The notes beneath the pieces were generated by a model, which was not told the DNA's origin, did no database searches, and saw nothing but the letters and a program-made list of their open reading frames with translations. A stretch of 50,227 nt of DNA from contig JALEZF010000041.1 in NCBI GenBank assembly GCA_022773025.1, positions 1 to 50,227 of the forward strand, given 5' to 3'. The stretch is from Clostridium sp. (GTDB lineage Bacteria; Bacillota; Clostridia; Clostridiales; Clostridiaceae). Numbering within the stretch: the first letter of the stretch is position 1; each line of letters starts with the position of its first letter. The position numbers and the translations under genes are program-made. Below are positions 1 to 50,227 of this stretch, one piece after another.

Positions 1-914
1 AGCTTTTCTCCCTCAGGATCCAAGTCTCCTTCTAGATCACTTTTCCCATACTGATTTTTCAAGATAGAGATGGCTTCATTAAAATCTAAAGCTGGTATAT
101 GGTGCTCTATTTCCGGTAGTTCAGCATTTAATATTTTAAGGTATTCCATGCCTTCTTCCTTTATTTTCTTTAGAATAAACTTTAGAAGATTTTCCTCCAT
201 TTCCATTACATCTCTCTCATCTTTTATGAACCCCATTTCAAAGTCCATGCTTACATATTCATTTAAGTGCCTATTGGTATTATGCTCCTCTGCTCTATAT
301 ACAGCTCCAATTTCAAAGACTCTTTCAAAACCAGCTCCTACTAACATCTGCTTATAGAACTGTGGACTTTGAGCTAAATAAGCTTTATTTTCAAAATACT
401 TTACTTCAAACATTTCGGTTCCGCCTTCAGCTCCTTCTGCAACTATTTTAGGAGTGAAGATTTCTGTAAAGCCTTCTTTTGTGAGAAATTCTCTGAAACC
501 TTCAGTGACAAGATTTTGAACTTTAAAAATAGCTTTTTTGCTTTCATGCCTTAAGCTTAAAACCCTGTTATTTAGCATAGTATCAAGGTTAACTTCAAGA
601 TTTTCCTTGTTAATTTCTATAGGAAGCTCTTCTTCTACAGCATTTAAAACCTCAATATTCTCTACTAAAATCTCAAAAGGATTTAATTTATTCTTGCTAC
701 TCTTTACTAATCCCTCTATTTCTACTACAGATTCTAGCCTTAAATTTAAATTCTCTAAAGCTTCATTGTTTACTACACACTGAACTTTACTAGTTCTATC
801 TCTCAATACCAGGAAAGTTATAGATTTTAATTTTCTTATCCTTTCCACCCAGCCTTTTATAAGAACTTTGTTTTCCAAATAGGATTCTAATTCATTTATC
901 ATAATTCTCTTCAT
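1..914 (-). CDS. aspS: Aspartyl-tRNA synthetase, archaeal/non-discriminating type (3' end outside window)
   Basis: Class II aminoacyl-tRNA synthetase that charges tRNA(Asp), and in clostridia of this subtype probably also tRNA(Asn), with aspartate. About 304 residues are visible. An N-terminal OB-fold anticodon-binding domain (roughly residues 1-100, with [11 protein letters not shown]) is followed by the start of the catalytic core, containing [16 protein letters not shown] (motif 1), [11 protein letters not shown] and the motif 2 stretch [14 protein letters not shown]. The lack of the large bacterial insertion marks the archaeal-type enzyme. The ATG at 914 follows a GGAAGGAGA ribosome binding site and a T-box leader. 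Mis-charged Asp-tRNA(Asn) would need GatCAB, which is not in the window; whether it is non-discriminating is inferred from the subtype, not seen. The gene runs off the left edge. Confidence 0.9.
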
Positions 915-932
915 AGTATCTCTCCTTCCAAA

Positions 933-968
933 TAAAAAGGCCCCTCAAGCTTTTTATGCTTAAGGGGC
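933..968 (-). terminator. Second T-box terminator
   Basis: Minus strand: GCCCCTTAAGC / GCTTGAGGGGC stem followed by a T run, just upstream of the aspS ribosome binding site. It pairs with the second T-box core at 975-990. Confidence 0.85.
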
Positions 969-1034
969 AGAATTCTGCGGTGCCACCCTTACAAAAACAT
1001 AATGTAAAATATATAGTAAGCCTCTATAGAGAAT

Positions 1035-1071
1035 AAAAAAAGTCCTTCACTCCTTATAGGAGCAAAAGACT
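1035..1071 (-). terminator. First T-box terminator
   Basis: Minus strand: AGTCTTTTGCTCC / GGAGTGAAGGACT stem with a short loop, followed by a run of seven T (1035-1041). It is mutually exclusive with the first antiterminator core at 1077-1089. Confidence 0.85.
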
Positions 1072-1294
1072 AGTTTCGCGGTACCATCCTACTTACATAA
1101 ACTTTATAATATGTTATCTCAGGTCCCTTTAACGGAGGAAAACCGTTCTGTCCTACTAAATTTAAATTCAAACAGACTTCTCCAGGATGTCATTCAGCAT
1201 TGATTTTCTCATGAAGCTTCCACCAACCTTCACTCGCTTTGGATACTCCTCAGTACTTACTCTTCCCTTCTCAGAATTTTCTTTGTTTTTTACA

Positions 1295-1323
1295 ATTATA
1301 TTCTCCTATTTTTACTTTGTCAA
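1295..1323 (-). promoter_or_regulatory. Promoter of the T-box/aspS transcript
   Basis: Minus strand TTGACA (1318-1323), a 17-nt spacer and TATAAT (1295-1300): a perfect vegetative promoter. Start of transcription is expected near 1288. It lies just downstream of flgN, so aspS is transcribed independently of the flagellar remnant. Confidence 0.85.
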
Positions 1324-1353
1324 TATTACTAATGAAATAAATTTTATTTTTAA

Positions 1354-1760
1354 TTACTTTCCTATCTTTCCATAGGAATTATATGTCCCCACATTTTTAG
1401 ATGGTCTTGTAACATTTATCATCTTAGTTGTAAAAAACAACTGTTGCTTTATAAGAGTGTCATTAGATTTCTTTTGAATTTGAAGATTCTTTAATATGCC
1501 TTTTATCTCCCCATATACATCCTTTATGTGCTCATCACAGCTATTTTCTATGATAGATTTAAACTCTCCATCAGCTACAAGGTTTCTCCTTTTAATCTCT
1601 ATAGTGGCAAGATTTCTGCCTGTGATTTCTAGATCTTCTGCAAGTTTCTCTAACCCCATGACATCTTTAGCTACTATCACACTGTACTGATTATCTAATA
1701 GTTCAAGAAGCTCTTGAAGGATCTTTCTTCAAAGACTACAAGCTTTAATTCTGAATTCAT
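1354..1760 (-). pseudogene. flgN: FlgN-like flagellar export chaperone gene with a frameshift
   Basis: FlgN is the cytoplasmic chaperone for the hook-filament junction proteins FlgK and FlgL. The reading frame begins at the ATG at 1760, which overlaps the flgM stop (ATGA), and gives MNSELKLVVFEERSFK before running into a stop. One base over, the frame continues ILQELLELLDNQYSVIVAKD, MGLEKLAEDLE and an ending containing TYNSYGK, a typical FlgN layout. Adding one A to the run near 1724-1730 would restore a continuous protein of about 135 residues with FEEKILQELLELL at the junction. Either a real mutation or a homopolymer sequencing error explains this. No flgK or flgL follows: the next element is the aspS promoter. 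Confidence 0.75.
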
Positions 1761-2035
1761 CTCACTATTTCTCCTTTTGAAGCTTCCACCATCTTTTTCA
1801 CTATATCTTTTGAATTTATGCTATAAGTACCACTTTCTATCTTTCTCTTTATTTCATTCACCTTATTCATATCCATATTTTCTGTATCTGAGTTTATTTT
1901 ATTTAGATACTTTGCATCATTAGATATTGTGACCTTATCCTTGATTTGCTTACTTTGAGCTTCACATTTAGCATATTGCTTTTGTTTGCCATAAGCATTT
2001 ATAACATTATTGGTCTGTACTGAATTTACTTTCAT
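1757..2035 (-). CDS. flgM: Anti-sigma-D (sigma-28) factor FlgM
   Basis: Small protein of about 92 residues that binds the flagellar sigma factor SigD/FliA until it is exported. The N-terminal part (MKVNSVQTNNVINAYGKQKQ) is polar and flexible, and the C-terminal half carries the FlgM signature (DKVTISNDAKYL..., then NEIKRKIESGTYSINSKDIVKKMVE). Two ATG codons are adjacent (2038 and 2035); the second has the better spacing to GGAGGT at 2041-2046. It overlaps the start of flgN by a few bases and follows a good sigma-D promoter, as expected for FlgM autoregulation. It is intact although the neighbouring flagellar genes are broken or missing. Confidence 0.85.
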   Translation of the reverse strand: MKVNSVQTNNVINAYGKQKQYAKCEAQSKQIKDKVTISNDAKYLNKINSDTENMDMNKVNEIKRKIESGTYSINSKDIVKKMVEASKGEIVR

Positions 2036-2075
2036 CATTTACCTCCATATACTTTCCGTTATGTCTCTATTATAA

Positions 2076-2102
2076 TTATCGACATTCTAATTGTTTTATT
2101 TA
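2076..2102 (-). promoter_or_regulatory. Sigma-D (sigma-28) promoter of flgM
   Basis: Minus strand TAAA (2099-2102), 15 nt, GTCGATAA (2076-2083), against the Gram-positive sigma-D consensus TAAA-N15-GCCGATAT: two mismatches, with exact spacing. It lies about 40 nt upstream of flgM. Confidence 0.75.
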
Positions 2103-2132
2103 GGCATATATAGTTATTTTTTTAATTTAATA

Positions 2133-2162
2133 GGTGTAGACTTCACGTAAAGCTCTACACCC
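2133..2162 (-). terminator. Hairpin between the fliN remnant and flgM
   Basis: GGTGTAGA ... TCTACACC inverted repeat with a 14-nt loop. No T run directly follows on the minus strand, so it may be a weak or processed terminator. Confidence 0.4.
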
Positions 2163-2172
2163 TAAAATCATT

Positions 2173-2346
2173 TTATTTACTTTTAAAATCTAATATTCTC
2201 ACGGATATCTTGTCATCTGACTTAATGCTCTCTCCTAATGCTATATTTTTACCATTAATATTTACATCCATATCTTCATCTACAGTTTTATCTAGACAAA
2301 GTATATCTACTTCCTTCAAATTCAGCACATCTTTTATAGTTTCCAT
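2173..2346 (-). pseudogene. fliN: C-terminal remnant of flagellar motor switch protein FliN/FliY (SpoA domain)
   Basis: A 57-codon reading frame encodes only the end of a SpoA domain: VLNLKEVDILCLDKTVDED, then DVNINGKNIALGE, and SDDKISVRILDF. This matches the FliN pattern of a leucine-Lys-Asp-containing strand, DVxVNGKxIAxGE and a final VRI. The intact domain and the rest of FliN/FliY (normally more than 100 residues) are absent upstream, and no convincing ribosome binding site precedes the ATG at 2346. In clostridial flagellar operons fliN or fliY commonly lies just before flgM, so the position supports the reading. The call rests on motif recognition over a short stretch. Confidence 0.6.
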
Positions 2347-2397
2347 GAAGCATCTTCAATTAGAATAAATTAAATGTCTGGAGGAAAACATCTTTTT

Positions 2398-2615
2398 TTA
2401 TTTATATATATCAACTAAAAGCCCTTGAATGCTATCTATAGCTGATGATATTTTTAATAATTCTTTTGTGATTTCTTCAAGTTTTTCATTTATAGTTTCC
2501 ACAGTAGAATAATACTGATTTTCCCAAAATCCTAGATTTTTATTTAAAGTATACATTGAATCCTATTATCCCTTATATCCATGATTCTATTAGCCTTTAT
2601 TCCTTGAATCTTCAT
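2398..2615 (-). pseudogene. Small broken coiled-coil gene, unrecognised
   Basis: Two short reading frames follow the transglycosylase gene. The first (2544-2615) starts with an ATG almost touching the upstream stop and encodes MKIQGIKANRIMDIRDNRIQ before terminating. The second (2398-2556) overlaps it in another frame and encodes 52 residues, including NLGFWENQYYSTVETINEKL, with a heptad-like helical end. Together they resemble one protein of about 70 residues split by a frameshift near 2560. No family is recognised. Its place among flagellar remnants suggests a lost flagellar function, but this is only context. Two independent small ORFs is the alternative. Confidence 0.35.
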
Positions 2616-2616
2616 A

Positions 2617-3252
2617 TTATAGTCCCCTATAATAGCTCATAACTTTTGGCACATAATTTTGAGTTTCCCTTGGCATTTTGTAGAGGTCATTTATTGAGCG
2701 AACTCCTCTATTCATCATCCTTGTGGGACCACCATTATACGCCATAAGTGACATCTCCATATTACCCTTGTATCTGTCTAAGTATTCTTTAATATGCCTT
2801 ACACCACCATCTATATTCTGCTCTATATTAAAAGGGTCACTTACGCCTAAATCTCTGCAATTCTCAGGCATAAGCTGCATAAGTCCTTTAGCTCCAACTG
2901 GGGACACTACTTTAGGATCAAAGTTCGATTCAACCTTTATTATTGCTTTTATAAGCTTCTCATCTACTCCATACTTTTTCGATGAAATTTCTATAGCATT
3001 TTCTATTCTTTCATCTACGCTGACGTTAAGCTTTTGAGAATTAAGCCCTATAGTCTTCAAACTACCCACATTAGCATTTAATGCTGTTTCATTCTGATTT
3101 GTCTTCACTTTATTCTGCTCTTTTAAAGCAACTAACAAAGATATAAGCATAATCTCAAATGCTCCCGAATTAAAATTATAGTTCTTATTATTCATATTAT
3201 TAAAATTCTGCACACCAAAATTATTGTTAAAGCCTTGTATCCTATTTAACAT
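2617..3252 (-). CDS. Lytic transglycosylase (SLT domain), probably flagellum-associated
   Basis: Peptidoglycan lytic transglycosylase of 211 residues. Residues 1-80 are an Asn-rich, poorly ordered N-terminus with a short hydrophobic patch (EIMLISLLVAL, about 33-43). Residues 82-211 form the SLT/lysozyme-like domain: catalytic Glu108 in KVESNFDP, then GAKGLMQLMPE, and the AYNGGP motif near residue 183. No classical signal peptide is seen, so secretion may use another route, or the hydrophobic patch. The gene is intact and stands first in a run of flagellar remnants. Similar SLT enzymes occur beside clostridial flagellar genes, which suggests a role in opening the wall for the rod. Association with flagella is inferred. 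Confidence 0.8.
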   Translation of the reverse strand: MLNRIQGFNNNFGVQNFNNMNNKNYNFNSGAFEIMLISLLVALKEQNKVKTNQNETALNANVGSLKTIGLNSQKLNVSVDERIENAIEISSKKYGVDEKLIKAIIKVESNFDPKVVSPVGAKGLMQLMPENCRDLGVSDPFNIEQNIDGGVRHIKEYLDRYKGNMEMSLMAYNGGPTRMMNRGVRSINDLYKMPRETQNYVPKVMSYYRGL

Positions 3253-3564
3253 TTAACCACCTCAAAACCTTAATTATTTTAGATATACGGACAAAAAGAA
3301 AAACACTTTAATGCTTCTCTTGAAAATTCATAAAAAATAAAGCCATATTTTTATTATATGTATGTTTAGAATATATGTTAATTTTTGTAATCTAGAATAT
3401 TCAAACTTTTGCTATCACCAAATATGGACTCCATGGTAAAATAATATTACAAATATGAAGGGTGGTGTAATCTATCATGTAGCTAGTATTGGGTCCACTA
3501 TAATACCTATGTGAATCATTTAAGAATTACTATTTAATATCTTAATTAAAAAGGGGAGTTAATT
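3253..3564 (+). promoter_or_regulatory. Intergenic region with probable permease promoter
   Basis: This is 312 bases of AT-rich DNA between the divergent transglycosylase and permease genes. On the plus strand a TATAAT (3499-3504) could be the -10 element for the permease; no good -35 was found at the right spacing. A GGGGAG ribosome binding site precedes the ATG at 3565. No riboswitch core or coding sequence was recognised. Confidence 0.35.
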
Positions 3565-4863
3565 ATGCAGGAGTTTAAACTAAAAAAAGAAATATCATTT
3601 TTACAAGCCATGGCTATCGTGGTTGGAATGATCATTGGATCTGGAGTGTTCCTAAAACCAGGTATTGTTCTTCAAAACGCAGGAACTCCAATACTAGCTA
3701 TTACTGCATGGGTTGCAGGGGGTGTCATTACTCTAGCATCTGCACTTACCATTGCAGAAATTGCTGCTGCCATCCCAAAGTCTGGGGGGTTATATACTTA
3801 TTTAAAAGACCTATATGGTGACGTATATGGTTTTTTACTTGGCTGGGTACAAACTATTATTTCTTACCCTGCTTCCGTGGCTGCTCAAGCAATTGCTTTT
3901 GCCACTTATACTAGTTTCTTTTGGCCACTCAGTGCAATGCAACAGAAACTAGTGGCTATTGGTGTTTTAGCCTTTATTATGCTTATGAATATTCTTGCTA
4001 CCAAGTATGGTGGAACTATTCAAGTAGTAGCTACTGTTGGAAAGCTCGTTCCCATTGCCGCAATTATACTCTTTGGTTTAATTAACAGCAGTTCCTTCCA
4101 AATAACAGGTACTAATGACATTTCAGGTGGAAGTGGATTTGGTATGGCCATTCTCGGAACTTTATGGGCATACGAAGGCTGGATCAGTGTAACCAATATG
4201 GCCGGAGAATTAAAAAAGCCTACAAAAGACTTACCTAAAGTTATTTCTCTTGGTGTACTATTCGTTGTTGTCATCTATGCACTTTTCAATCTAGCTATAT
4301 TTAGAGCAATTCCTCTTAGTGATGTAGTAAATTCCTCAGTACCTGCAGCAGATGCCGCAACTGCCTTATTCGGCAAAAACGGTGCTATTTTCATCACTAT
4401 TGGTATTATGGTATCTGTCTTTGGGGCCTTAAACGGATTCCTAATGACTGGAGCTAGAATTCCATTTGCCATGGGAGAAGGAAAGATGCTTCCATGCTCA
4501 AGTTTCTTGGCAAAAGTAAACCCAAAATTCCATACACCAGCAAATTCTCTAATTCTAGAGAGTGCTCTTGCAGTTATTTATATTTTATCCGGAACCTTTA
4601 ACACTTTGACAGATCTTTTAGTGTTCGTCCTTTGGATTTTCTTCACTATGGGAGTGTTTGGGGTATTTCGTCTTAGAAAATGTATGCCTAAAAAAGAAGG
4701 ACTTTATCGCGTCCCTCTATATCCCCTAACACCAATTGTAGGAATACTTGGAGGACTCTATATCCTCATTAGTACAGTAATATCCAATCCAACACAATCA
4801 TTTGTTGGAATCGCTATCACACTAGTTGGATTACCAGTTTATTATTTCATAAATCGTAAATAA
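3565..4863 (+). CDS. APC-family amino-acid permease/exchanger (SteT/LAT-like)
   Basis: Integral membrane amino-acid transporter of 432 residues with about 12 predicted membrane segments. The N-terminus carries the unwound TM1 substrate-binding motif of the APC fold, GMIIGSGVFLKPG (residues about 21-33). It continues with VAGGVITLASALTIAEIAAA and the cytoplasmic IPKSGGLYTYLKD loop. The sequence resembles the L-type exchanger/SteT branch (serine/threonine or neutral amino acids), but substrate cannot be read from the sequence. It is preceded by GGGGAG and followed by a strong terminator, so it appears to be a single-gene transcript. Confidence 0.85.
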   Translation: MQEFKLKKEISFLQAMAIVVGMIIGSGVFLKPGIVLQNAGTPILAITAWVAGGVITLASALTIAEIAAAIPKSGGLYTYLKDLYGDVYGFLLGWVQTIISYPASVAAQAIAFATYTSFFWPLSAMQQKLVAIGVLAFIMLMNILATKYGGTIQVVATVGKLVPIAAIILFGLINSSSFQITGTNDISGGSGFGMAILGTLWAYEGWISVTNMAGELKKPTKDLPKVISLGVLFVVVIYALFNLAIFRAIPLSDVVNSSVPAADAATALFGKNGAIFITIGIMVSVFGALNGFLMTGARIPFAMGEGKMLPCSSFLAKVNPKFHTPANSLILESALAVIYILSGTFNTLTDLLVFVLWIFFTMGVFGVFRLRKCMPKKEGLYRVPLYPLTPIVGILGGLYILISTVISNPTQSFVGIAITLVGLPVYYFINRK

Positions 4864-4912
4864 AAAATGGACAATCCCTGTTTTTCATATAAATCGGGGG
4901 TTGTCCATTTTT
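4864..4912 (+). terminator. Rho-independent terminator after the permease
   Basis: AAAATGGACAA ... TTGTCCATTTT stem extended by CCC/GGG, followed by TTTTTATTTTTA on the plus strand. The A-rich 5' side lets it also act on the minus strand. Confidence 0.85.
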
Positions 4913-4945
4913 TATTTTTATATTTAATGTCTATTTTTATATATT

Positions 4946-5029
4946 CTACTTCATTCCAAAGTCTTCTTCTCCGTATCCTGCGCAGATCACCAAAAACGAA
5001 ATTTTTATAACTTCCAATATTTTCTTCAT
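4946..5029 (-). CDS. 27-residue peptide ORF, unrecognised; possible signalling or membrane peptide
   Basis: A very short minus-strand frame starts at ATG 5029, 6-9 nt after a strong AAAGGGAG ribosome binding site, and encodes MKKILEVIKISFLVI followed by CAGYGEEDFGMK. The layout is a basic start, hydrophobic helix, one Cys and an acidic tail. It vaguely recalls cyclic-lactone (AgrD-like) autoinducer precursors, but there is no agrB next to it and the ring region is not a clear match. It lies alone between the permease terminator and the ADP-ribosylglycohydrolase gene. It may be translated, or it may be the remains of a larger gene. Confidence 0.35.
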   Translation of the reverse strand: MKKILEVIKISFLVICAGYGEEDFGMK

Positions 5030-5115
5030 ATAATCAACTCCCTTTCAGTTATCTTATGAGTTAATTATATCTTCTAAATGATTTAGTTCATATTTAAGTA
5101 TATTAATTTAAGATT

Positions 5116-6060
5116 TCATTTTTGTAATCTATCACATATCTCCTCTATATAGTCTCCTTTGGCAAGTTTCTTCAGCCATTCCCGAGGTATATCCTCTGCA
5201 CCATAAGCTATACCAGCTAGTCCTCCAGCAACTGCTGCCACAGTATCCGTATCCTCACCAAGATTCACAGCCTTTAATACGCAATTACTATAATTGTTTG
5301 TGTTTAGAAGACACCATATAGCTGCTTCTAAAGTATCAACTACATAGCCGCTGCTTTTTATTTCCTCTTCCTTCAAAAATTTAAATTTTTTATCTTCAAT
5401 TCTACTATATTTCTCTATTTCATCTACTTTATTTCTTCTATAATATTCAAAAGCCCTATGAACCCCTATAGATACTGAGTCATCAATGCTCTTTCCCTGT
5501 GCTAACCCCATAGCAATCATAGTGTAAATAACACAAGCAATTTTGCTTCTTATATGTCCATGAGTCAAAGCGGACACATTATGAACAAGCTTAACAATAG
5601 TGGATTCATCACACTGATATCCATATTCCTTGATAATATAAAAAGTCATGGGCAAAATTCTCATCAATGAACCATTACCATTATCATATTCCCTTTTTCC
5701 ACCACATTCTAAACACTCTATACCACCTTCATATCTAGATATTGCTTCACTGGTAGCGCACCCTATATCAAAGGTTTCTCCATAAGGAGTATAGTACCCT
5801 TCATTCTTCCATAGTACAAATTTTTTCATAATATCCTGGTAGTTGATTCCACTAGAAAGGCTATGAAGTAGACATAATGTCATACTAGTATCATCAGACC
5901 AAGTTCCAGCCGGCTGATTATGTGTTCCATATGCTCTCATGTCCACAACCGGATTCAGCTTCAAATCCTCTCTATATTGAAAGTCTACCGGCACTCCTAA
6001 AGCATCTCCTATAGCTAATCCTAATATAGCACTTTTTAATTTGCTATTCACTATATGCAC
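5116..6060 (-). CDS. ADP-ribosylglycohydrolase family protein (DraG-like)
   Basis: Protein of 314 residues of the ADP-ribosyl-glycohydrolase family, which removes ADP-ribose from modified proteins or related small molecules using two metal ions. Family signatures: GLAIGDALGVPVDF (residues about 14-27), the metal-binding WSDDTSMTLCLL (about 54-65), an internal DNGNGSLMRILP, and near the end GEDTDTVAAVAGGLAG with the metal-ligating Asp residues. It is cytoplasmic, with no signal peptide. It is transcribed alone, about 260 bases downstream of a small zinc-ribbon gene. No ADP-ribosyltransferase partner is visible, so the target is unknown. Confidence 0.88.
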   Translation of the reverse strand: MHIVNSKLKSAILGLAIGDALGVPVDFQYREDLKLNPVVDMRAYGTHNQPAGTWSDDTSMTLCLLHSLSSGINYQDIMKKFVLWKNEGYYTPYGETFDIGCATSEAISRYEGGIECLECGGKREYDNGNGSLMRILPMTFYIIKEYGYQCDESTIVKLVHNVSALTHGHIRSKIACVIYTMIAMGLAQGKSIDDSVSIGVHRAFEYYRRNKVDEIEKYSRIEDKKFKFLKEEEIKSSGYVVDTLEAAIWCLLNTNNYSNCVLKAVNLGEDTDTVAAVAGGLAGIAYGAEDIPREWLKKLAKGDYIEEICDRLQK

Positions 6061-6231
6061 CCCTTTCCAAATTAATTATCTGCATTTCCGCATTAATATG
6101 AGCATTAGTATTTGTGGTCACATAAATATCTAGAATAAGAAAACAATCCTTAAATTCTATTATATTACCATTATCAACCAAACTAAAGTTCTCTATTTAA
6201 CTTTTGTAAACCTATGTTTGAATTTAAAATG

Positions 6232-6266
6232 AAAACTTCGTCAAATCTTATATTCAACGAAGTTTT
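6232..6266. terminator. Hairpin downstream of the zinc-ribbon gene
   Basis: AAAACTTCGT ... ACGAAGTTTT, a 10-bp stem with a 15-nt loop, in the 262-base gap between the zinc-ribbon gene and the ADP-ribosylglycohydrolase gene. On the minus strand it ends GTTTTCATTTT. It may act as a moderate terminator. Confidence 0.5.
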
Positions 6267-6322
6267 AGAAGGATTGTAAACTCTCAATAAATCTGAAGAT
6301 AAAAAACATTTATCACAATCAC

Positions 6323-6628
6323 TTATTCTTTAGAGCAATTCACATGAGTATAATTAGTATGTCCATCTAAATAGGTAGCGTTGCAAATTTTATCTCCTAT
6401 GTTTATAGTTTTACCGCAATACTCACATCTCGATATTTTTGTTGCTTCAAATGCATTGCCACACTTTTGTGGCTTACTTTTTTGCATCTCATCAATCTCA
6501 GTCTTGTTAGCATTGTATATAAGTGAATTAATATAGTTAGAAAGATTACCATTACACATTAATTTAGCCTTTTTCATTGCTACAATAGCTACATCTTCCT
6601 GTAGACTTATAGTCTTTTTCACAGACAT
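6323..6628 (-). CDS. Hypothetical protein: RHH-like N-terminus plus C-terminal zinc ribbon
   Basis: A protein of 101 residues, not assigned to a named family. The N-terminal 45 residues (MSVKKTISLQEDVAIVAMKK and LSNYINSLIYNAN) look like a ribbon-helix-helix DNA-binding module of the CopG kind. The C-terminal 40 residues carry a treble-clef or zinc-ribbon arrangement: CEYC, then CNATYLDG, then HVNC. That would give a small metal-binding regulator, possibly an autorepressor. It has its own ribosome binding site (AAGGAGAG) and no co-transcribed neighbour. The RHH assignment is tentative; the Cys/His ligand set is directly visible. Confidence 0.6.
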   Translation of the reverse strand: MSVKKTISLQEDVAIVAMKKAKLMCNGNLSNYINSLIYNANKTEIDEMQKSKPQKCGNAFEATKISRCEYCGKTINIGDKICNATYLDGHTNYTHVNCSKE

Positions 6629-6729
6629 ATAAACTCTCCTTTTTCTTAATATATACTATTATAGTATGAAGATAGCTTTATTTTGTGCAGGTTCAATAAG
6701 ATTTTGTGTTGTTTAGATTAAAATATAGA

Positions 6730-6894
6730 TTATCTTTTCATATATCTATCTCGTAATTTTATAAGAAACTGATCCGTATCACTATTCATATCTTCATAGT
6801 CAGTTTCATCTTTTACCCACTTTTTAAAGAAAGTCCAATCCTTAATAGTACCATCATTATTTAAAATTTCTAAATATATACCATCTAACTTATT
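6730..6894 (-). pseudogene. Orphan 3' gene fragment
   Basis: An open stretch of 54 codons with protein-like composition (IYLEILNNDGTIKDWTFFKK, then VKDETDYEDMNSDTDQ and LIKLRDRYMKR) ends in TAA. It has no start codon or ribosome binding site at its 5' end, where an in-frame stop lies just after the HIT gene. It looks like the tail of a gene whose front was lost. The family was not recognised. Confidence 0.35.
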
Positions 6895-6909
6895 TTATTT
6901 AGCCTTTAT

Positions 6910-7287
6910 CTACCCATTATAAGGTACCAATTCTTTCTTAAGCTTTCTTATTCCTCCCCTAGGATTTTCTACATCACCTTTATATCTTGGGATGAGATGA
7001 ATGTGAAGGTGCATTACGGTTTGTCCTCCATCGTAGCCTACGTTTACACCTATGTTGTATCCTGTTGGGCTGTACTTTTCATCTACTATTTTTTTCACCT
7101 CATGAAGAAGTGAATAGAGACCTTTTATCTCTTCCTCGGTGGCATCAAAGAAGTTTTGAAAATGCCTCTTTGGAATTATAAGGGAATGTCCTTCATTCAC
7201 TGGGAAGTGATCGAAAATGGCAAAACCTATTTCATTTTCTGCTATATATTCTTTTTTATCGTAATTACAAAATAAACAATCTTTCAT
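6910..7287 (-). CDS. HIT-family nucleotide hydrolase/transferase
   Basis: Small cytoplasmic histidine-triad protein of 125 residues. HIT proteins hydrolyse nucleotide conjugates such as Ap4A or AMP-lysine. Visible features are a CLFC zinc-type pair at residues 4-7, GHSLIIPKRHFQNFF around 33-47, and the catalytic triad H93-L-H95-I-H97-L in QTVMHLHIHLIPRY. Length and motif order fit the family. It has a ribosome binding site (TGGAGGA) and stands alone downstream of the sugar operon, separated from it by a terminator. Confidence 0.9.
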   Translation of the reverse strand: MKDCLFCNYDKKEYIAENEIGFAIFDHFPVNEGHSLIIPKRHFQNFFDATEEEIKGLYSLLHEVKKIVDEKYSPTGYNIGVNVGYDGGQTVMHLHIHLIPRYKGDVENPRGGIRKLKKELVPYNG

Positions 7288-7444
7288 GGTCGTTCCTCCA
7301 AAGTTTCTATAAGTTTATTTTACCATATTTCTGTATAAAGTGAATTCTTAACTAAAAATAGGTGAGCTTGTTATACCTGCTGAACATAAGACAAAAGTTG
7401 TAACTGCTTTTACGTGTATTTAAACTCCTTTTGTGTTTTGGAGA

Positions 7445-7476
7445 AAATATAAAAGGTACCGGACTTTGCCGATACC
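7445..7476 (-). terminator. Terminator of the sulfatase/PTS operon
   Basis: Minus strand GGTATCGG / CCGGTACC hairpin followed by TTTTATATTTT, directly after lacC. Confidence 0.8.
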
Positions 7477-7496
7477 CTAAAAAATTTATGCTTACC

Positions 7497-8423
7497 TTAT
7501 AACTTTTCTATTTTTATTTTTTCTAACAATTCATTTACTATGTTTTCTTTTACAGAGCCTGTCTCTTCTTCCATGGCATTGGCTGTTCCACAGGCTGAGG
7601 CATACTTTAACATTTGTTCTATAGAATAGCCTCTCTCTAAGGATACAGCAATTCCTGCTACATAGGAATCCCCAGATCCTACAGGATTTATAGCTTTAAC
7701 CTTTGGAACTGTTACCTTGTAGAACTTATCTTTATAGCCAGCTATGGACCCTTTGCTGCCAAGAGAAATTACTACAAGTTCTATACCCTTTTCTTGAAAT
7801 CTTTTGATTTCTTCTAGAGCATCACTGTCACTTTCTATTTTTCTTCCTGTCAAAGCTTCTATTTCATCTCTATTTGGTTTTATGAAAAATGGCTTTGCAT
7901 TTATTCCACTTTTTAAAAGCTCCCCGCTTGTATCAAGAAGAAACTTTTTTCCTTTATTCTTTGCTATTGTAATAAGCTCACTATAAAAATTTTTTGGAAC
8001 ATTTCTTGGAACACTGCCAGATGCTACGATGACATCGCTATCTTCAAGGAGTTCTTTGTATTTTTTTACAAATTCACTTTGCTCCTCCATGGAGACTTCA
8101 GGTCCTGGTTCTAGTATTTCTGTCTGCACTAAATCCTCTGTAATAATGGCTAGACATTCCCTTGTTTCACCATTCACCTTTACAAAGTCATTTTTTATTT
8201 TATATTCTGTGAGCTTTTCTTCTATAAATTCTCCTGTTTTACCCCCTAAGAATCCTGTTGCAATGCACTGCTCTCCTAAAATTGTAGCTACATTTGCAAC
8301 GTGTATTCCCTTGCCTCCAGGTGTATTTTCAACTTTAAGAGCTCTCATAACAGTACCCTTTTCAAGTTCTGTCATTTCATATCTTTTATCTACAGATGCA
8401 TTAAGATTTATTACTAATATCAT
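7497..8423 (-). CDS. lacC: Tagatose-6-phosphate kinase (PfkB family)
   Basis: Cytoplasmic sugar-phosphate kinase of 308 residues, converting tagatose 6-phosphate to tagatose 1,6-bisphosphate with ATP. It shows the PfkB pattern: N-terminal MILVINLNASVDKRYEM, substrate loop NTPGGKGIHVANVATILG (about 33-50), TGRKIESD, and the C-terminal anion-hole/catalytic motif INPVGSGDSYVAGIA (about 244-258) with the catalytic Asp. 1-Phosphofructokinase is closely related and cannot be excluded by motif alone, but the adjacent LacA, LacB and tagatose-bisphosphate aldolase genes point to LacC. It is the last gene of the operon, 16 nt after the aldolase gene, and is followed by a terminator. Confidence 0.85.
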   Translation of the reverse strand: MILVINLNASVDKRYEMTELEKGTVMRALKVENTPGGKGIHVANVATILGEQCIATGFLGGKTGEFIEEKLTEYKIKNDFVKVNGETRECLAIITEDLVQTEILEPGPEVSMEEQSEFVKKYKELLEDSDVIVASGSVPRNVPKNFYSELITIAKNKGKKFLLDTSGELLKSGINAKPFFIKPNRDEIEALTGRKIESDSDALEEIKRFQEKGIELVVISLGSKGSIAGYKDKFYKVTVPKVKAINPVGSGDSYVAGIAVSLERGYSIEQMLKYASACGTANAMEEETGSVKENIVNELLEKIKIEKL

Positions 8424-8439
8424 TTTCTTACCTTAGCTC

Positions 8440-9312
<873 letters not shown>

Positions 9313-9828
9313 CTAGTCGTGATATTCTCCTCTTTCCCATTTCTCGTTAAACTCATCAAAGAAGTGTTCATCACCATTTGCATAGTCTTTTTCAATCATA
9401 TTATCCATTTTTTCGATAAGTCTTTTATTTTCCTCTGTTGGCTTATATTCTGTTTCTAAAAATACATCGATGATATTTTCCATAAGACCTATGCCTGTGA
9501 TTCTTCCTCCAAAGCCAAGGATATTTATGTTAAGCTCTTCTTTTGAATATCTTGCTGTTTCAATATCTCTTACTAGTGCTACTCTTGCCCCTTTAATTTT
9601 TGCTGCTGAATTTGTTATACCAACTCCTGTACCACAAATTATTATTCCAAGGTCTGCTTCTCCATTAACCACTTTTTCTGCAGCAGCTTTTCCGTATATT
9701 GGGTAATGAGTTCTTACATTATCATAAGTTCCATTGTCTATTACTTCATGTCCTTTTGATTTTAAATACTCTACAACGCTGTTTTTTACATTTGTAACTA
9801 TATGGTCACATCCAACTGATATTATCAT
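9313..9828 (-). CDS. lacB: Galactose-6-phosphate isomerase subunit LacB
   Basis: 171 residues, the usual LacB length, of the RpiB/LacAB isomerase family. With LacA it converts galactose 6-phosphate to tagatose 6-phosphate. It begins [20 protein letters not shown], with the family motif [20 protein letters not shown] (catalytic Cys in CGTGVG) and [20 protein letters not shown]. The N- and C-terminal regions match LacB rather than RpiB, including the longer tail ending WERGEYHD. It is 12 nt from lacA, and the two are expected to form a heteromeric enzyme. Confidence 0.93.
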
Positions 9829-9840
9829 CTTATTTTCCTC

Positions 9841-10269
9841 CTATGCCATCTTATTTAACATATCTACTCTTATTTGATGTCTTCCGCCTGAATACTCAGA
9901 GGCAACAAATTTTTCTGCAATTCTCTTTCCAATCTCTAAGCTTGTAACTTTAGATCCCATTGCTATAACTGAGGTGTTATTGTGATCTCTAGTCATTTTA
10001 GCTGAATGCTCATCTGCTACTTGAGCACAAACTATATATTTATGCTTTGCACATATATTAAAGGAGCCTGTACCATATTCATCTATTACAATTCCTCTAG
10101 CACCTTCCTTATTAAGAATTGAATCACATACTAAGTTTGATGCGTCACAAAAATCTACGTCTTTTCTTTCAGTCTTATCTACGACTTCATAACCTTTTTT
10201 AATTAAGTCTTCCTTTATTCCATTCTTAAACTCTACGCTTTTGCTATCTGATGCAATTATTACCTTCAT
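9841..10269 (-). CDS. lacA: Galactose-6-phosphate isomerase subunit LacA
   Basis: 142 residues, the standard LacA length, and the partner of LacB. It starts MKVIIASDSKSVEFKNGIKE. The place of the RpiB catalytic Cys motif is taken by IDEYGTGSFNICAKHKYIVC, as is usual in LacA, which lacks the active Cys at this point. It ends SGGRHQIRVDMLNKM, a LacA signature. Presence of both subunits means the operon's phosphorylated sugar is galactose 6-phosphate, not N-acetylgalactosamine 6-phosphate, for which a deacetylase and deaminase would be needed. Its start has AGGAGG a few nt upstream. Confidence 0.93.
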   Translation of the reverse strand: MKVIIASDSKSVEFKNGIKEDLIKKGYEVVDKTERKDVDFCDASNLVCDSILNKEGARGIVIDEYGTGSFNICAKHKYIVCAQVADEHSAKMTRDHNNTSVIAMGSKVTSLEIGKRIAEKFVASEYSGGRHQIRVDMLNKMA

Positions 10270-10283
10270 CGAAAATCCTCCTA

Positions 10284-11762
10284 TTATTTCAAATTTAGTC
10301 TTTCAAACTGCTCCTTTGGAGCTTCCATTTCTTCTAGTCCTCTTTTCAAAAGTTCTATATATTTCTTTTCTAGCTCTTCATCCCTTAATGGGCTTACTTG
10401 TCCATAATCTTCAATTATATTAAACAGTTTACTTTCAGCTGTATATTTTAAAGCATCGCTAACATTGTCAAGTATTGAAGGGTTCTCTATTGGAATCTTA
10501 TATACAGGATAATCTGTTCTCTTTAAGAATCTGCCAATTTCTATTTCCGACTCTCTTCCCTTTCCTAAATACTTTCTAATTGTTGTTGGTATGCATGTGT
10601 ATTCAAAGCATGGTTTGTTTTCTTTGTTTGGAGCTCTGAAATATGTGTACTCACCGTCAGTTACATTCATAGCTATTCCGTGATAACCATATAATGCATA
10701 TTCCCTTTCAAATGGCTTTTCTTCAGCTACTATTTTCCATGACATCCCTTGTACATCTTTTGGAATATCCACACCTGAATATTCTAAAACTGTAGGCATT
10801 ATATCTATATTTTGAGTAAGTGCATTTATTCTTTTCCCTGCCATTTCTCCTTTAGGGAAACGTACCATTAGAGGAATGTGAGAAAGTTCATTGTACATAT
10901 GCATATAATTCTTTCCAAAGTAATTTCTCTCCCCTAAGAAATATCCATGGTCTGTTGTAACTATTATTAAAGTGTCTTCATACATATTAAGAGCCTTTAG
11001 CTTGTCTATAAGCTTTCCAAAATGTTTATCTGTCATTGTAAGCAATGCAGCATATCTCTTGTTTATATAATCTAAAGCTTCCTCTGGTACATCCACCTCT
11101 TTATAGTTAGGTGTTTCAAAATATGGTCCTTCATATTTGCAGCCATACATCTCCATATATTCTTCTGGTACATCAAAAGGTTCGTGAGGATCAAAAGTCT
11201 CTACCATTAAGAAGAAATCATCATGGTCTTTGTTGTCCTCTAGCCACTGACAGGCTGCATTAAAGGTTTTTGGAGTTGGATATTCATCTTCCTTTCTCTC
11301 CCATTTCGTTCTGTTCCACTGATACTGCTTTCTTAGCTTTCCATAATAGTTGTCAGGCATAAAAGATGGATCATCTATTTTTGATATCCAAGGATCCCCT
11401 TCTTGACCTCTGTAAAAATCCCAAGTGGAAAATTGCTGAACATAGTCCTCTCCACCAAGCCTAAAATAATGAGGATGATCCGTTACTATGTGACTGAACA
11501 CATTATTTTCTGCTAAAACCTTTGGAAGTGTTATATCAAATGGTTCTATAGGTCCCCATGATCTCTCTAAAAAGTTTAGTCGCCCAGTAAGTATATCTCT
11601 TCTTGCTGGCATACATGGTGCTGAGCCCACCCAATGGTTATCAAATGTAGCTGCTTCTTTTGAAAATCTAGTTATATTAGGAGTCTTAACCCAAGTATTT
11701 TCATTGTAGACTTCCATCATATTTCTCTTTAATGTATCCATTAAAACTACCACTGTTCTCAT
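10284..11762 (-). CDS. Cys-type sulfatase, predicted cytoplasmic
   Basis: A 492-residue type I sulfatase of the alkaline-phosphatase superfamily that hydrolyses sulfate esters. The key sequence is SAPCMPARRDILTGR, in which Cys50 of C-M-P-A-R is the residue oxidised to C-alpha-formylglycine. The catalytic domain includes the metal site in LMDTLKRNMM, TDHPHYF and TTDHGYFLGERNYFGK. There is no signal peptide or lipobox: the N-terminus MRTVVVLMDTLK is the first strand of the fold, so the enzyme should act in the cytoplasm. The Cys form needs the oxygen-independent maturase encoded divergently at 14743-15870. It sits between the PTS genes and lacA, implying desulfation of an imported, probably already phosphorylated sugar. 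The exact substrate is unknown. Confidence 0.92.
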   Translation of the reverse strand: MRTVVVLMDTLKRNMMEVYNENTWVKTPNITRFSKEAATFDNHWVGSAPCMPARRDILTGRLNFLERSWGPIEPFDITLPKVLAENNVFSHIVTDHPHYFRLGGEDYVQQFSTWDFYRGQEGDPWISKIDDPSFMPDNYYGKLRKQYQWNRTKWERKEDEYPTPKTFNAACQWLEDNKDHDDFFLMVETFDPHEPFDVPEEYMEMYGCKYEGPYFETPNYKEVDVPEEALDYINKRYAALLTMTDKHFGKLIDKLKALNMYEDTLIIVTTDHGYFLGERNYFGKNYMHMYNELSHIPLMVRFPKGEMAGKRINALTQNIDIMPTVLEYSGVDIPKDVQGMSWKIVAEEKPFEREYALYGYHGIAMNVTDGEYTYFRAPNKENKPCFEYTCIPTTIRKYLGKGRESEIEIGRFLKRTDYPVYKIPIENPSILDNVSDALKYTAESKLFNIIEDYGQVSPLRDEELEKKYIELLKRGLEEMEAPKEQFERLNLK

Positions 11763-11861
11763 ATAATTTCTCCTCCCAATAACTGAAATTTAGATACTCA
11801 TAAAATTTACTCAACTTTTGCAAATCAATTTCTATAAGAATCTATATTTTCTTCCCTTAAT

Positions 11862-11902
11862 AAAAGTTAGATGTGAACTTCAAAGCTTCAAAGTTCACAT
11901 CT
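11862..11902 (-). terminator. Hairpin between EIID and sulfatase genes
   Basis: Minus strand AGATGTGAACTT / AAGTTCACATCT, a 12-bp perfect stem with a 10-nt loop, followed by AACTTTTATT. It lies inside the operon 6 nt after the EIID stop. It could be a partial terminator or a processing/stability element that sets PTS mRNA above catabolic mRNA. Confidence 0.6.
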
Positions 11903-11907
11903 TCTTT

Positions 11908-12720
11908 TTATGCTATGATTCCTGCCATTGATAATAATACAGCTATAATTAATACTCCAAATATTACCCATACAGCATTTTTACCGTTTGATTTCTTTAA
12001 TAAATAATAGCAAAGGAAGGTTAGCGCAAGTGGAATTAAACTTGGCATTACTTTATCAAGCATATCTTGAAGCATTAAAGGATTTTCTCCTGCTGCTATT
12101 GATACATCAAGTTTTACTTTTACAGTTGTGGCAATTAATCCGCCAACTACTATAACACCTAATACATTTGCCATGTTGGCTAATCTATCAAAGATTCCTT
12201 TACCATTGTCTGCATCACCTAGTATCTCCATTCCCTTAGAATAACCTTTCATTACTCCAAAGTACTTTACAGGAATATACAGACAGTTAATCATTAAAAA
12301 CATTACTATAGCACCTAATATATTGCCATCTATAGCAAAAGCTGCACCTATGGAACCTGCTATAGGCATCCATGTAAAGTTAAGCATACTATCTCCGATA
12401 CCAGCTAAAGGTCCCATTAAGCTTGTCTTCATTGCTATTACAGATTCTTTTTGTTCTTCATCTGTTGTTTCCTCCATAGCTGATGTTATTCCTAGAATGA
12501 AAGGCATCAAAACTGGATGTGTATTGAAGTACTCTAAATGCCTCTTCATGGCATTTACCCTCTCTTCTTTTGGTTTATTTTTATAAAGCTTCTTTAGTAT
12601 AGGTTTTAATATATAAACTGTACTTAAACTTTGCATTCTCTCATAGTTATGTGACATTTGACATAATTGAGATCTCCAGAAAACTTTTTTCAAATCACTT
12701 TTATCTATTAAATTAGCCAT
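11908..12720 (-). CDS. PTS mannose-family EIID component
   Basis: Membrane subunit of 270 residues that, with EIIC, forms the sugar channel of a mannose/sorbose/galactosamine-type PTS. It begins with KSDLKKVFWRSQLCQMSHNY, typical of ManZ/AgaE, and contains MKRHLEYFNTHPVLMPFILG, EEQKESVIAMKTSLMGPLAG and GDSMLNFTWMPIAG. C-terminal membrane segments follow. Its start overlaps the EIIC stop (TAATG), with the ribosome binding site GGAGG inside the end of the EIIC gene, indicating translational coupling. Confidence 0.92.
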   Translation of the reverse strand: MANLIDKSDLKKVFWRSQLCQMSHNYERMQSLSTVYILKPILKKLYKNKPKEERVNAMKRHLEYFNTHPVLMPFILGITSAMEETTDEEQKESVIAMKTSLMGPLAGIGDSMLNFTWMPIAGSIGAAFAIDGNILGAIVMFLMINCLYIPVKYFGVMKGYSKGMEILGDADNGKGIFDRLANMANVLGVIVVGGLIATTVKVKLDVSIAAGENPLMLQDMLDKVMPSLIPLALTFLCYYLLKKSNGKNAVWVIFGVLIIAVLLSMAGIIA

Positions 12721-13520
12721 TATAAATCCCAGCCTCCTTCTATATCTTCATTAGAATCAGCACCTACTACCGCTGGTGATGTATGTCCTTCTTTTTCTTT
12801 ATTAGTCATTATTAAATCATAGATTCCTGCAAAACAAGCACCTATTAATGCTAATGCTAATGTAGGAAGATTTAAGTAAGTTGTTAATGTAAAGCCTAGA
12901 ATTAAGAACATCCACATATTTTTCTTTAGCATCATAGTTAAAAGCATTGCTATACCTACTGCTGGAATAGCCTTTGAAGCCACCGTTAATCCAGTCATTA
13001 CGCTAGCAGGGATTGCTGCCATAATTGAATCGATTACACTTGACCCTAAAAATACAGCTATAAATGTTGGTAGAGCTCTACTTAAGAATATTAAAGCTGC
13101 TCCTATATACTGAAGCTTATCTATCTTGTCAAAATCTCCAGTTTCCGCAATCTTATCAGCTTTGTGAACTAATGAAATACTTATAGTCTTGCATAGCATA
13201 TCTAGTTGTTGTACTAATAATGAAACCGGTATCGCGATTGCTACCCCTGTTGCTACTCCTCCACCTGACAAAATACCTATTGCAACTCCAACTACTGAAC
13301 CTGAAATTACATCTGGTGGTACATAAGAGCCAACATTATTAACTCCAAGCCACATAAGTTCTAAGGTAGCTCCAATTATAAGTCCTTGAGTCAAATCACC
13401 TAAAATAAGTCCTGTTACTACACCTGCTAGTAATGGTTTTCTAAAGCCTAAATGTGGTCCATACTGGTCCCACGCACATATGCCCGCCCAAGCAGCTACT
13501 AATAATGCTTTGATTAACAT
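12720..13520 (-). CDS. PTS mannose-family EIIC component
   Basis: Integral membrane protein of 266 residues, the EIIC (ManY/AgaW-like) translocator. It has GAWAGICAWDQYGPHLGFRK-like N-terminal sequence (starting AAWAGICAWDQYG), then GVVTGLILGDLTQGLIIGAT with LELMWLGVNNVGSYVPPDV, the signature of the mannose-family EIIC. Several further hydrophobic helices follow, ending in a polar cytoplasmic tail. The gene is 36 nt from the EIIB gene and overlaps EIID by one base. Sugar specificity cannot be read from motifs; the following genes point to a galactose derivative. Confidence 0.92.
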   Translation of the reverse strand: MLIKALLVAAWAGICAWDQYGPHLGFRKPLLAGVVTGLILGDLTQGLIIGATLELMWLGVNNVGSYVPPDVISGSVVGVAIGILSGGGVATGVAIAIPVSLLVQQLDMLCKTISISLVHKADKIAETGDFDKIDKLQYIGAALIFLSRALPTFIAVFLGSSVIDSIMAAIPASVMTGLTVASKAIPAVGIAMLLTMMLKKNMWMFLILGFTLTTYLNLPTLALALIGACFAGIYDLIMTNKEKEGHTSPAVVGADSNEDIEGGWDL

Positions 13521-13555
13521 GATAACCTCTCCTTTTTATAAAACTTATTAATCCT

Positions 13556-14026
13556 TTAAATCATATCCTTCATATATATGACATCATCTTTAGGTACCAT
13601 TTGTATGAATACCTCAATACCTTTGTCTATGAGTTCTTTAAATGCTTTTTCTTCTTCCTTTGTTACTGAAATTGACTTTGTAAGTCTTCTTCTAGTTTCG
13701 TTGTATCTCATGCCCCCTGCATTTACCTTCTCAATATGTAGTCCTCCGTTTACTACCTTTAATACATCTGTTGATGTAGTGAACAAAAGTAAAGTATCTT
13801 TCTTTATTGGATTTTTCTTTATAACTTCTATAAATTGGTCTACTCCAAAAACTAATACTCTAACTCCTGCTGGTGCTGCAAGTCCTACAACTGATTTTTG
13901 AACTGGATCCTTGCTGACTTTGTCATTAATTATTAAGACCTGCTCTACACCATAGTCTCCAATCCAAGTTGAGCACACTTGTCCATGAATTAATCTGTCG
14001 TCGATTCTTACTAATTTAATTCCCAT
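13556..14026 (-). CDS. PTS mannose-family EIIB component
   Basis: Cytoplasmic phosphotransfer protein of 156 residues. It receives phosphate from EIIA on His14 in the motif RIDDRLIHGQV and passes it to the incoming sugar. The rest matches the EIIB fold: VLIINDKVSKDP, LAAPAGVRVLVFGV, LLLFTTSTDVL and the NAGGMRYNE turn. It is 156 residues long and separate from EIIA, as in Aga/Sor-type systems rather than the fused ManX. It is the second gene after the sigma-54 promoter. Confidence 0.93.
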   Translation of the reverse strand: MGIKLVRIDDRLIHGQVCSTWIGDYGVEQVLIINDKVSKDPVQKSVVGLAAPAGVRVLVFGVDQFIEVIKKNPIKKDTLLLFTTSTDVLKVVNGGLHIEKVNAGGMRYNETRRRLTKSISVTKEEEKAFKELIDKGIEVFIQMVPKDDVIYMKDMI

Positions 14027-14046
14027 ACCTTTCCCCTCCTAAAATT

Positions 14047-14478
14047 TTATAAATTCAATTCTTCCTGGGTGTTTTGTGATGATAGTTTTTCATTTATATT
14101 TGTAAATGCATCTTTATAGACTTCTTCTAATTTAACTTTAATCTCTTCTGTTGGAAGTTCTCTGTTTAGTAATAGTTCTAATAGCACTGGAAGATTAAAT
14201 CCTGTATAGACTACTACATCACATCCATCTAATATCATTCTTGATCCAGCATTACACGGAGTCCCTCCAAATATATCTGCTAAAACAATTACTTCTCTCT
14301 CATTTTTTAATTCCTTATAAGCTCCCCTAATTTCCTCCAAAACATTCTCTAAATCCTTATCATCGGTTACTGAGATTATTTTATAATTTTCTTGCTTTCC
14401 TACAATCATTTCCGCACTTTTCATGGCATATTCTGCAAAGTAGCCATGACTTATCAATATGATTCCTATTTCTTTCAT
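14047..14478 (-). CDS. PTS mannose-family EIIA component
   Basis: Cytoplasmic protein of 143 residues and first gene of the operon. The phosphorylation site is His11 in IGIILISHGYFAEYA. Further family motifs are VIVLADIFGGTPCNAGSRM and TGFNLPVLLELLL. It accepts phosphate from HPr and passes it to the EIIB encoded 20 nt downstream. It has a strong AAGGAGGG site upstream of ATG 14478. A sigma-54 promoter lies 34-50 nt upstream. EIIA domains of this family are also the model for the regulatory EIIA-like domain in the LevR-type activator encoded at 15877. Confidence 0.93.
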   Translation of the reverse strand: MKEIGIILISHGYFAEYAMKSAEMIVGKQENYKIISVTDDKDLENVLEEIRGAYKELKNEREVIVLADIFGGTPCNAGSRMILDGCDVVVYTGFNLPVLLELLLNRELPTEEIKVKLEEVYKDAFTNINEKLSSQNTQEELNL

Positions 14479-14511
14479 CTGTCTATTCCCTCCTTACATA
14501 CTTATTTTAAA

Positions 14512-14528
14512 AGCAATTGCTGTGCCAA
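14512..14528 (-). promoter_or_regulatory. Sigma-54 (-24/-12) promoter of the PTS/sulfatase operon
   Basis: Minus strand TTGGCAC-AGCAA-TTGCT. The invariant GG (14526-14525) and GC (14514-14513) are exactly 10 nt apart, matching TGGCAC-N5-TTGC. Start of transcription is expected near 14502, giving a short leader before EIIA. The divergent LevR-type activator fits. Confidence 0.9.
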
Positions 14529-14569
14529 AATCAGTATCATCAATGGTTGCAACGTTTTCATCACTTCTC

Positions 14570-14628
14570 AATACTCATCGATACTGTTTGAAATCTTCTG
14601 ATACTATTGAAATAATACTCTTTGAGAC
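14570..14628. promoter_or_regulatory. Repeat cluster, candidate activator binding sites (UAS)
   Basis: Four ATACT-centred repeats on the plus strand: AATACTCATCG (14570), GATACTGTTTGAAAT (14580), GATACTATTGAAAT (14600) and AATACTCTTTGAGAC (14614). The ATACT cores start at 14571, 14581, 14601 and 14615. They lie 40-100 nt upstream of the -24 element, where enhancer sites for a sigma-54 activator are expected. Binding is inferred. Confidence 0.5.
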
Positions 14629-14669
14629 AAAAAGTTTTTCTATGAAATTTATCTCTGCATTAATTTTCC

Positions 14670-14698
14670 TTGTAAAATTTAGAGAATGAACTTATCAT
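14670..14698 (+). promoter_or_regulatory. Candidate promoter of the anSME/activator genes
   Basis: TTGTAA (14670-14675), a 17-nt spacer, TATCAT (14693-14698): a moderate sigma-A promoter 45 nt upstream of the maturase ATG. Confidence 0.5.
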
Positions 14699-14742
14699 AG
14701 ATAATGAAATCTCTTTATTAAATTTAAATTGGAGGTAATCAA

Positions 14743-15870
14743 ATGAAAAAAAATTTAAGTCTGATGATAAAGCCATCTTCAAGCAAGTGCAATTTAAAAT
14801 GTGCATATTGCTTTTATCACTCCATAGCTGATGCAAGGGATATAAAGGACTATGGTTTTATGTCACTTTCTACTCTACAAGAAATAATCTTTAAAGTAGA
14901 TGATTACTGTAATGGCGGAACCTGCTCCATTGGTTTTCAAGGTGGTGAATCCACTCTAATTGGTTTAGATTTTTATAAGGAACTTGTAAAGTATGCAGAA
15001 AACGTTGAGAATAATACAAGGTTTTCTTTCTCCATACAAACTAACGGCACCACTCTTGATGATCAGTGGGGGGAGTTTTTGAAAGAGCATAATTTTCTTG
15101 TAGGAATATCTCTTGATGGAAATAAAGATATACATAATTTAAACAGAGTTGATTTGAAAAACGACGGAACCTTTAACAAGGTGGTTAAAGGTATTAACAT
15201 ACTAAAAAAATATAATGTAGACTTTAATATACTTACTGTTGTAACATCTACCTTGTGCAAAAAAATCCATGGTGTCTATAATTTTTATAAGAAGAATAAC
15301 TATAGGTATCTTCAATTTATTCCTTGTCTAGAACCTTTAGAAAATACCTCGATGACCTTAAATAAATATTCTATTACACCACAGGAATATGGAAATTTTC
15401 TAATTGAGCTATTTGATTTATGGTATAAAGACATGTTAAGTAATGATTATGTAAGTATAAGGTTATTTGATAATATCTTAGGATTATTTTTGAATAAGGA
15501 GTATGAAGCTTGTGATATGAAGGGAATATGCTCATGTCAGCATATTATAGAAAGTGATGGCTCAATATATCCCTGTGATTTCTATACTTATGAAAGTTAT
15601 AATATTGGAAATATCCTTACAGATTCATTTGATGATATCCATAATAACTCAAAGACCATTGGTTTTATCCAGCACTCTAAAAATGTAAATTCTCAATGCA
15701 TGAACTGTAGATACCTTTCAATTTGTAGAGGTGGCTGTAGACGTCATCGTGAAAATCAAGATAATGACCTTAATTATTTTTGCGAATCCTACTATAATTT
15801 TTATTCACACTCACTTGACAAGTTTAGGCATCTTGCACTTGTTTTAGGGAACTCTTCTTTAAGGAGGTAG
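14743..15870 (+). CDS. Anaerobic sulfatase-maturating enzyme (radical SAM, SPASM)
   Basis: A 375-residue radical SAM enzyme that oxidises the active-site Cys (or Ser) of sulfatases to formylglycine without oxygen. The SAM-cluster motif is C16-NLK-C20-AY-C23, near the N-terminus, followed by FQGGEST, SIQTNGTTL and VGISLDG. The C-terminal SPASM region holds the auxiliary cluster cysteines: CDMKGICSCQHIIESDGSIY, PCDFYTYES, then CMNCRYLSICRGGCRRH and FCESYYNFY. Length and motif order fit anSMEs such as the characterised C. perfringens enzyme. Its obvious client is the Cys-type sulfatase at 10284-11762, encoded in the divergent operon. The GGAGG site upstream and a TTG-started activator gene 6 nt downstream indicate a two-gene operon. 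Confidence 0.95.
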   Translation: MKKNLSLMIKPSSSKCNLKCAYCFYHSIADARDIKDYGFMSLSTLQEIIFKVDDYCNGGTCSIGFQGGESTLIGLDFYKELVKYAENVENNTRFSFSIQTNGTTLDDQWGEFLKEHNFLVGISLDGNKDIHNLNRVDLKNDGTFNKVVKGINILKKYNVDFNILTVVTSTLCKKIHGVYNFYKKNNYRYLQFIPCLEPLENTSMTLNKYSITPQEYGNFLIELFDLWYKDMLSNDYVSIRLFDNILGLFLNKEYEACDMKGICSCQHIIESDGSIYPCDFYTYESYNIGNILTDSFDDIHNNSKTIGFIQHSKNVNSQCMNCRYLSICRGGCRRHRENQDNDLNYFCESYYNFYSHSLDKFRHLALVLGNSSLRR

Positions 15871-15876
15871 ATAATA

Positions 15877-18714
15877 TTGTTACGAATTGATCTTGTAAAA
15901 AATTATATACACAATTTCTGCAAAACTTTGTCCATGGATGATATAAAAAAATCTCCTTCAATAGGCATATGTTCTTTGGACATAGTTGAAAACCTTAACA
16001 TACTTAGAAACAATGCTTCTGCAGATTTGAACAAGCTTCATAAAGATGGATCTCTTATTAAAATCAAAGGAAAACCAACAAAATATTTTGATAAAACTTA
16101 TTTTGAAGAATTATTTCAAGTGTTTTTAGGTGATGAAGCTATTGAGTGTTCTTCCCTAGAGGATTTGATGCCTTTAAGCAATTCTTCAAATCATGTTGAG
16201 GAATCTATCAATGCAGCTAATTCAGACCCTTTTAATAGATTAATAGGCGCTAGCCATAGCTTATCCGCCATAGTTAAACTTGCAAAATCATCAATACTCT
16301 ACCCCAATGGTCTTCACACAATACTTCTTGGGGAATCAGGAGTTGGTAAAAGTCTTTTTGCTGAAATCATGTATGAATATGGAGTTCAAAACAATGTGTT
16401 TAGCAAAAATTCTTCTTTTGTAGTTTTCAACTGTGCAGATTATGCAAATAACCCCAATCTTCTTGTATCTCAACTTTTTGGTTCGGTAAAGGGTGCCTAT
16501 ACTGGAGCCGATAGTGATAAAAAAGGACTTATAGAAGAAGCTGATGGAGGAGTTTTATTTTTGGATGAAATCCATCGTCTCCCACCTGAGGGACAAGAAA
16601 TGCTTTTCTTATATATTGATAAAAAGAAGTTTAGAAGACTTGGAGAAACAAGCTCTGAAAGAACAGCTAAGGTTCTCATAATAGCAGCTACAACAGAAAA
16701 TCCTAGTTCTATGCTTTTAACTACTTTTTTAAGAAGAATTCCTTCATCAATAAGGATTCCTAGCTTAAAGGACCGTACCCTTAGCGAAAGACTTATGCTT
16801 GTGAGAAATCTCTATGGAATGGAATCTAAAAAGATTAATATGCCTATTCTCGTTGATAAAGATTGCTTGTCTGACTTAATGCTTTACAATCCTCATGGAA
16901 ATATAGGCCAGCTAGCAAGTGACATTCAGCTTTCAGTTGCCCGTTCATATTTGGATAGCAGACTCAATAATTTAGACAAGGTTCATATAACAAAGGAATC
17001 TCTACCTCTTTATACAAACAACACATTATCCAATATCGATATATCAACAAGGCAAAAGGTTGAACTTCTTTTAGATAAAGATGAATATACATTTTCACCG
17101 GGAAGCCAAATATCTAAAACCACTCCTACTTCTACCTATGATTTTGTAAAATTCTACAATGATCAACTCACTCTATTAGGGGAGGACAATATTGACATAA
17201 AAAAAGTTTTCTCAGATTATACCCAATTAATAGCAAAAAATCTTACAATGCAAAAGATGTATCCGGATTTTTTAGATGATGAGACTTCAGAAATAATATC
17301 TACTTTGTCTGACATATTGTACGAAGACTTAAACCTAATAATCGATAGAAGTTCTTATACAGCACTAGCTTTATACCTTAAAAACTTAAAAGATCTTACT
17401 GCCAATAATAGAAAAATCAATAAAACTTCCGATTTATTAGATATACCTTTGGAAATACAGTCAGTATGCAAAAAATTAGTGAAAACTCTTGAAATGAAAT
17501 TTAACATATACTGCCCAGCTCAAGAACTTAAAAACCTTATGATAATAATAAATTCTTTAAAATCAAAGGAAACTTTCGACTCCGTTGGAATTATGATAGC
17601 TGCTCATGGAGAATCTTTGGCTAGTAATATAGCTGATGTGGCTAATGAACTTTTAAGCATTAATTTTGCTCTAGCTGTGGACATGCCTTTAACTGAAGAT
17701 GCTGAAAAAATACTTCCTATATTTTTAGAAAAGTTAAAACCGGGAACCTTTAAAAAAGGCTTAATTCTTTTTGCAGATATGGGCTCTTTAACAACCCTTG
17801 ATGAACTTATAAAGGATAAAACAGGTATAAATGTTGTCACAGTTAATTCAACCAATATATTATTAGTTATTGAAGCTATTAGAAAATCTATATTTCTAAA
17901 AAATGATATAGATGATATCCTTTATGATTTGATATCCTTAAACAACAAGTTGTCTTATAATTTTAATAAAAAGATAGAAACACACCTTTCTATTAACAAA
18001 AAAAGAGTTATCTATACAGTATGTAATTCAGGGGAAGGCGTTGCTCATTATCTTCACGAAAATCTTACAGATATACTGAAAAGCAATAATATTTATGATA
18101 TTGATATAATCCCCTTAAATCTAGAAAGCAAAACTCAGCTTAGAGACATAATACATCAAACATCTTTAGATAAAAAAACCATAGCCGTTGTAGGAAGTAT
18201 TGACCCTGGTACTAATGATATTCCTTTTATATCTTTAGAGGAAATCGTACTTCATAGCGGAGTAAGCAAGCTTTTGTCTCTCATAGGAATAAAAGAGGTT
18301 TCTTTTGATAATAAGCTTGCAAAGAGTCTAACGAAAGATATAACAATAAATATAACTTGTGATGCTGTAGATAAATATCTTACAATTTTCTCAGCTTACA
18401 AAATCAAACCTCTTATCTTTAATTTTATTAATGTTATTGAAGATAATTTAAAGATAACTATGACGAACTCAAGTATAACAAAAATATTCATTCATTTATC
18501 CTGTGCCATAGAGAGAATTCTTCTTAAAGATTTTGTTTTGACCCCTCAGGAGGAAATGTCAAGCTATATAATGGCTAATGAAAAGTATGTAACTGTCACA
18601 AACAAAGCTCTAGAATCTGTTACTAATGCTTTAAATATAGTAATACCTACAAATGAACTATACTACATATGTGAAATAGTAAAAGATTCCTTTAAACAAG
18701 CTACATCACTATAA
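15877..18714 (+). CDS. LevR-type sigma-54-dependent activator with PTS regulation domains
   Basis: A 945-residue transcriptional activator. Order of domains: N-terminal winged-helix region (about 1-85); AAA+ ATPase (about 115-350) with Walker A GESGVGKS, the sigma-54 contact loop GAYTGAD (a GAFTGA variant) and Walker B GGVLFLDEIHRLP; a PRD-like helical domain (about 420-540); an EIIA-Man-like domain (about 565-690) with AAHGES at the phosphorylatable His; an EIIB-like segment (about 708-800) with VIYTVCNSGEG; and a second PRD (about 830-940) with IHLSCAIERI. It starts with TTG at 15877, 6 nt after the maturase stop and just after GGAGG. In this family, phosphorylation by HPr and by the cognate EIIB tunes activity to sugar supply. 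It should activate the -24/-12 promoter at 14512. Confidence 0.92.
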   Translation: MLRIDLVKNYIHNFCKTLSMDDIKKSPSIGICSLDIVENLNILRNNASADLNKLHKDGSLIKIKGKPTKYFDKTYFEELFQVFLGDEAIECSSLEDLMPLSNSSNHVEESINAANSDPFNRLIGASHSLSAIVKLAKSSILYPNGLHTILLGESGVGKSLFAEIMYEYGVQNNVFSKNSSFVVFNCADYANNPNLLVSQLFGSVKGAYTGADSDKKGLIEEADGGVLFLDEIHRLPPEGQEMLFLYIDKKKFRRLGETSSERTAKVLIIAATTENPSSMLLTTFLRRIPSSIRIPSLKDRTLSERLMLVRNLYGMESKKINMPILVDKDCLSDLMLYNPHGNIGQLASDIQLSVARSYLDSRLNNLDKVHITKESLPLYTNNTLSNIDISTRQKVELLLDKDEYTFSPGSQISKTTPTSTYDFVKFYNDQLTLLGEDNIDIKKVFSDYTQLIAKNLTMQKMYPDFLDDETSEIISTLSDILYEDLNLIIDRSSYTALALYLKNLKDLTANNRKINKTSDLLDIPLEIQSVCKKLVKTLEMKFNIYCPAQELKNLMIIINSLKSKETFDSVGIMIAAHGESLASNIADVANELLSINFALAVDMPLTEDAEKILPIFLEKLKPGTFKKGLILFADMGSLTTLDELIKDKTGINVVTVNSTNILLVIEAIRKSIFLKNDIDDILYDLISLNNKLSYNFNKKIETHLSINKKRVIYTVCNSGEGVAHYLHENLTDILKSNNIYDIDIIPLNLESKTQLRDIIHQTSLDKKTIAVVGSIDPGTNDIPFISLEEIVLHSGVSKLLSLIGIKEVSFDNKLAKSLTKDITINITCDAVDKYLTIFSAYKIKPLIFNFINVIEDNLKITMTNSSITKIFIHLSCAIERILLKDFVLTPQEEMSSYIMANEKYVTVTNKALESVTNALNIVIPTNELYYICEIVKDSFKQATSL

Positions 18715-18755
18715 AGCTATCTCTTGAAAATCCTTAATATGTTTTTGCAATTATA

Positions 18756-18842
18756 AAAAAGGATGATGTACATTTAAGTTTGAACCGACCCCAAAAAGTC
18801 TAACTTTTTGGGGTCACCTCATTTTACATCATCCTTTTTTTT
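18756..18842. terminator. Nested bidirectional terminator
   Basis: An inner hairpin, GACCCCAAAAAGT / ACTTTTTGGGGTC (18787-18815), sits within an outer AAAGGATGATGTA / TACATCATCCTTT stem, with T runs on both strands. It serves the convergent activator and chromate-transporter genes. Confidence 0.9.
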
Positions 18843-18850
18843 ACATCGTA

Positions 18851-19414
18851 TTAGATTATCATATAGGTAATACATCCTATTAAACCACATCCAAACATAA
18901 CTGCAATTGGACTTGGTTTTTTCTTTCTTAATACTATTAAAGCTCCTATGAAAAGAATAATTGATACTGGATTTAAGGACTTTATATCTAAAGAAAATCC
19001 ACCCTCTCCCCAAAAGGCTAAAATCAAAATTGATAATCCAGCTGATGCAATAAGTGCTACAACTGCTGGTCGCAATCCTTCAAGAACTCCTTGAATAACT
19101 GCTAAATTTTTGTACTTTTTATATAGCCAAGCAAGAATCATTACGATAATGCAAGATGGCACTACACATCCAAACGTCGCAATTAATGCTCCTGAGATAC
19201 CTGCAATCCTAGTTCCTACAAAGGTTGATGAATTAATTGCAATAGGTCCTGGCGTCATTTCAGAAATTGTAATTAAATCAGTAAACTCTGTGAGGCTTAA
19301 CCAATGATGCATGTCAACAACTTGATTTTGAATTAATGGCAAAGCTGCTAATCCTCCACCTATACTGAATAACCCCACTTGAAAAAAGCTCCAAAACAAT
19401 TCTATATATATCAT
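18851..19414 (-). CDS. chrA: Chromate transporter family protein, second half-size subunit
   Basis: A 187-residue single-domain CHR protein; the family includes ChrA chromate exporters, and short CHR proteins work as pairs. The signature is FFQVGLFSIGGGLAALPLI followed by QNQVVDMHHWLS, TISEMTPGPIAINSSTFVG and GCVVPSCIIVMILAW, with about five or six membrane helices. The ATG overlaps the stop of the upstream CHR gene by 4 nt. The true substrate in anaerobes is often unknown, so chromate is only the family name. Confidence 0.85.
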   Translation of the reverse strand: MIYIELFWSFFQVGLFSIGGGLAALPLIQNQVVDMHHWLSLTEFTDLITISEMTPGPIAINSSTFVGTRIAGISGALIATFGCVVPSCIIVMILAWLYKKYKNLAVIQGVLEGLRPAVVALIASAGLSILILAFWGEGGFSLDIKSLNPVSIILFIGALIVLRKKKPSPIAVMFGCGLIGCITYMII

Positions 19415-19989
19415 GCTTTAATGCTGCTCCTTTCTTTTTTTTCATAATACAGTACTTTTAAAGCTCCAATAATACCACATACTAAAATGATATACATTAC
19501 ATTTATCTTTAATACAAAGGTAGCAATAAATGCTCCTATCATAACTAACATTGATATAATAGATTTAGTCTTCACTACATTGCTTCCTAAATTTATAACA
19601 ACATCAGTAATTACAGCTGCTACACCAGCTTGCATTCCTTTTAAAACATAATTTACTATGACATTGTCTCTAAATAGCGTATAGAACATAGAGATTATAG
19701 AAAGGATAATTAGTGGCGGCATCACAGTTCCTAATATTGATACTATTGCCCCAATCTTTCCTGCTACATTATATCCTAGTAGTATAGATGCATTGACAGC
19801 AACTGCTCCTGGAGAAGATTGAGCTATGGCTGCAAGATTAAGCATCTCCTCCTCATCTATCCATTTTAAATCATCTACAAATTTCTTTTGCATAAGTGGT
19901 ATAATTACAAACCCTCCTCCAAATGTGAATGCACTTAAATAAAAAGTTGATGTAAAAAGCTTTAAATATATTTTTCCTTTTTCGTTCAT
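19411..19989 (-). CDS. chrA: Chromate transporter family protein, first half-size subunit
   Basis: The partner CHR protein, about 192 residues from the ATG at 19989, which follows GGAGGG by 7 nt; an upstream in-frame start at 20019 lacks such a site. Motifs are LSAFTFGGGFVIIPLMQKKF, AIAQSSPGAVAVNASILLGY and GTVMPPLIILSIISMFY. Paired short CHR proteins have opposite membrane orientations and probably form a heterodimer. The LysR regulator gene at 20098 is divergent and is the likely regulator. Confidence 0.85.
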   Translation of the reverse strand: MNEKGKIYLKLFTSTFYLSAFTFGGGFVIIPLMQKKFVDDLKWIDEEEMLNLAAIAQSSPGAVAVNASILLGYNVAGKIGAIVSILGTVMPPLIILSIISMFYTLFRDNVIVNYVLKGMQAGVAAVITDVVINLGSNVVKTKSIISMLVMIGAFIATFVLKINVMYIILVCGIIGALKVLYYEKKERSSIKA

Positions 19990-20097
19990 GGAAAATCCCT
20001 CCTCTATTTCAATATACATCTTGTTGTAATATAATAAAAATAGTATAATTATATAAAGTTTATAATATTTTTATTATGTATTTTATGGAGGATACTA

Positions 20098-20982
20098 ATG
20101 ACTTTACGACATTTAAAAATCTTTATAACCGTTTGCGAAACTGGAAGTGTAACCTTAGCTGGAGAAAAGCTTTTTATTGCTCAACCCTCTATAAGCCTTG
20201 CTATATCAGAACTTGAGGATTACTATGGAGTAAAATTATTTGATAGAATATCTAAGAGACTACATATAACAGACATAGGCAAACAATTTCTTCAGTATGC
20301 AACTCATATTATCTCCCTATTTGATGAAATGGAAAACACAATGAAAAATTGGGATGCAATAGGCACACTTCGTGTAGGAACAAGTATAACTATTGGAAAT
20401 TATCTCTTGCCTAATTTTGTAGATGAGTTTAAGGTAACTCATCCTAAGATAAAGATTAATGCACTGATTGACAACTCTGAAACTATTGAAAATGCGGTAT
20501 TAAAAAATGAAATTGATATAGGTTTTATAGAAGGTTTTGCTCATAGTCCGTATATAGAAAGCCAGCACTTTATGGACGATGATTTAGTCCTAATCTGCTC
20601 ACCTATTCATCCTTTTGCTAAAAGTAAACTAATTAAAATAGATGATTTAAAAGATGTAGATTTTATAATGCGTGAAAAAGGTAGTGCTGGCAGAGAAATT
20701 TTCGATGATATTCTTGATCTTCACGGTATTAAAGCTTCTATACTTTGGCAGAGTTCAAGTACTCAAGCTATTGTAAGAGCTGTAAGCCATAATATTGGTT
20801 TATCTGTTCTGCCTTATCTTTTAATAAAAGATAGTTTGAAAAGAAAGGAAATATCTACTGTTGATATAGAGGGGATTTCTTTGACAAGAAAATTTTCTAT
20901 TATTTATCACAAAAATAAATATCTTACTCAAAGCGCTAATGATTTTATTAATCTTGCCTATAAAAATCACAGCCAATACTAG
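20098..20982 (+). CDS. LysR-family transcriptional regulator
   Basis: A 294-residue LysR regulator. The N-terminal winged helix-turn-helix (about 1-60) reads MTLRHLKIFITVCETGSVTL and AQPSISLAISELEDYYG. The effector-binding domain begins near residue 88 (GTLRVGTSITIGNYLLPNF). The last codons are part of a strong terminator hairpin. The gene is divergent from the paired CHR transporter genes across about 100 bases, the usual arrangement for a LysR regulator and its target. The effector is unknown. Confidence 0.88.
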   Translation: MTLRHLKIFITVCETGSVTLAGEKLFIAQPSISLAISELEDYYGVKLFDRISKRLHITDIGKQFLQYATHIISLFDEMENTMKNWDAIGTLRVGTSITIGNYLLPNFVDEFKVTHPKIKINALIDNSETIENAVLKNEIDIGFIEGFAHSPYIESQHFMDDDLVLICSPIHPFAKSKLIKIDDLKDVDFIMREKGSAGREIFDDILDLHGIKASILWQSSSTQAIVRAVSHNIGLSVLPYLLIKDSLKRKEISTVDIEGISLTRKFSIIYHKNKYLTQSANDFINLAYKNHSQY

Positions 20983-21007
20983 TTATCCCAGTATTGGCTG
21001 TGATTTT
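20963..21007. terminator. Bidirectional terminator overlapping the end of the LysR gene
   Basis: AAAATCACAGCCAATACT / AGTATTGGCTGTGATTTT, an 18-bp perfect stem with a 9-nt loop. The left arm encodes the last residues of the regulator, ending at the stop codon. It serves both the LysR gene and the convergent FUSC gene. Confidence 0.9.
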
Positions 21008-21031
21008 ATATAAATTTTATTAAGATGTGAG

Positions 21032-22018
21032 TTACCTTTGTTCTAATGTTGTATGAAGCACAAGTTTGTTAATCAATAATGCTAGAGCTATACCAAAACA
21101 TACATATAATATTCTTTCAAAAATAGTAACTAATGTTCCATTTACTAATGATACTGAAGCTACAACCGAAGCTGTGACACAAATCATCTTATCTCGATAA
21201 TTATTCGTGTATGTATCCATATATCCAGCCACCAAAACTATTAATGCCCTTAAGCTGTTATCACTTATAATCATAAATAATAATACTACTATTAACGCAC
21301 CTATTATTGTACCTTCTAATCTTTGCCTTGATCTTTCTTTGCAATGTTCTGAGTAAAATTCTGTTAAAGAAAATATTGTGTAAACAATCCATCTTCCCTG
21401 TTCTAATTCAAAATATCCTACTATAAAGGCAGCTATTGTAGCAACTATACCAACTCTTACTGCATATCTTGCTCTTATTGTATGTATTTCAACCATTTTT
21501 CCAAATACTTTTATTCTTCTATATGAGGCATCTTCCTCCGAAGTCTCGTTTAAATTATTATCATCTTTCTTTTTTCTATGTATTATAAGCTGAATTGCCA
21601 TTATTAAAATCGCACTAAATATAAGCCCTGCAATTCTTTTATAGAAATCTATGCCACTTACTGGAGTATACAGCATAAATAAATACTGTAAGCCAAATGG
21701 CACTATTATGTTTTTATTTAAATTATAGCTTAAGAAATATCCTATTCCACCTAAAACCACAAAATTTAAAATTAATCCCAACCATATATTCGTATTAGCT
21801 ATATAAGAAAAAATTCCTAAAATTACATTTAAAAATAATAATTTAATAAAGTTCATCCCAGGTTTTCTTGTCAAATCTTCGCTCATAAGTACTAGGATTG
21901 ACATGATTAAAGTTACTCCAACTAACGTGTTTGATTCTCCAAAAAACGTTTTAAATACTATTACAAAAGTTAAAATACCTATGAATAAAATAGTATTTGA
22001 TACCACTTTTTTAGCCAT
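21032..22018 (-). CDS. FUSC-family membrane protein (aromatic acid exporter-like)
   Basis: A 328-residue membrane protein. Two sets of hydrophobic helices (about residues 8-150 and 180-320) flank a charged cytoplasmic linker (HRKKKDDNNLNETSEED). The second half contains RYAVRVGIVATIAAFIVGYF, QGRWIVYTIFSLTEFYSEH and RQRLEGTIIGALI, the repeat typical of the fusaric acid resistance/aromatic acid exporter superfamily. Substrate is unknown. It is transcribed alone, between a shared terminator and a downstream-facing hairpin at 22111. Confidence 0.75.
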   Translation of the reverse strand: MAKKVVSNTILFIGILTFVIVFKTFFGESNTLVGVTLIMSILVLMSEDLTRKPGMNFIKLLFLNVILGIFSYIANTNIWLGLILNFVVLGGIGYFLSYNLNKNIIVPFGLQYLFMLYTPVSGIDFYKRIAGLIFSAILIMAIQLIIHRKKKDDNNLNETSEEDASYRRIKVFGKMVEIHTIRARYAVRVGIVATIAAFIVGYFELEQGRWIVYTIFSLTEFYSEHCKERSRQRLEGTIIGALIVVLLFMIISDNSLRALIVLVAGYMDTYTNNYRDKMICVTASVVASVSLVNGTLVTIFERILYVCFGIALALLINKLVLHTTLEQR

Positions 22019-22103
22019 AAAATCCCTCCATTTTATTAGAATAATGAATAATTATATCATAATTAGACTTTTTTATCAATTTCTATTGGGTATCCATTTT
22101 TTT

Positions 22104-22165
22104 AACTAAAAAAATGGTGTTGTATCAAAGTAGATTTTTAAAATCTCAAAGATATACCACCATTT
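22104..22165 (-). terminator. Terminator after the DUF1294 gene
   Basis: Minus strand AAATGGTG ... CACCATTT stem with a long, partly paired loop, followed by a run of T. Confidence 0.6.
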
Positions 22166-22173
22166 CTTTCCAT

Positions 22174-22437
22174 TTACATATAATAATAAATTAATACTGC
22201 TATCTGAATAATGGCTGCCAAAGGTGCTACTATCCTAAACAAAGTATGTTTTGTCTTATGATGAAAGACCCTCATCCCCATAAACATTCCAAGTCCTCCA
22301 AAAGCCAGCGCACCTAGTATAAGTGTTTTTTCGCTTATCCTCCATTTATGAGTCTTAGCGAGCTTTTTATCCCTATACATCATGTAAAACATCCATAAAT
22401 TTATAATAACATAAGCAATTAAAAGAATTTCTTTCAT
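22174..22437 (-). CDS. DUF1294 small membrane protein
   Basis: About 87 residues with three hydrophobic helices. The family signature includes YRDKKLAKTHKWRISEKTL, GGLGMFMGMRVFHHKTKH and a final hydrophobic segment. The function of DUF1294 proteins is unknown. The ATG at 22437 is 3-4 nt after GGAGTG; the alternative GTG two codons upstream falls inside that ribosome binding site and is unlikely. It is 15 nt downstream of yaaA and probably co-transcribed with it. Confidence 0.85.
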   Translation of the reverse strand: MKEILLIAYVIINLWMFYMMYRDKKLAKTHKWRISEKTLILGALAFGGLGMFMGMRVFHHKTKHTLFRIVAPLAAIIQIAVLIYYYM

Positions 22438-22452
22438 AAACACTCCTTTAGA

Positions 22453-23217
22453 TTATCTGATAAAAATCAGATTTCTATCATCACTTTGCTCCTCATTAAG
22501 CTTGTATCCGCCTTCATTAAAGCCTTTTATTCCTTCTACAGTGTCAATCCTATTTTTTAATATATATCTAGTCATAATCCCTCTTGCCTTTTTAGCATAG
22601 GTACCGATAGTTTTATACTTGCCATCTCTATTTTCCTTAAATCCTATAGTTATAACTGCATAACTTTCATTTATATTCTTTAGGTCTAAAGCCTTGCTAT
22701 ACTCATCAGAGGCTAAATTCACAAGCACTTTTTCACCTGACGTTTTCTCTAAAGCCTCTTTAACATAATCAGTGAGTTTTTCTTTCCAATACTTGTACAA
22801 GTCTTTTCCAAAAGGAGTATCAAGTTTTGTTCCCATCTCTAATCTATAAGGCTTCATTATATCTAAAGGTTTAAGCACTCCATAAAGGCCTGATAGTATT
22901 AAAAGATTATCATTTCCAAAAGCTAAATCCAACTCATTTAAAGTTGCCGCATCTAAGCCCTTAAAGGCTTCCCCATAAAAATAGTGTATAGCCTCATACC
23001 CTTTTGTATCAACTTCAAAGGTTTCATATTTTTTATAGGTAGCTTCTCCTAACTCCTTTGAAACTTTCATAATATCCATTATTTCAGAGACATCATAGCG
23101 TTTTAATATAGTGACAAGGTCTTTAGTTTCCTTTGGAAATATCATATCTTCTATATGAAACTGAAGTGGACTCGCATTATCATTAAATGTCTTCGTTGGA
23201 GACATTATTGTAATCAT
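22453..23217 (-). CDS. yaaA: YaaA family peroxide-stress protein
   Basis: A 254-residue protein of the YaaA/DUF328 family. In E. coli YaaA lowers free iron and protects DNA from peroxide. Signatures: MITIMSPTKTFN at the start, AFKGLDA, LILSGLYGVLKPLDIMKPYR, EMGTKLDTPFG, LVNLASDEYSKAL and KKARGIMTRYIL. The length is typical. GGAGGT precedes the ATG. The short gap to the DUF1294 gene suggests one transcript. Confidence 0.93.
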   Translation of the reverse strand: MITIMSPTKTFNDNASPLQFHIEDMIFPKETKDLVTILKRYDVSEIMDIMKVSKELGEATYKKYETFEVDTKGYEAIHYFYGEAFKGLDAATLNELDLAFGNDNLLILSGLYGVLKPLDIMKPYRLEMGTKLDTPFGKDLYKYWKEKLTDYVKEALEKTSGEKVLVNLASDEYSKALDLKNINESYAVITIGFKENRDGKYKTIGTYAKKARGIMTRYILKNRIDTVEGIKGFNEGGYKLNEEQSDDRNLIFIR

Positions 23218-23317
23218 ATCTGTAACCTCCTCTATCTTATAGCAAAATCTATAATAAAATCATAATTTTGCACATCATCCTTAGTTTACATTTTCATAGG
23301 AGCTAAATGTCACGCCA

Positions 23318-23803
23318 TCATATAAGCTGAAATAGGTTATCTATATATTTATAGTCTATGAATTTTTTCTTTTCTAAAAGGATTTTGATCTCCTCTTTAG
23401 AAACCCATTTGGCATCGCTCACTTCTTCCTTTTGAAGTTTGCAGCTATCTATGGCAAAATCCTGTTTTATAACCCAAACATCAGTTATCTTATCCTGCCT
23501 AAGCTTCGTAAATATAAGTTTTGCATTTTTCATGTCAGGCTTCACTCCAAGCTCTTCACTTACTTCTCGAAGGCATGTTTCATAACTGTTTTCTCCTTTT
23601 ACTGCAGAGCCTCCTGTCATAGCCCACATATTTGGGCATACCTTTACAGTCTTTGCTCTCTTTTGAATGAGAAGTTTTCCTTCACTATTTACAATCCACG
23701 CATGAATTACAAGGTGGTAATCGCCATCTTTAAGCTTTTCTCCCCTTACTATAGTTCTTCCTGTATTGTTTCTGTCTTTATCGTATATATCCCAAATTTC
23801 CAT
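23318..23803 (-). CDS. Nudix hydrolase (IDI-like domain)
   Basis: A 161-residue Nudix protein. The N-terminus (MEIWDIYDKDRNNTGRTIVR, then HLVIHAWIVNSEGKLLIQKR) resembles the isopentenyl-diphosphate isomerase-like Nudix subgroup. The Nudix box GX5EX7REUXEEXGU is complete in GSAVKGENSYETCLREVSEE followed by LGV. It should hydrolyse a nucleoside diphosphate linked to another group; the substrate is unknown. It lies 20 nt downstream of a second Nudix gene and is probably co-transcribed with it. Confidence 0.88.
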   Translation of the reverse strand: MEIWDIYDKDRNNTGRTIVRGEKLKDGDYHLVIHAWIVNSEGKLLIQKRAKTVKVCPNMWAMTGGSAVKGENSYETCLREVSEELGVKPDMKNAKLIFTKLRQDKITDVWVIKQDFAIDSCKLQKEEVSDAKWVSKEEIKILLEKKKFIDYKYIDNLFQLI

Positions 23804-23823
23804 TGAAGCCTCCTTAAATATTT

Positions 23824-24384
23824 TTATTTTCCTAATATCTTTTCATTTAATTTGTTGTAAACCATCTTTACCATATAAGGTTCACTGCAATAAGTTTCTA
23901 GCTCATTAATAGGTAGCCATTTCACACCTTTAGTTTCATCCTCATTTACTTTTAATTCTTCTTTTTCATCTCCCTCTAAAAGATAAGTCACATTTAGATG
24001 AAGATGAGAAGATACGTACTTTCCTTTCTTTATATGTCCATCTACCGTCAGAACATCTAGCGAAAAAATATCTTCACATATAGGCTTTACATTCTCTAAC
24101 CCTGTTTCTTCCTTTGCCTCCTTTATGGCCACATGAAGTAAATCAGAATCTCCATCTGCGTGTCCTCCAGTCCATGCCCAGGAATCGTATATCTTATGGT
24201 ATATCATTAAAACCTTTTCTCTATTTTTGTTCACTATGTATCCTGAACTTGTTATATGCATCACAACATTTTCCCTTGTCAAAATATTGTCGTAACTGCC
24301 AACAGCTTCCATTATAAGTTCTTTATCCTTAGCTTCCTGTTCATTACATGGATTGTATCTTTTTATATCATCAATAAAGCTCAT
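23824..24384 (-). CDS. Nudix hydrolase with an atypical Nudix box
   Basis: A 186-residue Nudix protein. The core starts near residue 45 (MHITSSGYIVNKNREKVLMI) and the box is GHADGDSDLLHVAIKEAKEE followed by TGL. Compared with GX5EX7REUXEEXGU, the first Glu is Ser and the Arg is Lys, while the metal-binding EE pair is kept. This deviation is shared by a clostridial subgroup as far as I can judge, so activity is still likely. The gene is first in the two-gene Nudix unit. Confidence 0.82.
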   Translation of the reverse strand: MSFIDDIKRYNPCNEQEAKDKELIMEAVGSYDNILTRENVVMHITSSGYIVNKNREKVLMIYHKIYDSWAWTGGHADGDSDLLHVAIKEAKEETGLENVKPICEDIFSLDVLTVDGHIKKGKYVSSHLHLNVTYLLEGDEKEELKVNEDETKGVKWLPINELETYCSEPYMVKMVYNKLNEKILGK

Positions 24385-24456
24385 TCTTTCACCTGCTAAT
24401 AATTATTTAATAATTTAATTTTACCATAAAATCTATAGGTTTTATTCTGATGATGC

Positions 24457-24492
24457 AAAAAATAGCACCTGCCTTCTGCAAGTACTATTTTT
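24457..24492. terminator. Bidirectional terminator between adhE and the Nudix genes
   Basis: AAAAATAGCACCTGC / GCAAGTACTATTTTT stem with two mismatches and a short loop. On the minus strand a T run follows, terminating adhE. Confidence 0.7.
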
Positions 24493-24532
24493 ATGGTTAG
24501 ACTATCATATCGTGTGCTTTTCTATATTAAAA

Positions 24533-27151
24533 CTATTTTTTCTTTTTAGCTGGAGCCTCTGCCTTTGGTGCATCATAAGCATTTATATAAAGCTGTCTTA
24601 GTTCGCTCATAAGTGGATATCTTGGGTTTGCTCCTGTACATTGGTCATCAAATGCCTGTTCAACCATTTCTTCTAAGGATTCGTTGAACTTTTCTTCAGT
24701 TACACCAGCCTCTTTTATAGTTAGCGGCATATTAACTTTTCTTTGAAGCTCTTCTATAGCCTTAAGTAATGCTTCAACCTTTTCAGCTTCAGTGTTCCCA
24801 CCTAATTGAAGGTAATCAGCAATTCTTGCATATCTGTATGCTGAATTTGGATATTTGTATTGAGCAAATGCTGCTTGCTTAGTTGGAGCATCTGTTGCAT
24901 TAAACTTTATAACTTCTTTTAATAGTAGAGAGTTTGCCATACCATGTGGTAAGTGGTGGAATGCTCCTAATTTATGAGCCATTGAGTGGCAAATTCCTAA
25001 GAATGCATTTGAGAATGCCATTCCAGCCATACATGAAGCATGAGCCATTTTCTCTCTAGCTTTAACATCAGTTAAACCATCATTATATGCATCTGGTAAA
25101 TATTTAAATACTAATCTTATAGCTTCTAGCGCAAGTCCATTAGTGTATTCTGATGCCATTATTGAAACATAAGCTTCTATAGCGTGAACTAATACATCTA
25201 TACCTGCACAAGCAGTTAATCCCTTTGGAGATGTCATCATAAGTTCTGCATCTACTATAGCCATATCTGGAGTTAATTCGTAATCTGCTAATGGGTACTT
25301 TACCCCTGTTTCTTCATCAGTTATAACAGCAAATGGAGTAACCTCTGAACCTGTTCCTGCTGATGTAGCGATTGCAACCATCATAGCCTTTTCACCCATA
25401 ACTGGGAATTTGTATACTCTCTTTCTTATATCCATGAATCTCATAGCTAAATCTTCGAATCTAACTTCTGGATGCTCATACATAACCCACATTATCTTTG
25501 CAGCGTCCATAGCTGATCCACCACCAAGAGATATTACTACGTCTGGATTAAAGCTTAGCATTTCTTTTGCTCCAGCCTTTGCACATCTTAGAGTTGGGTC
25601 TGGCTCAACCTCAAAGAAAATCTTGTACTGTATTCCATTTTGCTCTAATATTTGTGTTATCTTATCAGTATATCCTAAGTTGAATAGTACTTTGTCTGTT
25701 ACGATAAATGCCTTTTTCTTTCCCATATCCTTTAACTCTTCAAGAGCTATTGGAAGACATCCATATTTGAAATAAGTCTTTTCTGGAACTCTAAACCAAA
25801 GCATATTTTCTCTCCTTTTAGCTACAGTCTTTACGTTTATTAAATGCTTAGGGCCCACATTTTCAGATATTGAGTTTCCGCCCCATGATCCGCATCCAAG
25901 TGTTAAAGATGGTGCTAGTTTGAAGTTATATAAATCTCCTATAGCTCCTTGAGATGCTGGCATATTTATTAATGTTCTAGCAGTTTTCATTTTTGCTCCA
26001 AATGCTGCTATTCTATCTTTTGACTTTATCTCATTAGTATAAAGTATTGAAGTGTGTCCCATTCCGCCTAATATTATTAATCTATCTGCTTTTTCTAATG
26101 CTTCTTCAAAGCTCTTTGCTCTATACATTGCAAGTACTGGCGATAATTTTTCATGAGAGAATGGCTCTTCTAACTCAACTGAATCTACTTCTCCAACTAA
26201 AACTTTAGCGCTTTCTGGCACTTTTACTCCTGCCATTTCTGCTATCTTGTATGCAGATTGACCTACCATATCAGCATTTAAGCCGCCTTTTTCATTTAGA
26301 ATTATATTTCTTACCTTATTTATTTCTTCTCCCTTAAGGATATAGGCTCCTCTTTCATCAAGCTCTTTCTTGACTTCATTGTAAACTTCATCTAAAACGA
26401 TTATTGACTGTTCAGATGCACATATAACACCGTTGTCAAAAGTTTTTGAAAGAAGGATTGAGTTTACAGCCATCTTTATATGAGCTGTTTCATCTATTAT
26501 AGCTGGAGTATTTCCTGCTCCAACCCCTATAGCTGGTTTTCCTGATGAATAAGCAGCCTTAACCATTGCTGGACCACCAGTTGCTAATATTATATCTGAC
26601 TCTTTCATTACCTTTTGTGATAATTCTACTGATGGCTCATCTATCCATCCAATTATTCCTTCTGGAGCTCCTGCTTTAACTGCTGCTTCTAAAACTATCT
26701 TAGCTGCTGCTATTGTTGCATTTTTTGCTCTTGGATGTGGAGAGATTATTATGGCATTTCTAGTCTTTAATGCTATTAATGTTTTGAAGATTGCTGTTGA
26801 AGTTGGGTTTGTTGTTGGAACTATAGCAGCTATAACTCCTATTGGATCAGCTATCTTTGTAATTCCGTAAGTTGTGTCCTCTTCTAGAACTCCACAAGTC
26901 TTCATGTCTTTGTATTGGTTATATATATACTCTGCTGCAAAGTGATTTTTTACAACCTTATCTTCTACTATTCCCATGCCAGTTTCTGCAACTGCCATCT
27001 TTGCTAGTTTTATTCTATTGTTATTAGCCGCCATAGCAGCTTGTCTAAATATCTCATCTACTTGTTCTTGAGTGTAAGTGGCAAACTGTCTTTGAGCCTT
27101 TCTTAGTTCTTCTATTCTTTGTGTTAATTCCTTAGCATTTGTCACTTTCAT
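24533..27151 (-). CDS. adhE: Bifunctional acetaldehyde-CoA/alcohol dehydrogenase AdhE
   Basis: An 872-residue fermentation enzyme that reduces acetyl-CoA to acetaldehyde and then ethanol, oxidising two NADH; it forms spirosomes in the cytoplasm. The N-terminal aldehyde dehydrogenase domain (about 1-440) contains PTTNPTSTAIFK, IISPHPRAK, GVGAGNTPAIID and the catalytic Cys in DNGVICASEQSII. The linker leads to an iron-dependent ADH domain (about 455-860) with GGGSAMDAAKIMWVMYEHP and iron ligands in CAGIDVLVHAIEAYVS and CHSMAHKLGAFHHLPHG. It has a Lys-rich C-terminal tail. The gene stands alone behind a near-consensus promoter with a Rex-like operator, so it should be induced when NADH is high. 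Confidence 0.97.
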   Translation of the reverse strand: MKVTNAKELTQRIEELRKAQRQFATYTQEQVDEIFRQAAMAANNNRIKLAKMAVAETGMGIVEDKVVKNHFAAEYIYNQYKDMKTCGVLEEDTTYGITKIADPIGVIAAIVPTTNPTSTAIFKTLIALKTRNAIIISPHPRAKNATIAAAKIVLEAAVKAGAPEGIIGWIDEPSVELSQKVMKESDIILATGGPAMVKAAYSSGKPAIGVGAGNTPAIIDETAHIKMAVNSILLSKTFDNGVICASEQSIIVLDEVYNEVKKELDERGAYILKGEEINKVRNIILNEKGGLNADMVGQSAYKIAEMAGVKVPESAKVLVGEVDSVELEEPFSHEKLSPVLAMYRAKSFEEALEKADRLIILGGMGHTSILYTNEIKSKDRIAAFGAKMKTARTLINMPASQGAIGDLYNFKLAPSLTLGCGSWGGNSISENVGPKHLINVKTVAKRRENMLWFRVPEKTYFKYGCLPIALEELKDMGKKKAFIVTDKVLFNLGYTDKITQILEQNGIQYKIFFEVEPDPTLRCAKAGAKEMLSFNPDVVISLGGGSAMDAAKIMWVMYEHPEVRFEDLAMRFMDIRKRVYKFPVMGEKAMMVAIATSAGTGSEVTPFAVITDEETGVKYPLADYELTPDMAIVDAELMMTSPKGLTACAGIDVLVHAIEAYVSIMASEYTNGLALEAIRLVFKYLPDAYNDGLTDVKAREKMAHASCMAGMAFSNAFLGICHSMAHKLGAFHHLPHGMANSLLLKEVIKFNATDAPTKQAAFAQYKYPNSAYRYARIADYLQLGGNTEAEKVEALLKAIEELQRKVNMPLTIKEAGVTEEKFNESLEEMVEQAFDDQCTGANPRYPLMSELRQLYINAYDAPKAEAPAKKKK

Positions 27152-27199
27152 TTTGATTCCTCCTAAATGATTTCTTTATGTAATCTTTGATTTTTTCTT

Positions 27200-27217
27200 T
27201 TGTTATTTTTTTAACAT
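27200..27217 (-). promoter_or_regulatory. Rex-like operator in the adhE leader
   Basis: TTGTTATTTTTTTAACAT matches the Rex consensus TTGTTAANNNNTTAACAA at all but two specified positions. It lies just downstream of the predicted start site (near +6 to +23), where binding would block transcription until NADH rises. Confidence 0.65.
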
Positions 27218-27230
27218 TGTCTATGTACTT

Positions 27231-27259
27231 ATTGTATCTGATTGTTTATTTTTTGTCAA
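27231..27259 (-). promoter_or_regulatory. adhE promoter
   Basis: Minus strand TTGACA (27254-27259), a 17-nt spacer, TACAAT (27231-27236). The start of transcription is expected near 27224. The rest of the 389-base gap (27152-27540) is very AT-rich and holds only this promoter, the Rex-like site and the terminator at 27442. Confidence 0.85.
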
Positions 27260-27441
27260 TCATATTTTGAAAACTTTTTTTATTTTTTTATTAAACTAAA
27301 TTTATATTATAAAATACCTATTTTTTCTGAATTTTTTCACTAAATTTTGCTTAATTTTATCGTTTTATAGTTGTGTTATTATAATGAATAGGTTTCTCCA
27401 CAAATTAATATGTTATTTTTATATCAAATATTTTTTAAGAA

Positions 27442-27480
27442 AAAGCAGGATGTTTTTAGCTGCCAAATAACACCCTGCTT
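27442..27480. terminator. Terminator after the 27541 gene
   Basis: Minus strand AAGCAGGGTGTT / AACATCCTGCTT stem with one mismatch, followed by TTTCTT. Confidence 0.7.
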
Positions 27481-27540
27481 ATATTTTTCTATATATGATT
27501 TTTCAGTAATAAATATATATGATGATTTTCATTATTACCC

Positions 27541-27939
27541 TTATCTATGAGGTATTACCGTTACATCTTTTAATATATCCATAAGCTGATAGTCTATGGC
27601 ATTAAGCTTTATATCTTTTTCCATGAGTTTTGATATGACTTCTTCTTTTTCATCTTCAAACATAGGTGACTCTTGAATTTTTCCTATGAAATCATCAAGA
27701 TCATAAATTGTGCAGTCTCCCTCTGTGACTCCCAAATCTATACATATGTCTATAGTAGATTCCAAAGGTTCTGTAGCGTAATCATCATATATAATGTCTG
27801 TGTCATCAGAAAGCTTATTTACCTTCTTTTCATAATATCCTAATACATACATATGTGCATCCTCTGCTTCCAAAAATCCCTTAATGGTTCCTTTAGGCGT
27901 AACTACTATATAATTATTCTCTGCTACTTCATATTCCAT
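27541..27939 (-). CDS. Hypothetical acidic protein
   Basis: About 132 residues, strongly acidic, no membrane segment or signal peptide, no recognised family. It begins MEYEVAENNYIVVTPKGTIK and later has an unusually Asp-rich stretch (KLSDDTDIIYDDYATEP). The end, NAIDYQLMDILKDVTVIPHR, is predicted helical. The start at 27939 is 7 nt after GGAGG; the ATG two codons upstream is too close to that site. It has its own terminator and no co-transcribed neighbour. The codon use and clean signals suggest a real gene; the function is unknown. Confidence 0.65.
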   Translation of the reverse strand: MEYEVAENNYIVVTPKGTIKGFLEAEDAHMYVLGYYEKKVNKLSDDTDIIYDDYATEPLESTIDICIDLGVTEGDCTIYDLDDFIGKIQESPMFEDEKEEVISKLMEKDIKLNAIDYQLMDILKDVTVIPHR

Positions 27940-28062
27940 ATACATGCCTCCTTAAAATGAATCTACATTTTTAAGATTACCCTATTCACTTTTAGTTATA
28001 CCTCTAAAATTCTTGTCATATTATATTAAAAAAGTTTTATATATATTTAATTTTTAAAAAAA

Positions 28063-28091
28063 TTGACATAAATTGTTTGTTTGTATATAAT
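28063..28091 (+). promoter_or_regulatory. Promoter of the PyrR-controlled transporter
   Basis: TTGACA (28063-28068), a 17-nt spacer, TATAAT (28086-28091): a perfect vegetative promoter. Confidence 0.9.
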
Positions 28092-28105
28092 TAATTCGTA
28101 GAATA

Positions 28106-28197
28106 CCTTTAAGATAGTCCAGAGAGACTAAAAGGGAGTATGTAGTTTTTATGTCTATTATGCCCCAATATCTTAAAAGGATATTGGGGCTTTTTTT
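28106..28197 (+). promoter_or_regulatory. PyrR-binding transcription attenuator
   Basis: The leader contains AGTCCAGAGAGACT (28116-28129), matching the PyrR-binding loop ARUCCAGAGAGGYU except one base, framed by pairing CCTTT/AAAGG arms (28106-28135). It is followed by a terminator, GCCCCAATATC / GATATTGGGGC (28162-28190), with TTTTTTT. In the known mechanism PyrR bound to UMP or UTP stabilises the loop, letting the terminator form. The downstream transporter should therefore be off when pyrimidines are plentiful. Confidence 0.85.
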
Positions 28198-28238
28198 ATA
28201 TGGTATTCTAATAAAAATTTTAAGGAGGATACTTTTAA

Positions 28239-29588
28239 ATGAAAAAAAATAATTTAAAGAAAAACCCTAACGAATTGGCCATTAAAATGGTAATTGCACT
28301 TATACTAGGACTTATAGCAGGTACATCATTTATATTTTTAAGAGAATATTTAAACGGAAATGGAAAGGGAGACCTTTGGCTTACTATAAATAATCTATTA
28401 TTCCAAGACATAACTGCAGAACAAGGAAGAAATGCTGTGGGTATATTCTATATACTAGGTCAGCTATTCATAAATTCTCTTCAATTAGTAATAATCCCAA
28501 TGGTATTTACATCTATAGCTTTAGCAATGTGTCATATATCAGATACCAAAAAGCTTGGTCGTATTTCTTACAAAACTATATTAGGTTTTGCTACTACATC
28601 TGTATTCGCATTGCTTCTTGCTGGAATCCTTGGCTTCACAGCTCATAAAATGGGACTATTCAATGTAACTATAAACAATATAGCTGCAAAGCAAGGTGGT
28701 GCAGGAAATAATCCATTACTTGTATTAGTTCAAGCTATACCAAGCAATATAACTTCAGTATTTTCAGAGAACGGACGTATCCTTTCAATAGTTTTCCTAG
28801 CTGTTGTAACTGGATTCACAATAAACAAGCTTAATGATCAAATAACAGTTCTAAAGAAATTATTAGAAGACGTAAACAAGATAATAACTTTATTCTTAAC
28901 TTTTGTAATAACTAAATTCGGACCATATGCAATATTTATATTAATAACTAGAACTTTTGCTATATACGGTGTTGAGCATTTAAAACCAGCTTTTGCTTAT
29001 GTAATGACTACTGTAATAGGACTTTTAATCTTCCTTACTTTTGGATATGCACTATTCGTATTTATAGCAGCTAGATTAAATCCAATTGTTTTTGTAAAAA
29101 AGATTTTCAAAGTAGCATTATTCGGATTCTCAACTTCATCTTCCGCTGCAACTCTTCCATTAAATACAAAGACTACTGTTGAAGAAATGGGAGTTAATGA
29201 GGAAATAGCATCTTTCGTACTTCCTCTAGGAATGACTATAAATATGAACGGAACCGCTATAATGCAGGTTATAGCTGCCATATTCATAGCCTCTTCTGCA
29301 GGTTATGAAGTTACTATAGGAAGTATAGTTATAATAGCATTATTAGCACTTATAGCTTCAATAGGAACTCCAGCAGCTCCAGGAGCCGGTGCCATTATCC
29401 TATTTACCGTTCTTACAGGAATGGGATATCAAAATGATGCTGCAGTTCTTGCATATTCATTGATACTTGCTATAAATCGTCCAGTTGAAATGCTTGTTAC
29501 TTCTCTAAATGTAGTTGGTGACTCAGCCACAGCTGTGGTAGTAGCAAAATCAGAAGGTTCTTTAAACGAAGATATATATAATTCTTAA
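28239..29588 (+). CDS. DAACS-family sodium/proton symporter, predicted pyrimidine-related substrate
   Basis: A 449-residue membrane transporter of the dicarboxylate/amino acid:cation symporter (GltP/DctA) fold. The serine-rich hairpin 1 is STSSSAATLPLN, TM7 has NMNGTA (usually NMDGT), hairpin 2 has SIGTPAAPGAG, and TM8 reads NRPVEMLVTSLNVVGD (residues 413-428). Aligned by eye with GltPh, the aspartate-binding Arg397 is Val420 and Asp394 is Glu417, while Asn401 and Asp405 are kept. A normal aspartate/glutamate specificity is therefore unlikely. The PyrR attenuator in the leader ties it to pyrimidine metabolism; orotate or another pathway intermediate is a candidate substrate (inference). Strong GGAGG site, single-gene transcript with its own terminator. 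Confidence 0.87.
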   Translation: MKKNNLKKNPNELAIKMVIALILGLIAGTSFIFLREYLNGNGKGDLWLTINNLLFQDITAEQGRNAVGIFYILGQLFINSLQLVIIPMVFTSIALAMCHISDTKKLGRISYKTILGFATTSVFALLLAGILGFTAHKMGLFNVTINNIAAKQGGAGNNPLLVLVQAIPSNITSVFSENGRILSIVFLAVVTGFTINKLNDQITVLKKLLEDVNKIITLFLTFVITKFGPYAIFILITRTFAIYGVEHLKPAFAYVMTTVIGLLIFLTFGYALFVFIAARLNPIVFVKKIFKVALFGFSTSSSAATLPLNTKTTVEEMGVNEEIASFVLPLGMTINMNGTAIMQVIAAIFIASSAGYEVTIGSIVIIALLALIASIGTPAAPGAGAIILFTVLTGMGYQNDAAVLAYSLILAINRPVEMLVTSLNVVGDSATAVVVAKSEGSLNEDIYNS

Positions 29589-29596
29589 TATAGAAA

Positions 29597-29626
29597 GGAG
29601 CTGGAATAAACACCAGCTCCTTTTTT
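29597..29626 (+). terminator. Terminator after the DAACS transporter
   Basis: GGAGCTGG / CCAGCTCC hairpin with an 8-nt loop, followed by TTTTTT. Confidence 0.9.
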
Positions 29627-29633
29627 ACACCAT

Positions 29634-29667
29634 ATTGTTAACTCGCTAAAATTATATAGTTGACAAT
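29634..29667. promoter_or_regulatory. BirA operator 1 of bioY
   Basis: ATTGTTAAC-N16-GTTGACAAT, a near-perfect inverted repeat of the BirA biotin-repressor type. Its right arm overlaps the -35 box. Confidence 0.8.
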
Positions 29668-29688
29668 ATAAACTTTTCTTAATAAAAT
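29660..29688 (+). promoter_or_regulatory. bioY promoter
   Basis: TTGACA (29660-29665), a 17-nt spacer, TAAAAT (29683-29688). The -35 lies in BirA operator 1, and operator 2 begins right after the -10. Confidence 0.85.
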
Positions 29689-29722
29689 ATTGTTAACACA
29701 CATTTTTATTTTGGTTTACAAT
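29689..29722. promoter_or_regulatory. BirA operator 2 of bioY
   Basis: ATTGTTAAC-N16-GTTTACAAT, the same architecture and spacing as operator 1, covering the transcription start region. Confidence 0.85.
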
Positions 29723-29740
29723 GTTTTAGGAGGAGATTTT

Positions 29741-30277
29741 ATGAATTTAAAAACAAAAACTTTAATTGACATATCATTACTGGCTGCTATTACAGCAGTT
29801 TTATCTCAAATAGCTGTTCCTCTACCCTTTACACTAGTTCCTATAAACCTTGCAACCTTAGGTGTATTCTTATGCGGTGCACTTTTAGGTGCTAAGTACG
29901 GTGCATTAACTCAAATAGTGTACATACTTCTTGGTGTTATAGGACTTCCCGTATTTTCTGGTTTCAGTGGAGGAGCTGGTGTTTTATTTGGACCTACGGG
30001 AGGATACATAATAGGTTATATCTTTGCAGCTTTATGTACTGGACTTTTCATAAAGAAACTTCCAAAGAAATTTTCTTATTACACACTTTCAATGTTCATA
30101 GGACTTGTAGTATGCTACCTTTTCGGTACTGCTTGGTTTATATATTTGACAAAAGCAACCTTCAGAAAAGCCTTAGCAGCCTGCATAATACCATTTATTC
30201 CTGGAGATATACTGAAAATAATTGCTGCTTCCTTTATTGCAATTCGTCTTAAAAAAACTCCTTTCTTTTCAAATTAA
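29741..30277 (+). CDS. bioY: Biotin transporter BioY (ECF S component)
   Basis: A 178-residue membrane protein, the substrate-binding S component of the biotin energy-coupling-factor transporter, with about six helices. Signatures: LAAITAVLSQIAVPLPFTLV, PINLATLGVFLCGALLGAKY, GLPVFSGFSGGAGVLFGPTG and FIPGDILKIIAAS. The ATG at 29741 follows AGGAGGAGA; an earlier in-frame start would overlap operator 2. The shared EcfAT energy module is not in the window. Two BirA operators around the promoter show repression by biotin. Confidence 0.95.
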   Translation: MNLKTKTLIDISLLAAITAVLSQIAVPLPFTLVPINLATLGVFLCGALLGAKYGALTQIVYILLGVIGLPVFSGFSGGAGVLFGPTGGYIIGYIFAALCTGLFIKKLPKKFSYYTLSMFIGLVVCYLFGTAWFIYLTKATFRKALAACIIPFIPGDILKIIAASFIAIRLKKTPFFSN

Positions 30278-30316
30278 TGCTTTTTCTTAACAAAAAAGAT
30301 GCATCTCTAAAATATA

Positions 30317-30367
30317 AAAAGCATACTAAAACAATAGATTTTATCTCTAATGTTTTTAGTATGCTTT
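30317..30367. terminator. Bidirectional terminator between bioY and the LysR gene
   Basis: AAAGCATACTAAAA / TTTTTAGTATGCTTT stem with a loop of about 22 nt and T-rich flanks. Confidence 0.75.
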
Positions 30368-30390
30368 GTCTAAATAAGCTTATTTTGCAT

Positions 30391-31284
30391 TTATATATTC
30401 TTTTTAATTTTATTGTAGTAATTTAAAAACTCCCCATATTCACTTGGACAAATACTATTTTTTAAGGTTACAAAATTAAATTCTCTAAGAGCTTTAAAGT
30501 CTTCCCCATATATCTCTGAAAGAGTGCCTTCAGCTAGCTCCTTTTGTACAGCTTTCTTGTATATAAAAGTGACTCCTAGATTTTTTTCTACAAGTGTTTT
30601 TATGACGTTTATATTTCCGATTTCAGTGACATTTCTAAATGCTGCTACTTCCATATTGTGCTCATATAATGTTGTCTCAAATATATCCCTAGTCCCTGAC
30701 CCCTGTTCTCTTATTATTATATTTTCATTTAGTATTTGTTCTAATATGACGTTTTTTCCTGCCAGATGATTTTGGGGAGAACATACAACTACAAATTCCT
30801 CTTTGGAGAACATTTTGTAATTATAGTCTAGTTTATTGAAATAACCTTCAATAAAGGCAAAATCTATATGGCCTTCTCGAAGCATATGCAAAAGTCTATG
30901 GGTATTCTCAACTATCATAGTGACCTTTGCTTCTGGATAATCATCCATATATTTTTCTATGAGTTCAGGCATCATATACTCCCCTATGGTTAAGGTAGCC
31001 CCAAATTTAATTCTTTTTATATTTTCTTTCTTATCTTTCAGTATCCTATATACTTTTTCACTGTCCACCTCAATACTCCTCGCTATATCCTTGAGTAATT
31101 CACCTTCTGGAGTAAGCTCTAAGATTTTTCCTGAGTATTTAAACAGCTTTGTATCATATTTTTCTTCTAGATATTTTATATGTTGAGTCACAGCTGGCTG
31201 GGTTATATTTAATTTTTGTGCTGCTTTTGTGTAGCTCTTAGTTCCGCACAATGTCAAAAAAGTCTTAAATCGAAAATCTATCAT
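30391..31284 (-). CDS. LysR-family transcriptional regulator
   Basis: A 297-residue LysR regulator. Winged-helix region MIDFRFKTFLTLCGTKSYTK, AAQKLNITQPAVTQHIKYLE (about 1-60). The substrate domain includes IKFGATLTIGEYMMPELIEK and IIREQGSGTRDIFE, close to the CysL/YeiE group. It lies 27 nt downstream of the aminotransferase gene on the same strand and may be co-transcribed with it. Effector and targets are unknown. Confidence 0.88.
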   Translation of the reverse strand: MIDFRFKTFLTLCGTKSYTKAAQKLNITQPAVTQHIKYLEEKYDTKLFKYSGKILELTPEGELLKDIARSIEVDSEKVYRILKDKKENIKRIKFGATLTIGEYMMPELIEKYMDDYPEAKVTMIVENTHRLLHMLREGHIDFAFIEGYFNKLDYNYKMFSKEEFVVVCSPQNHLAGKNVILEQILNENIIIREQGSGTRDIFETTLYEHNMEVAAFRNVTEIGNINVIKTLVEKNLGVTFIYKKAVQKELAEGTLSEIYGEDFKALREFNFVTLKNSICPSEYGEFLNYYNKIKKNI

Positions 31285-31310
31285 ATTTCACCTACAAATC
31301 ATTTATTTTT

Positions 31311-32471
31311 TTATAGCTCCCCTATAAACTTTTCTATTCTATCAAAAGCTTCTTTTAGCTTTTCCACATTTACAGTAAGGGCTAATCTAACGTAGCCTTC
31401 TCCTGATTCACCAAAAGCATTTCCTGGAATCACAAGGACATGAGCTTCTTTTAGAAGTTTTTCTGTAAATTCCTTTGATGTAAAGCCTGTTTCCTTTATA
31501 TTTACGAACAAATATATACTTCCTGTAGGCTTTATGCAGCTAATCTTTGGAGTGTTTTGAATTCTTTCATAAGTGTAGAATGCTCTATTTTTAAATTCTT
31601 CTACTATATCCTTTTGTATTTCATGTCTCATTCTTAAAGCATATAGTCCTGCTCTTTGAGACACAGAAGGTGCAGAATAAACATTATTCTCATTTATATT
31701 TATCATGGTATCTATTATAAAACTCGGTGCAAGTACGTATCCAACTCTCCATCCAGTCATGCAGTAATCTTTAGAAAAGCTTTTTACTGTTATAGTTCTT
31801 TCCTTCATGCCCTCTATAGTTGTTACAGGAAGGAAAGTTTCCTCATAAGTATAGGCTGTATATATATCATCAGCTATAACTAAAAGGTCTTTTTCTTTTG
31901 CTACATCACTTAAATTTTCTAGAGTTTTTTTAGTAAGGCATATTCCTGTAGGATTATTTGGAGTGTTTATTATAACAGCTTTTGTATGAGTCGTTATTGC
32001 AGCTCCTAGCCTTTCCATATTAATTTGGAATCCATCCTCTTCAGTTAGCTTTACTTTAACTGCTTTTCCTCCAGCCATTTCAATTTGCTTTATATAAGGA
32101 GTGAAGTATGGTTCAAATACTATGACTTCATCACCTTCATCTATTACAGTTTGAAGTACAAGCCACATGGCATGACAGCCGCTGGTAGTCACCATGCATT
32201 CTGCTGTTTCTAAATCATAATTATATTCCTCTTTGTAGAATTTGCAAATTTCCTCTCTTAATTCATCATATCCACCTGGTGCGGTGTAATGAGTATGTCC
32301 ATTTAAAGCATCCTCTAAGGCCTTTTCTATGATTTTAGGATTTGTATTAAGATCTGGATCACCTATACTTAAATTTATTACATCATCATATCCTCTTGCA
32401 AGTTCTCCGCTTCCACCTAAAGTATTTTCTTCTTCCACCCAATATTTTTTAGATAAAAATTTATGTTTCAT
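31311..32471 (-). CDS. Class I aminotransferase (PatA/AspC-like)
   Basis: A 386-residue PLP-dependent aminotransferase, fold type I. Visible: NLSIGDPDLNTNPKII near the N-terminus, TTSGCHAMWLVLQ, IINTPNNPTGICLTK (cofactor and substrate contacts), VIADDIYTAYTYEE, the Schiff-base Lys in VKSFSKDYCMTGWRVGYVLA, and GEGYVRLAL with the carboxylate-binding Arg. Directly downstream of the aro operon, it may transaminate phenylpyruvate, hydroxyphenylpyruvate or prephenate, but other amino acids are possible. It is 77 nt from aroK with no clear terminator between, so read-through is likely. Confidence 0.88.
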   Translation of the reverse strand: MKHKFLSKKYWVEEENTLGGSGELARGYDDVINLSIGDPDLNTNPKIIEKALEDALNGHTHYTAPGGYDELREEICKFYKEEYNYDLETAECMVTTSGCHAMWLVLQTVIDEGDEVIVFEPYFTPYIKQIEMAGGKAVKVKLTEEDGFQINMERLGAAITTHTKAVIINTPNNPTGICLTKKTLENLSDVAKEKDLLVIADDIYTAYTYEETFLPVTTIEGMKERTITVKSFSKDYCMTGWRVGYVLAPSFIIDTMININENNVYSAPSVSQRAGLYALRMRHEIQKDIVEEFKNRAFYTYERIQNTPKISCIKPTGSIYLFVNIKETGFTSKEFTEKLLKEAHVLVIPGNAFGESGEGYVRLALTVNVEKLKEAFDRIEKFIGEL

Positions 32472-32548
32472 TATGTAATATCCCCCTTTTTCATGTTTAG
32501 TATTTTATAGATATCCTTCAAAATACTTTGAAATATATCTCTTTATCT

Positions 32549-33049
32549 TTATAGTATAAATTCTTCTATTCTTTTAACTACATGTTCTATGGAAGTGTCA
32601 TTTATAATTTTTATGTCACAACTTTCCTTATATAATTCATATCGTTCTTTGTATAATTCATAAAGCCTTACTGTACCTTCTTTTAAAAGAGGTCTTGCAC
32701 TCATGTTTATATCTGAAGCTATATTTTCAATAGGCCTATCTATAAACACCACTAAACCATTTTCCCTTAAAAGCTCTACATTTACGGAGTTCTTTATGAC
32801 TCCTCCTCCTGTAGATATCACTGCCATCTTTTCATTAGAAACTTCTCTTATGACTTCACTTTCTATTTCTCTAAAGTGGTTTTCTCCTATTTTGAAGAGG
32901 TCTTCTATGGATTTCCCTGACTTTTCTTCTATGCAGCAGTCACTATCTATATATTTGTAATTCAACTTATGTGCAAGGATTTTTCCTATGGTACTCTTGC
33001 CACAACCCGGCATTCCTATGAGAACTATATTTTTTTCTTTTTTATTCAT
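32549..33049 (-). CDS. aroK: Shikimate kinase
   Basis: A 166-residue P-loop kinase converting shikimate and ATP to shikimate 3-phosphate, the fifth step of the shikimate pathway. Walker A is GMPGCGKSTIG (about 12-22). DSDCCIEEKSGKSIEDLF contains the shikimate-binding Asp, followed by FREIESEVI and STGGGVIKN with the GGG substrate loop, and RPLL in the lid. It is 12 nt downstream of aroE and last of the recognised pathway genes here. Confidence 0.93.
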   Translation of the reverse strand: MNKKEKNIVLIGMPGCGKSTIGKILAHKLNYKYIDSDCCIEEKSGKSIEDLFKIGENHFREIESEVIREVSNEKMAVISTGGGVIKNSVNVELLRENGLVVFIDRPIENIASDINMSARPLLKEGTVRLYELYKERYELYKESCDIKIINDTSIEHVVKRIEEFIL

Positions 33050-33061
33050 AAGCTTCTGCTC

Positions 33062-33868
33062 CTAATAAAGTTTTTTTCTCAGCTCTTCATATATTTCATA
33101 TGTCACATCAGAACTGATATGCTTTTTCTGCCATATTTCCTCTGCTTTTACCGCCTGAGAAACTAGCATATAAAGGCCATTTACTGCCGATGCTCCCGCC
33201 TCCCTTGCATACTTTAAAAGTAAAGTTTCTTCAGGATTGTAAATAAGGTCCACTACATAGGAGAATTTTTTAACCTGTTCCTTTTCTATTGGACATTCCA
33301 TTACATTTGGGTACATACCACATGGAGTACAGTTTATAAGGATTTCTACATCATTTATATTTTTAACTTCCCTGTATTCTATAACCCTAAAACCATGTAT
33401 CTTCTTTTCTTTAGTTCTGCTTGCATAGATAATTTCTCTTATGCCGTTATCTATTAAATATTGTCTAACAGCCTTAGAAGCTCCTCCCGTACCTAGGATT
33501 AAAGCTTTCTTTCCACTGACAGGCACATTAAAATTTTTCAAAGTCTCCCCAAAGCCATGATAATCAGTGTTGTATCCCTTTAAGATTCCCTGACTAAAAT
33601 CTATGGTATTTACCGCTCCTATGGTGCTAGCTTCCTCTGATATATAATCTAAAGCTTTCATAATCTCCACCTTGTAAGGTATTGTTACATTTACACCCTT
33701 AGCATTCAAGGCTTTAAGTCCACTTATAGCTAGATTTAAATCTTCTTTTTTTACTTCAAATAAATTATATGTTCCTTTAAGACCTATATGCTTTAGTATA
33801 AGCTCATGTATTTGTGGCGAATGACTATGTCCTAATTTTTCTCCTAATAATCCATAAATCTTTACCAT
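33062..33868 (-). CDS. aroE: Shikimate dehydrogenase
   Basis: A 268-residue NADPH-dependent enzyme reducing 3-dehydroshikimate to shikimate. Substrate-binding region: LGEKLGHSHSPQIHELIL and GVNVTIPYKVEIMKALD (catalytic Lys). The Rossmann part has KALILGTGGASKAVRQYL, the NADP-discriminating ASRTKEKK, and the C-terminal NGLYMLVSQAVKAEEIW motif. Length is typical. It lies 2 nt after pheA, indicating tight coupling. Confidence 0.95.
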   Translation of the reverse strand: MVKIYGLLGEKLGHSHSPQIHELILKHIGLKGTYNLFEVKKEDLNLAISGLKALNAKGVNVTIPYKVEIMKALDYISEEASTIGAVNTIDFSQGILKGYNTDYHGFGETLKNFNVPVSGKKALILGTGGASKAVRQYLIDNGIREIIYASRTKEKKIHGFRVIEYREVKNINDVEILINCTPCGMYPNVMECPIEKEQVKKFSYVVDLIYNPEETLLLKYAREAGASAVNGLYMLVSQAVKAEEIWQKKHISSDVTYEIYEELRKKLY

Positions 33869-33870
33869 AA

Positions 33871-34725
33871 TCAGCTCACCTCTCCCTTATAGTTTCCTAG
33901 AAATTTAAAGTACAAATTTTCTTTTTCTATATCCTTCATCAGCTTTCTACTGTTTTCTTCATTTAAATTGCCGTGAAAATCTATGTAAAATATGTATTCC
34001 CACGACTTCCCTACCATAGGTCTGGATTCGATCTTAAGCATATTACAGTTATTTTCCTCAAAATATCTGAGAGCTTTGTATAAACTTCCTGTTTTATGAG
34101 GGAGGGAAAGCACTATGCTTATCTTATCGCAGTTTTCTGTAACTTCTTTTGTCTTAGATACTATTATAAATCTTGTTATATTATTTTTGTTATAGTTTAT
34201 ATGAGAATCTAATATTTCTAATCCGTAAAGCTCTGCTGCCTTTTTGCTGGCTATGCAGCCCTTGTTCTTTAGATTTTCATCATGTATAAGCTTTGCACTT
34301 CTTGCAGTATTAAAATAAGGTATTAACCTCCAATTTTCATGATGATCTAGATACTCTTTACATTGTAGAAAACCTTGTTCATGCGAATAAACCTCTTTTA
34401 TGTCTTTTATGTTTGAACCCCTTATACCTATAAGGTTATGGTCAACTTTTATGCATTTTTCTCCCACTATGTAAAATCCATATTTGTATAACAAATCATA
34501 AACTTCTGCAATTCCTCCTGTAGAAGAATTTTCTATAGGTAGAACTCCATAGCTTATTTCATCATTTTCTATAGCTTCAAATACATCTTGAAATTTCTCC
34601 AAAGCAGAAGTCTTTCTTTCTTCTCCAAAATACTCTATAAGAGCTTGATGACTGAATGACCCTTCAACCCCTTGAAAGCCTATGATATAGCCTTCACTTT
34701 TCATATCCTTTAAGTCTTTACTCAT
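33871..34725 (-). CDS. pheA: Prephenate dehydratase (monofunctional) with ACT domain
   Basis: A 284-residue enzyme converting prephenate to phenylpyruvate, the committed step to phenylalanine. The catalytic part includes IGFQGVEGSFSHQALIEYFG, GVLPIENSSTGGIAEVYDLL and the TRF motif in NNITRFIIVSK. The C-terminal ACT domain (about 200-284) shows LPHKTGSLYKALRYFEENN and the ESRP motif in IESRPMVGKSWEYIFYIDF, the site of Phe feedback inhibition. No chorismate mutase domain precedes it: only about 13 residues stand before the dehydratase fold. Chorismate mutase must be encoded elsewhere. Confidence 0.93.
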   Translation of the reverse strand: MSKDLKDMKSEGYIIGFQGVEGSFSHQALIEYFGEERKTSALEKFQDVFEAIENDEISYGVLPIENSSTGGIAEVYDLLYKYGFYIVGEKCIKVDHNLIGIRGSNIKDIKEVYSHEQGFLQCKEYLDHHENWRLIPYFNTARSAKLIHDENLKNKGCIASKKAAELYGLEILDSHINYNKNNITRFIIVSKTKEVTENCDKISIVLSLPHKTGSLYKALRYFEENNCNMLKIESRPMVGKSWEYIFYIDFHGNLNEENSRKLMKDIEKENLYFKFLGNYKGEVS

Positions 34726-34767
34726 ATATATAATCCCCTTGCTTTTATAAAGTAACTTTTTTTAGCT

Positions 34768-35850
34768 CTATTCCATTTCCTTTATTAATTCCAGAATAGC
34801 TATGGCAGTAGCTGCCTCTATTACAGGAAGAGCCCTTACTACTATGCATGGATCATGTCTTCCTACAATTTCTATTGTAGAGTCCTCCATAGTGCTTATA
34901 TCTATAGTTTTCTGAATCTTTCCTATGGATGGAGTCGGCTTCATAGCTACTCTAAATATTAGAGGCATCCCACTTGTTATTCCACCTAATATACCACCGT
35001 TATTGTTAGTTGTAGTTATGATCTTTCCTTGATTCATCATATACTCATCATTGGCCTCTGAGCCATAAAGCTTCGTTATATGAAAGCCTTCCCCAAATTC
35101 TACTCCTTTTACCCCTGGTATTGAAAATAAAAGACTTGATAAGGTGCTTTCCACTGAATCGAAGAAAGGGTCTCCTATACCGGCAGGAAGATTTATAGCA
35201 GCACATTCTATGATTCCTCCTACAGAATCTTTCATTACCCTAGCATTTCTTATGAGTTCTTGCATTTCTTCACCTGAGGAACTATCTATCACTGGAAAGG
35301 TTACTTTTCGTAAGTTTTCCAAAGTGACCTTACATAGATTTCCATCATTGAAATCTTCATCTTCTATATTTTTTATAGATTTTATGTGGCTTCCTATGAT
35401 TATGCCTTTTTCCTTTAGAATCTGTTTGCATATGGCTCCTGCAAAAACCAAAGGAGCTGTTATTCTTCCAGAGAAATGCCCCCCTCCTCTATAGTCGTTG
35501 AAGCCTTTATACTTTATATACCCAGTGAAATCTCCATGACTTGGTCTCATAAGGTTCTTTGTCTTAGAATAATCTTTTGAATGCTGGTTTGTATTATATA
35601 TTATCATGGTAAGTGGTGTACCTGTAGTTCTTCCATTAAAATAACCACTTAATATATGAAATTCATCCTTTTCTTTTCTAGGAGTTGATAAATCATTTTG
35701 TCCTGGTGCTCTTCTTGCCATTTCCTCTTTTATATAATCTAGATCAAGGTTTATCCCTGGCTCTATTCCATTTATGGTGATGCCTATTGCTTCACCGTGA
35801 GATTCCCCAAAGAGAGAAAGCTCAATATTTTTACCCCATGTTCCACTCAC
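34768..35850 (-). CDS. aroC: Chorismate synthase
   Basis: A 360-residue FMN-dependent lyase that forms chorismate from EPSP. Signatures: [70 protein letters not shown], the GVEFGEGF segment and the final [20 protein letters not shown] place the start at GTG 35850 ([14 protein letters not shown]), preceded by GGAGGTGAT; longer in-frame starts read into aroA and add sequence foreign to the family. The gene overlaps the end of aroA by about 20 nt, so the two are translationally coupled. Confidence 0.94.
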
Positions 35851-37105
35851 ATATATCACCTCCAAGCTTTTCGAAATGATCCCAAAAATCAGGATAAGAT
35901 TTTGAGACGCATTCTGCTCCATCTATAGTTAGAGGCTCTTTGCATCTTACAGAAGCTACAGCTAAGGCCATGGCAATACGGTGATCATTCCAGCTATAAA
36001 CTTCTCCTCCTTTAAGGCTTTCCACTCCATTTATTATAAGACCATCTTCTGTTTCTTTTATGTCTGCACCTATTTTGGATAATTCTTCAGATATAGCCTT
36101 TAATCTATCAGACTCTTTAAACCTAAGTCTCGATGCATTTATTATTTCTGTCCTTCCCTTTGTTAAAGCGGCAAGGACTGCTAGTACAGGAACTAAATCA
36201 GGAACGTCTTTTGCATCTATTACTATAGCTTTTGTCTCCTTAGGAAGAGCTTTTATAGAGGAATTAGAAATTTCTATCTCACCTCTCATAGCCATTATTA
36301 TGTCTAGGATAGCCTTATCACCCTGAAGTGAAGATATGTTCATCCCCTTGCAAGAAATATCACAACCTAAAATTCCCGCTACAAGCCAAAAGGCCACTTG
36401 AGAAAAATCTCCTTCTACCTCATAATTCATAGCTTTATATTTTTGATTTCCCTTTATAAAAAATTCTTTATAATCTCTATTTTCTACCTTCACTGAAAAC
36501 CTATTTAGCATGTCTATAGTAAGGTCCACATATCCCTTAGATTCTAGTTCTGTTGTTAGCACTATCTTTGAATCTCCCTCTAATAGAGGAAGTGCAAATA
36601 AAAGACCTGTTATAAACTGTGAGCTCACATCTCCTCTTATCTTATATTCAGAAGGAGTGAGCTTTCCTCTTATAGTTAAAGGAAGGTTTCCTTCATTGTT
36701 TCTGTAAGCTATATTCTTCTCACTAAAGATTTTGTAGTAGTCATCTAAAGGTCTCTCTATAAGCTTTCCTTTGCCAGTAAAGGTAATCATTTGACCTAAA
36801 GTGGCTGCTATAGGTATCATAAATCTTAAGGTAGATCCAGACTCATTGCAGTTTATGTTCTTTTCCTCTGCTATAAGAGAAGAGCGTCCCAATACCTTTA
36901 CCTTGTCCTCGGATTTTTTAATCCTTACTCCAAGAGCTCTCATAGCATTGCAAGTAGCCTCTATATCCTTTGAAAACATCACATTGGAAATGACACTTTC
37001 TCCTTTAGATAGTCCTGCACAGATTATAGCTCTATGGCATATGCTTTTAGATGCAGGCACCATAACCTGTCCTTTTAAAATTTTAGGATTTATTTTTATC
37101 CTCAT
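35831..37105 (-). CDS. aroA: 3-Phosphoshikimate 1-carboxyvinyltransferase (EPSP synthase)
   Basis: A 424-residue enzyme that joins shikimate 3-phosphate and PEP, the sixth shikimate step. Motifs: [20 protein letters not shown] (Lys and Ser contacts), [56 protein letters not shown] (catalytic Asp), [13 protein letters not shown] and [15 protein letters not shown]. Length and motif order are typical. It lies between aroB and aroC in the operon. Confidence 0.95.
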
Positions 37106-37124
37106 CCATAGATGCCCCCTTTTC

Positions 37125-38186
37125 CTATATGTAGTCTTCTATTTGTTCTATTTTAACCTTCTCTATGATACTGTCACCAAATTCCCTAATCAGTATCAAA
37201 TTCAAAGTTTCTTTTATATTCTTCTTATCTAAAGTTACAGCTTGTAGCATTTTTCCCCTATCTATTTCGGGCATTTCATAGGGAAGCTCATATTTTGAAA
37301 GCAAACTTTCTAAACTTTTGGCAGTTCCTTTTTTCGTTATGCCCATATGTTCACTTTTTCTTGTTACTTCAGCAAGCCCAATAGCCACCGCTGCCCCGTG
37401 AGTGTAGGTTTCATAATTAAAATATTTTTCTATAGCATGACCTATGGTATGCCCGAAGTTAAGCTTCATTCTTTCTCCATCATCTCTCTCATCAATTTCA
37501 ACTACGGTCTTCTTTATATAGCAACACTTATAGATTATGTCCTCTATATTTTCTAAAAGCTCTTTATAACCATGATATTTTGAAAGCTCCTCTACAAGAG
37601 AGCTGCTCTTTATACATCCTGTCTTTATGACTTCTCCCATTCCGTCCACTAAAAATCTATGTTTCAAAGTCTTTAAAAGCTCTGGGTCTATAAAAACAGC
37701 TTTAGGCTGATAAAAATTCCCTACTAAATTTTTGCCATAGGGTAAATCTATGGCTACCTTACCTCCAACGCTGCTGTCTATTTGAGACAAAAGAGAGGTT
37801 GGAACCTGAATATAAGGGATTCCTCTAAGATAAGTAGCCGCTGCAAAGCCTCCTAAGTCCCCTACAACTCCGCCGCCAAAGGTTACAAGAAGATCGCTTC
37901 TGGTCATCTTAAATGTGCACAACTCCCCATATACTCTCTCTAATGTTCTTAAACTTTTGCTTTTTTCTCCTGGCTCTATAACTATAATTTTAACTTCATA
38001 TCCCGAAGATTCTAAGTTTTCTTTAAGCTCTCTACCATAGATAGAATTTAAATTTTCATCAGTTACTACAGTGACTTTCTGTGAGGGAATTTTCCCTCTT
38101 AAAAGCTGACCTAGTTTTTGAAAAAGTCTCTTTTCTATAAGGATATCATAACTGTTCTCTTTAAGATTCACTCTTAACTCTTTCAT
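37125..38186 (-). CDS. aroB: 3-Dehydroquinate synthase
   Basis: A 353-residue NAD- and zinc-dependent enzyme converting DAHP to 3-dehydroquinate. Motifs: [34 protein letters not shown] (NAD site), [20 protein letters not shown], and the metal ligands in [35 protein letters not shown]. It is 19 nt from aroF and from aroA, within one operon. Confidence 0.95.
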
Positions 38187-38204
38187 CCTTCATCCTCCTA
38201 AGAT

Positions 38205-39218
38205 TTATATACCTCTTTCTTCAATTGCCGCAAGCTTCTCAAGCTTTAACTTTAAGCTTTCAAATCTTTCTGGTGTTATGGATTGCTGTCCATCACATTT
38301 TGCATTTTCAGGATCATTGTGAACCTCTATTATAAGTCCATCTGCTCCTGCTGCAATAGCGGCCTTTGATAAAGGTTCAACCATCCACCAAAGCCCTGAT
38401 GAGTGACTAGGGTCTACGATTACTGGAAGATGAGTAAGTTTCTTCAGCATTGGTATGGCGCTTAGATCTAAAGTATTTCTCGTTAGATTTTCGTAAGTCC
38501 TTATTCCTCTTTCGCAAAGTATCACATTATTATTTCCCTCTGACATTATGTACTCTGCTGACATTATAAGCTCCTCTATAGTTGCCGATATTCCTCTTTT
38601 AAGAAGTATTGGCTTCTTAGTCTTTCCAAGCTCCTTTAAAAGATCAAAGTTTTGCATATTTCTAGCTCCAACTTGGATTACATCCACGTCTTCAACGAAT
38701 TTATCGATGATGCTAGTTGACATTATCTCTGTAACTATAGGAAGTCCTGTTTCTTTTCTTGCAAGCTTTAAAAGTTCAAGCCCATCTAACCCCATACCTT
38801 GGAAGCTGTATGGTGAAGTTCTTGGCTTAAAAGCTCCTCCTCTTAGAAATCTGGCTCCAGACTTTTTCACACTTTTAGCTATTTCTATTATCTGCTCCTC
38901 GCTCTCCACAGAACATGGACCAGCTATAAGAGCTATATTATTTCCGCCTATCTCTTCTTTTCCTATATTCACTACTGTGTTGTCTGGATGAAAGATTCTA
39001 TTTGACAATTTATACGGCTGCTGAACCTTTGTGACTCTTTCAACATACTCACTTGCTAAAAGTTTATTTGGATCAACCTTTGTAGTGTCTCCAACTAAGC
39101 CAAGTATGGTGCAGTTTTCCCCTTCTATTATGCTGGCTCTGCAGTTTTCTTTTTCTATCCTATCCTTTATCCTTAGTATCTCCTTCATGGGTGTACCTAC
39201 CTTCATTATAACTATCAT
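38205..39218 (-). CDS. aroF: DAHP synthase (type Ib) with N-terminal regulatory domain
   Basis: A 337-residue enzyme and first step of the shikimate pathway: PEP plus erythrose 4-phosphate. The N-terminal 70 or so residues (MIVIMKVGTPMKEILRIKDR ...) are a ferredoxin-like ACT-type domain of the kind that gives Tyr/Phe inhibition in the Thermotoga enzyme. The barrel follows, with IALIAGPCSVESEEQI, FLRGGAFKPRTSPYSFQGMG, QVGARNMQNFDLLKELG, VILCERGIRTYENLTRNTLD and VIVDPSHSSGLWWM. The start follows GGGGAGG. First gene of the operon, behind a leader ORF and terminator. Confidence 0.94.
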   Translation of the reverse strand: MIVIMKVGTPMKEILRIKDRIEKENCRASIIEGENCTILGLVGDTTKVDPNKLLASEYVERVTKVQQPYKLSNRIFHPDNTVVNIGKEEIGGNNIALIAGPCSVESEEQIIEIAKSVKKSGARFLRGGAFKPRTSPYSFQGMGLDGLELLKLARKETGLPIVTEIMSTSIIDKFVEDVDVIQVGARNMQNFDLLKELGKTKKPILLKRGISATIEELIMSAEYIMSEGNNNVILCERGIRTYENLTRNTLDLSAIPMLKKLTHLPVIVDPSHSSGLWWMVEPLSKAAIAAGADGLIIEVHNDPENAKCDGQQSITPERFESLKLKLEKLAAIEERGI

Positions 39219-39300
39219 TTTATATCCTCCCCTATTTTTTATTTTCCATTAAAATTCTTGATAATGTAGCCCCTTATTCACATATGCAAGATATTTGACT

Positions 39301-39329
39301 AAAAAAAATAGAGCTCCTATGAGCCCTAT
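39301..39329 (-). terminator. Terminator in the aro operon leader (attenuator candidate)
   Basis: Minus strand ATAGGGCTC / GAGCTCTAT, a 9-bp stem with one G-T pair and a 4-nt loop, followed by TTTTTTT. It lies about 85 nt upstream of aroF and 24 nt after the leader ORF stop, so it must be bypassed for aro expression from the upstream promoter. Confidence 0.75.
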
Positions 39330-39352
39330 AAATTAATCCACTTTATCTTTAA

Positions 39353-39520
39353 TTATACTTTTAGCAAACAACGTGCCGTATAACTATGGAATTTATTAAA
39401 CTCATTGATAAGATTTAATATTTTTTTAAAGCAAAATAGACCAGCGCTAAAATAAAAATAGCCCCAGCTAAAGTAAAAGTTAAATTTTGCGTTTAAATTC
39501 CCATCAATAATATTTTTCAT
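39353..39520 (-). CDS. Aromatic-rich leader ORF upstream of aroF (or frameshifted small membrane protein)
   Basis: A 55-codon frame from ATG 39520 behind GTAGAGGG. Residues 12-31 read AKFNFYFSWGYFYFSAGLFC, with about ten Phe/Tyr/Trp codons clustered together. Position (after a promoter, before a terminator and the aro operon) fits a leader peptide for attenuation by aromatic amino acids. The competing reading is that the +1 frame encodes NLTFTLAGAIFILALVYFAL ending KKY, a good single membrane helix; deleting one A near 39490 would fuse it to the MKNIIDGNL start. No antiterminator pairing was proven. Translation is plausible in either reading. Confidence 0.45.
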   Translation of the reverse strand: MKNIIDGNLNAKFNFYFSWGYFYFSAGLFCFKKILNLINEFNKFHSYTARCLLKV

Positions 39521-39575
39521 AATAAACCCTCTACATTCTTGATAATAAGTTAATTTTCTTTTGTACTTATTGTCA

Positions 39576-39603
39576 ATTTTATCACAAAATTTATTATTGT
39601 CAA
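39576..39603 (-). promoter_or_regulatory. Candidate promoter of the aro leader transcript
   Basis: Minus strand TTGACA (39598-39603), a 16-nt spacer, TAAAAT (39576-39581). Another TTGACA at 39569-39574 has no good -10. The 514-base gap from 39219 to 39732 holds this promoter, the leader ORF, its terminator and the MATE terminator. Confidence 0.6.
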
Positions 39604-39684
39604 TATTTTCTCTAATTTTTATTTGAAATTACTTTTACATTACGATTATAAAATTGCTAGGACTAATACAAAAGGTGTGCTAAA

Positions 39685-39723
39685 AATGATTTATACATTT
39701 TAAAACACACCTTATAAATCATT
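39685..39723 (-). terminator. Terminator after the MATE gene
   Basis: Minus strand AATGATTTATA / TATAAATCATT stem followed by TTTA. A second AAGGTGTG / CACACCTT pairing overlaps it on the other side. Confidence 0.6.
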
Positions 39724-39732
39724 CTTTTAATT

Positions 39733-41109
39733 TTAATTTGCTGATTCTTCTCTATAGAGAGCTGGCTTTAAATCCTTTAGCTGTTCTTTGTAAACCTTAA
39801 GGAACATAAATACACTAACTATAGATGCAGCTACTTCAGCTATAGGGAATGCAAACCACACATAAGTAAGCCCTATTTTTGAAAGCAGATATGCGCTTGG
39901 AAGGATTATGACAAGCTGTCTTAATACAGACACTATAAGGCTGTTCATTCCACGGCCTAGTGCTTGGAATAATGTAGACAGCAAAATACCTACTGCCGCT
40001 GGCACAAAACAAATACTTATTATTCTTAAAGCTGGTACTCCTATTGAAAGCATCTCAGGTGACGCATTAAAGATCATAAGAAGTTTGTTTGGAATTAGTG
40101 AGAACATAGCTGCTCCACACATCATTATAATGAGGGCTATATAAAGTCCTATCTTAAGAGAATCTATAATACGATTTTTGTTTCTCGCTCCAAAATTATA
40201 TCCCATTATAGGCATTATCCCTTGAGTTAGTCCAAATACAGGCATAAATACGAAGGATTGAAGCTTGTAATATACACCTAGTACAGATACAGCTGCCTCT
40301 GAAAATGTTATAAGTATAGAATTTAGTCCAATAACAAGAACTGATGATATGGACTGCATTATTATAGATGGAAAACCTACAGAATATATATTCTTCACAG
40401 TTTTTCCCGAAAACTTAAAGTTTTTGAAGCTTATATGGACATCATGGCTTTTGGTGAATACTATATACATTGCAAATATCATAGCAATTATCTGACCAAG
40501 TACCGTAGCTATAGCTGCACCTTTAACTCCAAAGGCTGGCACTCCAAATAATCCAAATATAAATATAGGGTCAAATATTATATTAAGTATAGCTCCTATA
40601 AGCTGAAAGATCATGGGATAAATCATATTTCCTGTAGCTTGAAGAGTTTTCTCCAAATTTATTTCTACAAATACTCCAAAGGAGAAGATCGTTACTATTG
40701 ACAAATAGCTAGCTCCCATTTCATATACTGTTGGATTTGAAGTAAACATTCCGAAAAATGATTTGGAAAAGAACAATCCAAATAAGGCAAAAACTATCCA
40801 GCTAAAGATTCCTAAAAGTATACCATGGGTAGCAGCCTTGCTAGCCTCGTCCTTTTTTCCTTCACCAAGTTTCCTTGACACAAGAGAATTTATACCTATT
40901 CCTGTTCCAACTGCCACAGCTATTATGAGCATTTGTATTGGAAAGGCTAAGGATACCGCTGTAAGGGCTTCCTCTCCAATCTGAGCAACAAACATGCTAT
41001 CAACTATATTATAAAGGGATTGTATAAGCATAGAAAACATAGCCGGTAGTGACATAGTTACTATGAGTTTAAATATCGGGGTTGTTCCCATTTTATTTTG
41101 TTTTCCCAT
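39733..41109 (-). CDS. MATE-family multidrug/cation antiporter
   Basis: A 458-residue membrane protein with 12 predicted helices in two homologous halves. N-terminal PIFKLIVTMSLPAMFSMLIQ, SLYNIVDSMFVAQIGEEALT and VSLAFPIQMLIIAVAVGTGI, then VSRKLGEGKKDEASKAATHG, are MATE hallmarks. The second half repeats the pattern (SVGFPSIIMQSISSVLVIGL, GLTQGIMPIMGYNFGARNKN). It exports drugs or metabolites against sodium or protons; the substrate is unknown. Single gene with its own terminator. Confidence 0.9.
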   Translation of the reverse strand: MGKQNKMGTTPIFKLIVTMSLPAMFSMLIQSLYNIVDSMFVAQIGEEALTAVSLAFPIQMLIIAVAVGTGIGINSLVSRKLGEGKKDEASKAATHGILLGIFSWIVFALFGLFFSKSFFGMFTSNPTVYEMGASYLSIVTIFSFGVFVEINLEKTLQATGNMIYPMIFQLIGAILNIIFDPIFIFGLFGVPAFGVKGAAIATVLGQIIAMIFAMYIVFTKSHDVHISFKNFKFSGKTVKNIYSVGFPSIIMQSISSVLVIGLNSILITFSEAAVSVLGVYYKLQSFVFMPVFGLTQGIMPIMGYNFGARNKNRIIDSLKIGLYIALIIMMCGAAMFSLIPNKLLMIFNASPEMLSIGVPALRIISICFVPAAVGILLSTLFQALGRGMNSLIVSVLRQLVIILPSAYLLSKIGLTYVWFAFPIAEVAASIVSVFMFLKVYKEQLKDLKPALYREESAN

Positions 41110-41316
41110 TTTGCTTCTTCCTTTCTAGTATTAATTTATTCATCCTTTATTATTTTACCCTTTCTAAGGGTTCATTACTTATATAAATTTTCTATAACAA
41201 AACCTAATAAACCACTTATTAGTGTAACATAGTATATTTCTTATAGTCAAATAATGTAATCATTTAAATATATTTATGTAATTTTCTTTTTTTATTATAT
41301 CTCTTGGCATAAAATC

Positions 41317-41345
41317 ACCTCAGCAAAATTAGCTTTTGCTGAGGT
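41317..41345 (-). terminator. Terminator after lysW
   Basis: Minus strand ACCTCAGCAAAA / TTTTGCTGAGGT hairpin followed by GATTTTA. The remaining 41110-41361 gap is AT-rich, and I see no other element in it. Confidence 0.75.
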
Positions 41346-41361
41346 AATTATTTTTAAGATA

Positions 41362-43110
41362 TTAAGCTGATTTTTTCTCTTGAAGCACTTGCTCCTTTTC
41401 CTCTACTGGCTTAGATATAAGATAAGTTATACCTGTAAGAGCTGCTATTGCAACAGGAAGCACTATGTATATAGGCACCCCAAATCCAGCTGGTATATAT
41501 CCAAATACTATGGTGATTCCCGCTACAAATAGTGAGTAAACCATTTGAGTATTCACGTGATCTATGTGATGACATCCTGCTCCCATGGATGAAAGTATTG
41601 TTGTATCTGAAATTGGTGAACAGTGATCTCCAAATATAGCTCCTGTAAGTACAGCTGATGTGCTTACTACAACATAACCCATTTCTGGTGAAATAGAATA
41701 TGCTAGAGGAATTGCAAGAGGCATAAGTATTCCCATGGTTCCATAAGCGGTTCCTGTGGCAAAACTTATAACTGCTCCTAAAGCAAATATTATTGATGGC
41801 AATAAGAACTTAGGTATTGAACCCGAAAGTATACTTACTAGATAGCTTGCTGTGCCTAAATCCTTTATTGTTGAGCTTAAAGACCAAGCAAGAATAAGGA
41901 TAACTCCTGTTACTATAAGGCCCTTCATTCCATCTACCCAAACCTCTAAAGCTTCTGACACTGTGAAGATCTTTTTTATAACACCCATTGCTATGGCAAC
42001 GATACTTGCAATTAGCGCTGCTTGGAATAGGACTATTGAGGCATCAGCATTGGAGAAAGCCTCTCTTATAGATGCGAAGGCAAAAGGTGAAGCTTTCATG
42101 CTTTCTATAAGTGCCATATCTTCACCAGCCATAACAGTTGTCCATCCACTATAGTAGAATCCAATTAAAGCTCCTATTACTAAAGTTCCTATAGGAATTA
42201 TAGCGTTCCATATGCTTATCTTTATTCCTTCTTTTGGCTCAAGTTCTGAACTTTCAGTAGCTTCACTTTCTCCCTCACTGCTTAAGCTTTCTACTATGCC
42301 TTTTCTTGCACGTCTTTCCGCCTTCAGCATAGGTCCAAATTCTCTTAAAGATACAGCCAGTATTACAACAAAAGCTAATATTAATATATTATAAAATCTA
42401 TATGGTATTGTCTGTAAAAACACTCCAAAAGCATCTACTTCTTGTCCGATTCCGTTGGCAAAAGCATCTTTTATTAATCCAACTTCAAGACCTATCCATG
42501 TTGATATTATAGCTAGTCCAGCAATTGGAGCAGCTGTGGCATCTATAATGAAAGATAACTTTTCTCTTGAAACCTTCATATTATCACTTACTGGTCGCAT
42601 TATAGGTCCTACTATTAAAGAATTTGCATAATCATCAAAGAATACAAATATTCCAAGAAGCCATGTTATTAACTGAGTGCTTCTTGGAGTCTTTGCTTTT
42701 TTAGCTAAAGCCTCTGCCACTGCTCTTGAGCCACCCATCTTTCCAACTAAGCTTATAACTCCACCTATTGCAAGAACTTGAAGTATTATACCTGCATTCC
42801 ATGGGTCTGCAATAGAATTTAATGCTCTTTGAGTAAAATCTAAAAAGCCTTGAACTATGCTACTAAAAATATTCATGCCATTAAGCTGCATCATGACACA
42901 GCCTGTCATAGTTCCTAAGAACAACGATACTATTACGTTTTTCGTTATAAATGCAAGAGCTATAGCAACAAGTGGTGGAAGTACGCTCCACATTCCAAAA
43001 GACACTTTTGCTGCCTCTCCATCTCCTTCTGCTGCAAAAGCCACAGTAAAAGAAAATAATAAAATCATAACTAAAGTTGAAACAAATACATTTACTCTTT
43101 TCTTATTCAT
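41362..43110 (-). CDS. lysW: NhaC-family transporter LysW, predicted lysine transporter
   Basis: A 582-residue NhaC-superfamily transporter. It has an N-terminal hydrophobic leader (VNVFVSTLVMILLFSFTVAF followed by AAEGDG) and then about 12 membrane helices. Family motifs include WSVLPPLVAIALAFITKNVI, VSLFLGTMTGCVM, LLGIFVFFDDYANSLIVGPI and AVLTGAIFGDHCSPISDTTI, followed by LSSMGAGCHHIDHVNTQM. A charged cytoplasmic loop (ESLSSEGESEATESSELEPK) splits the halves. A lysine riboswitch directly controls it, which matches the published prediction that such NhaC-like proteins (LysW) import lysine rather than exchange sodium and protons. Confidence 0.9.
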   Translation of the reverse strand: MNKKRVNVFVSTLVMILLFSFTVAFAAEGDGEAAKVSFGMWSVLPPLVAIALAFITKNVIVSLFLGTMTGCVMMQLNGMNIFSSIVQGFLDFTQRALNSIADPWNAGIILQVLAIGGVISLVGKMGGSRAVAEALAKKAKTPRSTQLITWLLGIFVFFDDYANSLIVGPIMRPVSDNMKVSREKLSFIIDATAAPIAGLAIISTWIGLEVGLIKDAFANGIGQEVDAFGVFLQTIPYRFYNILILAFVVILAVSLREFGPMLKAERRARKGIVESLSSEGESEATESSELEPKEGIKISIWNAIIPIGTLVIGALIGFYYSGWTTVMAGEDMALIESMKASPFAFASIREAFSNADASIVLFQAALIASIVAIAMGVIKKIFTVSEALEVWVDGMKGLIVTGVILILAWSLSSTIKDLGTASYLVSILSGSIPKFLLPSIIFALGAVISFATGTAYGTMGILMPLAIPLAYSISPEMGYVVVSTSAVLTGAIFGDHCSPISDTTILSSMGAGCHHIDHVNTQMVYSLFVAGITIVFGYIPAGFGVPIYIVLPVAIAALTGITYLISKPVEEKEQVLQEKKSA

Positions 43111-43173
43111 AAAAAAAGCCTCCTAAAATTTTTCTTTGTGAAAATCCTAAGAGGCATTGAAAATCATTTTAAC

Positions 43174-43200
43174 AAAAAAACCATGAGTCTTCACCCATGG
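43174..43200 (-). terminator. Terminator of the lysine riboswitch expression platform
   Basis: Minus strand CCATGGGTGAAGACTCATGG followed by TTTTTTT, between the riboswitch aptamer and lysW. Confidence 0.85.
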
Positions 43201-43261
43201 TCACATATATCAATAGAATATAAAACATTAAAAATTTCTAAAAATACATAAAGATCATACG

Positions 43262-43434
43262 ATGATAGCTCTCCACAAACTGACTTTGTGACAGTATTAC
43301 ACATATTTTGCGTAATCCCAGCTACACAATATTAAAGCATCTATTGTGAGCTTCGGCAATAATCCCTTTCACGTAACATCAAAGTTGCTTCACTCCGTTA
43401 CCCTACTATTGATCATCGCTCCTCTACCTCAAGG
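43262..43434 (-). promoter_or_regulatory. Lysine riboswitch (L-box)
   Basis: The minus strand carries the conserved L-box blocks in order: GAGGTAGAGGAGCGA, AGTAGGGTAACGGAGTGAAG, GTGAAAGGGATTATTGCCGA (AGC follows), GCTGGGATTACGC, ACTGTCACAAAGTCAGTTTG and TGGAGAGCTATC. When lysine binds, the downstream terminator forms and lysW is off. Confidence 0.95.
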
Positions 43435-43454
43435 AATATTCACTTTTCACATTA

Positions 43455-43483
43455 TTTATACACCAATTTTAAGTTTTATGCAA
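43455..43483 (-). promoter_or_regulatory. Promoter of the lysine riboswitch/lysW transcript
   Basis: Minus strand TTGCAT (43478-43483), a 17-nt spacer, TATAAA (43455-43460), ending 21 nt before the aptamer. Confidence 0.7.
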
Positions 43484-43628
43484 TAGATTTCTATAAAATT
43501 TATCAAATTATTTTTTATATTTCTATATTTCTTAAGCTATATACTTTTATTCTGAATTTTTATATAATTTTTACATATGAATAAATCATATGCTTTATTC
43601 ACAAATTGATGTAGGGAGTGATATATAT

Positions 43629-44861
43629 ATGTTAAACATGGATGAATGTTTAAAAAAGTATGCTGAATTAGCCGTAGTTACGGGAATAAATATTCAAAAG
43701 GATCAAACCCTTGTTGTAAATGCTCCAATAGAAGCTGCTGAATTCGTAAGACTTATAGCAGACACCGCTTATGAGCATGGTGCTAGAAATGTGAAGGTTA
43801 GATGGAATGACGAAAAGCTTGCTTTAATTAAATATTTAAAAGCTCCTTTTGAAGTTTTTAAAGAATTTTCACCATGGGAAGCTAAAGAGCTTGAAGAGCT
43901 TGCCAATAATGGTGCAGCCTTTTTATCCATCTCTGCTTCAGACCCAGAGATATTCAAAAATGTAGATTCTAATAGAATTCAAGAGGCAGTAAAAGCAAGT
44001 TCTGTAGCTCTTAAGGCTTACAGAGAAAGACTTATGAGCAGTGCCAATGCATGGTGTGTAATTTCAATACCAACTGCTGCATGGTCTATGAAGGTGTTCC
44101 CTGAACTTTCTAGGGAAGAAGCTATGTCAAAACTTTGGGATGCAATCTTTAAAATAGTTAGAGTTGATAGAGATGATACTTTAGGGGCATGGAATGAACA
44201 TATCAAAAATTTGACTTCAAAAATGAATTTTCTTAATGAACATTCTTTCAAGAATCTTCATTTAAAGTCCTCAAAAACTGATTTAGTAATAGGCCTTCCA
44301 GAAAAACATCTATGGGCTGGCGGCGGAGAGTATAATGAAAAGAAAGTTTATTTCGTTGCTAATATGCCAACAGAAGAAGTGTTTACTGCTCCATCAAGGA
44401 CTGGTGTTAACGGCATAGTTTGTAGTACAAAACCATTAAACTATAACGGAAACCTTATAAATAACTTTTCTCTAACCTTTAAGGATGGAGCTGTTGTAGA
44501 TTTTACTGCAGAAGAAGGATACGATGCTTTAAAGAAACTTTTAGAAACTGATGAAGGTTCTAAACATTTAGGTGAAGTGGCTTTAGTTCCTTATGATTCA
44601 CCTATTTCAAACTCAAATATAATATTCTACAACACTTTATTTGATGAAAATGCATCCTGCCACTTAGCTTTTGGAGAAGCTTACCCAACTTGTATAAAAG
44701 GTGGAGAAAACATGACTGAAGAAGAGCTAAAAGAAGCTGGTGCCAATTCTTCCTTCAATCATGTAGATTTCATGGTTGGTTCCTCTGATTTAGACATCAT
44801 AGGAGAAACTTATTCTGGAGAAAAGATTCAAATATTCAAAGATGGTAACTGGGCATTTTAA
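43629..44861 (+). CDS. M29-family aminopeptidase (AmpS/PepS-like)
   Basis: A metallo-aminopeptidase of about 410 residues, cytoplasmic. It begins MLNMDECLKKYAELAVVTGI with NIQKDQTLVVNAPIEAAEFV, the M29 N-terminal signature. The metal-binding C-terminal domain includes NMPTEEVFTAPSRTGVNGIV, GEVALVPYDSPISNSNIIFY, LDENASCHLAFGEAYP-like sequence (FDENASCHLAFGEAYPTCI) and NSSFNHVDFMVGSSDLDI. I use the ATG at 43629, 10 nt after GGGAG; a longer start at 43590 has no ribosome binding site. Single gene with its own terminator, divergent from lysW. Confidence 0.92.
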   Translation: MLNMDECLKKYAELAVVTGINIQKDQTLVVNAPIEAAEFVRLIADTAYEHGARNVKVRWNDEKLALIKYLKAPFEVFKEFSPWEAKELEELANNGAAFLSISASDPEIFKNVDSNRIQEAVKASSVALKAYRERLMSSANAWCVISIPTAAWSMKVFPELSREEAMSKLWDAIFKIVRVDRDDTLGAWNEHIKNLTSKMNFLNEHSFKNLHLKSSKTDLVIGLPEKHLWAGGGEYNEKKVYFVANMPTEEVFTAPSRTGVNGIVCSTKPLNYNGNLINNFSLTFKDGAVVDFTAEEGYDALKKLLETDEGSKHLGEVALVPYDSPISNSNIIFYNTLFDENASCHLAFGEAYPTCIKGGENMTEEELKEAGANSSFNHVDFMVGSSDLDIIGETYSGEKIQIFKDGNWAF

Positions 44862-44877
44862 TACCTAGTTATAACTC

Positions 44878-44920
44878 AAAAGGAGCCATGGAATTCCAAA
44901 AGATTTCCACCGCTCCTTTT
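44878..44920 (+). terminator. Terminator after the aminopeptidase gene
   Basis: AAAAGGAGC / GCTCCTTTT stem with an inner GGAA/TTCC pairing, followed by TT on the plus strand. Confidence 0.7.
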
Positions 44921-44985
44921 TAACTTATATGTTTTGAACTTTTTCTCTAGACTCTCTGCAATTTTCTTTCTTTAATCTGAAAAAT

Positions 44986-45380
44986 TTATAAAAGTTTTTT
45001 CTTTAATTTATCTAAAGCATTTATTCCGTTTAATATACCAGACATAGCGCAGGATATAAAAACAACTATGGCTGCTTTCAGCATAGAGACAACTCCCCCG
45101 CCCTTTATGACACCTTCTAAAAGTGTATTATTTTCAAGCTTAAACCCCACAAATATAAATTTAAACACCTCTTGCAAGGAATAATCTTGATAGATAATAG
45201 CTAAGGCACATGCTGCTACTACACTTATTATCATAGAAATTTTTATTTTTACCTTGCATAAGGACAACACCAATATAATAGCCGCACTAGAGGACATAGG
45301 TGAACATCTATATCCAAAATATCTTTAAAGTTTTTCCCTCGTCTAAGGGCTATTAAAGCAAAGATTCCCCAACATATCAT
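44986..45380 (-). pseudogene. Decayed NhaC-type antiporter gene
   Basis: Two pieces in different frames resemble parts of an NhaC Na+/H+ antiporter. The first (from ATG 45380) encodes MICWGIFALIALRRGKNFKD and ILDI before diverging. The second encodes SAAIILVLSLCKVKIKISMI, QDYSLQEVFKFIFVGFKLEN, then LLEGVIKGGGVVSMLKAAIV, matching the central NhaC region with its GGG-SM motif. The intervening part and the C-terminal half are missing, so no working transporter can be made. It lies close to lysW of the same superfamily, but is too different to be a recent copy of it, as judged by eye. Confidence 0.7.
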
Positions 45381-45443
45381 TATTTAAACATTATACTTTT
45401 CATATCTCATATTATTATAACAATATTTTTATAGTATTGGAAA

Positions 45444-46319
45444 TTATTTTTCGAATCTTCTTGCATATCCGCAAGTTTTACATAGATCTTCCACGGCCTT
45501 TCTACCAGAAAAACCATCATACATAGCTTTAGCCCTTTTACTTTCTAAAATATTCTCTAAGCTTTCTTCAAATACATTTCCTAAAGGAATGTTTCCATCT
45601 GAATCAAGGCAACATGGTACAACTGTTCCATCCGCTAAGATTCCTATATGTTGTCTAAGTCCATAGCAAAAAGCATTGTCCCCTATTCTTTTTCCATTTA
45701 TATCTGGCCATTGAAATTTTTCTGCTGCTTCCAAAAATATTTTATCTGAAATCTTAACGCTATTCTGATTATGTAGCATTTCTTTTATATCCATATGAGA
45801 ATTCAAAGTTTCTTTGAGAAGGTCTGCTATTTTATCATTAAGGTTGTTACAGCCTTTTATCAAATCACTGTCTCCATTCCAAAGTCTTAGTTCGCATATA
45901 ACACCATTTTCATCATGAGCCTTCTTAACAAAATTCACTATATCATTGATGTATACTTCTAAGTCTACCTCTTGATCATTAGCTTCAAAGCTATGAAGAG
46001 ATATGCTTATTTTTCTTAAAGCTTTCGATGAAATAAGAATATCTTCATTTTTCCTTATAAGAGTTCCATTAGTGGTAAGGTTCACTTGAAATCCATATTC
46101 CTTCGAAATATCTAAAAAACTTTTCAAATTAGGATTAAGCAGCGGCTCTCCCATAAGATGAAGACATATATAATCGGTGTATGGCTTTATTTCTTTTGCT
46201 ATATGTAAAAATTCCTCTGACGTCATAAACTTTAGTTTCCTATTTGTCTTAGGACAAAAATTGCAGTTCATATTGCAAACATTGGTTATCTCCACGTAGA
46301 TTCTTTTAAATTTCTTCAT
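45444..46319 (-). CDS. Radical SAM/SPASM-domain protein
   Basis: About 291 residues. The SAM cluster motif is C15-NMN-C19-NF-C22 (VEITNVCNMNCNFCPK). HLMGEPLLNPNL follows, then LTTNGTLI and KISISLHSF. The C-terminal SPASM-type half holds FCYGLRQHIGILADGTVVPC with CLDSDGNIPLGNVFEESLEN and CKTCGYARRF, the ligands of an auxiliary cluster. It resembles Fe-S oxidoreductases of the MoaA/PqqE/SkfB type. Substrate is unknown: no small peptide or sulfatase gene lies beside it. The ATG at 46319 is 6 nt after GGAG. It is divergent from pflB, but it is not the PFL activase, which lacks a SPASM domain. Confidence 0.82.
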   Translation of the reverse strand: MKKFKRIYVEITNVCNMNCNFCPKTNRKLKFMTSEEFLHIAKEIKPYTDYICLHLMGEPLLNPNLKSFLDISKEYGFQVNLTTNGTLIRKNEDILISSKALRKISISLHSFEANDQEVDLEVYINDIVNFVKKAHDENGVICELRLWNGDSDLIKGCNNLNDKIADLLKETLNSHMDIKEMLHNQNSVKISDKIFLEAAEKFQWPDINGKRIGDNAFCYGLRQHIGILADGTVVPCCLDSDGNIPLGNVFEESLENILESKRAKAMYDGFSGRKAVEDLCKTCGYARRFEK

Positions 46320-46495
46320 GTTCATCTCCAAATCTGTTTATTATTCCAATAATAAACATTAGTACAGTATTTTTTATCACAATTTATAGTGCTTACTCCT
46401 TTATTATACACCATTTCCATTACTTTTAGCCATATGAGTTTTTCTTTTTATTTTTTGCTGTTTCAAATTTATTTTAAACTGTTTTTAAATTTTTC

Positions 46496-46524
46496 TTGCA
46501 TTTTGCTTTTAATGATGTTACTAT
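46496..46524 (+). promoter_or_regulatory. Candidate pflB promoter
   Basis: TTGCAT (46496-46501), a 17-nt spacer, TACTAT (46519-46524), leaving a leader of about 90 nt. ATTGTGAATCAATT (46574-46587) is a partial dyad that could bind a regulator; no clear Rex site was seen. Confidence 0.55.
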
Positions 46525-46624
46525 AGGTACATAGAGAGAATAATTATTAATTACCACAGATTATTAAAATAATATTGTGAATCAATTAAATTTTCAGTTT
46601 TATATAACAAAGGAGTAATAGAAT

Positions 46625-48856
46625 ATGAGACAAGAATGGTTAAACTTTAACGAAGGATCTTGGACAAGTACTATTGACGTAAGAAACTTTATTCAAACTA
46701 ACTACACTGCATACGAAGGAGATGACAGCTTTCTAGCTGGAGCAACAGAGGCTACTAAAAAGCTTTGGGAAGAAGTAAGTGAGTTATTTAAAAAAGAAAG
46801 AGAAAATGGCGGAGTTTTAGATGTTGATACAGATACTATTTCTGGAATTAACGAATACAAAGCTGGATACATAGATCAAGCTTTTGAAAAGATCGTTGGT
46901 GTTCAAACTGACGCACCTTTAAAAAGAGCTGTAATGCCTTTTGGTGGTATTAGAATGGCAGAAAATGCTGCTAAAGCTTATGGATATGAGGTTAATCCTA
47001 GAATAACTGAAATATTCACTAAGTATAGAAAGAGTCATAATCAAGGCGTATTTGATGCTTACACTGACGAAATGAGACTTGCAAGAAAATCAGGAGTTAT
47101 CACTGGTCTTCCAGATGCTTATGGTAGAGGAAGAATCATAGGTGACTACAGAAGAGTTGCTCTATATGGAGTTGATAGATTAATAGAAGATAAAATCGCT
47201 CAAAAGAAGAGCTTAGAAGTTAAATGCATAGATGAAGATGTTATAAGATTAAGAGAAGAAATATCTGATCAAATAAATGCATTAAAAGAATTAAAAGGAC
47301 TCGCTGCAACTTATGGAATAGATATATCAGCTCCTGCTACAAATGCAAAAGAAGCTATCCAATGGTTGTACTTTGGATTCTTAGGAGCTATAAAGGACCA
47401 AAACGGTGCTGCAATGTCACTAGGAAGAACTTCTACTTTCTTAGATATCTATATAGAAAGAGATTTAAAGAATGGTGTTATAACAGAAGAAGAAGCTCAA
47501 GAATTAATGGACCACTTTGTAATGAAGTTAAGACTTGTTAAATTCTTAAGAACACCTGAATACAACGATTTATTCTCTGGAGACCCAACTTGGGTAACTG
47601 AGTCAATCGGAGGTATGGGGCTTGATGGAAGAACTTTAGTTACTAAGAACTCATTCAGAGTACTTAACACACTTTACACTTTAGGACCATCACCAGAACC
47701 AAATCTAACTGTTTTATGGTCAACTAGATTACCTCAAGGATTTAAGGATTTCTGTTCTAAGGTATCTATAGACACAAGCTCAGTTCAATATGAAAATGAC
47801 GACTTAATGGCTCCATACTGGGGGGATGACTACGCTATAGCTTGCTGTGTATCTGCAATGAGAGTTGGTAAGCAAATGCAGTTCTTCGGTGCAAGAGTTA
47901 ACTTAGCTAAGACTTTACTTTACGCTATAAACGGTGGTAAAGATGAAAAGTCTGGAGTTCAAGTTGGACCAAGAATAGCTCCAATAACTAGTGAATACCT
48001 AGATTATAATGAAATAATGGAAAGATTTGATATAATGACAGAATGGTTAGCTAACCTTTATGTTAATACATTAAATGTTATCCACTACATGCACGATAAA
48101 TATTCTTATGAAAAATTGCAAATGGCTTTACATGATAGAGATGTGTTTAGAACAATGGCTTGTGGTATAGCTGGACTATCTGTTTGCGCAGACTCATTAT
48201 CAGCAATCAAGTATGCAAAAGTTAAGCCAATAAGAAACGAAGAAGGAATTGCTATCGATTTCGAAGTTGAAGGAGATTTCCCTAAATACGGAAATGACGA
48301 TGACAGAGTTGACGATATAGCTGTATTCTTAGTTAAAAATATGATGGATAAGATAAGACAAAACAAGACTTATAGAAATGCTTATCACACTCAATCAGTA
48401 TTAACTATAACTTCAAATGTTGTTTATGGTAAGAAGACTGGTACTACTCCATGTGGAAGAAAGGTTGGAGAGCCTTTTGCACCAGGAGCAAACCCAATGC
48501 ACGGAAGAGACAACAGTGGTTCTTTAGCTTCATTAAACTCAGTAGCTAAGCTTCCATATGAGCATTCTCAAGACGGAATCTCAAACACATTCTCTATAAT
48601 TCCAGATGCACTTGGAAAGACAGCAGAACAAAGAATAGATAACTTAAGTAAGATGATGGACGGATATTTCGGACAAAACGCTCATCACTTAAATGTTAAC
48701 GTGTTTGATAGAGAGACTCTATTAGATGCTATGGATCATCCAGAATTATATCCTCAATTAACAATCAGAGTTTCTGGATACGCAGTTAACTTCATAAAGC
48801 TAACTAGAGAGCAACAATTAGACGTTATAAATAGAACATTCCACAAATCTATGTAG
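46625..48856 (+). CDS. pflB: Pyruvate formate-lyase (formate acetyltransferase)
   Basis: A 743-residue glycyl-radical enzyme that splits pyruvate with CoA to acetyl-CoA and formate, in the cytoplasm. N-terminal [20 protein letters not shown] and [20 protein letters not shown] are PFL-specific. The catalytic Cys pair is in [20 protein letters not shown]. The radical Gly is residue 718 in [19 protein letters not shown]. Length fits PflB, not the choline, glycerol or 4-hydroxyphenylacetate enzymes. The activase gene pflA, which usually follows, is absent: a terminator lies directly downstream. Codon use looks like that of a highly expressed gene. Confidence 0.97.
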
Positions 48857-48866
48857 AATGTATAAG

Positions 48867-48892
48867 AAAGGAGGCCTAAGGCCTCCTTTTTC
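48867..48892. terminator. Bidirectional terminator after pflB
   Basis: AAAGGAGGCC / GGCCTCCTTT hairpin with a TAA loop and T-rich end, 10 nt after the pflB stop. Confidence 0.85.
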
Positions 48893-48922
48893 AGTTTGCA
48901 ATATCTGCAGACTTCTTTATCT

Positions 48923-50227
48923 CTAATTCTCTTTCAAATTATCTCCAAAAACTAATTTTACTAATTGTATTATTATAAATGGAAGTATTGATAATCCATA
49001 GACTATGAATAGCTGCTTTATTGTCATAGCTGCTACTTCAAATATAGGCTGTAAAAATGGTACTAATAATACTAAATTCAATAGTACGAATCCTATTCCA
49101 AAAGCTGCCCACAAATATTTGTTTGAGAATAATGCTTTTCTAGATAACACGTGTTTTTTAGATTTACTTGTAAATCCATGAACTAACCTTGCTAAACATA
49201 AAATCGCAAAGGCCATTGTACTAGCTAAAGCTGGTCCGCCTGCTTTTAATCCTATATGGAAACCAGTCATAGTAGCTATAGCTATAACTATACCTTCTAA
49301 AATTATCTCAAAGGCAAAATCTTTTGTTAAAATTGATTCATTAACATTTCTAGGTTTTTCTTTCATAACATCATTATTGTGAGGTTCAAGTCCTAAAGCT
49401 ATTGCTGGAAGACTATCTGTAAGAAGATTTATAAATAGAAGATGAACTGCTGCAAATGGTACAGGTAGTGCAAATAAAGATGCATATAAAACAGCAAGTA
49501 TTCCTGCAGTATTTCCTGATAGTAAGAACTTTATAGAGTTTTTGATATTTCCATAAATATTTCTTCCATTAGAAATAGCTTTTACTATAGTTGCAAAATT
49601 GTCATCTGTAAGTATCATAGATGCTGCATCTTTAGCAACTTCTGATCCAGTGATTCCCATGGCAACTCCTATGTCTGCCTGCTTTAATGCCGGTGCATCA
49701 TTAACACCATCACCTGTCATAGCAACTACATTTCCTTTTTCCTGCCATGCTCTTACTATTCTTATCTTATGCTCTGGAGATACCCTAGCATAAACAGATA
49801 TTTTTTCAACAAAAGTTTTTAGCTCCTCATCGCTTAGATTATCTAGTTCTGCTCCTTCAACGGCTTCTGATTCATCTTTTAAAATTCCTATCTGATTGGC
49901 TATAGCAGCCGCTGTTATCTTATGATCTCCTGTAATCATAACAGGTTTTATTCCAGCTTTTATACATTCTTCAACTGCCTGTTTTGACTCTTCTCTTGGA
50001 GGATCCATCATTGAAATAAGTCCTATAAAGGTCAAATCATCTTCATCTTTTAAAGATATTTCAGTTCTATCATGAAGATCTTTAAAAGCAAATGCTAATA
50101 CCCTAAGTCCTGTCTTTGAAAATTCCTTATTTACTTTTTCAATATTTTTTATGGATTCATCTGTTATTTTATTTACGCCATCAGCTGTAATTATGTCTTT
50201 AGTTCTATTAAGGATTACATCTAGCGC
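48923..50227 (-). CDS. Cation-transporting P-type ATPase, calcium type (5' end outside window)
   Basis: About 434 C-terminal residues of a P2-type ATPase that pumps calcium (or similar cations) out of the cytoplasm. From the right edge: nucleotide-domain sequence ending in ALDVILNRTKDIITADG, then LTFIGLISMMDPPREESKQA, the MITGDHKITA segment, the hinge MTGDGVNDAPALKQADIGVA with MG, then IVKAISNGRNIYGNIKNSIK. These lead to six C-terminal membrane helices with FINLLTDSLPAIALGLEP. The phosphorylated DKTGT and the first four helices are outside the window. The terminal part resembles bacterial calcium-translocating ATPases of the PMCA/SERCA type. Confidence 0.92.
   Translation of the reverse strand, partial: ALDVILNRTKDIITADGVNKITDESIKNIEKVNKEFSKTGLRVLAFAFKDLHDRTEISLKDEDDLTFIGLISMMDPPREESKQAVEECIKAGIKPVMITGDHKITAAAIANQIGILKDESEAVEGAELDNLSDEELKTFVEKISVYARVSPEHKIRIVRAWQEKGNVVAMTGDGVNDAPALKQADIGVAMGITGSEVAKDAASMILTDDNFATIVKAISNGRNIYGNIKNSIKFLLSGNTAGILAVLYASLFALPVPFAAVHLLFINLLTDSLPAIALGLEPHNNDVMKEKPRNVNESILTKDFAFEIILEGIVIAIATMTGFHIGLKAGGPALASTMAFAILCLARLVHGFTSKSKKHVLSRKALFSNKYLWAAFGIGFVLLNLVLLVPFLQPIFEVAAMTIKQLFIVYGLSILPFIIIQLVKLVFGDNLKEN

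Follow-up and report, generated by a model that had tools for sequence, protein, structure and literature searches.

A conserved clostridial operon that couples a mannose-family PTS to a sulfatase and the tagatose pathway, with sulfated galactose as its probable substrate

Introduction

Published accounts of sulfatases linked to phosphotransferase systems (PTS) go back at least to 2012, when they were described in pneumococcus without a known substrate. The pneumococcal island SPH1922-SPH1930 encodes a TauE family protein alongside a PTS, a sulfatase, and an enzyme that modifies sulfatases (PMC3302838, PMC3283741). Uptake of a sulfated sugar and export of a sulfur product were proposed for the island (PMC3302838), and the joint action of its PTS and sulfatase was left open (PMC3283741). 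As far as these accounts of the island go, no substrate was found, the array having been run on a mutant of a strain with an incomplete island; the sulfatase gave no detectable activity with a fluorogenic sulfate, and island mutants had reduced fitness in mice (PMC3302838, PMC3283741). A chondroitin sulfate operon of Proteus vulgaris is also described as holding a putative sulfatase and putative PTS genes, alongside genes for chondroitin lyases and for an unsaturated glucuronyl hydrolase, and as acting on glycosaminoglycan disaccharides (PMC9067506).

Related gene sets occur elsewhere. Plasmids of Enterococcus (E. faecium pRBWH1.1, NZ_CP033207.1; E. faecalis LR962562.1) carry a mannose-family PTS (IIA-D), a Cys-type sulfatase, and a SPASM/anaerobic maturase. 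The E. faecium operon, which is broken by insertion sequences, also has a regulator of the GntR type and a gene annotated as beta-galactosidase; roughly 11 kb beyond the sulfatase is a gene annotated as lacD. In genomes such as those of Niallia, Streptomyces, and Paracoccus, sulfatases of the family examined here that lack a signal peptide (by eye) adjoin ABC, MFS, or other importers, some with a maturase or a TauE/SulP transporter nearby, and the substrate, a sugar or another compound, enters unphosphorylated. In LevR/LevDEFG and DagR/Dag-type operons, a mannose-family PTS adjoins the gene of a sigma-54 activator that has EIIA and PRD domains.

Here we analyzed 50,227 nt of a gut-type Clostridium sp. 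(GCA_022773025.1, contig JALEZF010000041.1, positions 1 to 50,227, forward strand), hereafter the window, meaning the whole stretch of DNA. A sequence-only reading had assigned one of its loci to sulfated-galactose degradation and had not recognized the gene combination as a described pathway. Our comparison indicates that this novelty was overstated, given the pneumococcal PTS, sulfatase, maturase, and TauE set described in 2012 without a substrate and the mannose-family PTS, sulfatase, and maturase of the Enterococcus plasmids. Import-plus-sulfatase clusters are already known though uncharacterised, and the window cluster adds a testable variant.

Results

Gene content and conservation of the locus

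The locus (7445..18714) consists of a nine-gene minus-strand operon and a divergent plus-strand pair coding for a maturase and an activator. All eleven ORFs lie where the sequence-only reading had put them, with family matches far above chance (Pfam, NCBIfam), and profile matches bore out both members of its divergent unit. The features are as follows.

7453..7478, minus strand: hairpin resembling a rho-independent terminator, at the end of the operon
7497..8423, minus strand: PfkB-family sugar-phosphate kinase (PfkB, 1.7e-58)
8440..9294, minus strand: class II tagatose-1,6-bisphosphate-type aldolase, GatY family (NF009374, 529.5 bits, cut-off 383)
9313..9828, minus strand: LacB, galactose-6-phosphate isomerase subunit (NF006381, 275.4 bits, cut-off 234)
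9841..10269, minus strand: LacA, galactose-6-phosphate isomerase subunit (NF006380, 171.0 bits, cut-off 164)
10284..11762, minus strand: Cys-type (formylglycine) sulfatase, putatively cytoplasmic (PF00884, 2.6e-35)
11869..11902, minus strand: 15-bp hairpin at the IID/sulfatase gene junction, a possible processing or attenuation site
11908..12720, minus strand: PTS IID (PF03613, EIID-AGA, 2.7e-92)
12720..13520, minus strand: PTS IIC (PF03609, EII-Sor, 7.9e-78)
13556..14026, minus strand: PTS IIB, mannose/sorbose family (PF03830, PTSIIB_sorb, 3.4e-49)
14047..14478, minus strand: PTS IIA, mannose family (PF03610, EIIA-man, 7.8e-24)
14510..14530, minus strand: sigma-54 type (-24/-12) promoter TGGCAC-N5-TTGCT, ending 33 bases 5' of the IIA start codon
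14547..14560, minus strand: TGAAAACGTTGCAA, an imperfect catabolite-repression (cre)-like site, its likeness to the cre consensus judged by eye
14571..14619, minus strand: four AGTAT boxes (14619, 14605, 14585, 14575), repeats upstream of the promoter
14743..15870, plus strand: anaerobic sulfatase maturase (anSME), radical SAM/SPASM (TIGR03942, 382.6 bits, cut-off 349.45)
15877..18714, plus strand: LevR/DagR-type sigma-54 activator (PF00158, PF03610, PF00874)

A search for co-occurrence of these gene families, suggested in the sequence-only reading, found the full set in three further species, C. cadaveris, C. paraputrificum, and Clostridium sp. MAG.206, with order and orientation of all 11 genes kept. 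Among 225 genomes of the order, four have a match to the sulfatase (E<=1e-30), each of them together with the operon. In the alignment, read by eye, C. cadaveris retains the hairpin of the IID/sulfatase junction, and its conservation is partial or poor in the other two species.

Promoter and regulator

The minus-strand genes had been read as a single operon, which agrees with their own sigma-54 promoter, conserved in 4 species. TGGCAYNNNNNTTGCW has its sole match in the 50 kb window at 14512-14527 (0.15 expected), and TGGCAC/T-N5-TTGCT precedes IIA in every one of the four species. AGTAT/ATACT occurs 6 times in the intergenic stretch, compared with 0.62 in resampled sequence. The box spacing of 20 and 10 bases is kept in the 3 relatives, and the excess is weakest in MAG.206, where it was reached by 0.03 of resamples. 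The boxes probably serve the LevR-type activator as upstream activating sites.

The activator gene starts with TTG, preceded by AAGGAGG. Its product combines sigma-54 AAA, EIIA-man, and PRD domains (Pfam), the domain set of the LevR family, and the operon that such an activator would target has a sigma-54 promoter. Its earlier assignment to LevR thus stands at the level of a LevR/DagR type and not of a close named family, as the best model, DagR (NF047795), gave 522.1 bits against a cut-off of 1400. The catabolic genes of LevR/LevDEFG and DagR/Dag-type operons differ from those of the window.

PTS, sulfatase, and maturase

The four components IIA, IIB, IIC, and IID form a complete mannose-family PTS (TC 4.A.6). 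No curated PTS subfamily scored over its NCBIfam cut-off. The specificity of the PTS is unreadable from homology because its nearest relatives (46-50% identity for IID) serve unrelated uncharacterised pathways. C6 phosphorylation is not universal in the mannose family; systems of the sorbose and fructose types phosphorylate C1. By its published description, the pneumococcal island has instead a lactose-family PTS with two IIC and a ROK-type regulator, and no LacAB, aldolase, or kinase is described for it (PMC3302838, PMC3283741). The likeness of the Proteus vulgaris operon to the window, taken from its description, is the pairing of a sulfatase with a PTS (PMC9067506).

The sulfatase matched PF00884 with 122.6 bits (cut-off 25), and its C50-M-P-A-R54 motif, noticed earlier, was confirmed. 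It is the one PF00884 match with a CxPxR motif in the window genome; similarly, the operon-linked maturase is the one protein there over the TIGR03942 cut-off. The maturase contains CNLKCAYC (CxxxCxxC), with Radical_SAM and SPASM (PF13186) domains. Ten putative active-site residues were identical in 27 of 27 aligned rows. Residues D9, D95, H96, H98, H193, D271, H272, and K284, conserved in 27/27 rows, presumably have metal or sulfate roles, which are assigned by analogy. The N-terminus reads M-R-T-V-V-V-L-M-D9, which by inspection leaves a signal peptide no room. The enzyme looks cytoplasmic from its N-terminus, as had been claimed. Since it has D-H and no K-x-H where many sulfatases have D-N and K-x-H, its substrate class is unreadable from these residues. 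In the PTS-coupled clade, R403, R415, and K483 are present in 4/4 sequences at positions basic in 0/23 others, while the position of R101 is basic in 2/23 others. These extra basic residues could hold a 6-phosphate.

The Enterococcus plasmid sulfatase belongs to another branch (21-22% identity to that of the window over part of the protein), and lacA and lacB had no match in the plasmid stretches examined. Neither a mannose-family PTS nor a tagatose module was found beside the ABC/MFS-linked relatives.

Lower pathway

LacA and LacB each match Pfam LacAB_rpiB, with scores below cut-off on the stricter models TIGR01118 and TIGR01119. The aldolase also exceeds TIGR01858 (501.4 bits, cut-off 443.55; F_bP_aldolase 9.7e-108). 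These three earlier assignments held, whereas the kinase called LacC scored under the cut-off of the LacC model (TIGR01231, 279.1 bits against 409.55) and over that of the 1-phosphofructokinase model TIGR03828 (308.1 bits against 292). Kinases encoded close to lacAB in 10 other operons share 56-75% identity with it, and the operon context suggests that it is a tagatose-6-phosphate kinase.

The comparison set comprised 11 LacB loci, each from a different genome, out of 16 further genomes that carry LacB. At every one lacA adjoins lacB, and the aldolase and kinase are close by at 10. The PTS is of galactitol type at 7 loci and of lactose type, with a GH1 enzyme, at 4 (types Pfam-checked in L163 and L166 only). 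These Clostridiaceae operons thus share lacA-lacB-aldolase-kinase and a PTS with the window, but have other PTS types, no match to its maturase or LevR, no ORF matching its sulfatase at the 11 loci, and a DeoR-like regulator alongside (named from sequence by eye). LacA, LacB, the aldolase, and the kinase of the operon are the usual galactose-6-phosphate to tagatose module of Clostridiaceae, in agreement with the proposed tagatose entry into glycolysis. LacB (E<=1e-50) has a single match per genome, the operon copy, in 4/4 operon-bearing genomes. Galactokinase is present in all four and lies outside the cluster in the window genome, so plain galactose has another route there.

Sulfate export

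A TauE/SafE-type gene (sulfite/sulfate exporter family) lies between the maturase and IIA genes in C. paraputrificum and MAG.206, which thus have PTS, sulfatase, maturase, and TauE all together; of this combination, known from the pneumococcal island, the window and C. cadaveris lack the TauE gene at the locus. Across the four genomes, 7 of 9 CxPxR sulfatase genes have a TauE-type match within 8 kb. Relatives beside other importers have a TauE neighbour at L023 and L129, and SulP at L128. These associations suggest that the TauE-type protein may export sulfate in the pathway. The system had been called self-contained; this holds with limits, as there is no gene within the cluster for releasing sulfated galactose from a glycan, and no TauE-type gene in the window copy.

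Discussion

Taken together, our results indicate that the cluster probably serves the import and degradation of sulfated D-galactose with a free O6, most likely the 3-O-sulfo-galactose of animal glycans. Phosphorylation at C6 would place the sulfate elsewhere than on O6, with O3 favoured. In the proposed order, the LevR-type activator would sense PTS phosphorylation and turn on the sigma-54 promoter, and the PTS would import sulfo-galactose and convert it to 6-phospho-sulfo-galactose. The maturase would convert Cys50 of the sulfatase to formylglycine, and the matured cytoplasmic enzyme would yield galactose 6-phosphate and sulfate. LacAB would then isomerize galactose 6-phosphate to tagatose 6-phosphate, which the PfkB kinase would phosphorylate to tagatose 1,6-bisphosphate; cleavage by the aldolase would give triose phosphates. 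In the two species that have the TauE/SafE-type gene, its product would export the sulfate, and in the window species some other exporter would do so. More tentatively, we propose that the sulfatase acts specifically on a sugar that is both sulfated and phosphorylated, 6-phospho-3-O-sulfo-galactose. To our knowledge, no described pathway has this intermediate, nor did we meet one in the literature searched.

The PTS might instead import a sulfated galactoside, such as 3'-sulfo-lactose or sulfo-lacto-N-biose, to be cleaved by a phospho-beta-galactosidase encoded elsewhere. The lactose-type PTS and GH1 enzyme of 4/11 other lacAB operons and the beta-galactosidase of the E. faecium plasmid operon are in line with this, but none of the four species has a glycosidase gene within the conserved 11-gene unit, and we regard it as unlikely. 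It is quite improbable that the PTS and tagatose module serve unsulfated galactose or a related hexose while the sulfatase acts on another cytoplasmic compound. Although the lower pathway is the ordinary galactose/lactose route of Clostridiaceae, IID and lacA flank the sulfatase gene in 4/4 species, these genomes already have galactokinase, and the unit has no second importer for a sulfated compound.

We give little credence to a formylglycine phosphodiesterase or phosphonate monoester hydrolase acting on a phosphodiester or phosphonate ester of galactose. The third-best solved-structure match is the phosphonate monoester hydrolase 4upk (7.7e-27), and the enzyme has D9-T10 and D271-H272 instead of D-D and D-N; however, the two best matches, 9s03 and 5g2v, are sulfatases, and a TauE family gene lies within the unit in 2/4 species, with TauE or SulP near three relatives. 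Sulfated GalNAc, for example that of mucin or chondroitin, is scarcely credible as the substrate; it would join the tagatose route once enzymes encoded elsewhere had deacetylated and deaminated it. The GalNAc transporter AgaW is the best curated IIC match (211 bits, below its cut-off of 300) and the Proteus vulgaris chondroitin operon is described with putative sulfatase and PTS genes (PMC9067506), yet LacAB, without a role on the GalNAc route, is kept in 4/4 operons, and the unit has no deacetylase or AgaS-type gene.

Because the lower pathway points to galactose 6-phosphate as the likely product, the cluster predicts a substrate class and makes the idea of sulfated-galactose use testable, with test sugars that can be purchased or made. 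If it is true, sulfated host sugars would be imported intact and desulfated privately within the cell, and a phospho-sulfo-sugar would be a real metabolic intermediate. If the specificity for 6-phospho-3-O-sulfo-galactose is true as well, this would be the first demonstration of a sulfatase acting on a PTS product. The release of sulfate in the gut would hinge on the exporter, which bears on the supply to sulfate reducers. Such a pathway would give gut clostridia access to sulfated galactose derived from mucin or sulfatide, and competitors would gain no desulfated galactose from it.

Gene Content and Regulation of the Cluster

All eleven genes named in the sequence-only reading are present in the window, which confirms that observation. 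They form a minus-strand operon and a divergent unit:

14478 down to 7497, minus strand: PTS IIA, IIB, IIC and IID, sulfatase, LacA, LacB, aldolase and kinase, in gene order
14743-18714, plus strand: anaerobic sulfatase maturase and sigma-54 activator with EIIA and PRD domains
7478-7453: terminator-like hairpin at the operon end
Divergent intergenic region: -24/-12 promoter TGGCAC-N5-TTGCT, ending 33 bases 5' of the IIA start codon

Families were assigned with Pfam and NCBIfam profiles. LacA, LacB, the tagatose-bisphosphate aldolase and the sulfatase maturase each exceeded the cut-off of the curated NCBIfam model of that name. The kinase was over the NCBIfam cut-off as 1-phosphofructokinase, not as LacC, and the PTS subunits passed mannose-family Pfam cut-offs and fell below every NCBIfam cut-off. 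The operon genes are closely spaced, except that 145 bases separate IID from the sulfatase gene, and most are preceded by a ribosome-site-like sequence. A strong 15-bp hairpin lies between these two genes (window 11869-11902); it is kept in Clostridium cadaveris and weaker in C. paraputrificum and Clostridium sp. MAG.206, and it may set PTS versus sulfatase expression.

The promoter pattern has a single match in the window, against 0.15 expected, and precedes IIA in all four species carrying the cluster. Upstream of it, AGTAT boxes recur with a 20- and 10-base spacing that is also conserved in 4/4 species. These putative sites sit at the expected binding position of a LevR-type activator. An imperfect cre-like site, judged from the sequence by eye, lies between the boxes and the promoter.

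Distribution of the Cluster

At E<=1e-30, sulfatase matches occurred in 4 of the 225 genomes from the order and in 10 of 391 genomes of the class sample; at 1e-60, they occurred in 6 of 398 genomes of the phylum sample, the window genome included in each count. Gene neighborhoods were mapped with the window's proteins at 24 distinct sulfatase loci beyond the window (15 + 9). PTS and tagatose genes surrounded the sulfatase only in C. cadaveris, C. paraputrificum and Clostridium sp. MAG.206; among the remaining 21 loci, several are on short contigs that truncate the context. Four further sulfatase loci were viewed by eye, and G885, G889 and G910 of the phylum sample lay outside the set. A scan of named genomes with two short peptide patterns, which are biased toward close relatives, found these three species among 12 relatives. 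The search for co-occurrence across genomes suggested in the sequence-only reading shows that the full set recurs in three other species. Sulfatase searches of plasmids and phages (547 and 22 records) gave relatives that were all below 60% identity.

The order and orientation of all eleven genes are kept in the four genomes, with protein identities of 72-97%. Over 11.3 kb, the window and the C. cadaveris copy share 87.6% DNA identity, indicating that the window represents a related but distinct lineage.

The Lower Pathway

Of 218 genomes from the order, 20 carried LacB at E<=1e-50, and 11 LacB loci were examined from 11 of the 16 LacB-bearing genomes outside the four. lacA and lacB were adjacent in all of these loci, and the aldolase and kinase were nearby in 10, the exception being L170. 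The PTS was galactitol-type in seven and lactose-type with a GH1 enzyme in four; types were checked by Pfam in L163 and L166 and assigned by sequence likeness in the remaining loci. No ORF matching the window's sulfatase was found in the 11 loci, a search that a sulfatase of another branch could escape. The association of the lacAB-aldolase-kinase set with galactitol- or lactose-type PTS in related genomes indicates that these enzymes are the family's normal galactose/lactose route via galactose 6-phosphate. Genome G134 carries two lacAB pairs, separated by a galactitol-type PTS (L162, 3184-8498); the LacB proteins of these pairs are 53% and 71% identical to the window's.

In each of the four genomes, the operon's LacB is the sole LacB at E<=1e-50. 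By Pfam (PF02502), each has one further strong match outside the operon, presumed to be RpiB, and the window genome has an extra partial match (58.8 bits, 255-aa frame). Thus, no galactose-6-phosphate route other than this operon was found in the window organism, and the operon is tied to the sulfatase. A galactokinase was over the cut-off in each of the four genomes.

The Sulfatase and Its Family

By inspection, the sulfatase is without a signal peptide. Residues C50, R54, D9, D95, H96, H98, H193, D271, H272 and K284 are invariant in all 27 rows of the family alignment, and the four PTS-coupled enzymes form one clade in the family tree (support 100/100). The clade-specific basic residues (R101, R403, R415, K483) come from setting these four close orthologues against 23 distant rows, a comparison in which ancestry alone could yield such columns. 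The other family members examined adjoin ABC, MFS or other importers (by annotation in loci L024 and L025, by eye elsewhere). An anaerobic maturase lies beside some relatives (L046; L127 and L128 by eye), a formylglycine-generating enzyme is annotated beside the relative in L024, and three relatives neighbor TauE (L023, L129) or SulP (L128). Given these importer, maturase and TauE/SulP neighbors, the family looks like one of private, intracellular sulfatases, of which the clostridial clade looks like the one that moved to PTS.

Formylglycine sulfatases need a maturase, and one maturase was over the cut-off in the window genome (98% complete, 114 contigs). PF00884 gave six hit rows there: the operon sulfatase, three frames of 624-630 aa (LtaS-like by length) and two weak rows that both fall in one 437-aa frame. 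The CxPxR motif is absent from the three long frames and from the 437-aa frame. Window 45444-46331 encodes a small, 295-aa radical SAM-like protein that contains CNMNCNFC.

Possible Sulfate Exit

TauE/SafE-type genes are found within two copies of the cluster, in the divergent unit between the maturase and IIA:

L039 6661-7515: C. paraputrificum, PF01925 109 bits
L040 6464-7249: Clostridium sp. MAG.206, PF01925 101 bits

The copies in the window genome and C. cadaveris are without this gene. Across the four genomes, a TauE-type match lies within 8 kb of 7 of the 9 CxPxR sulfatase genes, counting one partial TauE match (G062 C10) and one sulfatase gene in two frames (G086 C99); the two exceptions are the operon loci of the window genome and C. 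cadaveris. The chance tail is 5.6e-12 when loci are treated as independent, which they are not, since the operon is counted in several species and other loci are shared; TauE loci were merged by hand. This proximity supports a putative release of sulfate in the cytoplasm. Further TauE-type genes occur at other loci of the window genome. Second Cys-type sulfatases (CSPSR) with a TauE-like ORF close by occur in C. cadaveris (L097) and C. paraputrificum (L093), and the MAG.206 genome has an additional sulfatase gene (CAPSR), lying in two overlapping frames, with a TauE-like gene and an anaerobic maturase nearby (L174, 3100-8689).

A split ChrA1/ChrA2 pair (18851-20019) with a LysR gene (20098-20982) adjoins LevR in the window, and likewise in C. 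cadaveris. The pair's candidacy as sulfate exporter in the window species was rejected: the chromate-transporter family is present in 89 of 116 Clostridiaceae genomes sampled, so its closeness means little and is probably due to chance.

Proposed Substrate of the Pathway

Mannose-family PTS commonly phosphorylate hexoses at C6, and LacAB isomerises galactose 6-phosphate. The substrate would be galactose with sulfate on O2, O3 or O4; a sulfate on O6 would block phosphorylation at C6 and leave LacAB with nothing to do. The sequence-only reading of a sulfated-galactose uptake and degradation system is partly supported: the genes, promoter, conservation and family links make import and degradation of such a sugar likely, while we infer its identity and the order of the steps. 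Sulfate on O3 is favored tentatively, with about half that confidence, because the named hosts are gut-associated and 3-O-sulfo-galactose is known in animal glycans. Strains of C. cadaveris and C. paraputrificum are reported from preterm infants (PMC5647805), and 3-O-sulfo-galactose from animal glycans (PMC8175384).

Two other guides to the substrate were rejected. For the sulfatase, the best solved-structure matches are partial and their specificities vary (GlcNAc-6-sulfatase, phosphonate hydrolase, mucin sulfatase, choline sulfatase), and the nearest IID relatives (50%, 46%, 47%) lie beside a rhamnosidase, or beside NanE, SIS and ceramidase-like genes. Loci L160 (2724-10927) and L161 (1417-8573), from two different families, carry a LevR-type activator and mannose-family PTS with a ceramidase-like and a SIS protein; NanE is also present in L160, the one of the two loci run against Pfam. 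They represent a separate, uncharacterised PTS pathway.

Comparison With Known PTS-Sulfatase Systems

No description of the operon or of a PTS-coupled sulfo-galactose pathway was found in a search of open-access literature. A pneumococcal island combines a lactose-family PTS with a sulfatase, a modifying enzyme and a TauE protein; the authors proposed sulfated sugar uptake, saw no phenotype in a sugar array, detected no sulfatase activity and found reduced fitness of mutants in mice (PMC3302838, PMC3283741). The E. faecium plasmid pRBWH1.1 carries a mannose-family PTS, a SPASM maturase and an arylsulfatase of another branch than the window's. A comparable set is carried by an E. faecalis plasmid, and insertion sequences interrupt the E. 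faecium copy. The Enterococcus set is an independent PTS-sulfatase assembly:

L076 966-12745: mannose-family PTS, arylsulfatase and maturase, Enterococcus plasmid
L077 9945-17242: mannose-family PTS, arylsulfatase and maturase, Enterococcus plasmid

A putative sulfatase and PTS genes are also reported in a chondroitin operon of Proteus vulgaris (PMC9067506). On a cold-seep plasmid of Fusobacteria bacterium ZRK30, an anaerobic sulfatase maturase lies near NanE, PTS EIIC, a PfkB kinase and a tagatose-bisphosphate aldolase (L073, 9998-19571), with no annotated sulfatase within the stretch viewed.

The pneumococcal, Enterococcus and Proteus sets suggest that PTS-sulfatase coupling has arisen more than once. 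Such coupling is already known and uncharacterised; what is new here is a variant in which the lower pathway points toward the substrate, which makes the substrate question directly testable.
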